Shown here: one piece after another, positions 1 through 64,000 of the stretch
Position numbering within the stretch: position 1 is the stretch's first letter
Layout: each line of letters opens with the position of its first letter
NCBI RefSeq assembly: GCF_001983935.1
Contig: NZ_CP017641.1
Span: 5,146,001-5,210,000, forward strand
Direction of reading: 5' to 3'
DNA: 64,000 bases
Source: Fuerstiella marisgermanici
GTDB taxonomy: Bacteria > Planctomycetota > Planctomycetia > Planctomycetales > Planctomycetaceae
The notes under the pieces: model-generated
What the model saw: the letters and a program-made list of their open reading frames with translations, nothing else
Database searches by the model: none
What the model was told of the DNA's origin: nothing
Made by a program: the position numbers and the translations under genes

Positions 1-1390
1 AAAACGGCGCCCCATCGAAGGCGATCACGCCAATCTGATCTTTGTCGCTGAGCAGGTCTACCGCGCTGCGAGCCGCCTCTTTGGCGAGTTCGATTTTCTG
101 ACCGCCCATGGAACCCGATTTATCGATAATCAGCACCATGCCCAGCCCGGGTTTCTCTTTCTCTTTTTCAAAGTCGCCGCGCACGGGAAGCACTTCTTCC
201 ACAACCGTTTTGTAATAACCGCCCAGGCCAAACGATTCGTCGCCGCCCAGCATGATAAATCCGCCGCCAAGTTCGCTGACGTAGGAACGAATGATGTCCA
301 TCTGCCCCGCGGTCAGGTCCGTGGCAGGCACGTTCGACAGAATCAGCACTTCGAATTCCTGCAGTTCCGTCAGCGAATCGGGCATGCCGACGGCCGGGCG
401 GACATCAAGCTGGATACCTTCTTCCTTCATCGCCCATTGCATTGGCTTGGCCAGTTCCGGATCACCTTCGATCATCAGCACCTTTGGCTGGCCTGTCGTG
501 AACACCAGCCCGGCCGCAATGTTGTTGTCCAGAAAGCTGTCGCGAAACGGCCGATCAGAATCGCTTGTGTCAGCAGGTGGGCGAATTCTGGCAGAGAATT
601 CAGTGGGTTGAGTGACCTGTTGAGTAAATTGAAATCGGTTCTCGCCGGTTGCAATCTGTTTCGTTTCGGAGATGACTCGAAAGTCGCCCGCGAAGACTTC
701 AATCACGGCAACGTCGTCATGATTCGCGTCCACAACAACTTCGACACTAAACGGTTCGCCTTCCGCCACCTGACCTGGCACGTTGACCGCTGTCACCTGC
801 AACTCCGGATCGTCGCGCACAGGCAGCGGCACGGTAGAAATCCGCGCGCCGGTGCCATCAAGCAACGAAAGCACGTCGCCGTCCGTTTCGTTGCCGTCGC
901 ATAGAAGGACAATGTGAGGCACAAATTCCGGCGGAATCCCGGCCGACGCCACAGCAATCGCATCCTCCAGCGACGTCGCCTTCCGCCATTGCTTTTCCGG
1001 CTGAGGTGCTGCGAGTGCATCCGTCGACTCCGCAAAGTCACCAGGTTCGGCAGCAAATGGCAGAATGGCAAACTGTTCCGCGCCACCACTCTCAGTCGCC
1101 CTCTGCACAAACTGAGCGGCTGCGGCCTGTCCACGCTCATCAACGCTTAGACTTTGATCCACTACGAAAACCGTGAACACGCTGTCGGTTTTGATCATCA
1201 AGTTCAGCCCGGCCAGCGCCAGGGCCAACAAGCAAAAGAGCAACCCGCGTACAAGCAGCGATGCGAGTAGTTGCCGCTTTGGAAGATCAACAAGGCTTCG
1301 GCGATAGACGAGATACAGCGCAGCCAGCAATGGTAAAAGCCACAGCCATTGCGGGCGAATCAATTCCAGTTGTGGCCACTCGACGGGCAT
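1..1390 (-). CDS. VWA / GATase-like membrane protein, partial (3' end outside window)
   Basis: The minus frame is open from ATG 1390 past position 1, giving 463 visible residues. Two hydrophobic segments (about 15-29 and 41-66) anchor the N-terminus. A first VWA-like segment follows with a DxSxS motif (D78-S80-S82). A glutamine-amidotransferase-like region follows at about 310-400. A second VWA domain begins with IIDKSGSMGG, whose MIDAS Asp is residue 423. This order matches the large planctomycete VWA membrane proteins; their function is unknown and probably involves protein-protein interaction outside the membrane. The same frame stays open upstream to a TGA at 1532-1534, so a TTG start at 1507 is possible. 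The ATG fits family N-termini better. The gene lies downstream of pfk on the same strand, separated by 421 bases. Confidence 0.8.
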   Translation of the reverse strand, partial: MPVEWPQLELIRPQWLWLLPLLAALYLVYRRSLVDLPKRQLLASLLVRGLLFCLLALALAGLNLMIKTDSVFTVFVVDQSLSVDERGQAAAAQFVQRATESGGAEQFAILPFAAEPGDFAESTDALAAPQPEKQWRKATSLEDAIAVASAGIPPEFVPHIVLLCDGNETDGDVLSLLDGTGARISTVPLPVRDDPELQVTAVNVPGQVAEGEPFSVEVVVDANHDDVAVIEVFAGDFRVISETKQIATGENRFQFTQQVTQPTEFSARIRPPADTSDSDRPFRDSFLDNNIAAGLVFTTGQPKVLMIEGDPELAKPMQWAMKEEGIQLDVRPAVGMPDSLTELQEFEVLILSNVPATDLTAGQMDIIRSYVSELGGGFIMLGGDESFGLGGYYKTVVEEVLPVRGDFEKEKEKPGLGMVLIIDKSGSMGGQKIELAKEAARSAVDLLSDKDQIGVIAFDGAPF

Positions 1391-1724
1391 GAAGGTCTTC
1401 GCGTCCTGAATATCGTTGCAGACGACGCAAAGTAACGAAGATTGCTGCGTTCGGCGAATGAAGTCCGCCGTTGCAGGCGATGTTGACTCAAAACCACGCG
1501 CCGCCAATTCACCGGGGTTTCCTTCGCCAGCTCAGTCCAACCCCGGCCACACTCGATGAATCGTTGTGCGCATTCGGGGAATTATCTGACTCAGCAGACT
1601 TCGGCGCGAAGGTGTAGCAAGTGATCGTTCAACGCGGCGCTGATTCGGCTCTGGCGTCGCGCACGAATAGCGTTCCCGCTACGTTTACGCCGGCTCCCCC
1701 GTCACTTAGTGACCGCCCTGCCTC
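1391..1724. other. Spacer between pfk and the VWA gene
   Basis: No convincing gene is seen. Part of the minus frame immediately upstream of the VWA gene (1391-1531) is open and could be an N-terminal extension. The remainder has short ORFs only. The pfk-proximal part holds the family C repeat, listed separately. Confidence 0.5.
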
Positions 1725-1811
1725 CAGCGACCAACGGGAGCACCGCCGGCGCTTCCGCCATCATCCCGCTCACCAGCCCGCCACGCCAACCGCCCGCCGG
1801 GGCAGCCCGGC
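1725..1811 (-). repeat. Dispersed 3'-end repeat, family C, copy 1
   Basis: About 87 bp directly following the TGA of the phosphofructokinase gene (stop 1812-1814, minus strand). Two related copies lie at 14202-14290 and 36861-36953, each also abutting a stop codon in the same orientation. Read on the minus strand, it opens with a perfect 6-bp hairpin, GCCGGG-CTGC-CCCGGC. A conserved block GCGGTTGGCGT follows, and the copy ends in CGCCGGCGGTGCTCCCG. No T-tract follows, so it is not a classical terminator. Confidence 0.75.
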
Positions 1812-3071
1812 TCAATCGTTGATGCTGGTTTCGAGGAAGCGAGCGAGTTTGTGGAAGTCGCTGTCTTTCTCGATGAAGCGGACGACCGTGACCAGTGTGG
1901 CCGGGTCGACCAGCTTTTCGAAGGGCACGTAGTGAAGGTCTAACTGGCCGGAAACGGAAACCATCACGCCGTTGTGATTCTCTTCGCAAAGAGCACGATA
2001 GGCACCGACGCCCAGTTGGCTGCCGAGCATCACGTCGAAGGCTTGAGGCCGAGCACAGCGAGATTCGTAGCCGAGTTGCAGGCCGGTGACCTTTTTCTTG
2101 CTGCCGGTTTGACGTTCGAATTCGTCGGCAACTCGCTTGGCAAACATCTTGCCAAGGTCGACGTGAGCCACGGAAATATGGCCGTGGTCGTCGCGAGGCA
2201 CATCCTTGAGGACATCGTCAGACAGGAATTCGGCGAGGCCTTCGGCGACAACGATCACGCCATATTCTTTGCCTTGCTTGTCCTGGCGATAACGCATCAT
2301 GCGGACCATTTTCGCGACCAGCTTGTCGATATCCATGACTTTGCGGTCGGCTGTGGATTCCGGCGAAAGGTATTCGTCGGTGACGTCTTCGACACTGATC
2401 ACCATGCTGGCTTCGCCGGAAATTGCTGCTCCGTAGGCCAGCCAACCCGCACTGCGGCCCATGCTTTCGACCATGAAGTAAGCTCGGCCCGCTTCCGCAT
2501 CTGCGTGCAGATTGCGAATTTCGGTGCCCAGAGTTTCGACGGCGGTGAAGTAGCCGAAGGTGAAGTCGATGCCCATGTAGTCGTTGTCGATTGTCTTCGG
2601 CACGTGAACGACTGGGATCTTCTTGCTGCCTTCCGGAAGACTTTCCTGGAACAGCTTGAACTTGTTGGCGGTTTTCAGAGTGTCGTCGCCGCCAATGGAA
2701 ACCAGCGCGTCGACGCCCAACGAGCAAAGCGCTTCGTACGTGCGTTTCAGCGGCGCGATTTTCTCCGGATCTTTGAGGTCTTCCGGAGCGTTGACGAACT
2801 TGCCAGGGTTGGTTCGAGCGGTACCGATCAGGATTCCCTGCTTGCTGCGTGTGCGACGCAGCATGACTTCGTGCAGGCTGATGTAGTCTTTGCCTTCCAC
2901 CAGTGGCTTGTCGGCGGTGTAGTCAATCAGGCTTGAATAGCCGTGCTTGATGCCAACCACGTCGATGCCGTTGTTGATGCAGGAAATGGCACAGGTTGAA
3001 ATGACCGCGTTGGCGGCAGGAGCTGGTCCACCTGAAAACAGCAGGGCGACTTTTTTGATTTCGTGTGACAT
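1812..3071 (-). CDS. pfp: 6-phosphofructokinase, probably pyrophosphate-dependent
   Basis: A cytosolic glycolytic enzyme of 419 residues that phosphorylates fructose 6-phosphate. Glycine-rich N-terminus FSGGPAPAANAV; GGDDT at 127-131; PKTIDND at 158-164; ESMGRSAGW around 202-210. The second Asp of GGDD and the Lys of PKTID are the signature of PPi-dependent enzymes; ATP-dependent ones have GGDGS and PGTIDND. That is known family knowledge, so PPi use is inferred and could be reversible. The start is ATG at 3071, with no strong Shine-Dalgarno visible. It is the last gene of the run M24 peptidase-accB-accC-pfp, 75 bases after accC. A family C repeat follows the stop. Confidence 0.88.
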   Translation of the reverse strand: MSHEIKKVALLFSGGPAPAANAVISTCAISCINNGIDVVGIKHGYSSLIDYTADKPLVEGKDYISLHEVMLRRTRSKQGILIGTARTNPGKFVNAPEDLKDPEKIAPLKRTYEALCSLGVDALVSIGGDDTLKTANKFKLFQESLPEGSKKIPVVHVPKTIDNDYMGIDFTFGYFTAVETLGTEIRNLHADAEAGRAYFMVESMGRSAGWLAYGAAISGEASMVISVEDVTDEYLSPESTADRKVMDIDKLVAKMVRMMRYRQDKQGKEYGVIVVAEGLAEFLSDDVLKDVPRDDHGHISVAHVDLGKMFAKRVADEFERQTGSKKKVTGLQLGYESRCARPQAFDVMLGSQLGVGAYRALCEENHNGVMVSVSGQLDLHYVPFEKLVDPATLVTVVRFIEKDSDFHKLARFLETSIND

Positions 3072-3146
3072 GAAAATAGGGTTTCGGTGTTCAGTCTTCA
3101 GGGAAAGGTAAAGGGTACCGCGGATTCCAAAATGCAGTTTTGAAAT

Positions 3147-4484
3147 TTACCAGGTGCGTTCCACAAACGTTGTATCCACGGTGCCGGCGACAAAATCAGA
3201 GTTATTGAACATTTTGGCGGCGAGTGGCAGAGTTGTTTTGACACCTTCTACGGAAAATTCCCGCAGGCAGCGTTTCATGGTGGCAATCGCATCGTCTCGA
3301 GTTTGTCTATGCACAATCAGCTTGCCGATCATGGAGTCATAATACGGGCTGATTGTGTAGCCTTCGTGAACGTGCGAATCGAATCTCACGCCCAGCCCGC
3401 CCGGCTGACGCAGCTTGGTGATTTTTCCGGGGCTGCCTCGAAAATCGTTGTCCGGGTCTTCCGCGTTGACTCGCAATTCAATCGCCGAACCGTTGCACGG
3501 AATGTCCTTCTGTTCGAACGGCAGTTTTGCACCGGACGCGACCAGAATCTGTTGCTTGATCAGGTCAATGCCGGTCACCATTTCTGTGACCGGATGTTCC
3601 ACTTGAATTCTGGCGTTCACTTCGATGAAGTAGAAGTTGTAATCCTTGTCGACAATGAACTCGACGGTACCCGCGTTTTGGTAGCCGGATTCCTTAACCA
3701 GTCGCACGGCGGAATTGCAGATATCCTGTCGCACTTCGTCGGGCAGATTCGGGGCAGGGCTTTCTTCGATCAGCTTTTGGTGCTTCCGCTGCATCGAACA
3801 GTCGCGTTCCCACAGGTGCACAACGTTGCCGTGATGGTCGGCCAGCACCTGCACTTCGACGTGTCTTGGACGTTCGACGAATTTCTCCAGGTACACGCCT
3901 GCATTGCCGAATGCTTTTTCAGCTTCTGCAGACGCTGCCTGCAGACCGGCACGCAGGGAAACTTCATTCCCGGCGACTCGCATGCCTTTACCGCCGCCGC
4001 CCGCCGTGGCTTTGATCAGCACGGGATAGCCAATCTCGTTAGCGACCTTGACCGCTTCGTTGACGTCGGTCAGCAACCCGTCGCTGCCGGGCACACAGGG
4101 AACCTTGGCCGCCATCGCGATCGCTCGAGCACTCACTTTGTCGCCAAGTTGTGACATGGCTTCGTGAGGCGGGCCGATGAATTCGATATTACAGTCGCGG
4201 CAGACTTTGGCGAAATGGGCATTCTCCGCCAGAAACCCGTAGCCAGGATGGACAGCCTGCACGTTGCCGATTTCTGCCACGCTAATCAGCCGATTAATCA
4301 GCAGATAGCTGTCGGAGGCAGCCGCCGGACCGATGCAATAGGCTTCGTTGGCCAGTTCAAGGTAGTGAGCACCGCGGTCGGCTTCGCTGAACACGGCCAC
4401 CGATTCGATGCCCATTTCGCGGCAGGCGCGAATAATTCGCAGAGCGATCTCGCCTCGATTGGCAATCAGAATGCGTTGAAACAT
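3147..4484 (-). CDS. accC: Acetyl-CoA carboxylase, biotin carboxylase subunit
   Basis: 445 residues, the usual length. It carboxylates biotin on AccB using ATP and bicarbonate, the first half-reaction of malonyl-CoA synthesis. N-terminus [18 protein letters not shown] is the biotin-carboxylase signature. The ATP-grasp glycine loop [11 protein letters not shown] is near residues 160-170, and HxExQ-type catalytic segments ([24 protein letters not shown]) are intact. It is downstream of accB with a 160-base gap that contains a hairpin repeat. A role in fatty-acid synthesis is inferred from this pairing. Confidence 0.96.
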
Positions 4485-4544
4485 TGGGGAAGGATTCCGT
4501 GTTCGCCTTAGTCGTACGGTTCGAAGATATCGAACGCCTGTGTC

Positions 4545-4627
4545 TGTGAGCCGCCGGCGCCAGCCGCTGGCCTTGTCAGTGCAGCGGTCTGCGTGGCAAG
4601 CGCTGCCGCAAAACCGCGCGGCTCACA
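4545..4627. repeat. Palindromic repeat between accB and accC
   Basis: Terminal arms TGTGAGCCGC and GCGGCTCACA are perfectly complementary, and GC-rich internal segments (GCCGGCGCCAGCCGC, GCAGCGG) can form further pairs. It occupies most of the 160-base gap between accB and accC. No second copy was spotted in this window. In an mRNA it could fold and affect the accB/accC ratio (inference). Confidence 0.6.
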
Positions 4628-4644
4628 ATTGCTGGAAAGTCAAA

Positions 4645-5130
4645 CTACGCAGGTTCAATGCGAAACAGCGGCTGACCAAATTCGACCGCGTCGCCGTTTT
4701 CCACAAGGATTTCCACGATCTTGCCGGCCTTCTCAGCGGGAATCTGGTTGAAGACCTTCATGGCTTCAATAATGCAGACGGTCGTGTCCGGCTGAACTGT
4801 TGAGCCAACGCTGACGAAGACGGGTTCTTCCGGCGTAGGAGAAGAATAAAACGTACCAACCGTCGGCGCATCGATCGTGATGCCTTTGGGAGCCGCCGCT
4901 GGTGCCGGAGCCGTCTCCTGCGGCACGGCTGGTGCAGCAGCCGCCGCTGCCTGTGGAGCGAACGCCACTTCCGGGGCGGCCACCTGACGCGGTCCGCGGC
5001 GTACTTTCCACGATTCGCCGCCTTTCCGCAGGCTGGCTTCTGTGACGCCGAACTTCTGCATTAGCTGCAGCATCTTACGAAACTGGTCCAGATCGAAACT
5101 GCCTTCATCCGGTTCGGTAGGTTTGGCCAT
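4645..5130 (-). CDS. accB: Biotin carboxyl carrier protein of acetyl-CoA carboxylase
   Basis: 161 residues. The N-terminal part resembles other AccB proteins ([20 protein letters not shown]). An Ala/Pro-rich flexible linker spans about 50-82, and a C-terminal biotinyl domain follows. The biotinylation motif is EAMKVFN with Lys125; most bacteria have EAMKMMN, so Val-Phe replaces Met-Met after the Lys. The start is supported by GGAG eight bases before the ATG. It lies between the M24 peptidase and accC on the same strand, an arrangement seen in many bacteria. Confidence 0.95.
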
Positions 5131-5222
5131 ATAAATTGCTCCGGCGAAGCCGTTGCGGTTCGCGAAATATCAAGATGTTTGGTGCGATGTGAAAGTCGCA
5201 CACTTTCTAAAGAATGCCCCGT

Positions 5223-6335
5223 TTATGCAAGGAATTCGACAATCGCATCGTCGAATTCGCGAGGAACGGAAGACAAAACTTCGTGACCGTCACGAGTTAC
5301 CAGAATATCGTCTTCGATACGCACGCCAAACTTACCGGGCAGATAAATCCCGGGCTCAACCGTCACCACCATGCCGGGTTCGAAAACCTGATCGGTAAGG
5401 GGACTCATTCGAACGGATTCGTGGATTTCCAGGCCAAAACCATGGCCCAAGCCGTGCCCAAAGCGTTTTCCGAAGCCCGCGTCAGCAATGATATTCCGAG
5501 CAATCGTGTCCACATCGACACACTTGACCCCCGGTTTAATCGCGGCAATTGCGGCTTGCTGAGCTTCCTGAACTGTGTTGTACACTTTTTCCATCTGCTT
5601 CGATGGCTTGCCGGTGACGAACACGCGAGTCAGGTCGCTGCGGTAGCCGGATTTCGTTTCGGCCCCCCAATCGATTAACAGAATCGGGGATTCGCTCACG
5701 CTTAAATCGCCCGCATGTGCATGAGGCAACGCGGCCGTAGGGCCAACACCGACGATCGGTTCAAAGCCGGGCCCGGTCGCTCCGAAGCTGCGCATGGCCG
5801 CTTCAAGAATGTAGCGAATTTCCTGTTCGGTTTGATCCAGTGTCAGACCGCTGCGGACCACGGCAATGCCTCGTTCGGCCATGTGGACGGCATCTCGAAT
5901 CTGCTGCAGTTCCCACTTGTCCTTCACTTCGCGCAAACGTTCGGTCAGCCCGCCGGTGGGAACCAGTTCAGCGGCGGTAATCTCTTCCGACAAGTCAGCG
6001 TGTTGACCGAAAGTGACATGAGCCGGTTCGAAGCCGAGCCGCTTTGGCTTGGCTTTCTTCACAATTTCGCTCACGGCAACCTTCATCGGCTTCCGCGCGT
6101 CACGGATGTCAACATCTACGATGTCACATTCGTTTGCGATCTGCGTCTCGTACCGGGTATCACTGATCAGCACGGTGGCTGACTTGCTGAGATACAACCA
6201 CGTCGAATCACCGGTGAAGCCCGTGAGATAACGAACGTTCGCCAAACCAGTGACCAGCAATGCGTCGACACCAGCCGATTTAAACGAACGAGTCAGGCGA
6301 GAACGACGAGCCGAATAATCAGGACCAGTTGCCAC
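5223..6335 (-). CDS. M24 family Xaa-Pro aminopeptidase
   Basis: 370 residues. A dinuclear-metal peptidase that removes N-terminal residues preceding proline. The N-terminal creatinase-like domain covers about 10-135 and the pita-bread domain about 140-365. All five metal ligands are visible: Asp222 (LLIDWG), Asp234 (SDLTRVF), His298 (GHGLGHGFG), Glu327 (VTVEPGIY) and Glu341 (GVRIEDD). The start is GTG at 6335, preceded by AGGA at suitable spacing. It is the first gene of the likely operon with accB, accC and pfp. No signal peptide, so probably cytosolic. Confidence 0.92.
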   Translation of the reverse strand: MATGPDYSARRSRLTRSFKSAGVDALLVTGLANVRYLTGFTGDSTWLYLSKSATVLISDTRYETQIANECDIVDVDIRDARKPMKVAVSEIVKKAKPKRLGFEPAHVTFGQHADLSEEITAAELVPTGGLTERLREVKDKWELQQIRDAVHMAERGIAVVRSGLTLDQTEQEIRYILEAAMRSFGATGPGFEPIVGVGPTAALPHAHAGDLSVSESPILLIDWGAETKSGYRSDLTRVFVTGKPSKQMEKVYNTVQEAQQAAIAAIKPGVKCVDVDTIARNIIADAGFGKRFGHGLGHGFGLEIHESVRMSPLTDQVFEPGMVVTVEPGIYLPGKFGVRIEDDILVTRDGHEVLSSVPREFDDAIVEFLA

Positions 6336-6370
6336 GATGTAATTTCCTGTTGAATGAGTTTGAAGAAAAG

Positions 6371-6447
6371 TCGTTTAACCCGGAGGCGCAGGCGAGCGGT
6401 ATGACACCGTGCAATACCGCCTGCGCCTCCGACTACGGGTTAAACGA
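6371..6447. repeat. GTTTAACCC palindromic element, family A, copy 1 (short form)
   Basis: 77 bp bounded by TCGTTTAACCC and GGGTTAAACGA, with inner arms GGAGGCGCAGGC and GCCTGCGCCTCC. It lies between the M24 peptidase start and the helicase stop. Three longer copies are at 8521, 9244 and 45534. Ends and palindromic structure resemble a non-autonomous (MITE/REP-like) element; mobility is inference. Confidence 0.8.
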
Positions 6448-6512
6448 TTTGCTGCTGACCAGTCCATAAAATCCACCGTGATTGGCAATCTCGCACATCA
6501 GCGGTCCCAACA

Positions 6513-8420
6513 TCACGATTCAACCTCCGACGTCATCTCCCAAACGGACCGATACGCGCCGACTGTTTCGAACCAGCCGATCAGTGTCGTGAAGAATTCG
6601 TCCGAACCAAGCGTACCGCTGTCACCGATCACAATTAGCTTGCGGCGAGCTCGCGTGAGAGCCACATTCATGCGACGTGCATCCGACAGAAAACCGACTT
6701 CACCTTTGCCGTTGGAACGCACGGTACACATCACGACCGCTTCTTTTTCACGGCCCTGAAATCCGTCGACGGTGTCGATTTCGAGTTGATCAAATTCGGC
6801 ATTTTGACGCAGCCAGCGAACCTGAGCCGCATACGGAGCAATCACGGCAATGTCGGCGGGACTCAGCCCCGCTTCACACAAGGCGTTGACCTGATCCAGC
6901 ACCAAGCGACCTTCGTTCGGATTGAGCCGACTTAGGCCTTCCGGTTCCTGTTCTTCGTCCCAGCCGGCTCCGGCCGTATCGATGAACAACACCGGCGAAT
7001 CGTCGCAGCCCGACACCTGCGGCAGGTCGCTCAACACGTGTTGCCGCACCGATTCATGAGCCGTCAGTGAGCCATCATAAAACGTGTCGGACGAAAACTG
7101 CATGATCTGTTCGTGCATGCGGTACTGCACTGTTAATTGCCGAGTCGTCGCGTCGCCGTAGTGTTCCACAAGTCGCTGCATCAGGCTGACGGCGTAGCCT
7201 TCGCGAGCCGCCTCCTTCGACAGAATCGTTGGCGGCAACTGACAGTGATCGCCCGCCAGCACGACCTTTGACGCATATTTTAATGGCACCCAGCAGCCGG
7301 GTTCGACGCTTTGGCATGCTTCGTCGATGACCAGAAGATCGAACTCGTGATCGTCCAATGTGCTGAAGTCGAAACTCACCGTCGCACAGACAACTCGCGC
7401 CGTTGCAATGACTTCGTTAATCGCCTGGCGTTCCATCATTCGAGCGTGCTTACGCAGTTCGCGAGCTTCCTGACGCTGCTGATACTTCTGCCCCGGAGCC
7501 GGTCGGCCGCGCGTGTAGCGACTGGCTTTGCGATCGAGTTGCTCGGCCTCTCGATACATTTCCTGAATCACAGCATACGCGTCGTGCTGCGCAACCAGAG
7601 CGTCCAGCGTATGCGATCTCACCACTTCCAGAACTCGCGCCGGATGCCCCAAACGCACGGCCGGTTCGCCCGCGTTGACCAGCCGTTCCAACAGGTTGTC
7701 GACCGCCGTATTGCTGGGGGCACACGCGAGAACTCGTTCGCCGTTCGAAACCGCCTGGCGGATCAGTTCCACCACGGTGGTCGTCTTGCCCGTGCCCGGC
7801 GGGCCGTGAATGATGGCGAGGTCTTCCGAAGACAGAGCGAACTCAACAGCGGCCTGCTGGGATTCATTCAGGCTTTCGGACTTCGTCGATTCGAGCCCGG
7901 ATCGATAAGACGGTTCGCGATCATACAGAAATAAGTCGCGAAGCTGCCCCAGTCGACCCGTCGCTGTTTCTGCAACCTGCATGGCCGCCAGTTGCCGTTT
8001 GCGAGTCACCTCATCGGGCGACAAGTCCAGGCGGAACCGTTCACCTTCCGGCCAGTCGTCGACGGCGATTTCCAGCGAATCCGATTTTCGGCCGCTGACA
8101 ACTCCCTGAACCGACGATCCTGATTTGCCACCATCAGCGGACAAAATAATCGGGCTGCCAACTTTGAAGCGGTGCCAAGGCAGGCGTTCGGCTGATCGGC
8201 GTTTTTTCAGCGTGATCAGATAGCGTCCGCCGAGCCCCGACGTGTGCGTGCTGACGATCATATCCAGCAGCGTTTCGCCACCTCGTTCCGCCTGAGCCGA
8301 TGATTGCACCTTGCGCCGCTCTTCCAGCCGCTCGCGCTCGGCCTCGCCTTCCATATCCAGCCAACGGCGAAGATTGGCAAAGTGTTCGGCGGCGCGTAAC
8401 GGTCGGTTCGGTATGGACAT
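6513..8420 (-). CDS. Superfamily 1 DNA/RNA helicase, IGHMBP2/UPF1-like
   Basis: An ATP-dependent nucleic-acid helicase, 635 residues from the preferred ATG at 8420. An earlier in-frame start at 8483 would add 21 residues with no family character. A beta-rich domain precedes the motor, as in IGHMBP2-type proteins. Walker A GPPGTGKTTT is at about 206-215, motif II VIDEACQS is present, and the C-terminal RecA domain shows VDGFQGREKEAVV and the ALTRARRKLIVIGD segment. The substrate cannot be told from sequence. Flanked on both sides by family A repeats. Confidence 0.88.
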   Translation of the reverse strand: MSIPNRPLRAAEHFANLRRWLDMEGEAERERLEERRKVQSSAQAERGGETLLDMIVSTHTSGLGGRYLITLKKRRSAERLPWHRFKVGSPIILSADGGKSGSSVQGVVSGRKSDSLEIAVDDWPEGERFRLDLSPDEVTRKRQLAAMQVAETATGRLGQLRDLFLYDREPSYRSGLESTKSESLNESQQAAVEFALSSEDLAIIHGPPGTGKTTTVVELIRQAVSNGERVLACAPSNTAVDNLLERLVNAGEPAVRLGHPARVLEVVRSHTLDALVAQHDAYAVIQEMYREAEQLDRKASRYTRGRPAPGQKYQQRQEARELRKHARMMERQAINEVIATARVVCATVSFDFSTLDDHEFDLLVIDEACQSVEPGCWVPLKYASKVVLAGDHCQLPPTILSKEAAREGYAVSLMQRLVEHYGDATTRQLTVQYRMHEQIMQFSSDTFYDGSLTAHESVRQHVLSDLPQVSGCDDSPVLFIDTAGAGWDEEQEPEGLSRLNPNEGRLVLDQVNALCEAGLSPADIAVIAPYAAQVRWLRQNAEFDQLEIDTVDGFQGREKEAVVMCTVRSNGKGEVGFLSDARRMNVALTRARRKLIVIGDSGTLGSDEFFTTLIGWFETVGAYRSVWEMTSEVES

Positions 8421-8520
8421 GCGGCGAAGGATACAAAGCCGAGGGAACCGTGAAAACGATCCGACACACCCGAGTCGCGACAATCCCGAAACCCGATCGT
8501 CCCTTGATGTCCTGCATCTA

Positions 8521-8715
8521 CGTTTAACCCGCAGCCGAAGGCGCAGGCGGCGCTCTGACGGCCGTTTGGATCATTCCGGCCACAACAACGAAACCGCAGC
8601 CTCTAACTGTTCCCAAGAAACCTCGCCACGCACTGGACCGCGTGAGCAGCGCCTGCGCCTTCGGCTGCGGGTTAAACGATCGGGGCGACCGGGCGCTCAG
8701 GTGTCTGACGGTCGG
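8521..8715. repeat. GTTTAACCC palindromic element, family A, copy 2 (long form)
   Basis: The core 8521-8678 (158 bp) has near-perfect arms of about 33 bp, starting CGTTTAACCCGCAGCCGAAG and ending in the complement. A further stretch to about 8715 is shared with copy 3. Short ORFs inside are by-products of the palindrome. It lies upstream of the helicase gene. Confidence 0.85.
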
Positions 8716-8744
8716 AATCAAAATCGACAGACAAGAGCCTGCCC

Positions 8745-8935
8745 CACCGCAACTTGCACCCTTCCCGCAATTCATTGCGGGAGGGGTCGATCGAGCGAAG
8801 CAAGATCGGGGGAGGGCCGGGCCCGCGTGAGGACCTCGGCCTAATCTGGTGCTTTGCGTTCGCATGCCCCCCCCCTCCCGGACGTTGCTTCGCTTGTCCG
8901 ACCTCCCCCTCAGCTTCGCTGGGGAGAGGTGCAAA
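8745..8935. repeat. GC-rich intergenic inverted-repeat segment
   Basis: Contains CTTCCCGCAATTCATTGCGGGAGG, in two halves CCCGCAAT and ATTGCGGG, at the left. At the right is the self-complementary CTCCCC...GGGGAG block around 8906-8935. A run of eight or nine C lies near 8867. No coding character. It looks like a planctomycete-type intergenic repeat, but no second copy is present in the window. Confidence 0.5.
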
Positions 8936-8978
8936 CTTAGGCGATTGAGTAAGGCGGATCAGGCGAAGTGCCGCTCCG

Positions 8979-9042
8979 GCGATCGTGTCGTTTGGGACAT
9001 TCGTCTTCGATAGCAAGCTGAAACGAATCGGCACATGGCGGG
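8979..9042 (+). pseudogene. Remnant of a DUF3817 gene (C-terminal fragment)
   Basis: About 54 of 64 bases match the end of the intact DUF3817 gene (about 10695-10758) with one single-base deletion. The fragment reads IVSFGTFVFDSKLKRIG where the intact protein reads IVPFGPFIFDGKLKRIG. It then loses frame, and no N-terminal part is recognisable upstream. Most differences are at third positions or conservative, so it was once coding. It sits between two copies of the family A palindrome. Confidence 0.75.
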
Positions 9043-9084
9043 AACGTCTACGGAACGCGGCTAAAAACAGTTTAAAGCGGAGTA

Positions 9085-9155
9085 TGCGGAGACGCAGAGG
9101 ACCGCAGAGAGAAATACTGCCGGCGGCAAATTCTGCGACCCTCTGCGTCTCCGCA
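9085..9155. repeat. Inverted repeat with perfect 16-bp arms
   Basis: TGCGGAGACGCAGAGG at 9085-9100 is exactly complementary to CCTCTGCGTCTCCGCA at 9140-9155. The loop is 39 bases. It is unrelated to the family A ends. Isolated in a gene-free stretch, so probably another small mobile palindrome. Confidence 0.75.
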
Positions 9156-9243
9156 ACCTCAGCGTTTCAAATCGAGCGTGACCGCATCACTGCGAATGCG
9201 TTGCCTGGGTGCCACTGGCTTTGCCAGTGTGTGTACGGTTTCG

Positions 9244-9435
9244 CGTTTAACCCGCAGCCGAAGGCGCAGGCGGCGCTCTGACGGCCGTTTGGCAGAATCC
9301 GGCCACAACAACGAAGCTGCAACCTCTCACTGTTCACGAGCAACCTTGCCACGCACGAGACCGCGTGAGCACCGCCTGCGCCTTCGGCTGCGGGTTAAAC
9401 GATCGGGGCGACCGGGCGGCAAGGTGCCTGACGGA
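9244..9435. repeat. GTTTAACCC palindromic element, family A, copy 3 (long form)
   Basis: The core 9244-9401 has the same 158-bp length as copy 2 and nearly the same sequence, including the loop. The similarity to copy 2 continues about 35 bp past the right arm (ATCGGGGCGACCGGGCG...CTGACGG). The pair is therefore a recent duplication in direct orientation. The interval 9436-9722 shows no gene. Confidence 0.85.
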
Positions 9436-9722
9436 CATTGACCGCATTCCGACAACTCCGCTTGTGACCATAACGCCGGGCGACGGACCATCCGTCGACG
9501 CCACCGTCCATGCCTTATCGCTCCGGGACTGGATTGAGGTATTGTAAATTGAGTACGGTGGACGTCGTGTTGCGCCGACCACACGTCGACGTCCAAAAAA
9601 TCGGTAGACACCTCGCTCGCCAGACCATGGCGGTTGATCGCTGGTCGGCAGTGCCCGCCCGAATTCGATTCGCTGGCAGCGAGCGATCAAAGTTATGAAT
9701 TGCCGAATGATCGCCACTTACA

Positions 9723-10208
9723 ATGCACGAGAAAAATCAGATTGAAATACGGTCGGCCACTGTTGCCGACTACGACGCTTTGGCCGACGTCATGTTTGAC
9801 GCGGTCCGGCACGGCCCCAGCGCTTACACGGAAGAACAGCGGCAAGCGTGGGTTCCTCAGCCTCGAAGGGGAGTCGATTGGGTCGAGCGTTTAAGCTCTC
9901 AGTCAATTTTCGTTGCCGCGAATTCCAGCGAAGTGGTCGGATTCATGAGTCTCGCCGAAGCTGGCTACATCGACTTCGCTTACATCCGGCCATCCGCACA
10001 GGGAACCGGAGTTTTTCGTCGCCTTTATGAATCCATTGAAAAGCTGTCGCAGCAGAACGGGGAAACGCGTCTCTGGGTTCACGCCAGCTTGATGGCTCAA
10101 CCAGCCTTCGCCGCAATGGGCTTTGCAATTAAGAAGAAGGAAGTCGTTCAAATTGGCGAGCAGTCCCTTGATCGGTTTGAGATGGAGAAACGGATCGGAA
10201 TTCACTGA
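9723..10208 (+). CDS. GNAT family N-acetyltransferase
   Basis: 161 residues of GNAT type, which transfer an acetyl group from acetyl-CoA to an amine. The N-terminal strand EIRSATVADYDALADVMFDAV is typical. The acetyl-CoA-binding segment is YIDFAYIRPSAQGTGVFRRLYESIE (about 82-106), a variant of the Q/RxxGxG/A loop. The C-terminal ASLMAQPAFAAMGF is the usual end of the fold. The substrate is unknown. Start ATG 9723; no partner gene is evident. Confidence 0.85.
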   Translation: MHEKNQIEIRSATVADYDALADVMFDAVRHGPSAYTEEQRQAWVPQPRRGVDWVERLSSQSIFVAANSSEVVGFMSLAEAGYIDFAYIRPSAQGTGVFRRLYESIEKLSQQNGETRLWVHASLMAQPAFAAMGFAIKKKEVVQIGEQSLDRFEMEKRIGIH

Positions 10209-10459
10209 CTTCGCAAACCCATCCTGTCTCGAGTCAGCCGTTCTTTCGACCTCCAACCGTCCGCAAATCCCAGCGGAACGTCCTGCAACGCGCAGCGGCC
10301 CGCGCCGTCTGAGACTTGCGGCGCAGGATGCAAAGCTCCGGTGGCAGCCTAATTGGTCAGGCCAATTCCAGCCGATACAATCCACCATCGGAGACAGCCG
10401 GTCCCGGCGCAGACATTCTCCGAAACATTGCCATTTCGCAAATTTGAGGTTCTTTCATC

Positions 10460-10780
10460 GTGCCCGCCATCAATCAGCCATTCCTGAACAAACTTCGCAC
10501 CTTCAGCATTATCGAAGGCATTTCGACGCTGGTCTTGTTCGGCATCGCGATGCCTCTGAAATATCTAGCCGAAATGCCGCTGGCCGTCCGCATTGTGGGT
10601 AGCATCCATGGAGTTCTGTTCGTGGGCCTGGTATTCATGCTGATGGCGGCGGTTTCGCGAGTCCCCATTTCGAAGGGCCTGGCAATCACCGGAATATTGG
10701 CAGCGATCGTGCCATTTGGGCCGTTTATCTTCGACGGCAAGCTGAAGCGAATCGGCAACATGGCGGAACTTTCGGAGTGA
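10460..10780 (+). CDS. DUF3817 family membrane protein
   Basis: 106 residues with three predicted membrane helices (about 17-32, 44-64, 73-90). It matches the DUF3817 pattern: IIEGISTLVLFGIAMPLKYLAEMPLAVRIVGSIHGVLF, with the conserved Glu in helix 1 and His before helix 2. Function unknown; a small inner-membrane protein. A degraded fragment of a second copy lies at 8979-9042. An ISAs1-family element is inserted 14 bases after its stop. Confidence 0.85.
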   Translation: MPAINQPFLNKLRTFSIIEGISTLVLFGIAMPLKYLAEMPLAVRIVGSIHGVLFVGLVFMLMAAVSRVPISKGLAITGILAAIVPFGPFIFDGKLKRIGNMAELSE

Positions 10781-10794
10781 CCGCAAAGCATGGC

Positions 10795-12085
10795 CAGGGC
10801 CAGCGCGCACTTTGGGCAATTTAGGCTGGCGCGACAAGTGAGTATTGGTTAGTCTTTTCGTGTCGTAACATCGGACTTCACGAGGAGAGGACAAGAGATG
10901 TCGACAGTTGAACTGGCGGTCACCCAGGAGCTGACAGGAAACATTGTTCATTACTTTGATCAATTGAAAGACCCGCGTTCCAACATCAATCGTCTGCATC
11001 TGCTTGGTGATGTGATTGTGATCGCCATTTGCGGAGTGCTGGCCAACGCCGACGGCCCCAGTGCGATTGCGGAATGGGCGCGACTGAATGCCGATGGCCT
11101 GCAGAAACACCTGGCACTTCCGCATGGCATTCCGAAAAAAGATACGTACCGGCGCGTCCTTTCTCTCCTGAAGCCGAACGACTTTCAAGCGTGCTTCGTG
11201 CAATGGATTGAATCGCTGGAAGGACTTTCCGACGAACAGAAAGAAGGCTACAGAAAACAGATTGCGATTGATGGCAAAGCACTCCGTCGATCACATGACA
11301 AAAAGAATGGGCTGGGTGCGTTGTTCATCGTGAGTGCGTGGGCTTCTGATCAGGGGATTTCTCTGGGACAGGTGGCGACGGAAGAGAAGTCGAACGAGAT
11401 CACCGCGATCCCGAAATTACTGAACGAAATCAATATCGATGAGGCGATCATTACGATTGACGCAGCGGGTTGTCAAAAAAACATTGCGCAGCAGATCGTG
11501 TCTGGCAATGCAGACTATGTGTTAGCCCTGAAAGGCAACCAACCGAAACTCTATGAGGTCGTGCAGAAGTTTTTTCTCGATCACCTGGAGGATGACTTCG
11601 CTCGCTGTCCCGTCAGTCGCTATGAAGAAACAGAGAAGGGACACGGTCGGCAGGAACAGAGAATCTACTATCAGGCGACCGTGCCTGTCGATTTTGACGT
11701 GGGCCACAAATGGGCCGGACTCAAGACCATCGGAACGGCGATCCGAATGTACGAGCAGGACGGCATTCATCATTCTGACGTTCGCTACTACATCAGCAGT
11801 CTGCGTCGCAAAGGCGAGCTGTTCGCAACAACGGTTCGTGGTCACTGGGCCATAGAAAACACGCTGCACTGGAGTCTCGACATGACCTACCGCGAGGATG
11901 AGAGTCGAGTCCGAAACCGAATCTTCGCGAACAATTTGTCATGGCTCAGACGACTCACACTCAGCCTCATCAAGAAACATCCTGGCAAACAAAGCAACGT
12001 CATGAAAAGAAGAATGGCCGGATGGAACATTGACTATTTGATGCAAATCCTTACCGGCAAAACAACTTAGTATGCGCTGGCCCTG
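10795..12085 (+). mobile_element. Complete ISAs1-family insertion sequence
   Basis: 1291 bp bounded by 17-bp imperfect inverted repeats, CAGGGCCAGCGCGCACT at the left and its counterpart CAGGGCCAGCGCATACT (12085 back to 12069); 15 of 17 match. The direct repeat AAGCATGGC lies immediately outside both ends (10786-10794 and 12086-12094), giving a 9-bp target duplication, within the usual 8-10 bp for the family. The transposase stop codon lies inside the right repeat. Intact ORF, ends and duplication suggest recent insertion. Confidence 0.9.
10898..12070 (+). CDS. ISAs1 family transposase
   Basis: 390 residues. The DDE transposase of the surrounding insertion sequence; it cuts and joins the element ends. 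The N-terminal segment with DPRSNINRLHLLGDVIVIAICGVL and GIPKKDTYRRVLSLL is characteristic of ISAs1 (H-repeat) proteins. The catalytic core shows IDGKALR, TIDAAGCQKNIA, YVLALKGNQP and HWAIENTLHWSLDMTYREDESR, the last containing the conserved Glu region. GAGGAG lies about ten bases before the ATG. No frameshift or stop, so probably active. Confidence 0.95.
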   Translation: MSTVELAVTQELTGNIVHYFDQLKDPRSNINRLHLLGDVIVIAICGVLANADGPSAIAEWARLNADGLQKHLALPHGIPKKDTYRRVLSLLKPNDFQACFVQWIESLEGLSDEQKEGYRKQIAIDGKALRRSHDKKNGLGALFIVSAWASDQGISLGQVATEEKSNEITAIPKLLNEINIDEAIITIDAAGCQKNIAQQIVSGNADYVLALKGNQPKLYEVVQKFFLDHLEDDFARCPVSRYEETEKGHGRQEQRIYYQATVPVDFDVGHKWAGLKTIGTAIRMYEQDGIHHSDVRYYISSLRRKGELFATTVRGHWAIENTLHWSLDMTYREDESRVRNRIFANNLSWLRRLTLSLIKKHPGKQSNVMKRRMAGWNIDYLMQILTGKTT

Positions 12086-12211
12086 AAGCATGGCCGACTC
12101 GCCGCAGCGGAGGTGTTGCCTTCGATTCGCATTTTCGTCTCATGAGTGTGGTATTATGATTTTCAACGTGGACAATCTTCTTAACCACGTCCCCGCAATA
12201 CGAAGCCTCCC

Positions 12212-14158
12212 ATGATCGGTGCATCTGAAGTCTACCACTTTTCCAAAACGGCTGGCGTCGCGCCAGCCGCTCGGCGTTCGCGCTGGCGAGCGATGGCGAA
12301 AAAAGTCATCAAACGCAGCCAGGAAATGAATTCGCTGGCCGATGATGAGCTCACCACAGCCGGCCGCAAACTCATGTGGGAAGCCAAAGCCGGTACGCCC
12401 CTGGATAAGCTGCTGATCGAAGCCTACGCGCTGGTCCGCCAGTCGGCTCGGCGCGTGCTCAACATGGAGCACTTCGAAGTTCAAATTATTGGCGCGATCG
12501 CTTTGTTCGAAGGCCATATTGCCGAAATGCAGACGGGGGAGGGCAAGACGCTGACGGCCACCATGCCGTCGTTCCTGCGAGCTCTGACCGGCCACGGTTG
12601 CCACGTGATCACCGTCAACGATTACCTGGCCGAACGTGACTGCAAAATCATGGGGCCAGTGCATCGCAAGCTGGGCTTAACGGTCGGCACAATTCTGGAA
12701 CCGATGGAACCTGACGAACGCCGGCAGAACTATGCCTGCGATATCACCTACGCGACGTCCAAGGAAATGGGCTTCGACTTCCTCCGCGACCGCCTGCGCA
12801 TGGGAGCCTCACCAGACGACGGAACGCCTTCGCTGCGAAAATTTGTCCGCACTTTAGGCGGCGGCGAAGAACCCGTGCAGCGTGGGCACTACTTCGCCCT
12901 GATCGACGAAGCGGACAGTATTCTTATCGATGAAGCACGAACGCCGCTGATCATCGGGTTGACTCAGCCAAACGACCCCGGCACCGTCAATCTGTTTCGC
13001 TGGAGTAACCGAGCCACCTATCAGCTCACCCCGCGTGAAGACTATGTTTACGAACCCGAACGCCGTTCTGCATGGCTGACCGACGCCGGCTGCCGCAAAG
13101 TTGTTCTGATGGCTAAGCCGTCGCTGATGAACAGCATGGACACCGAACGCATTTACACGCAGGTCGAAAAAGCGCTGACGGCTCAGCACGCTTTCATGAA
13201 GGACCGCGACTACGTCATCGTCGATGAGAAAGTGATGATCGTCGACGAAGGAACGGGCCGAGTGATGGATGGCCGAAAGTGGCAGGACGGACTTCATCAG
13301 GCGATCGAAGCCAAAGAACTGGTTCCCATTACCGCCGCCACCGGCGAGGCGGCTCGAATTACGGTGCAGAGCTTCTTTCGCAACTATACCAACCTGTGCG
13401 GCATGACGGGAACAGCTCTACCCGCCCGTCGCGAACTGAAAAAGACGTATAAGCTGAAGGTCACAAAGATCCCGACGAACAAGAAGTGTATTCGTCGAGG
13501 CAAGCCAGCACGAGTCTTCAAGACTCAAGAGGCTAAGCGAGCCGCCATTGCCGCAGACATCGAAGAGCTCATGCAGCGAGGCCAGAGCATTCTGGTCGGC
13601 ACGCCGTCCGTCGAAGCGTCCGAAGCCTTGGCTGAGATCCTGAAAGGGCACAACATCAACGCTAAGATCTTGAACGCTCGCTACCACGAACAGGAGGCGG
13701 AAATTGTCAAACAGGCGGGCGGTCCGGGCAAAGTAACCATCGCCACAAACATGGCTGGTCGAGGAACAGACATTATCCTGGACGATGTCGTTAAGAAGTC
13801 GGGCGGACTGCATGTCATCGCCACCGAAATGCACAGCTCGAAGCGCATCGATCGCCAGCTAGTGGGCCGAGCCGCTCGACAGGGCGACCCGGGGTCCTAC
13901 CAGTTCTATCTGTCGCTGGAAGACGAACTGCTTAGCTGCCGCGAACCCAAAGAAGTGCAACGTCGTCGAAAAATGGCAATCGCCAACAAGTCGGGCGAAC
14001 TAAGTCGCACATGGCACCGCTACTTCAAAAAGGTGCAGCGGTTCCTGGAAAAAACTCACCGCAAGCAGCGAAAAAGTCTCCTGAAGCAGGAACGCCTGCG
14101 TCTGGAACAATACGAAAACATGGGCCTCGACCCCTACCTGGAACTCACAGAATCGTAA
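12212..14158 (+). CDS. SecA-like preprotein translocase ATPase, short paralogue
   Basis: 648 residues against roughly 800-950 for housekeeping SecA. Walker A MQTGEGKT (about 106-113), the DEAD box in LIDEADSILIDEARTPL (232-235), the preprotein cross-linking region, and NBD2 with GTDIILDD and RQLVGRAARQGDPGSYQFYLSLED are all intact. Only about 95 residues follow, so most of the helical scaffold, the helical wing and the Cys-containing C-terminal linker are absent. The reading frame is clean, so the shortening looks like a paralogue design, not decay. ATG 12293 is an alternative start. It probably drives a specialised export or shows SecA-like ATPase activity (inference). Confidence 0.85.
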   Translation: MIGASEVYHFSKTAGVAPAARRSRWRAMAKKVIKRSQEMNSLADDELTTAGRKLMWEAKAGTPLDKLLIEAYALVRQSARRVLNMEHFEVQIIGAIALFEGHIAEMQTGEGKTLTATMPSFLRALTGHGCHVITVNDYLAERDCKIMGPVHRKLGLTVGTILEPMEPDERRQNYACDITYATSKEMGFDFLRDRLRMGASPDDGTPSLRKFVRTLGGGEEPVQRGHYFALIDEADSILIDEARTPLIIGLTQPNDPGTVNLFRWSNRATYQLTPREDYVYEPERRSAWLTDAGCRKVVLMAKPSLMNSMDTERIYTQVEKALTAQHAFMKDRDYVIVDEKVMIVDEGTGRVMDGRKWQDGLHQAIEAKELVPITAATGEAARITVQSFFRNYTNLCGMTGTALPARRELKKTYKLKVTKIPTNKKCIRRGKPARVFKTQEAKRAAIAADIEELMQRGQSILVGTPSVEASEALAEILKGHNINAKILNARYHEQEAEIVKQAGGPGKVTIATNMAGRGTDIILDDVVKKSGGLHVIATEMHSSKRIDRQLVGRAARQGDPGSYQFYLSLEDELLSCREPKEVQRRRKMAIANKSGELSRTWHRYFKKVQRFLEKTHRKQRKSLLKQERLRLEQYENMGLDPYLELTES

Positions 14159-14201
14159 GCCAAGCACGCATCATTCTCACGCCGCAGTAGACACATCCTC
14201 A

Positions 14202-14290
14202 AGCGACCACCGGGAGCACCGCCGGCGATTCCGCCCCCAAACCGTCACCAACCCACTACGCCAACCGCCCGCCGGTGCATACCGGCCCCG
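14202..14290 (-). repeat. Dispersed 3'-end repeat, family C, copy 2
   Basis: 89 bp that directly follow the TAA of the methyltransferase gene (14291-14293, minus strand). The hairpin after the stop is GCCGGT-ATGC-ACCGGC, a compensated variant of copy 1. It shares the GCGGTTGGCGT and CGCCGGCGGTGCTCCCG blocks with the other copies. The convergent secA-like gene ends 44 bases away. Confidence 0.75.
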
Positions 14291-15094
14291 TTAGGGAGTC
14301 CAGATTTTGGTGGTGGTCGTTGTGGCTTCGTTGGGAGGCCGTTTTTCTCGTCGAGCTTTCAGGCGGATGTAGGGTGGAATAAAGCGGCCGCGGTAGCCGA
14401 AATGATTGACGTTGGCGTTGTAGTCCGCTCGTACAGGTTCGCGGACGTCTTCCAGAATCATGTTGCTGCGACACAGTCCGCCGATCAGATCTTCCAGTCG
14501 ATGCAGGTACTCAGTCGCTCCGGGTTCACGATAAGATTTGTCGATCTGTCGGGGCAGGGGGCCTCGATGGTAGTACTCGACCCCGATAACAAACTGATGG
14601 CGTTCGTTGCGATGACTAATCTGCAGGCTGGTCGGTTGTTTATGCTGGCTGATATAAACACCGTCATCGCGAAGGACGCGAGCGATCTCCGCATACAGTG
14701 GGACCAGGTCGGGGATGTAGCAGGAGCTGACCGGTTGATGCACGATGTCGAAACTTCGGCTGGTGAGTTCGCGCAGATCGTCCATTGAAGCGCGCAGTGT
14801 TTCGACCTTCAGACCGCGACGATGTGCTTCGCGACGATCGAGTTCCAGCATTGAGTCGCTGATATCCACGACCGTCACGTTTGCCCCCGCCACCGCGTAC
14901 AGAATCGACTGCCAGCCACCGCCGGACGCCAGACACAGCACGTCCATGCCAACCACACTTTCGGGCAGCCAGCCTCGCCCATCCAAAACCCGAAGTGGTC
15001 GCGAGCACTCTTCGTCCGTGGCAACGCGAGCGAACTGGCTTCCGGAATCCGCCAGTTGATTCCATGATTTTCGGTTAGTTGCCTGGTAATTCAA
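14291..15094 (-). CDS. Class I SAM-dependent methyltransferase
   Basis: 267 residues. The Rossmann methyltransferase core shows MDVLCLASGGGWQSILYAVAGANVTVVDISDSMLELD (about 49-85), the SAM-binding motif I and acidic end of strand 2. FDIVHQPVSSCYIPDL is the post-II region. It resembles methylases of the UbiE/BioC type, but no substrate motif is recognisable. It is a single gene convergent with the secA-like gene and followed by a family C repeat. Confidence 0.85.
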   Translation of the reverse strand: MNYQATNRKSWNQLADSGSQFARVATDEECSRPLRVLDGRGWLPESVVGMDVLCLASGGGWQSILYAVAGANVTVVDISDSMLELDRREAHRRGLKVETLRASMDDLRELTSRSFDIVHQPVSSCYIPDLVPLYAEIARVLRDDGVYISQHKQPTSLQISHRNERHQFVIGVEYYHRGPLPRQIDKSYREPGATEYLHRLEDLIGGLCRSNMILEDVREPVRADYNANVNHFGYRGRFIPPYIRLKARREKRPPNEATTTTTKIWTP

Positions 15095-15286
15095 AGGGGG
15101 CTCCTGAATGTCGACGAAAACGCCGAACCGCGGGTTGAATGTGCGGAGTATACCGCCGCGGCCACGTTGTGATGTTCGGGGAAGTCGGCTTCAAACCACT
15201 TCGGCGCTTTTCTAAGCACTTTTGACGTTTAGAATAGTCGGTGGTGGAATGCCTGCCACGGTTGGTGGAATGAGTTCACGGGGCAA

Positions 15287-16264
15287 ATGACGCCCTCTGA
15301 AAGCCGGTTTGTGGAAATTCTCTCACGAGTTCATTTGTATTGTTTTCTGTTGAGCTACATCGCTGCGTTCGGCGTTGAGCTTTTTCAGTTACTGCGCAAC
15401 CGGTCCGCGCTGACACGGGGCCTGCTAATTGCATCAACCACTGCCGGATTAATGGCTCATGCGGCTTATTTGGTCGCACGAAGTTCAAAATCCGGCCTCC
15501 CGCCACTGGTTGGCAGCAGCCACGACTGGCTACTGGTACTGGCTTGGCTGGGAGTCGTTTTCTATCTGCTGATCCTGACAACTCAACGACGAATCACGCT
15601 GGGGTTGTTTCTGTTGCCTGTCATCGTAGGCCTTATCGTGATGTCTACGTTCGTTGACAGCGGGACCACAGAAGAAGCAGGCCGACTAGCCAGTCGGCGC
15701 TGGGGAATGCTGCACGCGTCGACGCTGGTTGTTGGAATCGGCTGCGTGGCGGCGGCCACCTTGTGTGCGGTGATGTACCTGTTGCAGCACCAAAAGCTGC
15801 GAGGGAAGAGTTCCTGGTTACATCGACTGCAGCTGCCAAATCTGGAAAAGTTGACATCCGTGAATCGCTGGCTGGTGATTGGTACCGTCGCAATGCTGAC
15901 GGTGGGCCTGGCAACGGGATTCATTCTGGCCGCCACGACTGCGAAAGGGGAGTTCGACTGGACCGATCCAATCATCGCCGGCACGACCATCGTGTGGGGT
16001 ATCATGACCATAACATTGGCGTGGCTGTTAACCCAAAAGGAACAAACCGGTCGCCAGGTCGCTCGCATGACGTTACTGGCCGGCGGGTTTCTGCTGCTAA
16101 CCGTCTTTGGTCTGATGCTGCTATCCGGCGGCGTGCATGAGAACCGCCCAGCGAACTCGAATAAAGATGCAGCGTCGCTTTCGAAAGAACGCACGGCGCG
16201 CGATGCCGGCATCCTAATGTGCGAAAGCCACTTCACCTGTTATAGCGAAGGCATGCCGTCATGA
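15287..16264 (+). CDS. CcsA/HemX-like membrane protein upstream of hemA
   Basis: 325 residues with about eight hydrophobic helices, resembling the cytochrome-c assembly (CcsA/CcmC) family. WGMLHASTLVVGIG and the helix pattern fit the HemX branch often found beside hemA. Its TGA overlaps the hemA start (ATGA at 16261-16264), so translation is coupled. In Bacillus, HemX controls the amount of glutamyl-tRNA reductase; a similar role here is inferred from position. The C-terminal tail after about 285 is hydrophilic and unusual. Function in haem delivery is an alternative. Confidence 0.78.
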   Translation: MTPSESRFVEILSRVHLYCFLLSYIAAFGVELFQLLRNRSALTRGLLIASTTAGLMAHAAYLVARSSKSGLPPLVGSSHDWLLVLAWLGVVFYLLILTTQRRITLGLFLLPVIVGLIVMSTFVDSGTTEEAGRLASRRWGMLHASTLVVGIGCVAAATLCAVMYLLQHQKLRGKSSWLHRLQLPNLEKLTSVNRWLVIGTVAMLTVGLATGFILAATTAKGEFDWTDPIIAGTTIVWGIMTITLAWLLTQKEQTGRQVARMTLLAGGFLLLTVFGLMLLSGGVHENRPANSNKDAASLSKERTARDAGILMCESHFTCYSEGMPS

Positions 16265-17541
16265 ACGTCTTCGTCTTAAGCTGCAACCATCATCACGCCG
16301 GGCTGGAGGTGCGTGAGAAGCTGGCGTTCGCATCTGAAGATCAGCTCACGCAAGCCTACGCCGACTGGCGCAAACAGCATCCCGATTCCGAACTCGTACT
16401 GCTGTCGACGTGTAATCGCGTCGAAGTCTATGCGGCCACCGACCAGGAAAGCGGCGCGCTTTCGGCTCAGCACATTTCCGATTTCGTATCCCAGTTCCAC
16501 AACGTGCCGTCAGACGAATTTACCGGTTCCGTGCTGTCGCACCATGGCCAGAAGGCAGTGGAACACTTGTTTGATGTCGTCTGCAGTCTGGACAGCATGG
16601 TTCTGGGCGAACCACAGATTGTGACTCAGGTCAAAGACGCCTACCGGATTGCTCGCGAAAACGATTCCTGCGGGCCGCTAACGAACATTCTGTTTCAGCG
16701 AGCTTTGGAAGTATCGGCCAGGGTCCGCACAAACACGCGTTTATCAGAAGGCCGCGTGTCGATTGCCAGCGTTGCGGTTGGCGATTTTGGGCGTGAGATC
16801 TTTAACCGATTCGATAATAAGACGGTGCTGGTCATCGGTGCCGGCGAAATGGCTGAAGAGACTCTGCGATACCTGAAAGACGAAAATGCAGGACGCATCG
16901 TGGTTATCAACCGCAACCGAGAACGAGCGGAAGCGCTCGCCAACGCATTTGGCGGCGCGACGGACAGCTTTGATCAATTGGATAAGTGGCTGGCTGCAGC
17001 GGACATTATCGTTAGTACAACGGGAGCAACAGACACGCTGATCGACCACGACCGATTCGCTCGCATCCGCAAGAATGCTGATCGCAAGCCGGTCTTCATC
17101 CTGGATCTTGGTGCCCCGCGAGACTTCGCACCGTCAATCGCCGATATCGACGACAACATTTTCCTATACGACATTGACGCGCTGGAAGAAAAATGTGAAC
17201 AGAATCGAGCGATGCGGGTTTCGGAAATCAAGCAGGCTCGCAAAATCATTCTAGAAGCCACCGAACACTTCATGCACGGTGTTTATCATCGAGCGACGGG
17301 TCCCGTCATTCAGCGACTGCGTGAACAGCTGACAGACATCAGCCAGACAGAAATCGACATCCTGTTCCGACGTCTGCCGGATCTCGACGACGAACAGCGA
17401 TCAGCGATTGAAAAGACAGTCCATCGAATTGTTAACAAAGTGCTGCACCCACCGCTGGAAACGCTGAAGGTCGAAGCCAAGGCCGGCACGCCTCACAGCT
17501 TGCTGGACGCGATGAAGCGACTGTTTCATCTGGGTGAGTGA
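16261..17541 (+). CDS. hemA: Glutamyl-tRNA reductase
   Basis: 426 residues, the family's normal length. It reduces Glu-tRNA to glutamate-1-semialdehyde, the first step of C5-route tetrapyrrole synthesis. The catalytic Cys51 lies in LLSTCNRVEVYA. SLDSMVLGEPQIVTQVKDAY matches the family signature. The NADPH domain begins at VLVIGAGEMAEETLRYL, and the dimerisation helices are at the C-terminus. The start overlaps the upstream membrane gene by four bases. Together with hemQ at 58167 it indicates endogenous haem synthesis. Confidence 0.97.
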   Translation: MNVFVLSCNHHHAGLEVREKLAFASEDQLTQAYADWRKQHPDSELVLLSTCNRVEVYAATDQESGALSAQHISDFVSQFHNVPSDEFTGSVLSHHGQKAVEHLFDVVCSLDSMVLGEPQIVTQVKDAYRIARENDSCGPLTNILFQRALEVSARVRTNTRLSEGRVSIASVAVGDFGREIFNRFDNKTVLVIGAGEMAEETLRYLKDENAGRIVVINRNRERAEALANAFGGATDSFDQLDKWLAAADIIVSTTGATDTLIDHDRFARIRKNADRKPVFILDLGAPRDFAPSIADIDDNIFLYDIDALEEKCEQNRAMRVSEIKQARKIILEATEHFMHGVYHRATGPVIQRLREQLTDISQTEIDILFRRLPDLDDEQRSAIEKTVHRIVNKVLHPPLETLKVEAKAGTPHSLLDAMKRLFHLGE

Positions 17542-17649
17542 CTGCGGCTGGCAGCTTCGAGCATTTCAGCGATTGCCTGCAAACACGCTCGCTGGTCGTC
17601 GCTGAAGACTGCCTCACCATGGACGCAGTTCGGGAACCAATCGCAGCGA

Positions 17650-17738
17650 CAGCGAATCTCGCTGACTTGCGGCCGCGGAATAAGCTTTTCGGACGATGAT
17701 GGCTGTTTCCCCCAGGCCGCAAACGTCCACGGCAAAAG
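17650..17738 (-). repeat. Dispersed 3'-end repeat, family B, copy 1
   Basis: 89 bp on the minus strand, starting about ten bases after the stop of the 17749-18294 gene. It is clearly similar to 44406-44494, which follows the rhomboid stop. Shared blocks include GGGAAACAGCC, TCGTCCGAAA, CCGCGGCC and the perfect hairpin CAGCGA-GAT-TCGCTG at the distal end. Between hemA and a convergent gene. Confidence 0.8.
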
Positions 17739-17748
17739 CGAAGCTGGG

Positions 17749-18294
17749 TTAATTCCCCGGGCCATACATCTCAATTTCGTCGCCGTTCACCGGATTCAGT
17801 CGAGCAGCCTGGTACAGTTTCCAGGAATCGCTTTCACGCACCCAAACGGTGCGCCAATACGTGGGCATATTTCGACTGCCACCGCCCTGAGCTCTAATCG
17901 TCAATGGCCCGTTAGCGCGGAGGAATGCCGTCGCTTTTGTGATGTCGTCGTTGAGTTCCACTTCGACCGATTTGATTCGGAACTGCTCGCTCACATCCAC
18001 CAGATCCAGGCCGCGTTTGGCGTTTTCAATCAAATCGGGACTCTGCTTCGAAATCTGCCCGGCAATGGCATCCAGGTCGCGAGATCGAAAGTTGGTCAGC
18101 ATTTGTTCCAGCTGCATTTCCACTTCTTCGCCAGGCGATACCAGAGTATGCTCCAGCAACAACAGGCCCACCGCTGCCAGCACGCACACGCCAGCGACGG
18201 TTTTTCGTTTGGGCATGCCAGCAACCAAAGCTACAACGGCCACTGCGGTCAGCAACAGCAGTATCGGGACCGAGTTGTCAGTGATGAAGAACAT
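17749..18294 (-). CDS. Hypothetical membrane-anchored protein, NTF2-like C-terminus
   Basis: 181 residues. Two N-terminal hydrophobic helices (about 9-27 and 32-48) are followed by a soluble domain. That domain looks like the NTF2/SnoaL or DUF4440 fold: helix EEVEMQLEQMLTNFRSRDLDAIAGQIS, then alternating strands, ending VWVRESDSWKLYQAARLNP. Such domains bind small ligands or act as accessory domains. No catalytic motif is apparent. Family assignment is by pattern only. The MMPL transporter gene ends (18529) 234 bases upstream on the same strand. Confidence 0.65.
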   Translation of the reverse strand: MFFITDNSVPILLLLTAVAVVALVAGMPKRKTVAGVCVLAAVGLLLLEHTLVSPGEEVEMQLEQMLTNFRSRDLDAIAGQISKQSPDLIENAKRGLDLVDVSEQFRIKSVEVELNDDITKATAFLRANGPLTIRAQGGGSRNMPTYWRTVWVRESDSWKLYQAARLNPVNGDEIEMYGPGN

Positions 18295-18528
18295 GCAGGT
18301 GTCTCCGGTGTCAGCTTTTCGTCGAACCGCGGTATGTAATCGACGAGTGGCCTGTCAGCCAAAACATTCAAGTGGATGCGTCGGCCAGCGCAGTCGAAAG
18401 TTGAACCCAACGTGAATTCGCTATCGTCCGTCAGACAACCTGCCAACGAAACCCAAAAGTTGGATCGAGCACACCGCTGCAGCAACACCGCCCACGCGTC
18501 GAGCTGCGGAACTATTCTACGCTGAAGC

Positions 18529-21369
18529 TCAAGCGGATTCCTTCGACGAAACGTCAGACTTTGCCTCCGCTTTTCGTGACGCCCCATGCCCGGCGCCCGG
18601 CAGTTTGACCGTTTGCGGCTCGTCGGTCGATTCGGGGACAATGTCAGTACACACGGCCTTCTGAATCAGACGTCCCAAAGTTCCTCCCAACAATGCGGGA
18701 AGAAAAACAACGTCAGCTACCAATGCCGCAAAGATCAACGCTGCCATGATCCAACCGAAGCGGCTGACTAGTAGCAATTCCGCTGGCAACAAAGCCAGCA
18801 TGCCGAAACCTATTGCGGCGCTGGTTTGCCACATAGCCGGGCCACAGTGTTCCAGAGCTTTGCCGACCGCAAACTCCACGGGCACTCCCTGCTGAACCAG
18901 GGACTTAAACCACGTGATCAAGTGCAGAGTTCCGTCGACGGCAATACCCAACGCGACTGAAGCGGTGATCATTGTGCCAATGTCGACTTTCAATTCCATC
19001 CACGACAGCAGGCCGAAGATCAGTATTACGGGCATCAGGTTCGGAAGCATCGTCAGCAGACCGGCAAACGGACTGCGGAGCAGCACCATCATCACGATGG
19101 CGATAACGATAAATGCCATGCCGAAACTACGGATCAAGCTTTCCAGCACTGCTTGCTGAGTCCGCAGGAATACCGGAATCAGGCCGGTCACGATGTGCCC
19201 GGTATTCGGACTTCCCACCATCGAAAGCTGCGATTCCGCGATGGCATTCATGTCACCCAGCAGCACTTCAAGGTCAGTGTCCGACAGAGCGGATGTTTGA
19301 GCCGTGATTCGCCAGACTTCGTCGCCTTCACGATTGAGCAGTTGATCGCCAGACTCTTTCCAGTCCGTTGCGTAGTCCGGCAAAGCCAGCATTGACGAAA
19401 TTTCATCGTCGACTGAGTTATCCTTCAGCCGCTCGTGAATCCGCTGACCGACTCGCTGCTGAGTTCGACCCAGCATTTGTCGTTCGAAACGCGACATCGT
19501 CTTAGGATCGGGCTTACGCAGGTCCAGAAACGAGGACAGTGAAAGCACGCCGCTGATTTCCGGATGCTGCCGGATTTCCTGCTGCAGTGCATGCACTTTG
19601 CGGGCGCGGTCGATAAACGGCAACTGCTTTTGCGCTTCGGTGTCGAACTTCACAATCGTGTCGATCGAAATGACGCCAGAGAGCTTGTCTTCCAGAAAGA
19701 CGTAGTCACGGACAAGCCGCGAATCTTCCGGGAAGTAACGGATCACTTTTGTTTCTGTTTCAAAGTTTCGCAGTCCCCAGCCTGCAGCGGCCGTCAAAAG
19801 CACGCAGGCCACCGCGACCATCGTGCGGTTGCGAGCGAGCCAGCGGCCAAAACGATTCCAGTGACCGGTTTCCAGGCTTTCTGCTTTCGGCGGTGAGCGC
19901 GGCCAGTACAGCATCAGCGACGGCAACACATACAACACGACGACAAACGAAATCAGACAGCCAATCGCAGCATAGATGCCGAAGTCTCGCACCGGCACAA
20001 GGTTGCTGACGGTCAGCGACGCTAAACCAACGGATGTAGTGCAGGCCGCCAGACCACACGGCAGCCACGCTGTTTTCGCAGCAGAGAAAACGGACTGGCT
20101 GGGGTCTGAAATGCCGGAATGCTTCCAGTAGTTGGAAAGGTGAATGGCAGCCGACGTCGTCAGCACGACAAGCAGCGTCGGCATCACGATGAGCACCATG
20201 TTCAGAGTCCCGCCGGACAGCGGGATCAAAGCCATCGCCACGATGACCGTGAGAAACGACACCGCCTGCACCAGAGTCGCAAGGCGAATGCTTCTGAGCA
20301 TCACAAACGAAAACAGCACGCTGACAATGGCAGACAGCAGAATCGGCGACCGGCGTGCGAAATTCCACACCTCGTATTTGGGGTTCCATCCAGCGTCCTG
20401 AACGGCATTGTTTAACGCCACAGTGACAATCGGCTGACCGCCCAGATGTATTGTGTCGGCCGGAACTCCAACCTGTTCAACGGCTTCACGAATCGCCGCA
20501 ACAGAAGCCTCTTTGTCCGCAATTCCGGCTTCAGACAAAGACACCGACACAGCGGCCAGTGATCCCGGCGTCACGAAACACTCTTCGATACACTGCGCCC
20601 CGATGCCTTGACCGCTGGCTCCGGGATCCTCCAAACTCAGCAACGCTTCCTGGAAAGCAGACATCGTCGCCGGATCTGAATGCATGCCCAGCCACGACAA
20701 CTGAAGGGAATACAATGGCTGCGCTTGAATGTACTTCGTCAGTTCCACGTCTGTATTGAAGGCCTTCGATTCCTCCAACGGCACAGCTTCCAGTTCGGGA
20801 AGCGGCATATCGCCTTCCACGACTTTCACGTCCAGACCGAATTCCTGCTTGGCCAGATCCAGTATTTCCTGAACAAGGAACTCACCACGCTTGCGGCCGG
20901 CTTCGGAAATGCGAATTTTTAGCGGGCCCTTACCGATCAAAACGCCGTCGATTTCAGACATCGCCCGATCGAAGGGGACGTCCCGCGACAACATGCGTGT
21001 CAGCAATTCGGTGGGAAGCGTGACATCACTGACATAAGGAGATCCGCCCTCAGACTTGCCACTTTCTGAGCGAGTCCCTTCCAGTTTATCTTCCAGCTTC
21101 CGCAATCGAGGGTCGGTGATAGATGCCGAATCCCATGAGACCAGCACGCGGTCCTCAGACGGAAACATGGATTCGTACCATGTTAGAATTCTGGCTTGAG
21201 GGTCATTGCGCGGCAGCCAGCCAGCGACGTCGTTGTGCATCTTGAGGTCGCGCAGAGCCCATGCCATGACGGGAATCAGGAACGCGACGCCCACGACAAT
21301 CCACAGAGGAATGCCATGCCCCCAGCGGTCGCGGCGTTGAAGAATCGGTTTCTTCCGTGATTCTGTCAC
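18529..21369 (-). CDS. MMPL/RND family transporter
   Basis: 946 residues with two repeats of one helix, a large periplasmic loop and five to six helices, the RND/MMPL plan. The N-terminal helix IPLWIVVGVAFLIPVMAWAL is followed by a loop of roughly 300 residues. Sterol-sensing-type helices appear at about 345-505. The second half repeats this, with VALGIAVDGTLHLITWF typical of MMPL helix 4. Proteins of this type export lipids, hopanoids or other hydrophobic molecules; substrate unknown. The C-terminus is a hydrophilic tail rich in Lys, Ser and Glu. No adaptor gene is adjacent. Confidence 0.85.
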   Translation of the reverse strand: MTESRKKPILQRRDRWGHGIPLWIVVGVAFLIPVMAWALRDLKMHNDVAGWLPRNDPQARILTWYESMFPSEDRVLVSWDSASITDPRLRKLEDKLEGTRSESGKSEGGSPYVSDVTLPTELLTRMLSRDVPFDRAMSEIDGVLIGKGPLKIRISEAGRKRGEFLVQEILDLAKQEFGLDVKVVEGDMPLPELEAVPLEESKAFNTDVELTKYIQAQPLYSLQLSWLGMHSDPATMSAFQEALLSLEDPGASGQGIGAQCIEECFVTPGSLAAVSVSLSEAGIADKEASVAAIREAVEQVGVPADTIHLGGQPIVTVALNNAVQDAGWNPKYEVWNFARRSPILLSAIVSVLFSFVMLRSIRLATLVQAVSFLTVIVAMALIPLSGGTLNMVLIVMPTLLVVLTTSAAIHLSNYWKHSGISDPSQSVFSAAKTAWLPCGLAACTTSVGLASLTVSNLVPVRDFGIYAAIGCLISFVVVLYVLPSLMLYWPRSPPKAESLETGHWNRFGRWLARNRTMVAVACVLLTAAAGWGLRNFETETKVIRYFPEDSRLVRDYVFLEDKLSGVISIDTIVKFDTEAQKQLPFIDRARKVHALQQEIRQHPEISGVLSLSSFLDLRKPDPKTMSRFERQMLGRTQQRVGQRIHERLKDNSVDDEISSMLALPDYATDWKESGDQLLNREGDEVWRITAQTSALSDTDLEVLLGDMNAIAESQLSMVGSPNTGHIVTGLIPVFLRTQQAVLESLIRSFGMAFIVIAIVMMVLLRSPFAGLLTMLPNLMPVILIFGLLSWMELKVDIGTMITASVALGIAVDGTLHLITWFKSLVQQGVPVEFAVGKALEHCGPAMWQTSAAIGFGMLALLPAELLLVSRFGWIMAALIFAALVADVVFLPALLGGTLGRLIQKAVCTDIVPESTDEPQTVKLPGAGHGASRKAEAKSDVSSKESA

Positions 21370-21733
21370 GAATACCTGCTGCCTCGGTACTAGCTAAACT
21401 CAAAAAAACACTGACGAATTGCGGATAGTATCCGTAAAATGGCGACGCGTCATCAGAACATTGACGTTCTGTTTGGCTTTCCGACACGATGCGTCCAATT
21501 AGTTACGGTCTGAGCATCTTCTCAGAATGATCCCTCTGGGTAAATGGGGCAATTGCTGGCCTTTTGTCGGATTCTGAGGCCAGCAGTCGGCGGCACTTGC
21601 CAGTCACGCGGGAGGCGATTGGCGTCAGTCCTGAGCAGCCGGAAAACGGGCCGATCTCATTGAAACTCGGCAGTTTAAGCAGTCGACGTAATAATTACCC
21701 CGTTACCACAAGAAGAACGAGTGATCCGTCGCA
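21370..21733. other. Intergenic region between divergent genes
   Basis: 364 bases separating the transporter gene (minus) from the hypothetical gene at 21734 (plus). No ORF with coding character, no tRNA and no strong hairpin was seen. It should contain promoters for both directions, but none can be placed confidently. Confidence 0.5.
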
Positions 21734-22678
21734 GTGGCTTCGCAAAGTAAATCTATGGCCTCCACCGTACAGAACTCCGGCATATCAATCCCGCCGCTTG
21801 CCGGTGCTGTGCCTGGATTGGTGACGCCCGAATCATCGCAGACCACGCAAACGACTGGCGATAGCGATTCTACGGAAGCCCCTGAAATTGTCATGAACGT
21901 GCTACAGGTGGCAACAGGCTCAACCGCCGTGGGTTACTACCTATCGACCCTACTGCATTTGCTGGCCTACGGCATCGCGGCCGTCGGTTTCACGTTTGTG
22001 GGGCAGTTGCTCACCGAAGACACCGTGACCACGCCGATTCGGGCCAGCCTTGACGACTTCGATCGTGCGGACGAACAGCCTCAATTTGAAGTTGTCGCAG
22101 AAATCGGTTTGAGTGACGTCGATGGGCAGACCAACATCCAGCAGTTGTCGAACAGTTTGCAAGCCGTTGAAAACGGGCAGATCGAAACGACGGCCAATGC
22201 TGTTGTGGCATCGTCGCTGAATACAAAGGACGCGGCCGAGGATGAGGGGTCGGCCGGTGACTTCCTGTTTAAGCTGCCGGAATCCGGACTTGCCGTCACC
22301 AAAGGTAGCTTCACCGTTTGGACAGAACCGGAAGCCCCGGACGCGGCGCAACCGTATCTGATTATCATCGAAGTGAAGCTGCCGTCGGACACTCGCGCTT
22401 ATCGCGTCAATGATCTGAGCGGCTACGTGATCGGTTCGGACAAGTATCGCCAGAAGATCCCTTACGACAGCACGGCACCGCACAATTCGTTTTTTACTGA
22501 CGAAGATAAGAAGTTGCAGCAGATGAGCAGCAGCGAACGCATCAATGTCCGCGGCAACAAAGTTCAGCTGGCAATCAAGGTTCCGGGCGCCAGCCGATTG
22601 GTGAAGGACACCATTCAGATCCATTCTCGTAAGTTGCGAGAACGTCAGGAACTGGAACTCGTGTTCGGCAGCGAGTGA
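21734..22678 (+). CDS. Hypothetical single-pass membrane protein
   Basis: 314 residues; family not recognised. A Thr/Ser-rich N-terminal segment (1-50) is followed by one hydrophobic helix at about 66-92 (VGYYLSTLLHLLAYGIAAVGFTF, shown in part) and a soluble C-terminal region. That region contains strands ending in VQLAIKVPGASRLVKDTIQI. An in-frame ATG seven codons in (21755) is an alternative start. No neighbour in the same direction is close enough to imply an operon. Probably a planctomycete-restricted envelope protein (inference). Confidence 0.6.
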   Translation: MASQSKSMASTVQNSGISIPPLAGAVPGLVTPESSQTTQTTGDSDSTEAPEIVMNVLQVATGSTAVGYYLSTLLHLLAYGIAAVGFTFVGQLLTEDTVTTPIRASLDDFDRADEQPQFEVVAEIGLSDVDGQTNIQQLSNSLQAVENGQIETTANAVVASSLNTKDAAEDEGSAGDFLFKLPESGLAVTKGSFTVWTEPEAPDAAQPYLIIIEVKLPSDTRAYRVNDLSGYVIGSDKYRQKIPYDSTAPHNSFFTDEDKKLQQMSSSERINVRGNKVQLAIKVPGASRLVKDTIQIHSRKLRERQELELVFGSE

Positions 22679-22969
22679 CACGTATACCTCTTGAGGCTGC
22701 GTTTGTTGTGCTCAGAACGCTTCCATGCTGTTCAATTTCTACCTCCCGCAGAGACAGCCCGGAACTGCTGTGACCGCGAAAAAGCCAAGTGTCCTGCCGT
22801 CCGTTCACGTCTGCCGATTGGGCCAGCCTGACATCGCTTCTGAGCGGCTCACATGACAACCGGCCGCGAGTGAGTACGATATTCCCTAACCGGTCGCGAT
22901 CGAACTTCGTTCTGCGCCTCTCCCTCGATCTTCCAGCCGCTCGCCTGTTCTCACCCACCGGATCAAGCC

Positions 22970-24274
22970 ATGCCTTCTTCAAGCACTCGCCGAAATTTTC
23001 TCGCGACGACAACCGCTGCCACCGGGATGCTGGCCGGATTTCCACTCAGTGCAGCCGCGACCGCTCAGGACAAGCCGCGTGCGAAGGTGGAACGCGCAGG
23101 CGTTGGAGCGATCGGGCTAAGGTATCAGGGCAGTGTCATTGCGAATAAAGCCGCGATGTATGGTGACATCGTGGCCGTCTGCGATGTGGACAAGAACGTC
23201 CGCGATCCGGTTAAGTCCGCGTTTGGAAGCACGCCGCGAGACTTCGAAAATTATCAGGACCTGCTGGCTCGCAAAGACGTCGACATCGTCACGATTGGAG
23301 CCCCCGATCACTGGCACACCAAAATGGTGATCGACGCCTGTCGCGCAGGGAAAGACGTTTACTGTGAAAAGCCGCTTACCTTGACGATCGACGAAGGCAA
23401 AGTCCTGCGTGATGTCGTGCAGGAAACCGGACGCGTCGTGCAGGTCGGATCGTGGCAACGCAGCGACCATCGCTTTCGACAGGCTGTCGAAATGGTGCGC
23501 CAGGGCCGCATCGGAAAGCTTCAGAAGGTCGATATCGTACTCGGCAAAAATGTCACGGGTGGTCCGTTCGAAAAGCGGCGGGTGCCGCTAAACTTCAACT
23601 GGAACTTATGGCAGGGACAAACGCCCGACACGCCGTATCTTGCAGAACGCGGTCATTACACGTTTCGCTGGTGGTACGAATATTCAGGCGGCCAAATGAC
23701 AGACTGGGGAGCTCACCACCTCGACATCGCTCAGTGGGCCATCAACAGCTATCCGGTGGAAATTTCAGGTACGGCGGTCTATCCCAACGTGCCGGACGGG
23801 TACAACGTCGCGATCGATTTTAGTGCGACATATAAGTACGAAAACGGCGTGGTCATGACGGTCAGTGATACCGGTCGCAACGGCATCATGTTCACTGGCG
23901 ACGAAGGTCGGATTTTCGTGAATCGTGGATCACTGCAGGGAAAACCGGTCGAAGACCTGAAGTCCACGCCGCTGACGCGCGACGACTGGACGGTCTACGA
24001 TTTCGACAATCTGCAGCGGCCGGAACGAGCGGGCAAGCTGGAAGCAATCATCAATCACATGGGCAACTTCTTCGACTGTGTCCAGTCGCGAAACACGCCT
24101 GTGTCTGATGTGGAAAGCCAGCATCGCAGTGTGAGTACCTGCCATCTGGGAAACATCGCGATGAAGGTAGGCCGCACTCTGAAATGGGATCCCAAAACAG
24201 AAACGTTCCCTCATGACGCCGACGCGAACACACACTTGAAACGTAATCAACGGGACGGGTTTGAAACCGCCTGA
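22970..24274 (+). CDS. Gfo/Idh/MocA family oxidoreductase with Tat signal
   Basis: 434 residues. The N-terminus TRRNFLATTTAATGMLAGF is a twin-arginine signal, so the enzyme is exported folded with its cofactor. The Rossmann part begins at AGVGAIGLRYQG, a slightly degenerate GxGxxG. CEKPLTLT near 128-135 is the family's EKP motif, and GGQMTDWGAHHLDIAQWA is the conserved C-terminal-domain segment. These enzymes oxidise or reduce sugars and cyclitols with NAD(P); substrate unknown. The tsaE gene starts 25 bases after its stop. Confidence 0.9.
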   Translation: MPSSSTRRNFLATTTAATGMLAGFPLSAAATAQDKPRAKVERAGVGAIGLRYQGSVIANKAAMYGDIVAVCDVDKNVRDPVKSAFGSTPRDFENYQDLLARKDVDIVTIGAPDHWHTKMVIDACRAGKDVYCEKPLTLTIDEGKVLRDVVQETGRVVQVGSWQRSDHRFRQAVEMVRQGRIGKLQKVDIVLGKNVTGGPFEKRRVPLNFNWNLWQGQTPDTPYLAERGHYTFRWWYEYSGGQMTDWGAHHLDIAQWAINSYPVEISGTAVYPNVPDGYNVAIDFSATYKYENGVVMTVSDTGRNGIMFTGDEGRIFVNRGSLQGKPVEDLKSTPLTRDDWTVYDFDNLQRPERAGKLEAIINHMGNFFDCVQSRNTPVSDVESQHRSVSTCHLGNIAMKVGRTLKWDPKTETFPHDADANTHLKRNQRDGFETA

Positions 24275-24299
24275 GTCCCCCCCGAACGCCTTCCACGTT

Positions 24300-24776
24300 A
24301 TGACCGATCAATTCATTTTCCAAAGCCACAGCGAATCAGACACTCAGCAACTGGGTGAACGCATTGGCCGCGCGATCGCAACCGGGCTTACGATCGCACT
24401 CGACGGACAGCTTGGAGCAGGCAAGACCAACCTTGTGCGTTCGATTTGCCGAGGGCTGGATGCTGACGCCGATCTGGTGAACAGTCCAACTTTTGTGCTG
24501 ATGCAAACTTACGCCGACGGCCGCCTCCCCGTGTTTCATTTCGATGCCTACCGACTGGGCGACGTCGACGAATTTTTGGCAATCGGCGCGGAAGAATATC
24601 TTCACGATGACGGCATTGTTTGTCTCATTGAATGGGCCGACATCGTTCGCGAAGTCCTGCCTTCAGATCACCTGGCAATCCGAATCCGTCACACGGGTGA
24701 AACGTCGCGGGAATTCGCGATGTCAGGCAGTGGTGCGGCAAGCCGTGCGGTTGTTGAAGCAATCGCTAAAGGCTGA
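24300..24776 (+). CDS. tsaE: tRNA threonylcarbamoyladenosine biosynthesis ATPase TsaE
   Basis: 158 residues from ATG 24300. An upstream in-frame start at 24261 would overlap the oxidoreductase gene and adds no family sequence. TsaE is the ATPase partner of TsaD/TsaB in t6A37 modification of ANN-decoding tRNAs. P-loop LDGQLGAGKTN (Lys42, Thr43); VNSPTFVLMQTY and FHFDAYRL are the family blocks, and CLIEWADIV is the terminal one. It is followed by a hairpin terminator. Confidence 0.94.
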   Translation: MTDQFIFQSHSESDTQQLGERIGRAIATGLTIALDGQLGAGKTNLVRSICRGLDADADLVNSPTFVLMQTYADGRLPVFHFDAYRLGDVDEFLAIGAEEYLHDDGIVCLIEWADIVREVLPSDHLAIRIRHTGETSREFAMSGSGAASRAVVEAIAKG

Positions 24777-24792
24777 GAGCGGCGCATGAAAA

Positions 24793-24820
24793 AAGGGACC
24801 GAAGTTTCCTTCGATCCCTT
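24793..24820. terminator. Hairpin terminator between convergent genes
   Basis: AAGGGACCGAAG and CTTCGATCCCTT pair over 12 positions with one mismatch and a TTTC loop. On the minus strand it is followed by a run of T (complement of the A run at 24788-24794). It separates tsaE from the DUF3467 gene and could serve both. Confidence 0.75.
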
Positions 24821-24836
24821 GTGCAAGTTTTGTCGA

Positions 24837-25244
24837 TTAGCCAGTTGGGCCGCTGTCGACTGCAGGCGCTTTGACTCGCTTTCGAACGTCTGTTTCCAGA
24901 ACGCCGAAAGCCTGCTCGTGCCTTTGCAGAGCCATTGACAATGCGCTCCAAAGGCGCTTGGCGGTGAAGTGATTCAGAATGATTCGCTGATTCACGTTCA
25001 CGTCCACTTTACCAGTGGCATACGGTGTGGGATTAAGTCCCAGGTCCAGAATCAATTCTTCTGGAGTACTTGAGACTCGGCAGAAGTTTGCGTATCCGGC
25101 ATTGGCCGAACTGTCGTTAACTACGACTTCCTGCGTTTGCTGGGCCTGAGCTGCTGCCGGATCGGCGGCCGGTGCAGATGTTTCTGCGGGCTTGTCACCT
25201 GACTTCTCTTCGTCGCTCACTTTTTTTCTCCTAACCTTTTTCAT
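24837..25244 (-). CDS. DUF3467 domain protein
   Basis: 135 residues. A charged, Ala/Gln-rich N-terminal tail (1-40) precedes a DUF3467 domain: GYANFCRVSSTPEELILDLGLNP, then VDVNVNQRIILNHFTAKRLWSALSMALQRHEQAFG. Function is not established for this family. It is widespread in planctomycetes, small and soluble. The start ATG is one of two near 25244; KKVRRKK at the N-terminus is basic. A single gene with its own terminator. Confidence 0.85.
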   Translation of the reverse strand: MKKVRRKKVSDEEKSGDKPAETSAPAADPAAAQAQQTQEVVVNDSSANAGYANFCRVSSTPEELILDLGLNPTPYATGKVDVNVNQRIILNHFTAKRLWSALSMALQRHEQAFGVLETDVRKRVKAPAVDSGPTG

Positions 25245-25583
25245 TTCTTTCGCCTTGCGTCCAAATTCGTATGGGCGTCACCTAATTACGCGGAAAGACG
25301 CGAATACCCCGGCGTTATAACAGCCATGAAACTGAACAACAACGAGTGCCCGCTACTGTTTTGTAGACGGGCCAACGTTTCCACGCACCCCTGTGGGAAC
25401 AGGAAGGTACGGCAGTCTGGGGCCGGTGCCACCCGAATGCCAGCCGCATTCTGCAGACTTCCAACTCAACAACACGGCTACGTCCACCTGTAGCGAAGGT
25501 ACCGAAACGTGGTGTTTCACGCTGACGAAAGCCCGCCTTTAGGCATCACGATCTGTACAAAGGCACAGTAAACGAGCGCCGCG
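25245..25583. other. Intergenic region upstream of DUF3467 and downstream of kbl
   Basis: 339 bases with no coding signal. A small inverted repeat (CGAAACGTGGTGTTTC) is near 25504, and an AAAGCCCGCCTTTAGGC segment at about 25529-25545 may help terminate kbl transcription. Nothing else is recognised. Confidence 0.4.
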
Positions 25584-26768
25584 TTAGCTGATTTCCAGCT
25601 GTCGTCCAACATCGACGAACGCGGACACGGCCTTTTCCAGATCTGCGCGACTGTGAGCCGCCGACATTTGCGTGCGAATTCGGGCTTCACCTTTGGGGAC
25701 CACCGGAAACGAAAAGCCGACCACGTACACGCCTCGCTTAAGCAGTTCGTCAGACATTTTCGTGGCCAACGCCGCATCGCCGATCATCACCGGAATGATG
25801 GGGTGTTCGCCGGGTAGAATTCGAAACCCGGCGTCTGTCATAGCCGCTCGAAACCAGGCCGTGTTTTCGCGGAGTTGGCTGCGCAGGTTGCCGGATTCGT
25901 TCAACAACTCAAGCGTTCGCAGCGTTGCGGCGGCAATCGGTGGAGCCAGCGTGTTAGAAAACAAATACGGTCGCGAACGCTGTCTCAACAGGTCCACAAT
26001 TGGCTGCCGCGCAGCCGTGTAGCCTCCACTGGCCCCACCGAGCGCTTTTCCCAGCGTGCCGGTGATGATGTCGATGCGGTCCATGACGCCAAAGTGCTCG
26101 TGCGTGCCTCGGCCATTTTCCCCCGTGAAGCCCACAGCATGAGAATCGTCGACCATCACGCTGGCATCGTACTTGTCCGCCAGATCACAGATCGCCGGCA
26201 GGTTGGCAAGGTAACCGTCCATCGAAAACACGCCGTCCGCAGCAATCAGCCGGTGCCGCAACGATGACGCCTGCTTTAGTTGTTCTTCCAGGTCGGCCAT
26301 ATCGTTGTTGCGATAGCGAAACCGCTTCGCTTTGCACAACCGCACGCCGTCGATGATGCTCGCATGATTCAACTGGTCTGAAATCACGGCATCTTCCGGC
26401 CCCAGCAACGTTTCGAAAAGCCCGCCATTGGCGTCGAAGCATGAGCTATAAAGAATCGTGTCGTCCATGCCCAAAAACTGACTGAGCGCCGATTCCAGGT
26501 GCTGGTGGACCGTTTGAGTTCCGCAGATGAACCTGACGGACGCCATACCATAACCCCACCGGTCGAGGGCTTCATGAGCGGCCTTGAGAATCTCCGGATG
26601 ATCGGCCAGGCCCAGATAGTTATTGGCGCAGAGATTCAGCACCGTGGAATCATCTGCCAGCCGGATATCAGCACTCTGCGGCGAGTCGATCGTGCGTTCC
26701 GACTTGAACAATCCCTGGGATTGAATGTCGGTCAGTTGTTCAGCGATGTGATCTAGAAAGTCGGACAT
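25584..26768 (-). CDS. kbl: Glycine C-acetyltransferase (2-amino-3-ketobutyrate CoA ligase)
   Basis: 394 residues. A PLP enzyme of the alpha-oxoamine synthase family. It cleaves 2-amino-3-ketobutyrate with CoA to glycine and acetyl-CoA in threonine degradation. [14 protein letters not shown] is the family N-terminal block. Asp207 and His210 in [13 protein letters not shown] contact PLP, and Lys241 in [15 protein letters not shown] is the Schiff-base lysine. The pattern fits Kbl better than BioF or ALAS because of the [15 protein letters not shown] segment. No tdh gene is adjacent, so the pathway assignment rests on family identity. Confidence 0.93.
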
Positions 26769-26830
26769 CGTGAGCTTTCTTGTTTGGGAATATCAGAGTC
26801 CTGCGGGGCCACCAACCATGCAAAAAAAAA

Positions 26831-26852
26831 CGATGGCCCCGAAAGGCCATCG
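26831..26852 (-). terminator. Rho-independent terminator of the DUF1559 gene
   Basis: CGATGGCC and GGCCATCG form a perfect 8-bp stem with a six-base loop. On the minus strand it is followed by nine T (complement of the A run 26822-26830). It lies 33 bases after the stop at 26885. Confidence 0.9.
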
Positions 26853-26884
26853 TAGAAGAATTTCGGACGTCAGGAAACCGGACG

Positions 26885-27853
26885 TTAGAACTCGCCCAGC
26901 ACCTCACCGTCGGCTCGTTCACCCAGATGCCGGAACGTATCGTAGTCCACGTTCTCGCTTAGAAAGTGCACCGAACCATCACACAGGACAAACTGAACTC
27001 CACCAACATGTTGACTGCTGAAGTGGACGATGTGGTTTGTCTGGTTGGGATTTGAATGCATCTGCATCATTCCCATCGTTTGCCCCACATGCCCTAAAAT
27101 CATTGAGCCTGAACCTTCAGTCATGCTTGCCATCATGCCGCTCATGCCGCCGGGTCGGGTGACTCCCGGTATGGCCGCGTACCACGTGCTGTTGGCCGCT
27201 ACCGCTGGCATGCCTGTCTTGAATTTGTGTTCGTGCTTGCGTTCGCCCACGCAGATCGTGTTCGACGTGCCGTCAGTGATGTCACGCAATCGAATACTGC
27301 TGTTACGAAAGAAAACACCCGTGCCGCTTCCGGCATTCATCGTCACGCTGCCGTAACCCAGAATGCCCGGATAGTTTGAACTGGGCAGGCTGATGGTTGC
27401 CCCGGTCCCATCCACCACATCAAACTGTAGCGGTGCGGAATCGGAGGGGCACAGAAAAGCACTCAGCGTAGACGTGGCTGCGATGGCAAGGTTGTTCAGT
27501 TCAACGGCGTTGTTATTGGTGTCGATGGCCGCCGAAAGATTGCCGAGTTCCAGTTGCGGCAGAATGGCAAACGACCACGCATAACCTTGACCGGTTTCGG
27601 CCGTGACCGGATCTGACGCAGTGACATTCCGAGCCGTATAGCCCGGCGGAAATGTGTTGTAGATGTCGTGGTAGTTGTGCAGAGCCAACCCGATTTGCTT
27701 GAGGTTGTTTTTGCACTGAGTTCGCCGCGCGGCTTCGCGCGCCTGTTGCACGGCAGGCAGCAGCAAAGCAATCAGGATCGCAATAATCGCAATCACAACC
27801 AGAAGTTCGATTAACGTAAATCCAGGGCGCAGTTTGCGCGCAGATTTTGACAT
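26885..27853 (-). CDS. DUF1559 protein with type IV pilin-like N-terminus
   Basis: 322 residues. The N-terminus RPGFTLIELLVVIAIIAIL is a prepilin peptidase site (G/F cleavage, Glu5) followed by the hydrophobic helix. LLPAVQQAREAARRTQCKNNLKQIGLALHNYHD is the planctomycete DUF1559 hallmark. The C-terminus HVGGVQFVLCDGSVHFLSENVD is also typical. These proteins are abundant in planctomycetes and are presumed pseudopilin-like surface or secretion components. AGGA sits nine bases before the ATG. Terminated by the strong hairpin at 26831. Confidence 0.95.
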   Translation of the reverse strand: MSKSARKLRPGFTLIELLVVIAIIAILIALLLPAVQQAREAARRTQCKNNLKQIGLALHNYHDIYNTFPPGYTARNVTASDPVTAETGQGYAWSFAILPQLELGNLSAAIDTNNNAVELNNLAIAATSTLSAFLCPSDSAPLQFDVVDGTGATISLPSSNYPGILGYGSVTMNAGSGTGVFFRNSSIRLRDITDGTSNTICVGERKHEHKFKTGMPAVAANSTWYAAIPGVTRPGGMSGMMASMTEGSGSMILGHVGQTMGMMQMHSNPNQTNHIVHFSSQHVGGVQFVLCDGSVHFLSENVDYDTFRHLGERADGEVLGEF

Positions 27854-27943
27854 GAGAAAAGTTCCTGTTGGGAGATAGAGATCAGAAACCGAAGACGCAC
27901 CTCAAGCTGTCGCACAGCTGGGCGTCTTCGGCAGGGTGAGAGT

Positions 27944-28462
27944 TCAACAGGAAGAACTCTTCGGCGGAGGAGTAGCCGGTGCGGAGCGTTCCGCGTTGCA
28001 GCATTCGTCGATGGTCAAGGAACTCTCAGGACGGGCATAAGTGCCCTGGACTCGGACACCGCGGACAACGGTGCGAGGTGCATGCAGGACCAGTGTCGCG
28101 CTGTATTCTCCGCAACCGCACGTGGAAATCATGCCCCAGTCTGGTGTCGGCTCACGCTGCTTTCGTGGACTGCTATCTTCAGAACAGCAACTCTTCGGTG
28201 CCCCCTTCCGACTGCAGCACGATGCCGGTGCCGAATTGACCCGTTCCGATTTTCCCGACTGACAGCAACTGTCCGCATCGCTCGAATCGCGCGACGATTC
28301 TGATGGCGGGGCCGTGGAACAGCAACACGTTCCGGAACGACGGGAATCTGCCGAACAACCGCATTCCCCCGCGCAGGAGCCACCGCTCAACAGCACTCGC
28401 CCTTCCGGGACAAGACTGGTGGTCAGCAGGAGCAGAGCCTGAATGAGGGCGAGCAGTTTCAT
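27944..28462 (-). CDS. Cysteine-rich secreted protein, function unknown
   Basis: 172 residues from the preferred ATG at 28462; an upstream start at 28495 would put 11 polar residues before the signal peptide. The signal peptide is MKLLALIQALLLLTTSLVPEG. The mature part has over twenty cysteines, many in CxC, CCC and CC groups (CAGECGCS, GTCCCST, DSCCQS, PKSCCSED, STCGCGE, DECCN). Low-complexity Ser/Pro/Arg links them. A metal-binding or disulphide-rich envelope role is plausible but unproven. A palindromic operator-like site lies about 260 bases upstream. Confidence 0.6.
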   Translation of the reverse strand: MKLLALIQALLLLTTSLVPEGRVLLSGGSCAGECGCSADSRRSGTCCCSTAPPSESSRDSSDADSCCQSGKSERVNSAPASCCSRKGAPKSCCSEDSSPRKQREPTPDWGMISTCGCGEYSATLVLHAPRTVVRGVRVQGTYARPESSLTIDECCNAERSAPATPPPKSSSC

Positions 28463-28718
28463 GGAATGTCGCACGGCATGAGGCCGCGAATTCACGCCAT
28501 TCTCCGTTCAAACGTTTTCGCAACGCGAAAAAGCCGGAGAGCCGTTAGAAAATCGGAATGCTGGGTCGGTTGTAACTCCATGCTATGCAGCACTTGCGTC
28601 AATGCAACATGCACACTCACAACCTCCGGCCACGGGTTCAGGATTCCCGTTTGTGCAAAGTCCCAGGCACCGAGCATCCACCCCGAAAGAGGCGGCGCAG
28701 TGCGAAAGAACTGATTGT

Positions 28719-28737
28719 CGTTGTAACAACTACAACG
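28719..28737. promoter_or_regulatory. Candidate operator palindrome
   Basis: CGTTGTA-ACAAC-TACAACG is a perfect 7-bp inverted repeat with a 5-bp spacer. It lies in the divergent region between the Cys-rich gene (minus) and the candidate ncRNA (plus). Spacing and symmetry fit a dimeric repressor or activator site; the regulator is unknown. Confidence 0.5.
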
Positions 28738-28747
28738 TTTTTGCAGT

Positions 28748-28804
28748 GTAGAATTTGCAATCGAGGTCACTCAGCCGAGCGGTCGCCTCGGTCCGCGATT
28801 CTAC
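28748..28804. other. Long imperfect hairpin upstream of candidate ncRNA
   Basis: GTAGAAT...CGAGG at the left pairs with CCTCG...ATTCTAC at the right. The outer 7-bp and inner 5-bp helices are separated by a partly paired region. It could be part of a longer transcript or a DNA palindrome. A TATAAA at about 28840 lies between this and the hairpin array. Confidence 0.45.
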
Positions 28805-28861
28805 GACGAAAAACAAGCAATACACATAAGCTGTTTGTATAAAACAACTTAGACTCACTCC

Positions 28862-29157
28862 ACCACTTCCCGAAGTGGCCAGCCGTTGCAGTTACCCGAC
28901 GTTTGGCATCATCGTTGCAATGTCTATTGGGCAGAGAGAGACTGGTTCGGAGTGAGATCCTGAACCCACTGGCTGCCCTGAGAAAGCAGCCGCTGCCCCT
29001 GAGGCAGCCAAGCGATTGAGAGACAGTGGCTCGCCTGAGAAACGAGCCCGAGTCGAAGAGAGAGAGACGGGAGGTACGCTTTTCAGGCCTGAGAGACCTG
29101 AATGCCTCCAACCTGAAAAAGGCCATCGGATTCAAGGAATTCCGATCGGCCTTTTTT
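28862..29157 (+). ncRNA. Candidate structured ncRNA with repeated CCTGAGARA hairpin loops
   Basis: The region has no ORF with coding character but holds a series of perfect stems. They are CCACTTC/GAAGTGG (28863-28878), GGTTC/GAACC (28944-28966), GGCTGC-CCTGAGAAA-GCAGCC (28971-28991), GCTGCC-CCTGA-GGCAGC (28992-29008), GGCTCG-CCTGAGAAA-CGAGCC (29028-29048) and TTCAGG-CCTGAGAGA-CCTGAA (29082-29102). Stem sequences differ while the loops stay nearly the same, which points to selection on loop sequence. An intrinsic terminator ends the unit, 67 bases before the next start codon. The 5' end is not defined. No Rfam family is recognised by eye. Confidence 0.6.
29116..29156 (+). terminator. Rho-independent terminator of the candidate ncRNA
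   Basis: AAAAAGGCCATCGGA pairs with TCCGATCGGCCTTTTTT (one bulged C), followed by a T run at 29152-29157. It precedes the DUF1501 start by 67 bases, so upstream transcription should stop before that gene. Confidence 0.85.
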
Positions 29158-29223
29158 CATGCGCGCTGACGGCCTATGGTAGAATCAAATGACACTCACC
29201 GTTCATTCTGACCGAACGCCATC

Positions 29224-30666
29224 ATGCCACGAAACACCGATCATCATTGCCGCCGATACCTGTCGCTAAACGGAACTCGCCGCGACATGTTGACCAAATG
29301 TGCCACCGGTTTCGGTGCGGTCGCATTGGCCGGATTGCTAAACGATGCCCAGGCGGCGCCCGACCGTTCGACAAATCCCTTCGCGCCAAAGGAAACTCAC
29401 TTCGACGCGAAGGCCCGCAGCGTGATTTTCCTGTACATGGACGGCGGCGTGTCGCAGGTGGATTCCTTCGACCCCAAACCGCGGTTGGATGAGCAGGACG
29501 GGAAGCCGTTTCCAGTTAAGACCGAACCGACTCAGTTCAACAATATTGGCAACACATTGGCCAGCCCGTGGAAGTTTCAGCAATATGGCGAAAGCGGAAT
29601 CCCCGTCAGCGATCTGTTTCCACACGTGGCCAAACATGTGGATGACCTCGCCGTCATTCGTTCGATGGTGTCGAACTTTCCAGAACACACCAACGCTAAC
29701 TACTTTCTGCATACCGGACACGGCCAGCAGGGACGGCCGAGCATGGGGGCATGGTTCGGTTACGGCCTCGGTACCGAATGCCAGGACCTGCCGCATTACG
29801 TGATTCTGAATGGTGGCCTGATTCCGCCGGGCGGCCTCGACAACTTCGGAAGCGGTTTTCTGCCTGCCAGTTATCAGGGATCTGTCTTTGCGAATTCGAA
29901 CCCGCCAGTCGCAGACATCAAACGCCGCGAAGCCAGCGATGCACTGCAGCGACGTAAGCTGGACCTGATTCGCACGCTCGACCAGAAAACACTGGAACGC
30001 TACCAGCACAACGACCAAATTGAATCGGCCATCGCAAATTATGAGCTCGCCGCGCGCATGCAAATGGCCGTACCGGAACTCACAAATTTGCAGAACGAAA
30101 CTCAGGAAACTCAATCCGCGTACGGCATGCACGACGAGTTCAAGAACACTCAGACATTTGGCCGACAGTGCCTGATTGCTCGCCGTCTGGTCGAACGGGG
30201 AGTGCGGTTTATTCAGTTGACGTGCCCTGGCGGCAACGGCGATCGGTGGGACCAGCACAGCAATCTGAAGGACGGCCATACAAAGAATGCAAAGAGTGTC
30301 GACCAGCCCATTGCCGCATTACTGGCTGATCTCAAAGAGCGCGGCCTGCTGGATTCGACGCTGGTCGTGTTCACCGGTGAGTTCGGTCGCACGCCGTTCG
30401 CTCAGGGCAAAGACGGACGCGACCACAATCAGTATGGTTTTTCACTGTGGCTGGCCGGCGGCGGAGTCAAAGGCGGCACTGTGTACGGTGCGACGGACGA
30501 GTTCGGTTACAAAGCGGTCGAGAACAAGGTCGAAATTCACGACCTGCACGCGACCATGTTGCACCTTTGCGGAGTGGACCACGAACGCCAAACATACCGG
30601 TTTAGCGGTCGCGACATGCGGCTGACCGACGTCCACGGACACGTAGTCAAAGACGTGTTGGCCTGA
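29224..30666 (+). CDS. DUF1501 domain protein (exported, sulfatase-like fold)
   Basis: 480 residues. An N-terminal SLNGTRRDMLTKCATGFGAVALAGLL segment resembles a Tat signal. SVIFLYMDGGVSQVDSFDPKP is the DUF1501 opening, and the alkaline-phosphatase-like fold is suggested by TLVVFTGEFGRTPF and GRDHNQYGFSLWLAGGGVKGG. The C-terminus has HDLHATMLHLCGVDH. In planctomycetes these usually pair with a DUF1549/DUF1553 cytochrome-like protein; none is adjacent here. Enzymatic activity is unknown. Convergent with the thioesterase gene, with only two bases between stops. Confidence 0.9.
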   Translation: MPRNTDHHCRRYLSLNGTRRDMLTKCATGFGAVALAGLLNDAQAAPDRSTNPFAPKETHFDAKARSVIFLYMDGGVSQVDSFDPKPRLDEQDGKPFPVKTEPTQFNNIGNTLASPWKFQQYGESGIPVSDLFPHVAKHVDDLAVIRSMVSNFPEHTNANYFLHTGHGQQGRPSMGAWFGYGLGTECQDLPHYVILNGGLIPPGGLDNFGSGFLPASYQGSVFANSNPPVADIKRREASDALQRRKLDLIRTLDQKTLERYQHNDQIESAIANYELAARMQMAVPELTNLQNETQETQSAYGMHDEFKNTQTFGRQCLIARRLVERGVRFIQLTCPGGNGDRWDQHSNLKDGHTKNAKSVDQPIAALLADLKERGLLDSTLVVFTGEFGRTPFAQGKDGRDHNQYGFSLWLAGGGVKGGTVYGATDEFGYKAVENKVEIHDLHATMLHLCGVDHERQTYRFSGRDMRLTDVHGHVVKDVLA

Positions 30667-30668
30667 CG

Positions 30669-31118
30669 TTATTTGTCTTCGAATCCAGCTCTTAATGATT
30701 CTGGAATTCGTACCGGGCGATTGGCCGCGTAATCGAACACGACCAGGACTGATTTGCCAAATGCGACCACCGCCTGTTGGTTTTGACTGAACACCGCATG
30801 TTCAACATCGACGCTGGTGCGACCGATTCGTTCCGTACGCGAACCAATGTGCACGGTGTCCGGAAAGTGGAGCTGCCGCTTATAGTCGCAGTGGACTGAT
30901 GCGAGAATAGGACCGATGCCGCCGGTCGCCATCGTCACCTCGGACGTCACCGAATCCAGCAAGTCAACTCGCGCGGATTCCAGCCAGCGAATATACACAA
31001 CGTTATTCACGTGGCCGAACGCATCCATATCTCCCCACTGCACCGGAATCGTTGTGATCGTCCGGTATTCCCGTAGCGCTTCAGAAACGCCCGGCGGCAG
31101 GTTGTCCTGAACAGGCAT
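30669..31118 (-). CDS. Acyl-CoA thioesterase, 4HBT hotdog fold
   Basis: 149 residues. QWGDMDAFGHVNNVVYIRWLESARVDLLD (about 26-54) is the 4-hydroxybenzoyl-CoA thioesterase/YbgC signature, with the catalytic Asp in MDAFGHVNN. It hydrolyses acyl-CoA thioesters; substrate length is unknown. It starts five bases after the stop of the CopD-like gene on the same strand, so the two are probably cotranscribed. No signal peptide; cytosolic. Confidence 0.9.
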   Translation of the reverse strand: MPVQDNLPPGVSEALREYRTITTIPVQWGDMDAFGHVNNVVYIRWLESARVDLLDSVTSEVTMATGGIGPILASVHCDYKRQLHFPDTVHIGSRTERIGRTSVDVEHAVFSQNQQAVVAFGKSVLVVFDYAANRPVRIPESLRAGFEDK

Positions 31119-31123
31119 CGCGA

Positions 31124-31612
31124 CTACTCAACTACTGCTGTGTCGGCGACTTCTGAGCTTTCCTGAGCAGCCGCGCTGTAGGGACGCACTTTGACGAACC
31201 CGGAAATCCCCACGATGACGGCGGCCAGCAATAGCATGATGGCTGTCCACTTCTTCGACTGATCACGAAATTTCTGAGTGCCCGGTTTGTTACCAACGAG
31301 GGCCGATGCCAGGAAAAAGACAGCCAGAGCCAGCAGAATCTTTGTGCCGACAAGTGGGTGATAGAGCTTGTCGCCTTTGTGCTTGGGAATCATCAGCATG
31401 TAGTTGTACAGGCCGCTGATCAGAAACAGGGCGATCCCGCCGTGAACAAACTTCTTCCACCGTTCGCGGATTCGTCCGATCAGGTCTGTCGAATCGCCTT
31501 CCAGCGACGGCACGACGACCAGACGAAAAAACGCCGTCCCGCCGACTAATACAATTGCGGTTCCGATGTGTGCCCAGCGAGAGATGACGGCAAGAATCAG
31601 TTCAGGGTCCAT
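31124..31612 (-). CDS. CopD-like four-helix membrane protein
   Basis: 162 residues from ATG 31612. The longer frame to 31738 adds 42 residues without character. Four hydrophobic helices (about 8-30, 55-70, 86-104, 117-135). MDPELILAVISRWAHIGTAIVLVGGTAFFRLVV with His15 in the first helix, and HGGIALFLISGLYNY, resemble CopD/DUF2269-type proteins, some of which bind haem or copper. Ligand not demonstrated. It is upstream of the thioesterase in a two-gene unit. Confidence 0.68.
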   Translation of the reverse strand: MDPELILAVISRWAHIGTAIVLVGGTAFFRLVVVPSLEGDSTDLIGRIRERWKKFVHGGIALFLISGLYNYMLMIPKHKGDKLYHPLVGTKILLALAVFFLASALVGNKPGTQKFRDQSKKWTAIMLLLAAVIVGISGFVKVRPYSAAAQESSEVADTAVVE

Positions 31613-31829
31613 GATTGTTCTCGTTACTTTCAAAGAAGTGTCAGCATTCGCCACAGATGTTAGCGCGACGTCACTATTTTGGCCAGTCAGCATCTTGCCT
31701 GCGGCTCGATTCCTGAAATGGCGCAGACCGGATATCAAAACCTGTGCTCGGTGACTGCAACGGCTACAATCAAGGCTGCCAAACTTACGACCTTCGCCGC
31801 TTCCATTGCTCCTGTTTAGGCACTTACCT

Positions 31830-33107
31830 GTGATTGCCGCTCAGATCATCGCCGCCAAACGCGACGGCCGTTCGTTGACCGACGACGAGATTGCCTTTTT
31901 TGTGCAAGGCTACGCCGACGAATCGATCCCTGACTATCAAATGTCGGCTCTGGCAATGGCCATCTTTCTCAACGGCATGGACGAACGCGAAACCGCATCG
32001 CTGACGGCGCAGATGCTCAATTCGGGAACGCAACTAAATTGGCCGGACGATGGCGTGCTTCGCGTCGACAAGCATTCGACGGGGGGCGTCGGCGACAAGG
32101 TCTCCCTTCCGCTGGCTCCGTTGCTGGCCTGCTGTGGATTCCAGGTACCCATGCTGTCCGGACGCGGACTTGGACCCACCGGCGGAACACTCGACAAACT
32201 GGAATCCATCCCCGGCTTTCGCACGGATTTGTCACTGTCGGAAATTACCACACTCACTCAGCAAGTCGGCTGCGTGATCACCGGAGCGTCCGCCGAACTG
32301 GCTCCAGCAGATCGTCGCCTTTACGCGCTTCGGGACGTTACCGCAACGGTGCAGTCCATTCCGTTGATCACCGCCAGTATTATGAGTAAGAAACTGGCGG
32401 AGTCGCTGGACGCCTTGGTGCTGGACGTGAAGTTCGGATCGGGGGCCTTTATGAAGACACGGGAACGAGCGACCATGTTGGCCGAATCGCTGGTGGCCAC
32501 TGGTGAACGCATGGGCGTGAAGACGACCGCATTGCTGACGGACATGAACCAACCTCTGGGACGCATGTGCGGCAATGCCGTTGAGGTGCTCGAATCGATC
32601 GACGTACTGAAAGGTGAAGGACCTCCGGACGTGCGGGAGCTCACAATCGAGCTCGCTGCTGAGCTGCTGCTGACAACTCAGGCAAAATCCACAATGCAAG
32701 CCGCTCGGGAATTGGCGACTTCGGCTCTGGACAGCGGTGCCGCGTTCGAAAAATTCGAACAGATGGTGGCGGCTCAAGGTGGACAGCCGTCCGCCGCGCT
32801 AAAAGTAGCTGATGCGGCAGAAGTATCGGCGCAGCAAGCTGGCTTCGTGTCGGCGATCGATACGGAGCAACTGGGCATGGCCGTCATCGCGATGGGCGGC
32901 GGAAGGCAAAAGGTGTCGGACACGATCGATCATGCCGTCGGCCTGGAAATGCTGGTACGGATTGGGGACGAAGTACAGCCTGGGCAACCGTTGGTCCGTC
33001 TGTTTTGTCCCAGACCGGCCGCCCACGCCGACAACATTCGAAAAGCGATTTCAATTGGTGAGGAAGCCTATCGTCCCGATCTGATTGCCGAACGAATCAC
33101 AGCTTAA
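31830..33107 (+). CDS. deoA: Pyrimidine-nucleoside / thymidine phosphorylase
   Basis: 425 residues from GTG 31830, where the family N-terminus (AAQIIAAKRDGRSLTDDEI) begins. A TTG at 31806 would add eight residues. It splits thymidine or uridine with phosphate to base plus (deoxy)ribose 1-phosphate. VDKHSTGGVGDKVSLPLAPLLA is the phosphate-binding signature, and SGRGLGPTGGTLDKLESIPG is the next conserved block. KFGSGAFM is present. The C-terminal PYNP domain extends through about residue 420. Whether it is DeoA or Pdp is not resolved. Confidence 0.93.
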   Translation: MIAAQIIAAKRDGRSLTDDEIAFFVQGYADESIPDYQMSALAMAIFLNGMDERETASLTAQMLNSGTQLNWPDDGVLRVDKHSTGGVGDKVSLPLAPLLACCGFQVPMLSGRGLGPTGGTLDKLESIPGFRTDLSLSEITTLTQQVGCVITGASAELAPADRRLYALRDVTATVQSIPLITASIMSKKLAESLDALVLDVKFGSGAFMKTRERATMLAESLVATGERMGVKTTALLTDMNQPLGRMCGNAVEVLESIDVLKGEGPPDVRELTIELAAELLLTTQAKSTMQAARELATSALDSGAAFEKFEQMVAAQGGQPSAALKVADAAEVSAQQAGFVSAIDTEQLGMAVIAMGGGRQKVSDTIDHAVGLEMLVRIGDEVQPGQPLVRLFCPRPAAHADNIRKAISIGEEAYRPDLIAERITA

Positions 33108-33461
33108 ATGCCGTCTGCAAAGCATGGTTGTGGTACAAATCCCGCTCGGATTCCGCTACTCCGACAGACTGCCAGAACCACCGCATTGCGCACAGACGTT
33201 CACCGCCGTGGCGAATCTCACTGCCTATATATCGCGTTAATGTCGGCAGTCCAGCAAAAGTTTTCCGAACGTGCAGGTCGAGTACCGTATCTGCTGGCTC
33301 ACCTTGAATCTTGCAGATCGAAACCTTTACCTTGGGATGAAAGCAGGTATCCTAGGGGCGGCTCGGGGTGCGAGTACTCCAGCATCCTTCTTCCCCAGAA
33401 CCTTTATTCGTTTGCCAGCGACCACTGGTTCTCCCTCTCCCATCCACGAAGTACTGATGTC
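33108..33461. other. Leader region before the zinc-ribbon protein
   Basis: 354 bases. The downstream frame is open through it, but the implied residues show no domain, and the zinc ribbon starts at 33462. No repeat, tRNA or terminator was recognised. It probably contains the promoter of the next gene. Confidence 0.5.
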
Positions 33462-34448
33462 ATGTCTGTGACAGTGACTTGCACTGAATGCGACGCCGAA
33501 TTCGAGGCCTCAGCAGCGAAGACCGGACAACCCGTTCCCTGTCCCGAATGTGACGCGGAAAACAAAGTGCCGCGCCGGCGTAGCAGCGAACGATCGGGCC
33601 GCCACGCGAGGCCCGGTGCCAGCGAAAAATCCGGGCGGCACTCGCGTCCACGAGGCAGTGAGCAGTCCGGTCGGCACCCGCGACCAGGCGAATCGGTTAC
33701 CCGGCGTCCCGGCACTGAGGGTGGCGTATCAACGACGAAGGTCGCTTTAATCGGCGTCAGCGTGTTGGTGTTTGGCATCCTCGCGATGGTCACGGCGAAA
33801 TTCGTGATGACGCCGGACATCGAATACCCGGAAGACAATGTGGCCGACAACCAACCGTCAAACGGCGATTCGACTGGCGACACTGCAAACGGCGCTGCAG
33901 ATGGCAACGCGACCACGGTGGTCAGCGACAATGCAACCCAGCCCGAAAACGCAACGCAAACACCAGTAACGCCGGTCACGAATACTCAGACGACCAGCCC
34001 GTCCGGCGAGCCGATCGTCGACGCAACTGGCAGCGACCGAGCTCGCCAAATCATGGCGGCGATGACGGACGCGGCCGTTCACCGGAGTCAGTTCACTCAG
34101 GATGCACGAGGCGACATTGGCCGCGCCGTGGAAACTGGTGTGCGAGCGGCCCTGGAAGGTTGCAAGCTGACGTATCGAGCGGGGAACGCCGAACCTGTGA
34201 TGAACATTCATCTGGACGTCCGTCAGCAGGGCGGCTCACAGAAGCTCTGGATGTCCGCTGAACTGCTGGCCAAACATGGCGACCAAACGGTGCGAGTCTG
34301 GGAGCGAAAAGGCAGCATCACAACCGTCGACGACAAGGCGCTGAAGTCAGGCGTTGTGCCAAGAATTGATCGCGATCTCAACCAGTTCTTCCGCAACCTC
34401 CGCGCCGAATTCATTGAAGCTCGCCAGCAAGCTCGAGCTGGTGTGTGA
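33462..34448 (+). CDS. Zinc-ribbon membrane protein with SGRH repeats
   Basis: 328 residues from ATG 33462. An N-terminal MJ0042-type zinc ribbon (CTEC at about 7-10, CPEC at 26-29) is followed by three imperfect 12-residue repeats of the form SExSGRHxRPxx (about 40-78). A single membrane helix is at about 90-112 and an Asn/Thr-rich stalk at about 115-180. The C-terminal domain of about 140 residues is not recognised. The plan suggests a cytoplasmic ribbon, one pass and an extracytoplasmic domain. Function unknown. Convergent with the next gene. Confidence 0.65.
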   Translation: MSVTVTCTECDAEFEASAAKTGQPVPCPECDAENKVPRRRSSERSGRHARPGASEKSGRHSRPRGSEQSGRHPRPGESVTRRPGTEGGVSTTKVALIGVSVLVFGILAMVTAKFVMTPDIEYPEDNVADNQPSNGDSTGDTANGAADGNATTVVSDNATQPENATQTPVTPVTNTQTTSPSGEPIVDATGSDRARQIMAAMTDAAVHRSQFTQDARGDIGRAVETGVRAALEGCKLTYRAGNAEPVMNIHLDVRQQGGSQKLWMSAELLAKHGDQTVRVWERKGSITTVDDKALKSGVVPRIDRDLNQFFRNLRAEFIEARQQARAGV

Positions 34449-34468
34449 CTCGATATGCACCGGCCCGA

Positions 34469-36520
34469 CTACTCGACGACTTCCACCGGTGCTCCAACGG
34501 TTTCTTTTTCAGTCGCTTCCTCATTGCTCACATCCTCGGGAGCCCGAAAGCGGCGCATCATTCGGTCCTGAGCGTCAATCATGCGGGCCACGTAGTAGTT
34601 CGCAACCGCTTCGCCCAGATGCAACGATGCTCGCACGCCCGCTTTGTCGGCGATCACGGTAAACGCGGCGTTGGTTTCGCCTCCGAGATCCAGGCACGGC
34701 TGAAGCAGCGGCGCTGGTTTTTCGCTGGCGCCGCCCTGGCCGAAGTTGACCGTCATTGGTGAAGGCGGGAACCAGCCAAGATTCGCGTCGGCCCATGCCA
34801 GAAAACCGGCGATGCCCGTCGGTTCGTCTTCAGGCCAGGACAACCATTTTTCAACATCGACCTTCGCCGTCAGCAGCGGCGTACGAGCCACAAGGCCGGC
34901 TTCCATGCAGCGAGCCGCCGATTTCTGCAGCATCTTGATCGCGTTTTCGCTGCCCACTGCCAGCCACAGGCAGGAGTTCTCGTGCATCAGATAAGCATGA
35001 GTGATGCTTAACCCCGTGTGGCGTTGTAGAGCGGTGAGGTCAGATTCAGGGAGCGTCATCTGAATCACCGACCGCCCATCGATTTCAACCAGCTGAAACG
35101 CCTCCAAGTCTTTTGTGGGCTCGCCGGAGTTTATGATCAGCGTGTAGATTCCGTTCAGAAGATTCGGATTGTTATCCACCTGCAAACCACCGTAGAACAC
35201 TCCGTCAGTTTCATCTGAATAGCCCACTTTCAAAAAGGCTTCGACAGTCCGGTGCTCGCTGAAGGAACTGAGCGATTCTGCCACTCGGGTTGCGGCGTCG
35301 AAGACAGTTGAGTCGTTGTTGGTGGCGTCCGCGATCGCCTGCAGCATCCACGCCGCGGCTGCATTGGGTACGCCCGCGGAATCTTCTGAAAACTTAACGC
35401 AGACATGAACGGTGGCCGCCGCGTCGTCGTTAACGATGGCGGCGAAGCGGGCGTTGCCGGAGGATATCTCGGCCAGTTGCTTCGTCAGCCCGCTGTTACG
35501 GCGTGCATCAAAGTTGATTTCTCCTCGCAGAGCCTGCTCTTCGTCGGTGGCGAGTCGCATCCACCCGTTGGTTTGTTCGACGTCGAAGATCACCGCCTTC
35601 ACCACGGCCAGACCAAGTTCAAACGACGATTTCCGCAGATCGGCGGTCGTCTGCAATTCGCCATCGCGGCGCTGCATTTGAGTTCCTGCGGTGGAGTTCA
35701 GCATGTTCCAGCCCAGTTGCTTAATCGCCATAGGGATGCGATCGAAGAATGCTTCGACGCCCATGTCGTTGCGGCTGGAAATGCTGCTAGTCAGAGATTC
35801 ACGCGTGGGTAGGTCCATGTCCCACAGCTCTTCAAAGCTGGTAGTGAAAAGCAGGTTGTCGTGAAAGCGGTGAAATTCAATAGTCGACCAGCTCTGCTCG
35901 ATCTGCTCCTTTCCATCGTTCTCAACGACCTTCGCCGACTGCTGAAACGACCGCCTACTGCTGGCATTTTGCTTGTTGACCTGTTCCACATATTCTTCGG
36001 CGGTTTGGCCTTCCGGAACATCCATTGTCCAGCTGTTCTTTCGGACCAGCTTGTAACGGCCGTCTCCACCGGTTTCGACGCTACCGTTTGGTCCGAACAT
36101 CTTTTTGCGAGCGTCAATCATGCGTTTGGCATCGGCGACATCGATAACCTGCTGAAAGTAGACCACTTCATACGATGGCAGCAGTCCCTGGACCATATAC
36201 CAAGCCGCTCCATTGATCGGCACTTCGACTTTGGACCTGAACCCTTCAAACTGCTCCATTGGCATGGACTGAAACATGGCCTTCCCGATTTCCAGCCGCT
36301 TCGCCAGCGTTTGCATGTATTCAAACATGGTGACCTGAGTGATGTCGCGGACATAGCCGACACCCAACGGCTTTTCTGCCAACCGGCCACTCAATTGAGC
36401 CACCGCCGTGGACGTCGAACAGCACAGCACAAACGCCAGCACCACAGCTGCAACACCGCGGGAAGCGAGCAGTCCTTGACCGCTCCTGACAGAACACCAT
36501 GCGGGACGAGGATGGACCAT
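34469..36520 (-). CDS. Large secreted protein, function unknown
   Basis: 683 residues from ATG 36520, whose N-terminus (RPAWCSVRSGQ, then GLLASRGVAAVVLAFVLCC ending TAVAQ) is a signal peptide. The frame is open to 36772 but that part is not protein-like and includes a terminator hairpin. No recognised domain. The mature protein is acidic, with repeated modules of about 200 residues suggested by similar stretches (YFQQVIDVADAKRMIDARKKMFG; MQRRDGELQTTADLRKSSFELGLAVV). Planctomycete genomes carry several such proteins of unknown role. Confidence 0.65.
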   Translation of the reverse strand: MVHPRPAWCSVRSGQGLLASRGVAAVVLAFVLCCSTSTAVAQLSGRLAEKPLGVGYVRDITQVTMFEYMQTLAKRLEIGKAMFQSMPMEQFEGFRSKVEVPINGAAWYMVQGLLPSYEVVYFQQVIDVADAKRMIDARKKMFGPNGSVETGGDGRYKLVRKNSWTMDVPEGQTAEEYVEQVNKQNASSRRSFQQSAKVVENDGKEQIEQSWSTIEFHRFHDNLLFTTSFEELWDMDLPTRESLTSSISSRNDMGVEAFFDRIPMAIKQLGWNMLNSTAGTQMQRRDGELQTTADLRKSSFELGLAVVKAVIFDVEQTNGWMRLATDEEQALRGEINFDARRNSGLTKQLAEISSGNARFAAIVNDDAAATVHVCVKFSEDSAGVPNAAAAWMLQAIADATNNDSTVFDAATRVAESLSSFSEHRTVEAFLKVGYSDETDGVFYGGLQVDNNPNLLNGIYTLIINSGEPTKDLEAFQLVEIDGRSVIQMTLPESDLTALQRHTGLSITHAYLMHENSCLWLAVGSENAIKMLQKSAARCMEAGLVARTPLLTAKVDVEKWLSWPEDEPTGIAGFLAWADANLGWFPPSPMTVNFGQGGASEKPAPLLQPCLDLGGETNAAFTVIADKAGVRASLHLGEAVANYYVARMIDAQDRMMRRFRAPEDVSNEEATEKETVGAPVEVVE

Positions 36521-36667
36521 GGGAGGTTGTTCCTGAACGGGGTACCGAGATCGATCAGACTGGCCGGATGTGTAGAGCGATATGCCCCTCCAGGCATCTG
36601 GCAGTCTGCGAACAATTGTGGTGGTTTCGCTGGAGAAAGCCAATTGACGGAGCCAGCTATAACGAAA

Positions 36668-36699
36668 CAAGCCCCGCACCAATGATGGTGCGGGGCTTG
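36668..36699 (-). terminator. Strong hairpin terminator downstream of tsf
   Basis: CAAGCCCCGCACC and GGTGCGGGGCTTG form a perfect 13-bp stem with loop AATGAT. On the minus strand it is followed by TTTCGTT. It lies about 255 bases after the tsf stop and before the secreted-protein start, so it probably ends the rpsB-tsf transcript. Confidence 0.8.
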
Positions 36700-36860
36700 T
36701 AAATTGTTTAAAACGATTCAGAAACCTGTTGCTGCGTTCATTGGCCGCAGCATCAGAATCCTTGCGGGGCACCGCCTCCTCAGTAGTCGCAGCACAAGTT
36801 GCCCGTCACAGAAATTCAGGCAAATGCAGTGACTTCGCCTGGCGAACGAACCACACCTTA

Positions 36861-36953
36861 CAGCAACCGACGGGAGCACCGCCGGCGCTTCAGTCTTCAA
36901 TGCGTCGCCGACTTCATCACGCCAACCGTCCGCCGGTGCGTACCGGCACGGCC
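36861..36953 (-). repeat. Dispersed 3'-end repeat, family C, copy 3
   Basis: 93 bp directly after the TAA of tsf (36954-36956). The hairpin after the stop is GCCGGT-ACGC-ACCGGC. It shares the CGGTTGGCGT and CGCCGGCGGTGCTCCCG blocks with copies at 1725 and 14202; the middle part has diverged. Confidence 0.75.
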
Positions 36954-37787
36954 TTAAAGACCGACTTGCCAACGGATGAAGCCAGTCGCTTCCAACCCAG
37001 CTTCAGACAGAGCTTTCTCAACGGTCTTCTTGTCGTCTTTCGCGAATGGCTGATAGATGAGCACGCCCTTTTCCATGTAGAACTTGTTCATCTGGCCGTC
37101 GACGATTTTGTCAATGATGTTGTCCGGCTTGCCACTCGCTTTGGCTTCGGCCGTCAGACGATCTCGTTCAGCCTTCACATCAGCCGCATCCAATCCGTCT
37201 GCTGTACAGTGGTCGGGGCCCAAAGCCGCGATGTGCATAGCAACGTCACGAAGGACTTCAGAATCCTTTGCGTCGCCGGTCGCCTGAAACAGAACGGCCG
37301 TCTTGTAATCGTGGTGGACGTAGCCACCAACTGGACCACTGACGCGTGTGACACGATTCACAACTGTCTTTTCGCGGATCTTGTTGACGAAATCTTCGTA
37401 AAGCGACTGCAGCGTTGCGGAACCGCCTTCAGGCGTTTGCGACATCAGAGCTTCTGGTGAATCGGCGCCTGGGCCGTTCAACAATTGGTTAACCATAGCC
37501 GTGCCGAGCACTTCCAGTGATTCGCCGGTTGCGACTGGAGCGGATTCGCATTGAATTTCGACCATGGCCGCTTCAGAGCCGTCGTCTTTGATTGCGATGA
37601 AAATGCGGCCTTCTTCGGTCGCATTGTCGGCTCGCTTGTCCTGAATCTTTTTGAACTGTTCCTTCAGGATTCCGACGGCCTTTTCGGCGTCGCCATCTGC
37701 TTCAACAAGTGCCTTTTTGCACTCCATCATCGGCAGGTCTGTTCGTTCTCGAAGTGCCTTCACGGCGGCCGCAGTAATGTCTGCCAT
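36954..37787 (-). CDS. tsf: Elongation factor Ts
   Basis: 277 residues. The guanine-nucleotide exchange factor for EF-Tu. The N-terminal UBA-like domain with [28 protein letters not shown] (about 16-43) carries the TDLP motif that contacts EF-Tu. Core subdomains follow, and the coiled-coil region is near 175-225 ([17 protein letters not shown]). Next to rpsB as in most bacteria, but separated by 443 bases that carry a tandem structured repeat. Confidence 0.96.
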
Positions 37788-37809
37788 GTTAAATTTCCTT
37801 CAAAGGCGG

Positions 37810-37983
37810 GGCGGTGCCAACCGCCAGTGGGTTTGAGCGGACTCTCAGATTGTAATTGACGCCCCCGTTGGTCGCTGGCAACGGACGGGAGAACTTGACC
37901 AGGCGGCATCGACCGCTGGCGGGTTTGAGCTAACGCTCAGAATGTAAGCTGTTGCTCCCGTTAGTCATTGGCGAAAAAACGGG
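37810..37983 (-). repeat. Tandem pair of about 82-bp structured units in the rpsB-tsf spacer
   Basis: Unit 1 (37810-37890) and unit 2 (37902-37983) are direct repeats, roughly 70% alike by eye. Each has three small hairpins at equivalent places. They are GCGG-TGCCAA-CCGC / GCGG-CATCGA-CCGC, GAG-CGGA-CTC / GAGC-TAAC-GCTC, and a CCGTT...AACGG / CCCGTT...AACGGG helix. Loops change while the stems are kept. Strand is given for the tsf mRNA leader; the structure could act as DNA or RNA. Confidence 0.7.
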
Positions 37984-38143
37984 AAGCGATGTGTTCATTG
38001 AACAAACCGTGCGTGCTGCAGAAGGGGTGCACGTCGGCCTCAATGGCTTCCGCAAAGCCCTGTAGCCGGAGTGGCACATCCATCAATAAACACGCCGGGA
38101 GTCGTTTTGCTAACAAGTCCGGATATCACTGCGATTAAGCTGC

Positions 38144-38191
38144 AGGGCGTTAGCCGCGAGTTGCACTTTTGCAAAACCAGCGGCTAGCCCT
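38144..38191. other. Hairpin downstream of rpsB
   Basis: AGGGC-gt-TAGCCGC pairs with GCGGCTA-GCCCT around a loop containing TTTTGCAAAA. It sits 40 bases after the rpsB stop. There is no T run, so it may be a processing or stabilising hairpin, not a terminator. Confidence 0.5.
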
Positions 38192-38230
38192 CTTGCTGCT
38201 TACACGAAAACAGAATATCCGAACAAGCTG

Positions 38231-38977
38231 CTATGCAATTGACGGAACTGGTTTCGGTTCGTCGCTGGGGTCGGCCTTCTTCGGTTCGTTGGGACGAAGA
38301 GATTTCCCCTGCTTGATCGCGTCGCACAGGTGTTGAGCAATCAGACGAATCGACCGGAGACTGTCATCGTTACCTGGAATCGGCAGGTCAACCGTATCAG
38401 GATCGGAATCGGTGTCGATCAGAGCGACAACCTTGATGCCCAGCAGATGAGCTTCATGGACGGCGTTCTTTTCTTTATTCGGATCGATCACGACCAGGCA
38501 TTCCGGCAGGCGATTCATGTCGCGAATACCGTTCAGGTTGCGATAGATCTTGCGATATTCACGCAGAAGCGTGGATTGCATTTTCTTGCTGTAGGTGTCA
38601 ATCTCGCCGGATTCACGCATGGCTTCCAGCTCTTCCAGTCGCTTCAGGCGAGCTCGAACGGTGCGGAAGTTGGTCAGCGTTCCACCCAGCCAGCGTTCGG
38701 TACAGAATGGCATACCGCATTCGGTGGCCAATTCTTCCAGTGACGCCGCTGCCTGTCGCTTGGTGCCGACAAACAGAATCAGGCTACCATGGGCCGCCAC
38801 GCGCATCAGGTACTTTTTCGCGCGGATGAGGCCGCGGATGGTTTCCTTGATGTCGATAATGTGAATTTGATTACGTCGACCGTAAATGTACGGTCTCATT
38901 TTCGGATTCCAGCGACTCGCGCGGTGACCGTAGTGGACACCTGCGTCCAGAATCTCTTTCACGACAATCTCAGCCAT
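38231..38977 (-). CDS. rpsB: 30S ribosomal protein S2
   Basis: 248 residues from ATG 38977, preceded by AGGAG at good spacing. The frame continues to 39025 without family sequence. S2 binds the 30S subunit near S1. [33 protein letters not shown] and the block [40 protein letters not shown] are unmistakable. The C-terminal tail is charged ([11 protein letters not shown]). First gene of rpsB-tsf. Confidence 0.97.
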
Positions 38978-39277
38978 AGCCGATCTCCTGTGTTGTGCTT
39001 TCGCAGCTGTGAAAAGTGGCTGCAAAGCGTCTCAAACGCTGCAAATTTGCGTTTGAACAGAACAATTGTGTGAATGCTGAAGCGGACGAAACCCAGACTT
39101 CAACACGCAACACGTCATCGATAGCGAGCGATGACAAGGCTCGGCAACACCTAACATAAGGTGTCGACTTGTTTTACAGGCCGGGAGAATACCGACCGCC
39201 GGGTGATCCGTCAAACTGCGTTTCGCCTTATCCGTGCAGGACGGACGACTTTTCGCCGGTGGGAATCCCCCGTGATT
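38978..39277 (-). promoter_or_regulatory. Long leader of rpsB with hairpins
   Basis: 300 bases without a gene. A perfect stem TCAAACGC/GCGTTTGA lies at 39032-39056, and CACCT-AACATA-AGGTG near 39148-39163. Ribosomal protein operons are often autoregulated through such leaders; that is inference here. Promoter not placed. Confidence 0.4.
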
Positions 39278-41209
39278 TTACTCTTCAGAATCCTCCGATT
39301 CGTCCCCTTTGGGCTTGGGATTCAACAAATCTACTGACGTAATGCTGCTGCGGCCGCTTTCGGATGGCGAATCCAGTGATGTTTGAGTCGTCTGCCGGGC
39401 CTCCGGTGCCTCCTGCGGAATTCGCACCGCAAACATACTGCCCTTGCCGAACTCACTCTCCAGATTCACGTCGCCACCCAGCAGCCGCGAAAGCTCTCGT
39501 ACAATTGACAGTCCCAGGCCCGTCCCACCAAATTCTCGCTTCACGTGATCTCGCTGGCCGGAGCCAGTCGCGCCTTGACGGAACTTTTCGAAGATCTCGC
39601 TCTGTTCGTGCATCGGAATTCCGATACCCGTATCTTCAACGCAGATCTCGATCATTTCGTCTTCCGTCCGCTCCGAGGTGACTCGCACACGACCGCCTTC
39701 CGGAGTGAATTTGATCGCGTTGGACAGCAGATTGGTCAAAATCTGCCGCAGTTTGCTGCCGTCCTGATGAAGTTCAGGGACGGGCTGAGTCAGATGGCGA
39801 ATCCGCAGCTCAATATTTTTCTGGTCAGCCAACGGCATTATCTGGCTGCATTGACTGTCGATCAGTTCTTTCAGATTGACCGGCCCGGGCTGCAGCTTCA
39901 TCTGCCCGCTTTCGATCTTCGCAAGATCCAGCAGGTCATTGATCTGCACCATCAGATTGCGGCCAGACGTGCGAATGTTGTCGACGTAGCGTTTTTGCCG
40001 ATCGTCCAGATTGACGGCGTTCGCAAGCACGTCGCTGAAGCCAAGAATACTGTTTAGCGGCGTCCGCAATTCGTGACTCATTGTCGCCAGAAATTCGTCC
40101 TTCATCGCGTTGCTGCGAAACAGTTCCATATTCGCCTGAGCCAGCTGGTCGACTTTTCCGTCCAGATTATTGTTCAACACGCGCTGTTCTTCGTTGACCG
40201 TCGTCATGTGACGCAGCATGCGATTGAACGCCTGGCTCAACTCTTCAAACTCGTCCCCAGTATTGATCTCAGCGCGCAGATTCAGGTTTCCGCGAGCGAT
40301 CTCGTCGCTCACTTCTTTTAGGTGCTGCACCGGCTTTACGATGATGTAACGGACGATTACGTAAGCCACCAGCATCGCCAGAAACGTCGTCACGATGGCA
40401 AACGCGAGCAGAATCGCGCGGTTACGGCTGAGTTCGCTTTCCATATTGCCGACGGGAATCGTGACGGACGCCATCGCCATCAACGGGTTGAGTGCTTCGC
40501 CACCTGCCTGCCGAGTCGCGTCAGCCGACGCAACATCGTCAGCGAATTGCGAATGGCAATACACGCAATTTGCGCTCGCTCGAACAGCCGCAAAAAATCG
40601 CAACTGCCGGCCGGTGTCCGGATTGTCGAAAAAGTAGTGCCGCTTGGCGCCCCCATTGCGAAATTCCTGCATGGCCTCATGAGCCTCTTCGCTATCCGGA
40701 GTTTCGCTCAAGCTGGTGAGATTCCAGCTTCCCGCCAGCTTGAATTCGTCGATGGCTTCGATCTTATTCATCAACTGCGGCCAGCCGGACATCGTGACTC
40801 CGATTTCCGGCGTCGGCGCGTTGGGACGCTTGCCTGGCTGCGGAGGCGGATCTCCGTCACCGGAGGCTTCTTCAGCCGACGCATCAGACCGGTCGTCGCC
40901 CGATTTCCCTGAATCGTCGATGGCTGCAGGCGACTCCGCTGGCGCGGTGGTATTCGCGACATCAGTCGTGGTCGGCACCGACTGTTTGATCGAGACGTAG
41001 CTTTTCATGTGCTGGCGCCACAGCATTTCGGGCACCAAAGCTTCGGCTCGAACAATGTGAGCCTGTTCGACCAGTTGGCGAGTGAGGCTCGCGTAGATCC
41101 AGAAGCTTGTTGTCAGCATGGTCATCAACGCCACCCCAAACAGACGACGACACTTCCGTTCGAGGCTGGTTTCACCCAGCAGCTTCTTGAGACTGCGGTA
41201 GTTGATCAC
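39278..41209 (-). CDS. Membrane sensor histidine kinase with c-type haem (DUF3365) sensor domain
   Basis: 643 residues. TM helix 1 is at about 24-42. The periplasmic domain (43-262) contains CVYCH (Cys215, Cys218, His219), a c-type haem site, as in DUF3365/Tll0287-like sensors. An acidic, Pro-rich insert spans about 85-135. TM2 is at about 265-288, then HAMP, a coiled coil and HisKA with His379 (MSHELRTPLNS). HATPase N, G1 and G2 boxes (NLLSNAIKF, DTGIGIP, GGTGLGLSIV) follow. The signal is probably redox state or a gas bound to haem (inference). No response regulator is adjacent. Confidence 0.9.
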   Translation of the reverse strand: MINYRSLKKLLGETSLERKCRRLFGVALMTMLTTSFWIYASLTRQLVEQAHIVRAEALVPEMLWRQHMKSYVSIKQSVPTTTDVANTTAPAESPAAIDDSGKSGDDRSDASAEEASGDGDPPPQPGKRPNAPTPEIGVTMSGWPQLMNKIEAIDEFKLAGSWNLTSLSETPDSEEAHEAMQEFRNGGAKRHYFFDNPDTGRQLRFFAAVRASANCVYCHSQFADDVASADATRQAGGEALNPLMAMASVTIPVGNMESELSRNRAILLAFAIVTTFLAMLVAYVIVRYIIVKPVQHLKEVSDEIARGNLNLRAEINTGDEFEELSQAFNRMLRHMTTVNEEQRVLNNNLDGKVDQLAQANMELFRSNAMKDEFLATMSHELRTPLNSILGFSDVLANAVNLDDRQKRYVDNIRTSGRNLMVQINDLLDLAKIESGQMKLQPGPVNLKELIDSQCSQIMPLADQKNIELRIRHLTQPVPELHQDGSKLRQILTNLLSNAIKFTPEGGRVRVTSERTEDEMIEICVEDTGIGIPMHEQSEIFEKFRQGATGSGQRDHVKREFGGTGLGLSIVRELSRLLGGDVNLESEFGKGSMFAVRIPQEAPEARQTTQTSLDSPSESGRSSITSVDLLNPKPKGDESEDSEE

Positions 41210-41287
41210 GGCTTTGCTTTGATTTGCATATCTGTGCCGGAAAGTTGCGTCTGCAACTCAGCGATCACAGCTTTCATTGCCACTGCG

Positions 41288-41959
41288 TCAGTTGCGGTAA
41301 TCCAGACGCCGAACAAAGACGTTGCGCAACCACACATCGCTGTTGTGGTCGGTGAGCATGATCTGCCCCAAAACGTTTTCCCCGAATTCCGGTTGGTTAT
41401 TGAACTTACTCTTCGCAACATGCTCACGCCAGTCAGGCCCAGTCAGGCACTGATCAATCATCAACTGACCATTCACCCAATGCTGCACTCGTTGATTTTT
41501 GACACGAATTTTTCCCACGTTGAATTCGCCGTCCGGCTTCAGGCGAGTCGTCTGAGGAATTGGCGTCACAAGGTCGTACAGCGACGCCGTCAAATGTGAT
41601 CGCGTGAGCTTCGGATAGGCGGCATCGTCCAAAATTTGATACTCCAACCCCAGCCATCGCTTGCCGTACGGCTTGACGCGATACTTGATACCGCTGTTTC
41701 CCTTCTCTGAAATTCGGAACTCAAACCACAATTCGAAATCGCCGTATTTTTCCCGGGTGACAATGTTGCCTCCCTTGCCGGACAGATGCAGCACGCCGCC
41801 GTCTTCTATCTTCCAGCCGTCGCCAACTGGATCACCGTTGACCTTGGACCACTGATCCAGCCGGTCGCCAGCGAGCAGGTTGTGGTACGTTTGAGCGGTA
41901 GCGGTCCCAGTCGGGCAGAGTGAAAAGAGAATCAGAAGCAGGGTTGGTATAGACTTCAC
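41288..41959 (-). CDS. DUF1080 (3-keto-disaccharide hydrolase-type) secreted protein
   Basis: 223 residues from GTG 41959, which starts a signal peptide (VKSIPTLLLILFSLCP, cleavage near TATAQ). The longer TTG frame to 42103 adds 48 residues before it. YHNLLAGDRLDQWSKVNGDPVGDGWKIEDGGVLHL and DFELWFEFRISEKGNSGIKYRV are the DUF1080 concanavalin-like signature. Family members act on 3-keto-glucosides or bind carbohydrates; substrate unknown. The histidine kinase start at 41209 is 78 bases downstream on the same strand. Confidence 0.9.
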   Translation of the reverse strand: MKSIPTLLLILFSLCPTGTATAQTYHNLLAGDRLDQWSKVNGDPVGDGWKIEDGGVLHLSGKGGNIVTREKYGDFELWFEFRISEKGNSGIKYRVKPYGKRWLGLEYQILDDAAYPKLTRSHLTASLYDLVTPIPQTTRLKPDGEFNVGKIRVKNQRVQHWVNGQLMIDQCLTGPDWREHVAKSKFNNQPEFGENVLGQIMLTDHNSDVWLRNVFVRRLDYRN

Positions 41960-42129
41960 GGCGGGACTTTCAGTTGGAAGGTATGAGGCGAGAAAGAATA
42001 TCGCAGCGACTTTGAGGATGCCAGGCAGGGCTACGCTGTTCAGGCTCACAAAGTGGCAATTCGAGGCGCAGCCGAATAGAGTGTTGACTGCTGAACCGGA
42101 CAACCGTCGCTCCTAAAAGGAATAAGTTC

Positions 42130-43056
42130 ATGCCGATCGACATTCGCTGTAAGTGTGGCAAAAAGCTTCGAGTGCCGGACAAGTATGCCGGACGGACGGC
42201 GAACTGTCCGGGTTGCCAGCAGCCGATCTCGATCCCCGCTGCCCCGGCCGCCGTCGACGAAGAAGACTTCGTGGACGACTACGAAGAAGAAACCTACGAC
42301 CAGGAAGAATCGGCCGCCGACTACGCCGTCAAGACGCCATACAACACCTTCGGCGATGATCCCGGCGCCGCTCGCTATTCGTTGAACGAATTCGTGGATC
42401 GCACGGTTCAGAAAGATCGCGACCAGGGTCTGTTCGAACTGGAAAGCGCGTACATGATGGAAGTCAATCTGGACGGCATGGTCTGGACCAAAATGGGAGC
42501 CATGATCGCGTACGTTGGCAATATGAAATTCACGAGGGAAGGAATTCTGGACAAAGGCGTCGGCAAGTTCCTGAAGAAAGCGATCACTGGCGAAGGCACT
42601 AAGCTAACGCGAGTCGAAGGTCGAGGCCGACTGTACCTTGCTGATTCCGGAAAGCGAATCAGCATTCTGAATCTGCAGGATGAATCCATCTTCGTCAACG
42701 GCAACGACCTGCTGGCGATGGAACCCGACATTGAATGGGACATCAAAATGATGCGTAAGATTACCGGCATGCTGGCCGGTGGTCTGTTTAACGTCAAACT
42801 GCAGGGGACTGGCATGATTGCGATCACGTCCCACTTCCAGCCAATGACTCTACGAGTTCGCCCCAACCAACCAGTGATCACCGACCCGAACGCGACCATC
42901 GCGTGGTCGGGCGGACTATCGCCGGAATTCAAAACAGACATCTCACTGAAAACATTTTTCGGACGCGGCAGTGGCGAATCAATTCAGATGCTGTTTCAGG
43001 GCGAGGGCTTTGTCGTGGTGCAGCCGTTTGAAGAGGTTTATTTTCAGCCGGGTTAA
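42130..43056 (+). CDS. AIM24 family protein with N-terminal zinc ribbon
   Basis: 308 residues. A zinc ribbon (CKCGKKLRV...CPGCQQP, about 7-33) is followed by an acidic linker (36-65). An AIM24/TIGR00266 beta-sandwich then runs from about 85 to the end: MEVNLDGMVWTKMGAMIAYVGNMKFTRE, ending GEGFVVVQPFEEVYFQPG. The AIM24 fold is named for a yeast mitochondrial protein; the bacterial role is unknown. First of three close plus-strand genes (AIM24, rhomboid, SUFU). AAAGGA lies nine bases before the ATG. Confidence 0.88.
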   Translation: MPIDIRCKCGKKLRVPDKYAGRTANCPGCQQPISIPAAPAAVDEEDFVDDYEEETYDQEESAADYAVKTPYNTFGDDPGAARYSLNEFVDRTVQKDRDQGLFELESAYMMEVNLDGMVWTKMGAMIAYVGNMKFTREGILDKGVGKFLKKAITGEGTKLTRVEGRGRLYLADSGKRISILNLQDESIFVNGNDLLAMEPDIEWDIKMMRKITGMLAGGLFNVKLQGTGMIAITSHFQPMTLRVRPNQPVITDPNATIAWSGGLSPEFKTDISLKTFFGRGSGESIQMLFQGEGFVVVQPFEEVYFQPG

Positions 43057-43070
43057 ATGAATTCTGATTC

Positions 43071-44384
43071 ATGCTCATTCCCATCAGCACCGATGCGCCG
43101 CTGTACCACTACCCGATTTCCACAGCGGGCTTGATTGTCGTTAACTTTTTGTGCTTCATCGTGGCCGGTGCCGGACACTCAAACGATGCATGGATGCTGC
43201 ACTACGGCACCTTCAACCCGCTGGAATGGTTGCTAAGCATCTTTGCTCACATTGGCTTCATGCACCTGATTGGGAACATGATTTTTCTGTGGGCGTTCGG
43301 CCTGATTGTCGAAGGCAAACTCGGCTGGCGCAGGTTTTTGATCGTGTACCTGATTATTGGCATCGGACAGTCGGGGCTCGAACAAACGATCATGCTGTAC
43401 CGCACCGATAGCCATGTCCTGTCAAGCATTCTCAACGTCGACAGCAAGGAAGAATTGATCGACGAAATTCTGGCCGAAGACCCGGAATACACCGAGGCCG
43501 AAGCCGAAGCCTGGGTCAACGCTTTCATCAAAGAATATCGCGGCTCGTCCTGCGGTGCGTCGTCCGCAATTTTCGGTCTGCTCGCCATTTGTACGGTGTG
43601 GGCACCGAAGAATGAGTTTCATGTCGTCTTTCTATTCTTCTTTCGCGTCTTCTCATTCGACGTCACCATCATGGGCTACGCGCTGTGGTACTTTGGATGG
43701 GAGGTTGTCAGCTTCGTCATGAGTGATTTTGGGGCAGGCACGGCCGCCTTGCACCTGATGGGCGCCGCCATCGGTTTCGGTGTTGGCGTGCTGTACCTAA
43801 AAAAGGATTGGGTCGACTGCGAGAACTGGGACTTATTTCGAGTCCTCTCTGGCAACTACGGTCGCTTCGCGGATGCTTCCACAACCGTCGGCAGTCACGC
43901 GGACCCCGTTCTGATGTTCGGCACTTCAGATGTTGCCGTCAAAGACAGCGTGCCGGACACCAGCCGCCGAACGAAGGTTTCGAAACGGCTCGCTGCAATC
44001 AACGACCTGATCGACGCGGGCGATTTCATTACCGCTTCCGAAAAAATGTTCGACCTGCGCATGCAGGACCACAAATCGCAGCTCACCGAAAAACGGTTAA
44101 AAAAACTAAGCCTCGGCCTGCTGCGCGCGGACATGCCGGACGATGCGGAAATCTACCTTGAGGAATACAACGAACGATTCCCGGAAGACGCTGCGTGGGC
44201 TCGAGTCCGGATCGCTCAGTTGTTGCTCACTCACCATAAACGACCGGCCGCGGCATTGGCGATGTTGAAGCAGGTACGTTTATCGCAGCTGAATGCGGAA
44301 CTCCAAACACTGGCCAAAAAGGTCGCGTCCGTAGCAAAGAAGCTGGTCAAATCCGGCGTGGAAGATGCTGAGCCCGAATGGTAA
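43071..44384 (+). CDS. Rhomboid intramembrane serine protease with C-terminal soluble region
   Basis: 437 residues. It cleaves membrane proteins within the bilayer. Six helices lie in the first 245 residues. FMHLIGNMIFLWAF holds His65 and Asn69, the catalytic serine is Ser164 in CGASSAIFG (GASSA, not the usual GASG), and His228 is in ALHLMGAAIGF. An acidic loop of about 45 residues (SKEELIDEILAEDPEYTEAE) is inserted before the serine helix. The C-terminal half (about 290-437) is helical and TPR-like. It starts 14 bases after the AIM24 gene, so likely one operon. Followed by a family B repeat. Confidence 0.9.
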   Translation: MLIPISTDAPLYHYPISTAGLIVVNFLCFIVAGAGHSNDAWMLHYGTFNPLEWLLSIFAHIGFMHLIGNMIFLWAFGLIVEGKLGWRRFLIVYLIIGIGQSGLEQTIMLYRTDSHVLSSILNVDSKEELIDEILAEDPEYTEAEAEAWVNAFIKEYRGSSCGASSAIFGLLAICTVWAPKNEFHVVFLFFFRVFSFDVTIMGYALWYFGWEVVSFVMSDFGAGTAALHLMGAAIGFGVGVLYLKKDWVDCENWDLFRVLSGNYGRFADASTTVGSHADPVLMFGTSDVAVKDSVPDTSRRTKVSKRLAAINDLIDAGDFITASEKMFDLRMQDHKSQLTEKRLKKLSLGLLRADMPDDAEIYLEEYNERFPEDAAWARVRIAQLLLTHHKRPAAALAMLKQVRLSQLNAELQTLAKKVASVAKKLVKSGVEDAEPEW

Positions 44385-44405
44385 ACCGCTTTAGAGCAGT
44401 TTCCC

Positions 44406-44494
44406 TTTTGTTGTGGACAGTTCGGGCTCGCGGGAAACAGCCTTCGTCGTCCGAAACACTGGTGCCGCGGCCACAAGTCAGCGAGATTCGCTGT
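44406..44494 (+). repeat. Dispersed 3'-end repeat, family B, copy 2
   Basis: 89 bp starting about 20 bases after the rhomboid stop, in sense orientation, as copy 1 is after its gene. Conserved blocks include GGGAAACAGCC, TCGTCCGAAA and the terminal hairpin CAGCGA-GAT-TCGCTG. It separates the rhomboid gene from the SUFU gene. Confidence 0.8.
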
Positions 44495-44592
44495 AGTTCG
44501 CCATGCCGTTGCTTTATGATTTTCCGCACCTGCAATCACCGCCGCCCGGACTTTCACGCCGTTCTTCACCTGGACCAGAAAGGCTTCGTCCC

Positions 44593-45432
44593 GTGACCAT
44601 TGTTTTTAAGTGCCACGCCTGTGACAAACGCTACAAGGTCTCAGACGAACGAGCCAACAAACGTGTCAAATGCAAACAGTGTGGAACTGTGATCGAAGTA
44701 CCGCCATTGGACGAGCCGGAAGAAGCAACCGACGGCACGGCGATCTATCGACACGAGGCGCGCGAGCGGGACTTCGAGCCGGCAATCGGAAACGAAAAGA
44801 ACATTGAGGCAATCTCAAACCACATTGAAGCTCATGTCGGTCCCGTGGAAATGGTCTTTCACGAACTGATTTCGGACATGGTTCACGTCGACGTGCATTG
44901 GGTTGCCCCAACCAAAGAACGAAATTGGCACACGCTGATCACCAGTGGTATGAGTGACCGTGCGATGATCGTTCCAGACGAACTGGTACACTATGAATAC
45001 GCAGAATTGATGATCTCTTTGCCGCCCGACTGGCCGTTGTCTCAGGAAGCCTTTGAAGATGAGAACAACTATTGGCCCGTTCGACTGCTAAAGGGACTGG
45101 CGCGGCTGCCCCACGAATTCGATACATGGCTTGGAATCGGCCACACGATTCCCAACGGCGACCCTGCCGAACCTTACGCCGAAAACGCCGCGTTCAGCTG
45201 CGCGCTGTTGATGCCGCCGATCGAAACCAGCGAAGAATTTCATGAACTCGAACTGGATGACGGCAGCGTGATTCATTTCTATGCTATCGTGCCGATGTAC
45301 GAAGCAGAAACGAACTACAAACTTAACAAGGGCCTGGAAGCACTGATCGGACGTTTCGAAAAACACGGCGTTGGGGAAGTGGTGGACACCAGCCGCCGCG
45401 ATACGTGTCGAAAACGTTTTGGTCTTTTTTGA
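44593..45432 (+). CDS. Suppressor-of-fused domain protein with N-terminal zinc ribbon
   Basis: 279 residues from GTG 44593; an ATG at 44503 sits at the edge of the repeat and adds 30 non-family residues. A zinc ribbon (CHACDKRYKVS...CKQC, about 6-28) resembles those of the AIM24 protein upstream. A SUFU-type domain follows: IEAHVGPVEMVFHELISDMVHVDVHWVAPTKERNWHTLITSGMSD, with PPDWPLSQEAFEDENNYWPVRLLKGLARLP. SUFU is a Hedgehog regulator in animals; bacterial members are thought to be immunity or scaffold proteins. Its job here is unknown. Confidence 0.88.
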   Translation: MTIVFKCHACDKRYKVSDERANKRVKCKQCGTVIEVPPLDEPEEATDGTAIYRHEARERDFEPAIGNEKNIEAISNHIEAHVGPVEMVFHELISDMVHVDVHWVAPTKERNWHTLITSGMSDRAMIVPDELVHYEYAELMISLPPDWPLSQEAFEDENNYWPVRLLKGLARLPHEFDTWLGIGHTIPNGDPAEPYAENAAFSCALLMPPIETSEEFHELELDDGSVIHFYAIVPMYEAETNYKLNKGLEALIGRFEKHGVGEVVDTSRRDTCRKRFGLF

Positions 45433-45533
45433 TTGCCACTTTTCAGTCTCAACCAGGAGTCTTTGAAGTTGCGCGTTTTCAGTCCCGGCGTGACGACACA
45501 ACCTCAGCCGGGGCCGCAAGTCCCCGGAACATC

Positions 45534-45654
45534 ATCGTTTAACCCGCAGCCGGAGGCGCAGGCAGTGCTCTGGCGGCGTCCACGACGACTCAGCTTCCGC
45601 TGTGACACAGCCGTCCCCGCCACGCCTGCGCCTCCGGCTGCGGGTTAAACGATG
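45534..45654. repeat. GTTTAACCC palindromic element, family A, copy 4
   Basis: 121 bp bounded by CATCGTTTAACCC and GGGTTAAACGATG. Inner arms GCAGCCGGAGGCGCAGGC and its complement are near perfect; the loop differs from copies 2 and 3. It sits upstream of the PVC dehydrogenase gene, and the right arm happens to create an ATG at 45652. Confidence 0.85.
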
Positions 45655-45720
45655 CGAAACAGGACAACTCTCAAACAGGAGTTTGGGACCGAACCTGGAA
45701 TTACGACAAGGCCTCGATCT

Positions 45721-48700
45721 ATGAAATCCCACGTTAAGAATTCGCTTGCCGGCGGATTTACCATCGCGTTGTTCGTCTTTGCGACCACAACGGCTGCCGC
45801 TGAATCTCGGTTGACTGCGACTCTCAGCGCACAAGGCAACGAAATCCACGTCACTCGTTCTGGCGAAACCCAGCCGCTGGTCACGCAGGTGGCGAAGCCC
45901 GACTTTCGGCCGTACCTGCATCCCATGGTCGCTCCGGACGGCAAAGGGCAGCTTACCGAATTCAGCCCGGGACATCACAAACATCAAACCGGCCTGTACT
46001 GGGGCTTCACACGACTAAACGGTCGCGACTACTTCCATCACCCGGAAGGCCGCTACTGGAAGCGAGTCTCCGCCACCGTGGTCACGGCCGAAGCAGCCGA
46101 TGGCGTTCAATGGCAGACGGTTTACGATCTGCTGGACGAAAACGGCAACGCGGTTTTGCGAGAAACTCAGGACTGGACGCTCCGCGACTACGGAGACAGT
46201 TACGCGCTCGACCTGACATGGACGGGCGAAGCGCAAGTTGATGTGACCGTCGGCAAATTTGATTACGGCGGGTTGTTTTTGCGGATGCCGTGGAAGCCGG
46301 GCGTCAATGGCAAGGTTGTGAATAGTGCTCGCCAGGAAGGCATGCGGGCAGAAGGTCAACGAGCCGTCTGGGCGGACATCGGCATCCAACTGGAAGGTCG
46401 CGATGATCTGGCTCATATTGCGATCTTCGACCATCCAAAGAACAAAGGGTTCCCTCAACCGTGGCGAGTTGACGGGCAGCTCGGCATCGGGCCGGTACGA
46501 GCTCGCATGGGCGACTGGAAAATTGCAAAAGGCCAGAAGGAAGTCATTCGGCATCAAGTGATCGCCTTCACCGGCGAACTCGACGACGTAGCGCTGACCG
46601 AACGCTGGTCGCGGTTCTCCGGCCAGCTAATGGCGTGGGCGCAATGGCAGATCGCTCAGCAGGAAGGCCGGCGAGCTGAATTTTTAACACCGGAAAAGGC
46701 AGTCGAAAGCATGACGCTGAAGGACGGTTTCACAGCCAACGTGTGGGCGTCCGAACCGATGATGACGCAGCCGATGGCATTCTGCTGGGACGATCGAGGC
46801 CGAATGTGGATCGCCGAAAATCGTGACTACGAAACTCGACAGACCGGCTTCGCCAACGACGGCAACAGCCGCATTCTGATTCTGGAAGACACCGACAACG
46901 ATGGCGTAGCAGACAGCCGCAAAGTGTTTCTGGAAGGCATTCCGTTTCCAGCCGGCATCGCCGTCGGCATGGGCGGACTTTGGCTGGGAGCACCGCCCAA
47001 CCTGCTGTTCGTCCCCGATGCCAACGGCGACGACAGAGCCGACATGGACGACATCGAAGTGCGCCTGACCGGCTGGGGGATTCGCGATCGTCACGAAACC
47101 CTAAACAGTTTCCGCTGGGGACCGGACGGCTGGCTGTATGGCTGTCAGGGTTATGCCACGCCATCGAAGGTTGGCAAACCGGCTGGCAAAGGAAAGCTGT
47201 ATAAGCACAACGATCCCTTCCCGAAAGACATCGCCTTCGACGGAGATCCCGTTGACATCAACGGTGGCGTATGGCGTTACCACCCGGCAAAAGATCGCTT
47301 CGAGGTGGTGGCTCACGGGTTCAGCAATCCGTGGGGCATGGACTTCGACGCGAACGGACAACTACTCATCACCGCCTGCGTGATCCCTCATTTGTGGCAC
47401 GTCGTCCCCGGCGGAATCTATCACAGGCAGGGCGGCAGCCACTTCAATCCGCACGTCTACAGCGACATCCGCACGATCGCGGATCACCGGCATCGGTCGG
47501 CGCATGGTGGTGCTCGCGTGTATCAGTCGGACGCATTTCCTGACAAATACAAGGGCCGCATCTTCATGGCCAACATTCACGAACATGCGGTGCTGACCGA
47601 TATTCTGGAACCCAAAGGCAGCGGCTTCGTCGGAAAACACGGCGACGAATTTGCACTAGCCAACAACGCTCAATGGATCGGCTTTAGCGTGGAAGTCGGC
47701 CCGGATGGAAACCTGTTTGTGCTGGACTGGCACGACGCGGACATCTGCGGGAAGGAAGTTTTAAACAAAGAGACCGGTCGCATCTTCCGCTTCGCACCGA
47801 CAGAATCTGCGGCGCAGGACTTCCCAAATCGACATGCAGATTTGGCCACACTCAGCGACGTCGAACTGGCCGACCTGCAAACGGTAGAAAGCGTATGGCA
47901 TTCCAATCGTGCTCGCGGGGTCCTGCAGCATCGAGCGACTCAGCGAACAATTCAGCCAGACGCTGTGGCGAAGTTGCGACAGATCTTTGCGGAAGGCGAA
48001 ACCGATCGACGGCTGCGAGCTTTGTGGACACTGCACGTCACCAGCAATATGCCGCGTGAGCAAATGATCGCGTGTTTGCAGCACGAAGACGCAATCGTTC
48101 GAGCATGGGCCGTTCAGTTCTTATGCGAAGACGGCATGGCCACGGGAGATATCAAAGAAGCACTATTGCAAATGGCGACGTCGGAAAAATCGGCTGTGGT
48201 CAGACTGTATCTGGCTGCCGCTATTCAGCGAATTGAACCGACCACCGGCTGGCCATTGGTCGAAGCTCTGACACAACATGCGGAAGACGCGGACGATCAC
48301 AACATTCCAAAGATGATCTGGTTTGGCATCGAACCGCACGTCACTCGCGATGTTGACCGCGCGTTGCGACTCGCAGCAAACTCTAAGATTCCGCTTCTCG
48401 TGCGCCATGTTGCTCGTCGACTCGCACATGAAGGCCAGTTCGAAAAACTGCTGGCTGCCGTTGCCGATGCGAAGTCGAACCAGCTCACCATGCTCCTTGG
48501 TGTGCGTGATGGCCTCGAAGGTCGCTACGACTTGAAGTCGCCCGCCAACTGGCCCGCTGTTTACGAAAAGCTGCGGGCCACAGGTGGAGAAACGGCCAAG
48601 GTCGCTCTGCAACTGTCACAGCAGTTCGGCGATTCGTCCGCCGCGAAAGTGCTGCTGGGAACACTGCGAGACCCCACTGCGGACGCTGCTGACCGACGCA

Positions 48701-49536
48701 CGGCTTTAGACGGTTTGGTCGGACGCAAGCGAGCTGAAGTGAAGCCCGTGCTGATCGAACTTCTGGCCGACCCGGCTCTTCGCACGCACGCGATCCGATC
48801 GATGGCCGCCTTCGACGACGACAGTTTGTCCGACGTCCTGCTGAAGGAATATGCCAACTTCGCCGCCGAAAACAAGCTGGAAGCGGTTCACACTCTGGCG
48901 GCGCGAAGTGCGTCCGGCCGTAAACTTACGACTGCGATCAAAGACGGTCGAGTGCCTCGCCAGGACGTGCCCGCCTATGTCGCTCGGCTACTGCGCCGAG
49001 TTGTCGGGAATAGCTTTGTTGACGTATGGGGCTCTCTGGACGAACTGTCCAGTGACAAAGAAGCGATGTTCGCGAAGTATCATTCCCTGCTAACGCCGGC
49101 ATCGCTGGCCAAAGGGAACGCTTCCACTGGTCGAGCCCTCTTCAACCGCACGTGTGCAGCGTGCCACAAGCTGCATGGACACGGCGGAAATATCGGCCCG
49201 GACATCACCGGCGCGAATCGATCAAATCTGGAATACCTGCTAGGCAACATTCTCACACCCAGTGCAATTATTCAGGATGCGTATCGCATGCAGATCATCG
49301 TCACCAACGATGGCCGAGTTTTCTCCGGTGTACCCGCGTCGGAAGACGAACGACAGTTGCGATTGCGAGTCGCCAACCAAACGGATCCGATCGTCATCAA
49401 CAAGTCCGAAATCGAATCGCGCGACGTAGCCCCGGTATCGATGATGCCTGAAGGACTGCTAAAGACGCTCACGGACGAAGAGGTCCGCGACCTGATCGTG
49501 TATCTTCAAAGCCAAACGCAGGTGGCGCTGCCGTAG
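45721..49536 (+). CDS. PVC-type haem-binding dehydrogenase with N-terminal DUF6807 (PmoA-like) domain
   Basis: 1271 residues from ATG 45721, where a signal peptide begins (MKSHVKNSLAGGFTIALFVF, ending TAAAES). Order: DUF6807 beta domain (about 30-300, with HHKHQTGLYWGF), a propeller-like membrane-bound dehydrogenase domain (about 330-720; WDDRGRMWIAENRDYE, GVADSRKVFLEG), HEAT-like helical repeats (about 725-1130), then a cytochrome c domain with CAACH. The fusion of DUF6807 with the rest suggests carbohydrate oxidation in the periplasm, passing electrons via haem c (inference). A 45652 start lies in a repeat and is unlikely. Confidence 0.9.
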   Translation: MKSHVKNSLAGGFTIALFVFATTTAAAESRLTATLSAQGNEIHVTRSGETQPLVTQVAKPDFRPYLHPMVAPDGKGQLTEFSPGHHKHQTGLYWGFTRLNGRDYFHHPEGRYWKRVSATVVTAEAADGVQWQTVYDLLDENGNAVLRETQDWTLRDYGDSYALDLTWTGEAQVDVTVGKFDYGGLFLRMPWKPGVNGKVVNSARQEGMRAEGQRAVWADIGIQLEGRDDLAHIAIFDHPKNKGFPQPWRVDGQLGIGPVRARMGDWKIAKGQKEVIRHQVIAFTGELDDVALTERWSRFSGQLMAWAQWQIAQQEGRRAEFLTPEKAVESMTLKDGFTANVWASEPMMTQPMAFCWDDRGRMWIAENRDYETRQTGFANDGNSRILILEDTDNDGVADSRKVFLEGIPFPAGIAVGMGGLWLGAPPNLLFVPDANGDDRADMDDIEVRLTGWGIRDRHETLNSFRWGPDGWLYGCQGYATPSKVGKPAGKGKLYKHNDPFPKDIAFDGDPVDINGGVWRYHPAKDRFEVVAHGFSNPWGMDFDANGQLLITACVIPHLWHVVPGGIYHRQGGSHFNPHVYSDIRTIADHRHRSAHGGARVYQSDAFPDKYKGRIFMANIHEHAVLTDILEPKGSGFVGKHGDEFALANNAQWIGFSVEVGPDGNLFVLDWHDADICGKEVLNKETGRIFRFAPTESAAQDFPNRHADLATLSDVELADLQTVESVWHSNRARGVLQHRATQRTIQPDAVAKLRQIFAEGETDRRLRALWTLHVTSNMPREQMIACLQHEDAIVRAWAVQFLCEDGMATGDIKEALLQMATSEKSAVVRLYLAAAIQRIEPTTGWPLVEALTQHAEDADDHNIPKMIWFGIEPHVTRDVDRALRLAANSKIPLLVRHVARRLAHEGQFEKLLAAVADAKSNQLTMLLGVRDGLEGRYDLKSPANWPAVYEKLRATGGETAKVALQLSQQFGDSSAAKVLLGTLRDPTADAADRRTALDGLVGRKRAEVKPVLIELLADPALRTHAIRSMAAFDDDSLSDVLLKEYANFAAENKLEAVHTLAARSASGRKLTTAIKDGRVPRQDVPAYVARLLRRVVGNSFVDVWGSLDELSSDKEAMFAKYHSLLTPASLAKGNASTGRALFNRTCAACHKLHGHGGNIGPDITGANRSNLEYLLGNILTPSAIIQDAYRMQIIVTNDGRVFSGVPASEDERQLRLRVANQTDPIVINKSEIESRDVAPVSMMPEGLLKTLTDEEVRDLIVYLQSQTQVALP

Positions 49537-49700
49537 CTTCTCCAAAGTCAGATGAAAAAGCCGCTGCCAATACGCATCAGCAATAAGCCTGACGGCGATA
49601 AAGCGCGGCTCATGTCGCACGGGTCCGCTTAGTTCGCTATTGTCAGTCAAGAGAAACGCTGCTTCACATTTCTTCGTTTTACCGCCCCGCAGACAGATCC

Positions 49701-50579
49701 ATGCAGAAAATTCTGATTCAGTTCGATACGGATTCTCACCCCAGTACTTTTGACCGCGTCGTTGCGGTCGATGCTGGTGTCGACCACTTGTTTAGCTACG
49801 GTGACGTATTACCCGAGAACGTCACCGGCCTTGTCCACGGAGCCATGTTTACTCGCGGCCCGAACGACCTGAACAACACGGCCATTTTCGTCGGCGGAAG
49901 TAACGTTGAAGCGGGCGAGAAACTCACGGCCAGGGTCACGTCGACATTTTTCGGACCAATGCGAGTGTCCGTGATGATGGATTCCAACGGCTGCAACACC
50001 ACGGCCGCCGCCGCTGTGGTGGCGGCAAAAAAGCATCTCGATCTGGCAACGACGTCCGCCGTCGTTCTAGGCGGGACAGGCCCGGTTGGTCAGCGAGTCG
50101 CTCAGCTGCTGGCGGCGGAAGGCAGCGATGTAACGCTGGTATCGCGGTCCAAAGATCGAGCTGCCAGCGCGTGCGAAGCCATCGCTGCGAAAGTAGAGGG
50201 CGTAAAACTGACGCCTGCCGGCGCCTCATCCTCAGATGAATTCGTCTCGCTCTGCAAGGGTACGAAGCTCGTTGTGGCGGCCGGAGCAGCCGGTGTGTGC
50301 TTCCTTCCCGAAGGCACGTTGCAGTCTTTGAATGAACTTGCCGTCGCAATCGACCTGAACGCCGTGCCGCCAACAGGGATTGCAGACATTGGAGTTTCTG
50401 ACAAAGCGAAAGAAGCTTCAAACACGATCTGCTATGGAGCCCTGGGTGTCGGCGGCACCAAGATGAAGGTTCACAAGCAGGCAATCGCCAGTCTGTTTGA
50501 AGACAACGACCTGGTGCTCGACACAGCTGAGATTTATCAACTGGCTTTGCAGGTCGCGGGGCTATCGACGACCGACTGA
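49701..50579 (+). CDS. mtdB: NAD(P)-dependent methylene-H4MPT dehydrogenase, MtdB type
   Basis: 292 residues. It oxidises methylene-tetrahydromethanopterin to the methenyl form in formaldehyde oxidation. MQKILIQFDTDSHPSTFDRVVAVDAGVDHLFSY and MRVSVMMDSNGCNTTAAAAV are family blocks. The NAD(P) Rossmann motif is VVLGGTGPVGQRVAQLLAAEG (about 120-140). MtdA and MtdB are close; the B assignment is by resemblance and not certain. Planctomycetes are known to carry H4MPT C1 genes. It sits between two PVC dehydrogenases; whether this is functional is unknown. Confidence 0.87.
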   Translation: MQKILIQFDTDSHPSTFDRVVAVDAGVDHLFSYGDVLPENVTGLVHGAMFTRGPNDLNNTAIFVGGSNVEAGEKLTARVTSTFFGPMRVSVMMDSNGCNTTAAAAVVAAKKHLDLATTSAVVLGGTGPVGQRVAQLLAAEGSDVTLVSRSKDRAASACEAIAAKVEGVKLTPAGASSSDEFVSLCKGTKLVVAAGAAGVCFLPEGTLQSLNELAVAIDLNAVPPTGIADIGVSDKAKEASNTICYGALGVGGTKMKVHKQAIASLFEDNDLVLDTAEIYQLALQVAGLSTTD

Positions 50580-50778
50580 GTTTGCGCCGGTTGCGGGTGG
50601 GGCTCATTGCAGGTTACGGCAAGACGCTTACACCCTCAGAGCTATGACGAGAGATCTGCGGAACCGTAAAATTTGTAAGCAGGCGTGCAATTTCCATGCA
50701 CGTGCGGAATAATCGCGTGTGATGACCAACCTCCGCGTTGCCACCCACCGCTCAAACCTGCCTTCAGAAAACCGCCCC

Positions 50779-53700
50779 ATGCTTCGCACCTCGCGCCCCG
50801 CGCTGCTTCTGGCCGTACTGCTCGTCATACCTCACACCCGCTCTTTCGCCGATGAATGGCACACGCTGACGGTTCCCGATGCCTGGCGGAAAGTGCCGAG
50901 CGGCGAATTGAAGCCGATTGACGGATTTTCGTGGTATCGAGCCCTCGTAAAAGTGCCCGCCAGTTGGAAGGGCGACCGAATCAGTCTACACGTAGAGGCG
51001 GTTGACGACGCGCGAGCCGCATATGTCAACGGCACGCGAGTTGGTGCGACGGGGACCTTTCCGCCGCAATTTCGCAGCGGGCTGGGGGAAGAAGGCCAGT
51101 ACAAAATCAACGCCGAATTGTTGAAAATGGGTGAATTCAACACGGTGGCTATTCGTGTATACCAAAGCGATCCACGGCCCCGCTTCAGCGTCGCGCCTCC
51201 AGTGCTGTTGAACGAAACCGACAACCAGGGCATTCGACTCAACGGCGAATGGCAATACCGACCGGGCGACGACGAAGCGTTCGCGACAGCCTCGCCGACG
51301 GACTTGAAAATCGACACAACCGCCGACCTCGCGGAAGCCGATCTCAGAAAGCTGGGCGGATATTCGAAGGTGGACAAGGTCGACGATGTCGTACGCTACG
51401 TTACCAAGCGAGAAGGCGACAGTGACCCGCTGACACCGAAGCAGGCCGAACAGGCATTCGAAACGCCCGACGATCTGGAAGTGCAGCTCGTCCTAAGCGA
51501 CCCCGAAATCGCTCAACCATTGTTTATGACATGGGATGAACGCGGTCGCATGTGGCTGATGGAATATCGTCAGTACCCCGATGTCGCTGGCGTAAAAATG
51601 CTTAGCCGCGACGTCTACCTTCGCAGCGTGTACGACAAAGTGCCGGAACCGCCACCCCAGGGAGCCAAAGGGCGGGACCGAATTTCGATCCACGAAGATA
51701 CAGACGGAGATGGCGTCTATGACAAGCACAAAGTGTTCGCCGACGGACTGAACATCGCATCGTCAGTTGCCATCGGACGCGGCGGCTTCTTCGTCACCAA
51801 CCCGCCATATCTTCTGTTCTATCCCGACAAAAACGGAGACGACATACCGGACGGAGACCCGGAGGTGCTGTTGGAAGGATTCGGCCTGGAAGATTCGCAT
51901 TCCGTCGTCAATAGTCTGCGGTTCGGACCGGATGGCTGGCTGTATGGAGGGCAGGGCAGCACTGTCACCGGCAACGTTAAACGCTATGGATCTAACGACA
52001 AACCCGTCCGCACAATGGGCCAGCTGATCTGGCGGTACCACCCCGAACAGAAGCGATACGAAATCTATGCAGAAGGCGGCGGCAACACGTTTGGCTGCGA
52101 AATCGACAACAAGGGCCGAGTTTACTCAGGACACAACGGCGGCGACACGCGTGGGTTTCACTACGTCCAGGGAGGCTACTACCGCAAAGGTTTTGGTAAG
52201 CACGGGCCGCTATCCAACCCGTATGCTTTTGGCTACTTCGAAAACATCAAGTCCCACAGCGTAGCCCGGTTCACACATAACTTCATCATCTACGAAGAAG
52301 GCGTGCTGCCGGAACAATATCACGGCCGACTGTTCGGCGTGGAACCACTGCAGGGCCAGGTCGTCATGAGCGAATTTCGGCCGTATCAGTCGTCCTTCGA
52401 AACAGAAGACGTGTCTCGCGTTTTAAAGACAGACGACCCATGGTTTCGACCGGTCGACATCAAGGCCGGGCCCGACGGCTGCATCTATGTCGCCGACATG
52501 TACGAACAACGCATCGACCACAGCAGCCATTATGCCGGCCGCATCGACCGCACCAACGGCCGCATTTATCGCATCAAAGGCAAGTCCTCGCCGAAGCCAA
52601 AAGTCACAGTTGAAGGCGACCTTGTTGCAGCCCTCAAGCATCCACAGCGAACACATCGTCAGGCCGCCAACCGCCTTATCGGCGATCGCAAGGATGCATC
52701 AATGATTCCCGCACTGCTTGCACAAGTAAAACAGTCCGACGGCCAAACGGCGCTCGAATCGCTTTGGGCCCTGTACCAGTGCGGCGGACTCACCGAAGAC
52801 GTGGCGCGGCAGATGCTGGCACACAACGATCAGTTCGTGCGAGCCTGGACAGTGCGACTGCTGTGTGATGACTACGAAGTCGAGCCGCAAATTGCGAAAG
52901 CACTGGCGGATCTGGCGGCCAATGAAGGTTACATCGCCGTCCGAAAACAGCTGGCTTCATCAGCGAAACGCCTTCCGGCGAAGGACGCCCTTCCAATTAT
53001 CCGCAACCTGCTGAAATATGACGAAGACGCCGCCGACATTCACCAGCCGCTGCTGATCTGGTGGGCATTGGAAGCGAAGGCTCAAGGGGATGGACGCGAC
53101 TTGATCCTGGATCTCGTGCTGTCAGACAAGGAAGTCTGGAATCGACCGCTTGTAAAGCAACACCTGACCGAACGGTTGATGAAACGCTACGCCCTGGCCG
53201 GTTCGCGCCAGGAACTACTGGCCGCCGCGAAACTGCTGGCCACATCGCCCGATAAAGAAACAAACTCATTGCTTTTGAAGGGCTTCGAAGAAGCGTTCAA
53301 GGGACGATCTCTGGCAGAAATCCCAGACGATCTGGTGCAGGCCATCGCCGCAACAGGCGGCGGTTCGGTTGCGCTGCGAGTTCGCCAGGGCAATGCAGAG
53401 GCCATCAAGCAAGCGGTTGCTGCCGTTGGCGACGCGAAGGCAGACGTCAACGACCGAAAACAGTACCTCGAGATCTTCGGTGAAATTCGTCGCCCGGAAT
53501 TCATTCCCGTGCTGTTGCAGGTAGTTCAACAGGAACAGAACCCGGCTCTCGTTTCATCGGCACTTACCGCGCTGCAGTCGTTCGATGACGCTCGGATCGG
53601 CGAAGCCGTAGTCGCCGCACTAACAAAACTACCAGACGACGCTCACCTTGTCGCGGAAACCCTGTTGGCCAGCCGTCCTGTCTGGGCGATCGCCTTGTTG

Positions 53701-54306
53701 AATGCCGTCGAACGGGGTGACGTCGCGCGAGACGACGTATCGGAAACAGCGTTGCGAAAAATCCTGCTGCACGAAAATGACGAAGTTCGATCACTCGTGC
53801 AAAAGCACTGGGGAACAGTGGCTGGAGCAACCACCGAACAGATGCAGGCCGAAATGAGTCGGCTGCAGTCAGTGCTGGCTCAGGGCAGCGGCAATCCAAA
53901 ACAGGGCAAGCCGTTATACATGAACAACTGCGGCAAATGTCATCGCCTGTTTGGCGAAGGCGGACAGATTGGCCCCGACCTGACGGCCTTCAAGCGAGAC
54001 AACCAGGAAAGGATTCTCACCAACGTTGTGAATCCCGGCCTAGAAATTCGAGAAGGCTTCGAAAACCACATCGTGGTCACCGCGGACGGACGAATCCTGA
54101 ACGGATTTCTGGCAGACAAAGATAGCCAGGTCGTCGTGCTGCGAGGCGTTGACGGTCAGAACGTGGTCATCCGACACGACGAAATCGATGAGATGCTAAC
54201 CAGCAAGATATCGATCATGCCGGACGGGACGCTGAAGACGCTGACAGACCAGCAAATCCGAGACCTCTTCGCCTACCTGCGAAGTTCGCAGCCAGTCAAT
54301 TACTAA
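50779..54306 (+). CDS. PVC-type haem-binding dehydrogenase with N-terminal jelly-roll domain
   Basis: 1175 residues from ATG 50779, the start of a signal peptide (MLRTSRPALLLAVLLVIPHTRSFA, in part). An ATG at 50719 would add 20 residues before it. An N-terminal galactose-binding-like domain (about 25-175; DGFSWYRALVKVPASWKGDRISLHVEAVDD) resembles the beta-galactosidase sandwich. Next come the dehydrogenase propeller (about 230-620; WDERGRMWLMEYRQYP), HEAT-like repeats (about 640-1030) and a cytochrome c domain with CGKCH. It is a paralogue of the gene at 45721, with a different N-terminal module. Periplasmic sugar or polyol oxidation is inferred. Confidence 0.9.
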   Translation: MLRTSRPALLLAVLLVIPHTRSFADEWHTLTVPDAWRKVPSGELKPIDGFSWYRALVKVPASWKGDRISLHVEAVDDARAAYVNGTRVGATGTFPPQFRSGLGEEGQYKINAELLKMGEFNTVAIRVYQSDPRPRFSVAPPVLLNETDNQGIRLNGEWQYRPGDDEAFATASPTDLKIDTTADLAEADLRKLGGYSKVDKVDDVVRYVTKREGDSDPLTPKQAEQAFETPDDLEVQLVLSDPEIAQPLFMTWDERGRMWLMEYRQYPDVAGVKMLSRDVYLRSVYDKVPEPPPQGAKGRDRISIHEDTDGDGVYDKHKVFADGLNIASSVAIGRGGFFVTNPPYLLFYPDKNGDDIPDGDPEVLLEGFGLEDSHSVVNSLRFGPDGWLYGGQGSTVTGNVKRYGSNDKPVRTMGQLIWRYHPEQKRYEIYAEGGGNTFGCEIDNKGRVYSGHNGGDTRGFHYVQGGYYRKGFGKHGPLSNPYAFGYFENIKSHSVARFTHNFIIYEEGVLPEQYHGRLFGVEPLQGQVVMSEFRPYQSSFETEDVSRVLKTDDPWFRPVDIKAGPDGCIYVADMYEQRIDHSSHYAGRIDRTNGRIYRIKGKSSPKPKVTVEGDLVAALKHPQRTHRQAANRLIGDRKDASMIPALLAQVKQSDGQTALESLWALYQCGGLTEDVARQMLAHNDQFVRAWTVRLLCDDYEVEPQIAKALADLAANEGYIAVRKQLASSAKRLPAKDALPIIRNLLKYDEDAADIHQPLLIWWALEAKAQGDGRDLILDLVLSDKEVWNRPLVKQHLTERLMKRYALAGSRQELLAAAKLLATSPDKETNSLLLKGFEEAFKGRSLAEIPDDLVQAIAATGGGSVALRVRQGNAEAIKQAVAAVGDAKADVNDRKQYLEIFGEIRRPEFIPVLLQVVQQEQNPALVSSALTALQSFDDARIGEAVVAALTKLPDDAHLVAETLLASRPVWAIALLNAVERGDVARDDVSETALRKILLHENDEVRSLVQKHWGTVAGATTEQMQAEMSRLQSVLAQGSGNPKQGKPLYMNNCGKCHRLFGEGGQIGPDLTAFKRDNQERILTNVVNPGLEIREGFENHIVVTADGRILNGFLADKDSQVVVLRGVDGQNVVIRHDEIDEMLTSKISIMPDGTLKTLTDQQIRDLFAYLRSSQPVNY

Positions 54307-54542
54307 CAGCTGGAGAAATGCAATCGGCTCCCTGGGCGGACTTCGCACCGTCCAGGGAAAGCCTCTCTTGGTGTGTCGCAATGCGCTGGCTATTCCACCG
54401 GCTATATGCAGAGCTTGGAGCTTCAGTCGTTCGCGATTTTGAACCGCTGCAACAGCGTCTTACGCTGAATTGTGGCCGCGGCGAACCATCTTCGACAGCA
54501 AACCGCATGTTCGCACGCGGCCAAATGAACTGCTTTAGCCGT

Positions 54543-55130
54543 CTATTCCAGCTTCTCGAGTACAGTGTCGATCAGCTTGTACTCTTTCGCTTCCTCAGCG
54601 GTCATGAAGTTGTCGCGATCGGTATCCTGCTCAATTTTTTCCAGCGTCTGGCCGGTGTGCTTCAGCAGGATGTCGTTCATGCTGGCTTTGATTCGCAGCA
54701 CTTCCTTGTAGTGAATTTCCAGCTCCGTGGCTGTGCCTTCGTAGCCTGCCAGTGGCTGGTGAATCATGATCCGAGCATTGGGCAAAGCGTGTCGTTTGCC
54801 CGCCGCACCAGCGGTCAGCAAAATGGCTCCCATGCTGGCAGCCTGACCAATGCAATAGGTTGCGACGTCGCAACTGATGTACTGCATCGTGTCGTAAATC
54901 GCCATGCCCGCCGTGATCGAACCACCAGGCGAATTAATGTAGAAGTGGATGTCAGCCTTGGGATCGTCAAACTGCAGAAACAGCAGCTGAGCGACAATGC
55001 TGTTGGAGACGTCATCGTTGACACCGCTGCCGAGAATGACAATTCGGTCTTTCAGCAGGCGACTGTAAATATCCATCGCGCGCTCATCGCGCCCGTTTTT
55101 TTCGACAACGTAAGGAACCAGAACTGTCAT
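54543..55130 (-). CDS. clpP: ATP-dependent Clp protease proteolytic subunit (second copy in cluster)
   Basis: 195 residues. The barrel peptidase that works with ClpX or ClpA. The triad is Ser99 ([10 protein letters not shown]), His124 ([11 protein letters not shown]) and Asp173 (DTDRD), and the hydrophobic pocket residues are intact. It starts 53 bases after the stop of the upstream clpP, so both are cotranscribed after tig. Closer to canonical ClpP than its neighbour. Confidence 0.95.
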
Positions 55131-55183
55131 TATGAAATCCGTCTGACAGGGAAGAATGAATCAATAACTCGAAGACGCTTTGA

Positions 55184-55795
55184 CTACTTCTTTTTAGCGT
55201 TGGCAGCCTTGTCCAGCACTTCGTCGACCAGACCGTATTCCTTCGACTGAACGGCTGTCAGATAGTGGTCACGCTGAGTGTCTTTGGCGATCTTCTCCAC
55301 CGACTGACCGGTATGCGCCGCCAGCAGCTCGTTTAGCAGTTCACGAGTTTCGATAATGTCCTTGGCCTGAATTTCAATATCCGATACCTGACCACCCACC
55401 TGCCCGTGTGGCTGGTGGATCATCATCTTGGAATGCTTCAGCGCAAAGCGTTTACCGGCCGTGCCGCCCGCTGTCAGAATAGCTCCGCCACTGGCCGCCA
55501 ACCCTACGCAATACGTTGCGACATCGCATTCAATGAACTGCATGATGTCGTAAATCGCCAGCGTCGCCGTAACGGATCCACCAGGCGAATTGATGTAGAG
55601 GTGAATGTCCTGATGGCGATTTTCTGACTGCAGAAACAGCATCTTCATCACGACCAGGTTTGCACTGCCATCGTGAATAGGGCCGTCCAGAAAAATAATA
55701 CGGTTGTCGAGCAGCAGGTCGCCAACGGTCATTTGCCGCTGTGCTGTATAGTCGCGAGCCGCCATCGGCGTGTACTCGGAACGCGGATCCGTCAT
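55184..55795 (-). CDS. clpP: ATP-dependent Clp protease proteolytic subunit (first copy in cluster)
   Basis: 203 residues. Triad Ser102 (LAASGGAIL, Gly replacing Met after Ser), His127 (MMIHQPHGQVGG) and Asp176 (DTQRD). The handle region is conserved (SDIEIQAKDIIETRELLNELLAAHTG). Two ClpPs in one operon, as in several bacteria, may form mixed rings (inference). It starts 39 bases after tig on the same strand. AGGA is seven bases before the ATG. C-terminal Lys-rich tail AANAKKK. Confidence 0.95.
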   Translation of the reverse strand: MTDPRSEYTPMAARDYTAQRQMTVGDLLLDNRIIFLDGPIHDGSANLVVMKMLFLQSENRHQDIHLYINSPGGSVTATLAIYDIMQFIECDVATYCVGLAASGGAILTAGGTAGKRFALKHSKMMIHQPHGQVGGQVSDIEIQAKDIIETRELLNELLAAHTGQSVEKIAKDTQRDHYLTAVQSKEYGLVDEVLDKAANAKKK

Positions 55796-55834
55796 TTAGC
55801 TTTCCTGTTCTTCCGTGTGATCAACAATTCAGAT

Positions 55835-57319
55835 TCAAGCGTCAGCCGCATCGTCGATAAGGCTGGACGTCATGTTGCCGCAAATGGCGAATGAAGCGGC
55901 GGTCACCGTATTCTGAGCCAGAGGTTCACGCTCCACTTCATTGAATGATGCGTGCTCCAGAATAAAGTCAACCGCTTTTCGCTCACGAAGCTGAGCTTCC
56001 ATGTTGTCCATCATGCCGGACTTCACCATGCGAGCACGGATGCGGCGCTGTGGTTCACCACTTTGCATTGCCATCAGCATCAATTCGCGATCGATGTCTT
56101 CAGGTTCGCACTCAATTTCTTCACTGGTCGCAATGCGGTCCAGAACGAAGTGTTCTTTGAGAGCCGTGCGAGTGGTTTCTATGGCGTTCTGGCGAATTTC
56201 GTTTTCACGAGCCGCAACCTGCTCACGAGTGAAACCGGCCTGATTCATTTCCAGAATTTCGCGACGCAGAGCATTTTCGGTCTGCTGCTTCACAAGCGAT
56301 TCCGGAAGATCCCAGTCAGCGGAATCAGTGATCTTCTCCAGCACCTGTTCACGCGCGGTTTGACGCTGATGAAATTCAATCTGTCGCAAAAGCTTGGTGC
56401 GAATGAATTCGTCCAGATCTTTTTCGTCGTCGCAATCGAACTGGTCCAAGAACTCCCGGTCCAGAGACGGACGCACGTGCTCTCGCACTTCTTTCACCGT
56501 GAAGGTGATATTAGCGGTCTCGTTGCGCATTTCGACGATTGGTGACTGTACCGAGATCGTCACTTCGGCAGATTTATCATCACCGGCTGAGCAACCAGTC
56601 ATCAGCTTGTCGAAATCTTCCAGCACGGCATCCTGGAAACGAAGCGTTGGGCGAAGCCGTAGCGGCACGCCCTTGCTTTCACGAATTTCTTTGCCGTTGT
56701 GTGTGAAGAGGATATCACAGAACACCGAATCGCCCGGCGCAGCCGCTCGGTCGACTTTTTTCGGCTGTGAATAGGATTCCAGAAATTCCTCTTTGCATGC
56801 CTGGAATTCTTCATCAGACACTTCGCTGGAAGGCCGATCGATCGTAAATCCCTTGTAATCAGGGACTTCGAATTCCGGACGCACTTCCACATCGAATTCG
56901 TAGCGGAAATCGCCACTGTCCGGAATGTCCAGACTTTCGATATCGATGTCGGGCTGATTGATAGGATCGATGTCGTTTTCTTCCGACATCTGCTCAAGGC
57001 TTTGCAGCAGAACTTTCTGCTTTACCTGGTCAGACAGCTCACTTTTGAACCGCTTTTGCAGAAGTGAGCGTGGAACACGACCGATCCGGAAACCTGGAAC
57101 TTCCGCCTGATCGGCGAATTCGTCGAGCGAATCGTTCCTCAGCATTTCGAGGTCGGACTCAGGCACAGTAACCGCTACGTGCTTGCGGCACGGGCCCACT
57201 GTTTCAATCTCAACAGTCAGGTCCAGCTTTGTTGGTTCACCAGAAACGGCTTCAGGAGCAGTTTCCACGGCGACTGCTTCGCCTTCCGACGTACCTTCGT
57301 CTTCGCCACCAGTACTCAT
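55835..57319 (-). CDS. tig: Trigger factor
   Basis: 494 residues, a little longer than the usual 430-450 because of a Glu/Ala-rich N-terminal extension of about 25 residues. The ribosome-associated chaperone and prolyl isomerase. Signature EVPGFRIGRVPRSLLQKRFKSEL (about 73-95) matches the ribosome-binding GFRxGKxP loop with Ile-Gly-Arg variation. The FKBP-like domain is at about 180-265, followed by the C-terminal helical arms. First gene of tig-clpP-clpP; no clpX within the window. AAGGG precedes the ATG at good spacing. Confidence 0.93.
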   Translation of the reverse strand: MSTGGEDEGTSEGEAVAVETAPEAVSGEPTKLDLTVEIETVGPCRKHVAVTVPESDLEMLRNDSLDEFADQAEVPGFRIGRVPRSLLQKRFKSELSDQVKQKVLLQSLEQMSEENDIDPINQPDIDIESLDIPDSGDFRYEFDVEVRPEFEVPDYKGFTIDRPSSEVSDEEFQACKEEFLESYSQPKKVDRAAAPGDSVFCDILFTHNGKEIRESKGVPLRLRPTLRFQDAVLEDFDKLMTGCSAGDDKSAEVTISVQSPIVEMRNETANITFTVKEVREHVRPSLDREFLDQFDCDDEKDLDEFIRTKLLRQIEFHQRQTAREQVLEKITDSADWDLPESLVKQQTENALRREILEMNQAGFTREQVAARENEIRQNAIETTRTALKEHFVLDRIATSEEIECEPEDIDRELMLMAMQSGEPQRRIRARMVKSGMMDNMEAQLRERKAVDFILEHASFNEVEREPLAQNTVTAASFAICGNMTSSLIDDAADA

Positions 57320-57492
57320 TAATTCGCCCTTTTCTCGATTCGTGTTTTCTTCAGCCTGATCCGAATGTCAAAAAAGGGGCAGCGAGTTTTCGCAGGGCTT
57401 CTTAGAGGTCTCTGCAGACTGCCTTCCCTGCCATCAGAGTTTGCGGCAGAAATTCCCACCACAATTCAGGCGACGTCAGGCCAAAAAAAAAG

Positions 57493-57564
<72 letters not shown>

Positions 57565-58116
57565 ATGAGTAGCGTCCCACAAAAGGAAACGCGTGTCTGA
57601 TTGTCTCTGTCTCGCCCGAAAGCCGAGCGAGCGACGGGAATTATCGAAGAAATGTCGCTCCCGTCAACCGATTCGTCCCAATTCAAATCGGAATTGCCGT
57701 CTCTGGGCTTTGACTTTTCTGTGGATTGGCCGAAATCTGCGGAAACAAAGCCGTTCGGCCGTCATTCGGCAATCCTTAATTAAATTTCGAGCGATGCAAA
57801 ATCGCATCATTCGAATCGCTTCGGCACGCTTGGCCACAACTGCCAGTGCCACAACCACTTAGGAACCCAAATGTGACGCGGGAGCAAACGCGTGATTCAT
57901 TTGGGAAACATGTTCCGCAGATGCAACAGCTTCGCCCCGGACGAATCGCCCCCCCGCAAGTCATTGCAGCACAATAACTTGCGACTGCGAAAGATTGAAC
58001 TGTTCGATTTCGGCACGCACCATGCTTAATTGGCTAATAGCTTCGCCCAACGCACCTGAAAGAGTGATTGCCTTGCAGTCACCACCCCCAGACCCCCCGC
58101 GTTAGGCGACCTGATT
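57565..58116 (+). other. Gene-free region, possible small RNA ending in a terminator
   Basis: 552 bases with no convincing ORF. It ends in a strong plus-strand terminator (58117) although no plus-strand gene precedes it. Stem CGCAAGT/ACTTGCG (57955-57983) and stem GTGATTGC/GCAGTCAC (58064-58082, with one wobble) lie within 170 bases upstream. A small RNA at about 57870-58144 is the simplest reading, but no family is recognised and it could be the bidirectional terminator of hemQ. Confidence 0.35.
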
Positions 58117-58144
58117 AAGCCGGGCTTTTGGCCCGGCTTTTTTT
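58117..58144 (+). terminator. Intrinsic terminator
   Basis: AAGCCGGGC and GCCCGGCTT form a perfect 9-bp stem with loop TTTTG, followed by seven T on the plus strand. On the minus strand only a weak T run follows, so plus is the stronger direction, although hemQ (minus) ends 22 bases away. Confidence 0.85.
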
Positions 58145-58166
58145 GTGCGCTGCCCAAATCCGCGAA

Positions 58167-59006
58167 TCATATTCGCAAGTGAGCCATCGCATCTTCCGGC
58201 GACGCAGCGTAGCTGACGTAGAATGGGCCGAACTCCGCGTACTTCGCCGACGCTTTGTCAAAACGCATGGTGTACACAATTTCCTTAATGTGCTCAGGCG
58301 ATCGAGCCCATAGCGTCACGCCCCATTCCCAGTCGTCGAACCCTGTCGACGCCGTAATCAACTGAGACACGCGACCGGCAAACTTAATACCCGAAGTTGC
58401 ATGTTCCGCCATCAGGTTGCTGCGAGAACTAAACGGCTCTGTGTACCAATTCGCCAGCGGATGCCGCGCTTTGTTCATCGGGTAGAACGCAATCACCGGA
58501 AACGGTGGAATCTCGGGATACAGCCGCTGATTATTCATTGCTGGCAACCGCTGCCGGTAGGCGTTCACTTTCGCATCAAACGCCGGGTCGCCAGGAGACG
58601 TGCCTTCACGCTGAAGTCGCTCGGAATACTGTTCAATAGAGGGCACATATTCGGAGATCTCGGTGATCGAAACAAAGGAATACGTCGGCACCAGGGCACT
58701 GCCAATGGCGGAATTGCGGATCTCCTGCGCGACCGCGTCAATTTTCAATGGATCCGGATCCATCATCATGACGCACAAATCAGCTCGATGACCAGACACA
58801 ATCGAAACCTGCATCCGCACTGGAGCGTGGCTGGCATCAGACTGCAGAGTTTTGATCACGAAGTCGCGGCCTTCGCCTCGAGCAGCATCTGACAGCGCGG
58901 CCAGAGCTGCCTGGTCGACTTTGTAATACAAATGCAGACAGTGCCATCCCGTGGTCATATGCACGGTGGGGTCAGGAAGGTTGGCATGTCCATGAGGTCG
59001 GTTCAC
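58167..59006 (-). CDS. hemQ: Coproheme decarboxylase HemQ (chlorite dismutase fold)
   Basis: 279 residues from GTG 59006, preceded by AAAGGGAT at good spacing; ATG 58958 is an alternative. Frames further upstream to 59627 are shadow sequence. HemQ converts coproheme to haem b, the last step of the coproporphyrin-dependent pathway. Residues matching Firmicute HemQ are present: Tyr175 and Lys179 (YPMNK), Trp187 (NWY), proximal His202 (AEHATSG) and Gln215 (VSQLIT). GFDDWEWGVTLWA is the family block. With hemA at 16261 it supports that haem route. Single gene. Confidence 0.9.
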   Translation of the reverse strand: MNRPHGHANLPDPTVHMTTGWHCLHLYYKVDQAALAALSDAARGEGRDFVIKTLQSDASHAPVRMQVSIVSGHRADLCVMMMDPDPLKIDAVAQEIRNSAIGSALVPTYSFVSITEISEYVPSIEQYSERLQREGTSPGDPAFDAKVNAYRQRLPAMNNQRLYPEIPPFPVIAFYPMNKARHPLANWYTEPFSSRSNLMAEHATSGIKFAGRVSQLITASTGFDDWEWGVTLWARSPEHIKEIVYTMRFDKASAKYAEFGPFYVSYAASPEDAMAHLRI

Positions 59007-59268
59007 TGTTGTATCCCTTTCAGTCGTCCGTCGGTTGAGACCGGGCGAAGATGATTTCGTAGCGTATTTGTGGCACCCTCTGAAATCGCATCGTATTGCG
59101 TTCACGGGGTCTCGGCTACCTGCGAACTCTGTTTCCCGATCAGTCGACGACGTTTCACCATTTGTGACAAGTAGCCAGCCCTTTGCCGCCCCAATTCTGT
59201 GGGAGGCAAAGAGCGGCGTTGGACATCTGTAGGCAGCGTCTGCGGGAACCGAACCCTTCCGCCGAAGG

Positions 59269-60093
59269 TCAGTTGCTGCTTTCCGTGAGTTCCAGCACAG
59301 CAATAATGGGACGGTGATCAGAAGCAACAGCTTCCCCCAAAACCTCGGTTTCAACGACTTTCCATCGCTGAGCGGGCCGACACAGCACATAGTCAATTTG
59401 CCGGGTTGGCGTCGCCACGGGGATTGTGGGAATGGGCTGTTCGTTGGTCCGCTGCCACTCGCGACCAAGGTCAGACAGAGTTTTGCTGTCAGGAACAGCA
59501 TTGAGGTCGCCTGCCAGCAACATTGCCTTGTGATCGTGTGCAGCCGCCAGCTTGTTGATCGCTTCGGCCGATGCAACGCGTTCTCGTTCGTCGCGCCGGT
59601 GGTCCAGGTGAGTCGCGAAGAGGACAAGCGGTTGTTTGGTCTTGCTGATTTCTAATTCGGCAACAAGCACCCCGCGCTGCTCGCCATTACCCAGGTTGGG
59701 CAGAAGATGATTCTTGTGCTCGATGATCGGAAACCGTGTCAGCACCGCGTTTCCGTAATGGCCACCCTGAAGGGGAATATTGGCACCGAAGGCGACATTC
59801 ATTTTCGTGAGCCGCGCGAGTTCCGCTGGTTGATCGACGTCTTTTGAGCGTGTCACTTTCTGATCCACTTCCTGCAAAGCCACGATGTCAGCATTGGCCG
59901 ACAGGATGACCTGAGCTATTCGATCAACGTCCAGCTTCCCATCCACACCTTCGGCATGGTGAATGTTGTAGCTCAGCACTCGCAAGCGGATCGGTTCACC
60001 GGCGATGCCGTTCGTTGCTGCCAGAACAGCAAACGCTGCCGTGACCAGCTTTAGGCAGTTTATTGATCTGTTGACTGCAGTCTTCACTGTCAT
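59269..60093 (-). CDS. Endonuclease/exonuclease/phosphatase family protein, secreted
   Basis: 274 residues. A signal peptide (about 1-31, ending GIAGEP) is followed by an EEP fold: LRVLSYNIHHAEG, ALQEVDQKVTRS (metal Glu), LFATHLDH, LLAGDLNAVPDS and the terminal SDHRPIIAVLEL, with catalytic Asp and His. These hydrolyse phosphodiesters or sphingolipid-type substrates, and many planctomycetes secrete several. The substrate is unknown. Near neither operon partner; hemQ lies downstream on the same strand, 262 bases away. Confidence 0.9.
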   Translation of the reverse strand: MTVKTAVNRSINCLKLVTAAFAVLAATNGIAGEPIRLRVLSYNIHHAEGVDGKLDVDRIAQVILSANADIVALQEVDQKVTRSKDVDQPAELARLTKMNVAFGANIPLQGGHYGNAVLTRFPIIEHKNHLLPNLGNGEQRGVLVAELEISKTKQPLVLFATHLDHRRDERERVASAEAINKLAAAHDHKAMLLAGDLNAVPDSKTLSDLGREWQRTNEQPIPTIPVATPTRQIDYVLCRPAQRWKVVETEVLGEAVASDHRPIIAVLELTESSN

Positions 60094-60355
60094 TGCACGT
60101 AGCTTTCAATGGAGGTGGCATAATTGCCAATGGCGGAAGGTACGAATGGCGGGAGAATCAGGCAGAAGTAACCAGGGCTGCGCGTAACGCATTTAATTCT
60201 ATTGAACCAGCCAGGTAGCGACAGCGTCAGCAACTTGAATCATCCTAAACGGCGAGCCTCATTGCGGAACGGCCTGTTTTCGATCTTGAGCAGTTCCGCT
60301 AAGATCGAATTCAACGCCATGGGCGAGCAACCTTCTTCAACCCTACGAACCACCA

Positions 60356-62809
60356 ATGAACTTCAAGCTGTTCTCGCTCACACTTCTGTTGACTGCTGTC
60401 TCCTGTCGCTGGGCAAACGCCGAGCACACGATTGATTCGTTTGCCTACGCGAATGACCAGGACGCTCAGGCCGCATGGTCCGCTCGTGAAGGCACTCCGG
60501 ACGTCCGTCGAATCGACGAAGAAGGTCGTCCGGTTCTGCAGGTGCGAGCGCCGTTTGCACCGCCAAACGGATTGCAGCGCACAGTCATTGACCGAGACAT
60601 CAAACTCGACCTGACCACACCTTCGTGGTTCACGCTCGACATCAACGTGGCAGACATCGAATCGGTTCGCGCATTGACCTTCTATTTCCGATCTGGAAAA
60701 GGCTGGTTCTCGTGCGGCGCGAGTCTTACAAGACCCGGCTGGAAGACCCTGCGATTCGAAAAGGCAGACTTTCGTGCCGAAGAGTCACCGAGCGGATGGC
60801 ACGCAATCGACGGAATTCGCATCGCCGTGTGGAAACAAAACTCACGTTCGAAACCAGATGAAGCATCGACCGCAGAAACCTCATTTAGACTCCGCAACTT
60901 AAAACAGCATCAGAATGACGTCGCCATTGTGCTGCCGGATCAGCAGGATGCAGGATCCGCCGCCACTTGGGATGCGGCCAAACGCATTCGAAAGATGCTG
61001 TCGGAACTTGGCATCGAAACGGATAGTTTGAGGGAATCCGAGATCGCTGAAGGCGCGTTGGGCAGTCGTCGCCTTGCGATCCTGCCCTTCAACCGCCCCG
61101 ATCGAAAAGCATGCGAACGTTTGGTTGAGTACCTCGATCAAGGCGGCAAACTTTTTCTGTGCTACGACGTCCCCTATCGACTTCGCAACGCGTTGGGCTT
61201 CGCGGAAGCCGAGTTCTATCGCCCCGCCAAAGGGGATTCTCAACTGGCGTCGATCCATTTTGCGCCCAACAAAATTGACGGGCTGCCAAACGTCGTCCGG
61301 CAGGCATCGTGGAACGTCGCCCTCTACGAACCCACTGGCCACAACGCTCACGCGATTGGGACATGGTACGACAAAGCTGGCCGGTCGACGCAAAAAGCTG
61401 CATTGCTAGTCAGTGATAAAGGAGCCTACTTCAGTCACGTGATTCTGAGTGACGACTGGCAGGAAAAAAAGAAGATGCTCGCAGCAGTGCTGGGAGAACT
61501 TGACGGCGAAATCTGGAAGACGATCGCGACCGCGCAGTTGCAGCGAGCTCAGCAAATCGGCCACTGCCGTTCGGCTGAGGAGTTGCGAAACGCCGTATCG
61601 CCGCTTATGGATGCCGAAGGCCGCCTGAGTCTCGACGAATCGGATCGCGACTTCGCCGCTGCGCGAAAAATGCTGTCTAACAAAAGCTACTACGCCAGCT
61701 ACCAACACGCCGTGAAAGCGGAGAAACAGCGCCTTGACGTATACTTCAAGGCACAGCCTAGCCCTTCCAGCGAAGCACGCGCGTTTTGGGAACACAGTGG
61801 AGTCGGGCCGTATCCGGGCGATTGGGATCGCACATGCCGCGAACTGGCCGACGCCGGTATTAACATGATCATTCCTAACATGCTGTGGGCTGGAGTGGCT
61901 CACTATCAGAGTGAAGTGTTGCCTCGCAGCGCGGCTTACAAAAAGTATGGCGATCAGATTTCGCAGTGCCTGGCAGCGGCGAAGAAGCACGGACTGGAAG
62001 TGCATGTCTGGAAAGTGAATCACAACCCCGGCCACTACGCGCCGCCGGAATTCATCGAACGTATGAAGCAAACCGGGCGCACTCAGGTGGACGTGCACGG
62101 CAACGTCACTGAATGGTTGAACCCGGCTCATCCGGTCAACTTCAAGCTGGAAGTCGACAGCATGCTGGAAGTCGTCCGAAACTATGACGTGGACGGTATT
62201 CACTTCGATTACATTCGATACCCCAACGCAAGCCTCGACTACAGCGATTTCAGTCGCCGAAAATTTGAATCCGACACGGGGCATGAAATCATCGACTGGC
62301 CCGCCGACTGTTACGATGGCCGACTGCACGATGAATACCGCGACTGGCGAGCGGATCAGATTACTCGTCTGGTAGAAACAGTAAGTCGAGAAGCTCGGAA
62401 GCTGCGGCCGGACATCAAAATTTCCGCGGCCGTATTTTCGGCATATCCTCAGTGCCGTGAAGCCGTCGGTCAGGACTGGTCACTGTGGGCGAAGCGCGGC
62501 TACGTCGATTTTCTATGCCCCATGAACTACAGCGATAACGATGACGAATTCGCTGCGTGGATTACCAACCAGCAGAAGCTGGCGTTTGGTGTTCCTGTCT
62601 ACGCCGGCATCGGCGCGGCTGCCGGACGATCGACGTTAACGGCCGATCGCGTGGTGGGGCAGATCGAAATCACACGGCAACACAAGACAGGCGGCTTCAC
62701 AATTTTCGCGCTCAATCAGGGCACCGCGGCGAGCATCCTGCCGGGGTTGAAAGCTGGCGCCTCCCGCAACACAGCAACCACGCCTCATCGTTCCACCAAA
62801 CAACCTTGA
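60356..62809 (+). CDS. Family 10 glycosyl hydrolase-like (GHL10/DUF187) secreted protein
   Basis: 817 residues. Signal peptide MNFKLFSLTLLLTAVSCRWA. An N-terminal beta domain (about 25-190) resembles a carbohydrate-binding sandwich (WFTLDINVADIESVRALTFYFR). A GATase-like or beta/alpha middle part follows at about 195-370. The C-terminal GHL10 barrel is at about 480-800: CRELADAGINMIIPNMLWAG, HGLEVHVWKVNHNPGHYAP, VDGIHFDYIRYPN and DFLCPMNYSDN, with acidic residues in the expected places. It probably acts on extracellular polysaccharide. Substrate unknown. Confidence 0.87.
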   Translation: MNFKLFSLTLLLTAVSCRWANAEHTIDSFAYANDQDAQAAWSAREGTPDVRRIDEEGRPVLQVRAPFAPPNGLQRTVIDRDIKLDLTTPSWFTLDINVADIESVRALTFYFRSGKGWFSCGASLTRPGWKTLRFEKADFRAEESPSGWHAIDGIRIAVWKQNSRSKPDEASTAETSFRLRNLKQHQNDVAIVLPDQQDAGSAATWDAAKRIRKMLSELGIETDSLRESEIAEGALGSRRLAILPFNRPDRKACERLVEYLDQGGKLFLCYDVPYRLRNALGFAEAEFYRPAKGDSQLASIHFAPNKIDGLPNVVRQASWNVALYEPTGHNAHAIGTWYDKAGRSTQKAALLVSDKGAYFSHVILSDDWQEKKKMLAAVLGELDGEIWKTIATAQLQRAQQIGHCRSAEELRNAVSPLMDAEGRLSLDESDRDFAAARKMLSNKSYYASYQHAVKAEKQRLDVYFKAQPSPSSEARAFWEHSGVGPYPGDWDRTCRELADAGINMIIPNMLWAGVAHYQSEVLPRSAAYKKYGDQISQCLAAAKKHGLEVHVWKVNHNPGHYAPPEFIERMKQTGRTQVDVHGNVTEWLNPAHPVNFKLEVDSMLEVVRNYDVDGIHFDYIRYPNASLDYSDFSRRKFESDTGHEIIDWPADCYDGRLHDEYRDWRADQITRLVETVSREARKLRPDIKISAAVFSAYPQCREAVGQDWSLWAKRGYVDFLCPMNYSDNDDEFAAWITNQQKLAFGVPVYAGIGAAAGRSTLTADRVVGQIEITRQHKTGGFTIFALNQGTAASILPGLKAGASRNTATTPHRSTKQP

Positions 62810-63310
62810 AGCAGGTTTCCGAGCCCAGGAGTGAAGGTGCTTGAATTTCTTCAACGCTCATCACCCACACGAGTTATGGCACATAACGGAAGGATCGCTA
62901 AGGAAACCACGGATTTATTGCACCTTGGGTGACGATAACGTCTATACTACATCGCAACGGACATCGCGATCCGTTGCCTCATGACGCAAAAGCGGGGCTT
63001 TCCCGCTCGTCTTATCCTGAAGTACAGTCGCTCAGTTCGAATACTTCAAAGGTCTTCGAAGCAAATCTGTTTACGCCATGCCACTGCCGGCATGGCACAA
63101 AGCAAACCTTCGCAACACGAAACGACCTCAAACCGTTTCTTTGGTGTTGCACCATGGGTTCCGGCCGATCAGCACGCTTGCTTGATTCGGATTCGATTCT
63201 ACGGTTTACGAAGTTCGCCGCCGCAACAAGTTCGGCGTGATTTTTGTCGTAAGCCGTCTGTTATTTTCTGTGGCACCGCCACTCATCGCCCAACGGGCTG
63301 AACGATTTTT
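62810..63310 (+). promoter_or_regulatory. Long structured leader upstream of the RRM gene
   Basis: 501 bases without a gene. A possible promoter is TTGCAC (62918-62923) and TATACT (62943-62948), spacer 19, slightly long. Hairpins: GCAACGGA/TCCGTTGC (62954-62977), AGCGGG-GCTTT-CCCGCT (about 62989-63006) and GCCATGCC/GGCATGGC (63075-63096). Together they suggest a 5' untranslated region of about 360 bases. RRM proteins in some bacteria are cold-regulated through such leaders; that is inference here. Confidence 0.4.
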
Positions 63311-63616
63311 ATGACATCAATTTTTGTCGGCAACCTGTCGTTTAACACGACGGAAGCTGAACTCGAATATGCGTTTGCACGCCATGGTCGCGTCTCTTCT
63401 GTCCGCATGATCACTGATCGAGGCTCCGGATCTCCGAAAGGTTTCGCCTTTGTACAGATGCCAGGAATGGACGATGCCGAAGAAGCCATTGCCAGGATGA
63501 ACGGGCAGAGTATCGGCGGACGTTCGATCCGCGTGAATGCGGCCGAATCCCGCAACGATTCCGGGCCCGGGCGTCCGACACCAGGGGCGCGATCTGCACT
63601 GCTCGATTCACTATAG
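63311..63616 (+). CDS. RNA recognition motif (RRM) protein
   Basis: 101 residues. One RRM: RNP2 SIFVGNLSF (about 3-11) and RNP1 KGFAFVQM (about 43-50). The helices and strands in between are complete, and a short Gly/Pro/Arg-rich tail (80-101) follows. Single-RRM proteins occur in cyanobacteria and planctomycetes and bind RNA, probably as chaperones. A long hairpin-rich leader precedes the gene. Confidence 0.92.
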   Translation: MTSIFVGNLSFNTTEAELEYAFARHGRVSSVRMITDRGSGSPKGFAFVQMPGMDDAEEAIARMNGQSIGGRSIRVNAAESRNDSGPGRPTPGARSALLDSL

Positions 63617-63682
63617 CAGCACGTTCCGCCACTTAGGTAAGTGCGTTCCAACCGCAATCAAACGCCGAAGTGCTGCGTGGGC

Positions 63683-63707
63683 TTCCGACTTCTCCACGAA
63701 GTCGGAA
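63683..63707. repeat. Perfect short palindrome after the RRM gene
   Basis: TTCCGACTTC-TCCAC-GAAGTCGGAA, a perfect 10-bp stem with a 5-base loop. No T run follows. It may be the transcription end or a small repeat element. The rest of 63617-63924 shows no gene. Confidence 0.6.
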
Positions 63708-63924
63708 CGTACCATTTCAAGACTTCGAGATATCTAAATTAGTTTCGCCGTGTACAATCATGGCACGTGCATTTAATCACACATGCACCACAGGTCTTCG
63801 GAATTGGTGAATCTGCACCAACAGACCAGATCATGTTGACCGGCTCACGGGAAACTCATGGACATTCAGTTTTACTTCAATAGCACGCTGCGGGCACGAC
63901 CCCGAGTCAGGTTGCGTGCCATAC

Positions 63925-64000
63925 ATGTCCAGTAGAAAACCGGTCCCACTCTTCGATCGCCAACCTCGCCCTCTGTGCCCGGTCTGCGGCGAAACAAGCT
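63925..64000 (+). CDS. Start of a possible zinc-ribbon protein (runs off the right edge)
   Basis: ATG 63925 opens 25 codons to the window end with a CPVCG motif at about residues 18-22. The N-terminus is otherwise Pro/Arg-rich. No upstream Shine-Dalgarno is clear. Too short to assign a family; real coding is likely but not certain. Confidence 0.4.
   Translation, partial: MSSRKPVPLFDRQPRPLCPVCGETS

Follow-up and report, generated by a model that had tools for sequence, protein, structure and literature searches.

A conserved Planctomycetaceae RNA with repeated UGAGA loops as a candidate decoy for an RNA-binding regulator

A locus of Fuerstiella marisgermanici carries what we read as a stand-alone regulatory RNA of the Planctomycetaceae that acts as a decoy for an RNA-binding regulator under sigma54 control, a reading to which we give a probability of roughly 0.6. 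The locus lies on the window, the 64,000-nucleotide stretch of DNA that was analysed, in a host genome (G000) of 8.92 Mb on a single contig. Its anatomy is conserved among relatives, its stems covary while its loops stay fixed, its upstream elements are conserved and similar hairpins occur in some mRNA leaders. The locus is a real, conserved RNA family for which no Rfam entry was found. The presentation of UGAGA in loop after loop suggests a sink for a regulatory protein.

The RNA gene is deduced to span ∼228 nt at 28930-29157, with its start and end set by promoter spacing, a conserved 5′ GAGAGA and the terminator. An earlier model-made annotation of the same DNA (the original prediction) had drawn the interval as 28862-29157; its first 68 nt precede the deduced start at 28930, and the remainder holds the RNA. 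The four hairpins that it named are all present where it placed them, as is its intrinsic terminator, found at 29114-29157. It overlooked a further hairpin (H0, 28944-28966), the promoter, the upstream dyads and the GAGAGA linkers at 28932-28942, 29017-29024 and 29058-29068. The dyads sit 157 and 182 bp upstream of the -24/-12 element in the window. The RNA would offer some five hairpin loops along with several linkers, and (U)GAGA is present in nearly all of them. A DUF1501 gene at 29224-30666 is the downstream neighbour. The features are as follows:

28721..28735, no strand assigned: upstream dyad 1, TTGTAACAACTACAA, a putative enhancer site for a sigma54 activator
28746..28760, no strand assigned: upstream dyad 2, GTGTAGAATTTGCAA, likewise putative, with the same dyad pattern
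28903..28918, + strand: sigma54-type -24/-12 promoter, TTGGCA-TCATCG-TTGC (GG-N10-GC), its GG and GC invariant in alignments A2 and A3
28930..29157, + strand: inferred RNA of ∼228 nt, beginning 12 nt past the -12 element and ending at the T run
28932..28942, + strand: 5′ leader, CAGAGAGAGAC, its GAGAGA kept among relatives
28944..28966, + strand: hairpin H0, loop AGTGAGATC; the relative L004 has the loop CCTGAGAAA here
28971..28991, + strand: hairpin H1, GGCTGC-CCTGAGAAA-GCAGCC, with a covarying stem
28992..29008, + strand: hairpin H2, GCTGCC-CCTGA-GGCAGC, variable and missing from several relatives
29017..29024, + strand: linker, TGAGAGAC, with no flanking stem found; the minimum free energy (MFE) fold of 28930-29160 pairs part of it
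29028..29048, + strand: hairpin H3, GGCTCG-CCTGAGAAA-CGAGCC, with double changes in 6 of 6 pairs
29058..29068, + strand: linker, GAGAGAGAGAC, GAGAGA-type and outside the hairpins
29082..29102, + strand: hairpin H4, TTCAGG-CCTGAGAGA-CCTGAA, with clear stems in some relatives only; a scripted stem search found none around the H4 loop in L003, L006 and L007
29114..29157, + strand: intrinsic terminator predicted from the sequence, AAAAAGGCCATCGG...CCGATCGGCC-T6

Chance does not readily produce such a cluster. In 28862-29157, four hairpins combine a stem of 6 bp or more with CCTGA in the loop, whereas 2000 dinucleotide shuffles gave 0.03 on average and never more than 1. Across the whole window, the top cluster of UGAGA hairpins within 300 nt is this same locus (four, on the + strand), and the best on the - strand is one. 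The MFE of 28930-29160 was below that of all 200 shuffles (z -4.28). The single MFE fold of this segment pairs the H3 and H4 stretches otherwise, and a longer MFE fold forms H1, H3 and H4 and leaves H2 unformed.

Relatives of the locus were collected in several ways. A blastn search found it in 7 of 57 other genomes, namely six of seven from the same genus (it was absent from G001) and one from another genus; these homologues were chosen without regard to the promoter. A pattern scan of further genomes returned 13 stretches, comprising six matching loci already found, five new members on reading and two hits without a promoter that were taken as chance and dropped (L010 and L021, from Akkermansia and Shewanella records). 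Members L014-L018 were found by a pattern that included the H1 loop, and later members by covariance models that included the promoter, H0, H1 and H3; the dyads, H4 and the terminator were part of neither the search pattern nor the models. The first covariance model, spanning promoter to H3, matched 36 of 170 family genomes, the host included, and left 134 without a match. Thirty of the matches were strong, one per genome, and six were weak; on reading, five of the latter look like divergent members and one (L057) is coding, lacks a promoter and was dropped.

A second model matched 40 of 397 class genomes; L071-L073, L075 and L076 were dropped as unconvincing on reading, although L071 does have a promoter-like stretch. 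A third matched 25 of 392 phylum genomes, 11 of them outside the family, and in the 4 of these 11 genomes that were read (L233, L234, L240 and L242) the promoter was missing at the match start. Within the family, L230 has a promoter-like stretch, yet no GAGA loops, and was set aside. Among the matches read, every member that convinces on its sequence belongs to the family, and some of these members come from genera whose loops differ clearly. Counts of strong members below refer to 29 complete ones, with the window in and L005 (cut by a contig end) and L052-L056 out. The original prediction had recognised no named family and held that an Rfam match would speak against it; Rfam gave no match for 28862-29157 at gathering score, and a relaxed search (E up to 10) gave four matches far below that score, the best at E 0.13 and none to a bacterial family. 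Searches of the open-licence PubMed Central literature brought up no title or abstract start describing such an RNA in planctomycetes.

Selection has acted on the pairing of the stems. In a 35-sequence alignment, the ten H1 and H3 base pairs hold in 97.3% of cells and show 52 double changes, spread over nine of the ten pairs; none of 500 shuffles reached the observed pairing or the double-change count. Since the alignment was fitted to the H1/H3 structure, the control that counts most is the sliding of partners by 1-3 columns, which drops pairing to 18-36%. The loops stay fixed as the stems diverge, much as first proposed, and the stems are kept among relatives, where their loss had been named beforehand as a refuting result. 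The loop motif had been read as CCTGA, and here the relatives disagree, as the core conserved among them is UGAGA instead. It occurs in 3-7 copies per RNA in the 29 strong members against 1.27 expected, with 1-5 copies per RNA inside stems of at least 5 bp. Divergent members vary further. UUGGAGAG hairpins occur five times in L067 and once each in L068, L069, L077, L078 and L081, and L231 (G112) has four nearly identical hairpins GAUUGUGAGAGGUC; these divergent loops therefore leave GAGA as the common core. In L231, an upstream dyad and a -24/-12-like stretch (TTGGCACGGGCTTCGC) precede the hairpins.

The same alignments bear on the idea that the interval encodes a small protein or is a conserved spacer without function. 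Open reading frames can indeed be listed across it, the - strand having one of 122 aa. However, the spacing between conserved loops changes by lengths not divisible by three, the stems covary, and both the promoter and the terminator show conservation, which together make this idea extremely improbable and support the claim of a non-coding RNA gene.

Conserved elements flank the RNA. The GG-N10-GC sigma54 element and a T run of at least 5 are each found in 29 of 29 strong members. Two dyads that fit TTGTA-N5-TNCA strictly, with T, G or C allowed as the first base, occur in 27 of the 28 strong members with enough upstream sequence, the window included; the sole exception is L006, whose second copy fails the pattern at its first base. 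The dyads are mostly spaced 25 bp apart, and their distances to the -24 element downstream are mostly ∼155 and ∼180 bp. Because they were in no covariance model, they provide independent support for homology. In a scan of 23 genomes, the tandem-dyad pattern was found in 17, at the RNA locus in each, with two further sites elsewhere and none for the reversed pattern; the pair occurs a single time in the host genome. Fourteen divergent members were read, and looser patterns detected a dyad in seven and none in the other seven, one of which is masked. The terminator is near-invariant in 12 aligned members, with a conserved bulge, and its sequence is the only copy in the host genome; some members of other groups end in different terminators. 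Gene context varies more, as no constant neighbour gene was found among 44 loci (many with only 1.5 kb of flank). In 12 of the 44 the RNA has a divergent deaminase gene, tadA-like, next to it (L002, L003, L007, L008, L014, L015, L018 and others), and a transglutaminase-like gene adjoins it in five divergent loci. The recurrent neighbours identified are not activators.

These elements suggest a simple circuit, in which (i) a sigma54 activator would bind the paired upstream dyads; (ii) the bound activator would turn on the -24/-12 promoter; (iii) the resulting ∼228-nt RNA would present its UGAGA loops and linkers; (iv) these would capture an RNA-binding regulator; and (v) the regulator would thereby be drawn off hairpins of the same type in mRNA leaders, for example the leaders that precede small pilin-like membrane protein genes of related genera. 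Transcription of the RNA, the action of the activator, the existence of the binding protein and its titration are all presumed in this scheme. A more specific version, in which the regulator recognises UGAGA (and is neither a GGA-binding CsrA nor Hfq), each genome holds one decoy with a dedicated sigma54 activator, and the system acts on pilin-like genes in the Planctomycetaceae, is possible and is offered tentatively, at somewhat less than even odds.

The leader hairpins came to light as second matches of the third model, L243 and L244, in the long leader of a gene for a small pilin-like membrane protein; this gene also has a sigma54-like element. A search with this protein matched 26 of 36 genomes, with 1-17 matches each. 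For five such proteins, Pfam and NCBIfam gave nothing above cut-off; among pilin-type profiles Flp1_like came nearest (E 0.07, below cut-off), and 'pilin-like' is therefore a label given by eye. Among 62 leaders picked by protein homology, 8 from six genera contain a UGAGA hairpin whose stem has 6 bp or more and 54 do not, against a mean of 0.72 (maximum 3) in 100 rounds of shuffling and 1.17 (maximum 5) for 29 permuted motifs, in statistics that treat leaders from one genome as separate though they are not independent. On the same footing, stems of at least 8 bp occur in four leaders, against 0.18 (maximum 1) for shuffles and 0.21 (maximum 3) for permuted motifs. The 62 leave out L247-L250 (found via the motif), L255, L256 and L266 (short upstream sequence) and L272. 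The small pilin-like genes include L247-L250, L258, L263, L279, L280, L282, L284, L286 and L308, some of whose leaders have UGAGA hairpins. A sigma54-like element lies upstream of L247-L250, L263, L279, L282 and L286, and none was found by pattern upstream of L280 and L284. The hairpins that L258, L263, L280 and L284 have in common, of the form GGCG-ACCUGAGA, may reflect shared descent.

Similar UGAGA hairpins in RNA and leaders suggest a shared RNA-binding factor, titrated as CsrA is by CsrB or RsmZ. The original prediction had raised titration as one option; the leader hairpins of other genera lend it indirect support, and titration itself stays an inference. A target in the host was not found, because the pilin-like query had no match in the host genome, the three intergenic UGAGA[AG] hairpins in 1.2 Mb of it are not above control motifs, and no hairpin was found outside ORFs at the 60 of 103 other CCTGAGARA sites examined in the host genome. 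Three of these sites have stems of 5 bp or more, each inside a long ORF. CCTGAGARA outnumbers its reversed form 106 to 38 in the host genome, an excess that is probably due to codon usage (Pro-Glu-Lys). Two known RNA-binding proteins were considered as partners and rejected. Hfq (PF17209) had no match in the host genome, with 5 of 14 control genomes positive, and TRAP (PF02081) had none in 10 genomes, with the B. subtilis control positive.

The leader hairpins also admit a reading in which they are processing or stability elements, such as sites for an RNase or for antitermination, that the RNA and some leaders share. They keep partly similar stems (GGCGACCUGAGA..CCGCC) across several genera, as a cis element might. 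Nonetheless, neither the 3-7 copies of UGAGA in a free RNA nor its dedicated upstream site is explained in this way, and we consider this reading very unlikely.

Base-pairing is a further reading. Qrr and LhrC RNAs carry redundant seed loops, and in an RNA of that kind the UGAGAA loops would target UUCUCA stretches of mRNAs by pairing. Repeated seeds would account equally well for loops that stay fixed while their stems diverge, and Qrr-type RNAs are compatible with a sigma54 promoter too. Within a 1.2-Mb sample of the host genome, the regions upstream of 849 genes, predicted roughly, were scanned for complementary words, each counted beside its reverse complement and its reversed form. TTTCTC gave 19 against 27 and 15, TCTCAG 13 against 16 and 13, and TTCTCAG 8 against 7 and 2, of which the comparison of 8 with 2 leans towards pairing. 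CTCAGG, the word singled out when pairing was first proposed, gave 20 against 19 and 18 upstream of these genes. With starts so roughly predicted, the words show no clear excess; base-pairing is therefore unsupported, and the proposal has gained nothing from the search. Moreover, Hfq was not found in the host genome, and the leader hairpins carry the same motif as the RNA and not its complement. We regard base-pairing as rather unlikely.

The binding protein of such a decoy could in principle be a CsrA paralogue, in which case the RNA would be a genuine Csr/Rsm decoy whose motif has drifted from GGA, still visible in the UUGGAGAG loops of divergent relatives, to UGAGA. CsrA paralogues are strongly expanded in planctomycetes, with 4-17 matches to PF02599 per genome in 40 of 40 genomes (the host, with 12, and 39 others). 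PMC12316311 reports that csrA is enriched among sigma54-dependent genes in Planctomycetia, and five divergent members besides L067 carry UUGGAGAG hairpins. However, the CsrA motif is GGA in a loop, according to PMC7366521, and no hairpin with 5 bp or more exposes GGA in any of the 29 strong members. L067, the richest in UUGGAGAG, is a weak match (E 1.5e-6) with no dyad by the patterns used. The paralogues examined by eye look canonical at the N-terminus and have an arginine close to position R44, and thus show no sign of altered specificity. Common upstream dyads for the RNA and csrA were rejected as well, as 49 of 51 csrA loci were readable and none had paired dyads, one had a single dyad, and a loose sigma54-like pattern lay within 450 nt in five. 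The single dyad, TTGTAGAAAATACAA, lies 125 bp upstream of csrA in G025 (L086) and resembles the RNA's putative enhancer sites. A drifted Csr decoy is unlikely in our judgement; a CsrA paralogue with shifted specificity is nonetheless the first candidate for the binding protein, as a candidate and not a conclusion.

Among known systems, the plan of the RNA is closest in kind to CsrB and RsmZ, in which hairpins alternate with linker copies of the motif. CsrB/CsrC and RsmX/Y/Z are likewise stand-alone RNAs with one short motif in several loops and linkers, a dedicated upstream site and a comparable motif in some mRNA leaders (here, those of relatives). They differ in their motif, which is GGA and not UGAGA; the promoter here is sigma54-type and the RNA has no Rfam match. 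The original prediction had drawn an analogy to CsrA sponges in plan and not in motif, and this holds, as the layout is similar and GGA is in no loop of the 29 strong members. According to PMC4353343, rsmY/Z have GGA loops and upstream 18-bp TGTAAG... sites, in contrast to the TTGTA-N5-TNCA dyads here. On the tests run, the RNA is not a member of the Csr or Crc families, and it looks built on the same plan; a decoy function is likely.

Other systems resemble it in part. CrcZ binds Hfq via A-rich motifs and crcZ sits behind cbrB, whereas here Hfq was not found in the host genome and the recurrent neighbours are not activators. CrcZ/CrcY titrate Hfq/Crc in Pseudomonadaceae; PMC6292655 describes a sigma54-dependent decoy RNA with a dedicated activator, CbrB. 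The likeness lies in the sigma54-type promoter, here in every strong member. It extends to other sigma54-dependent small RNAs, Qrr and GlmY/GlmZ, which act by base-pairing or by decoying RapZ; we know of no repeated UGAGA loops in either. ANTAR-binding decoys of the EutX/Rli55 type have hairpins that match leader hairpins, a resemblance also seen here. Unlike ANTAR sites, which are paired hexaloop hairpins, the loops of the planctomycete RNA are mostly ∼9 nt.

To our knowledge, protein-titrating RNAs are known mainly through the motifs of CsrA and Hfq, and a conserved RNA built on the same plan with a different motif would be a sign of a new recognition code. The RNA is itself a bait with which the binding protein could be caught. 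The tandem dyad could lead to the sigma54 activator, and hence to the signal. Finally, the RNA may account for one role of the numerous planctomycete CsrA paralogues, or it may reveal that this role belongs to another protein.
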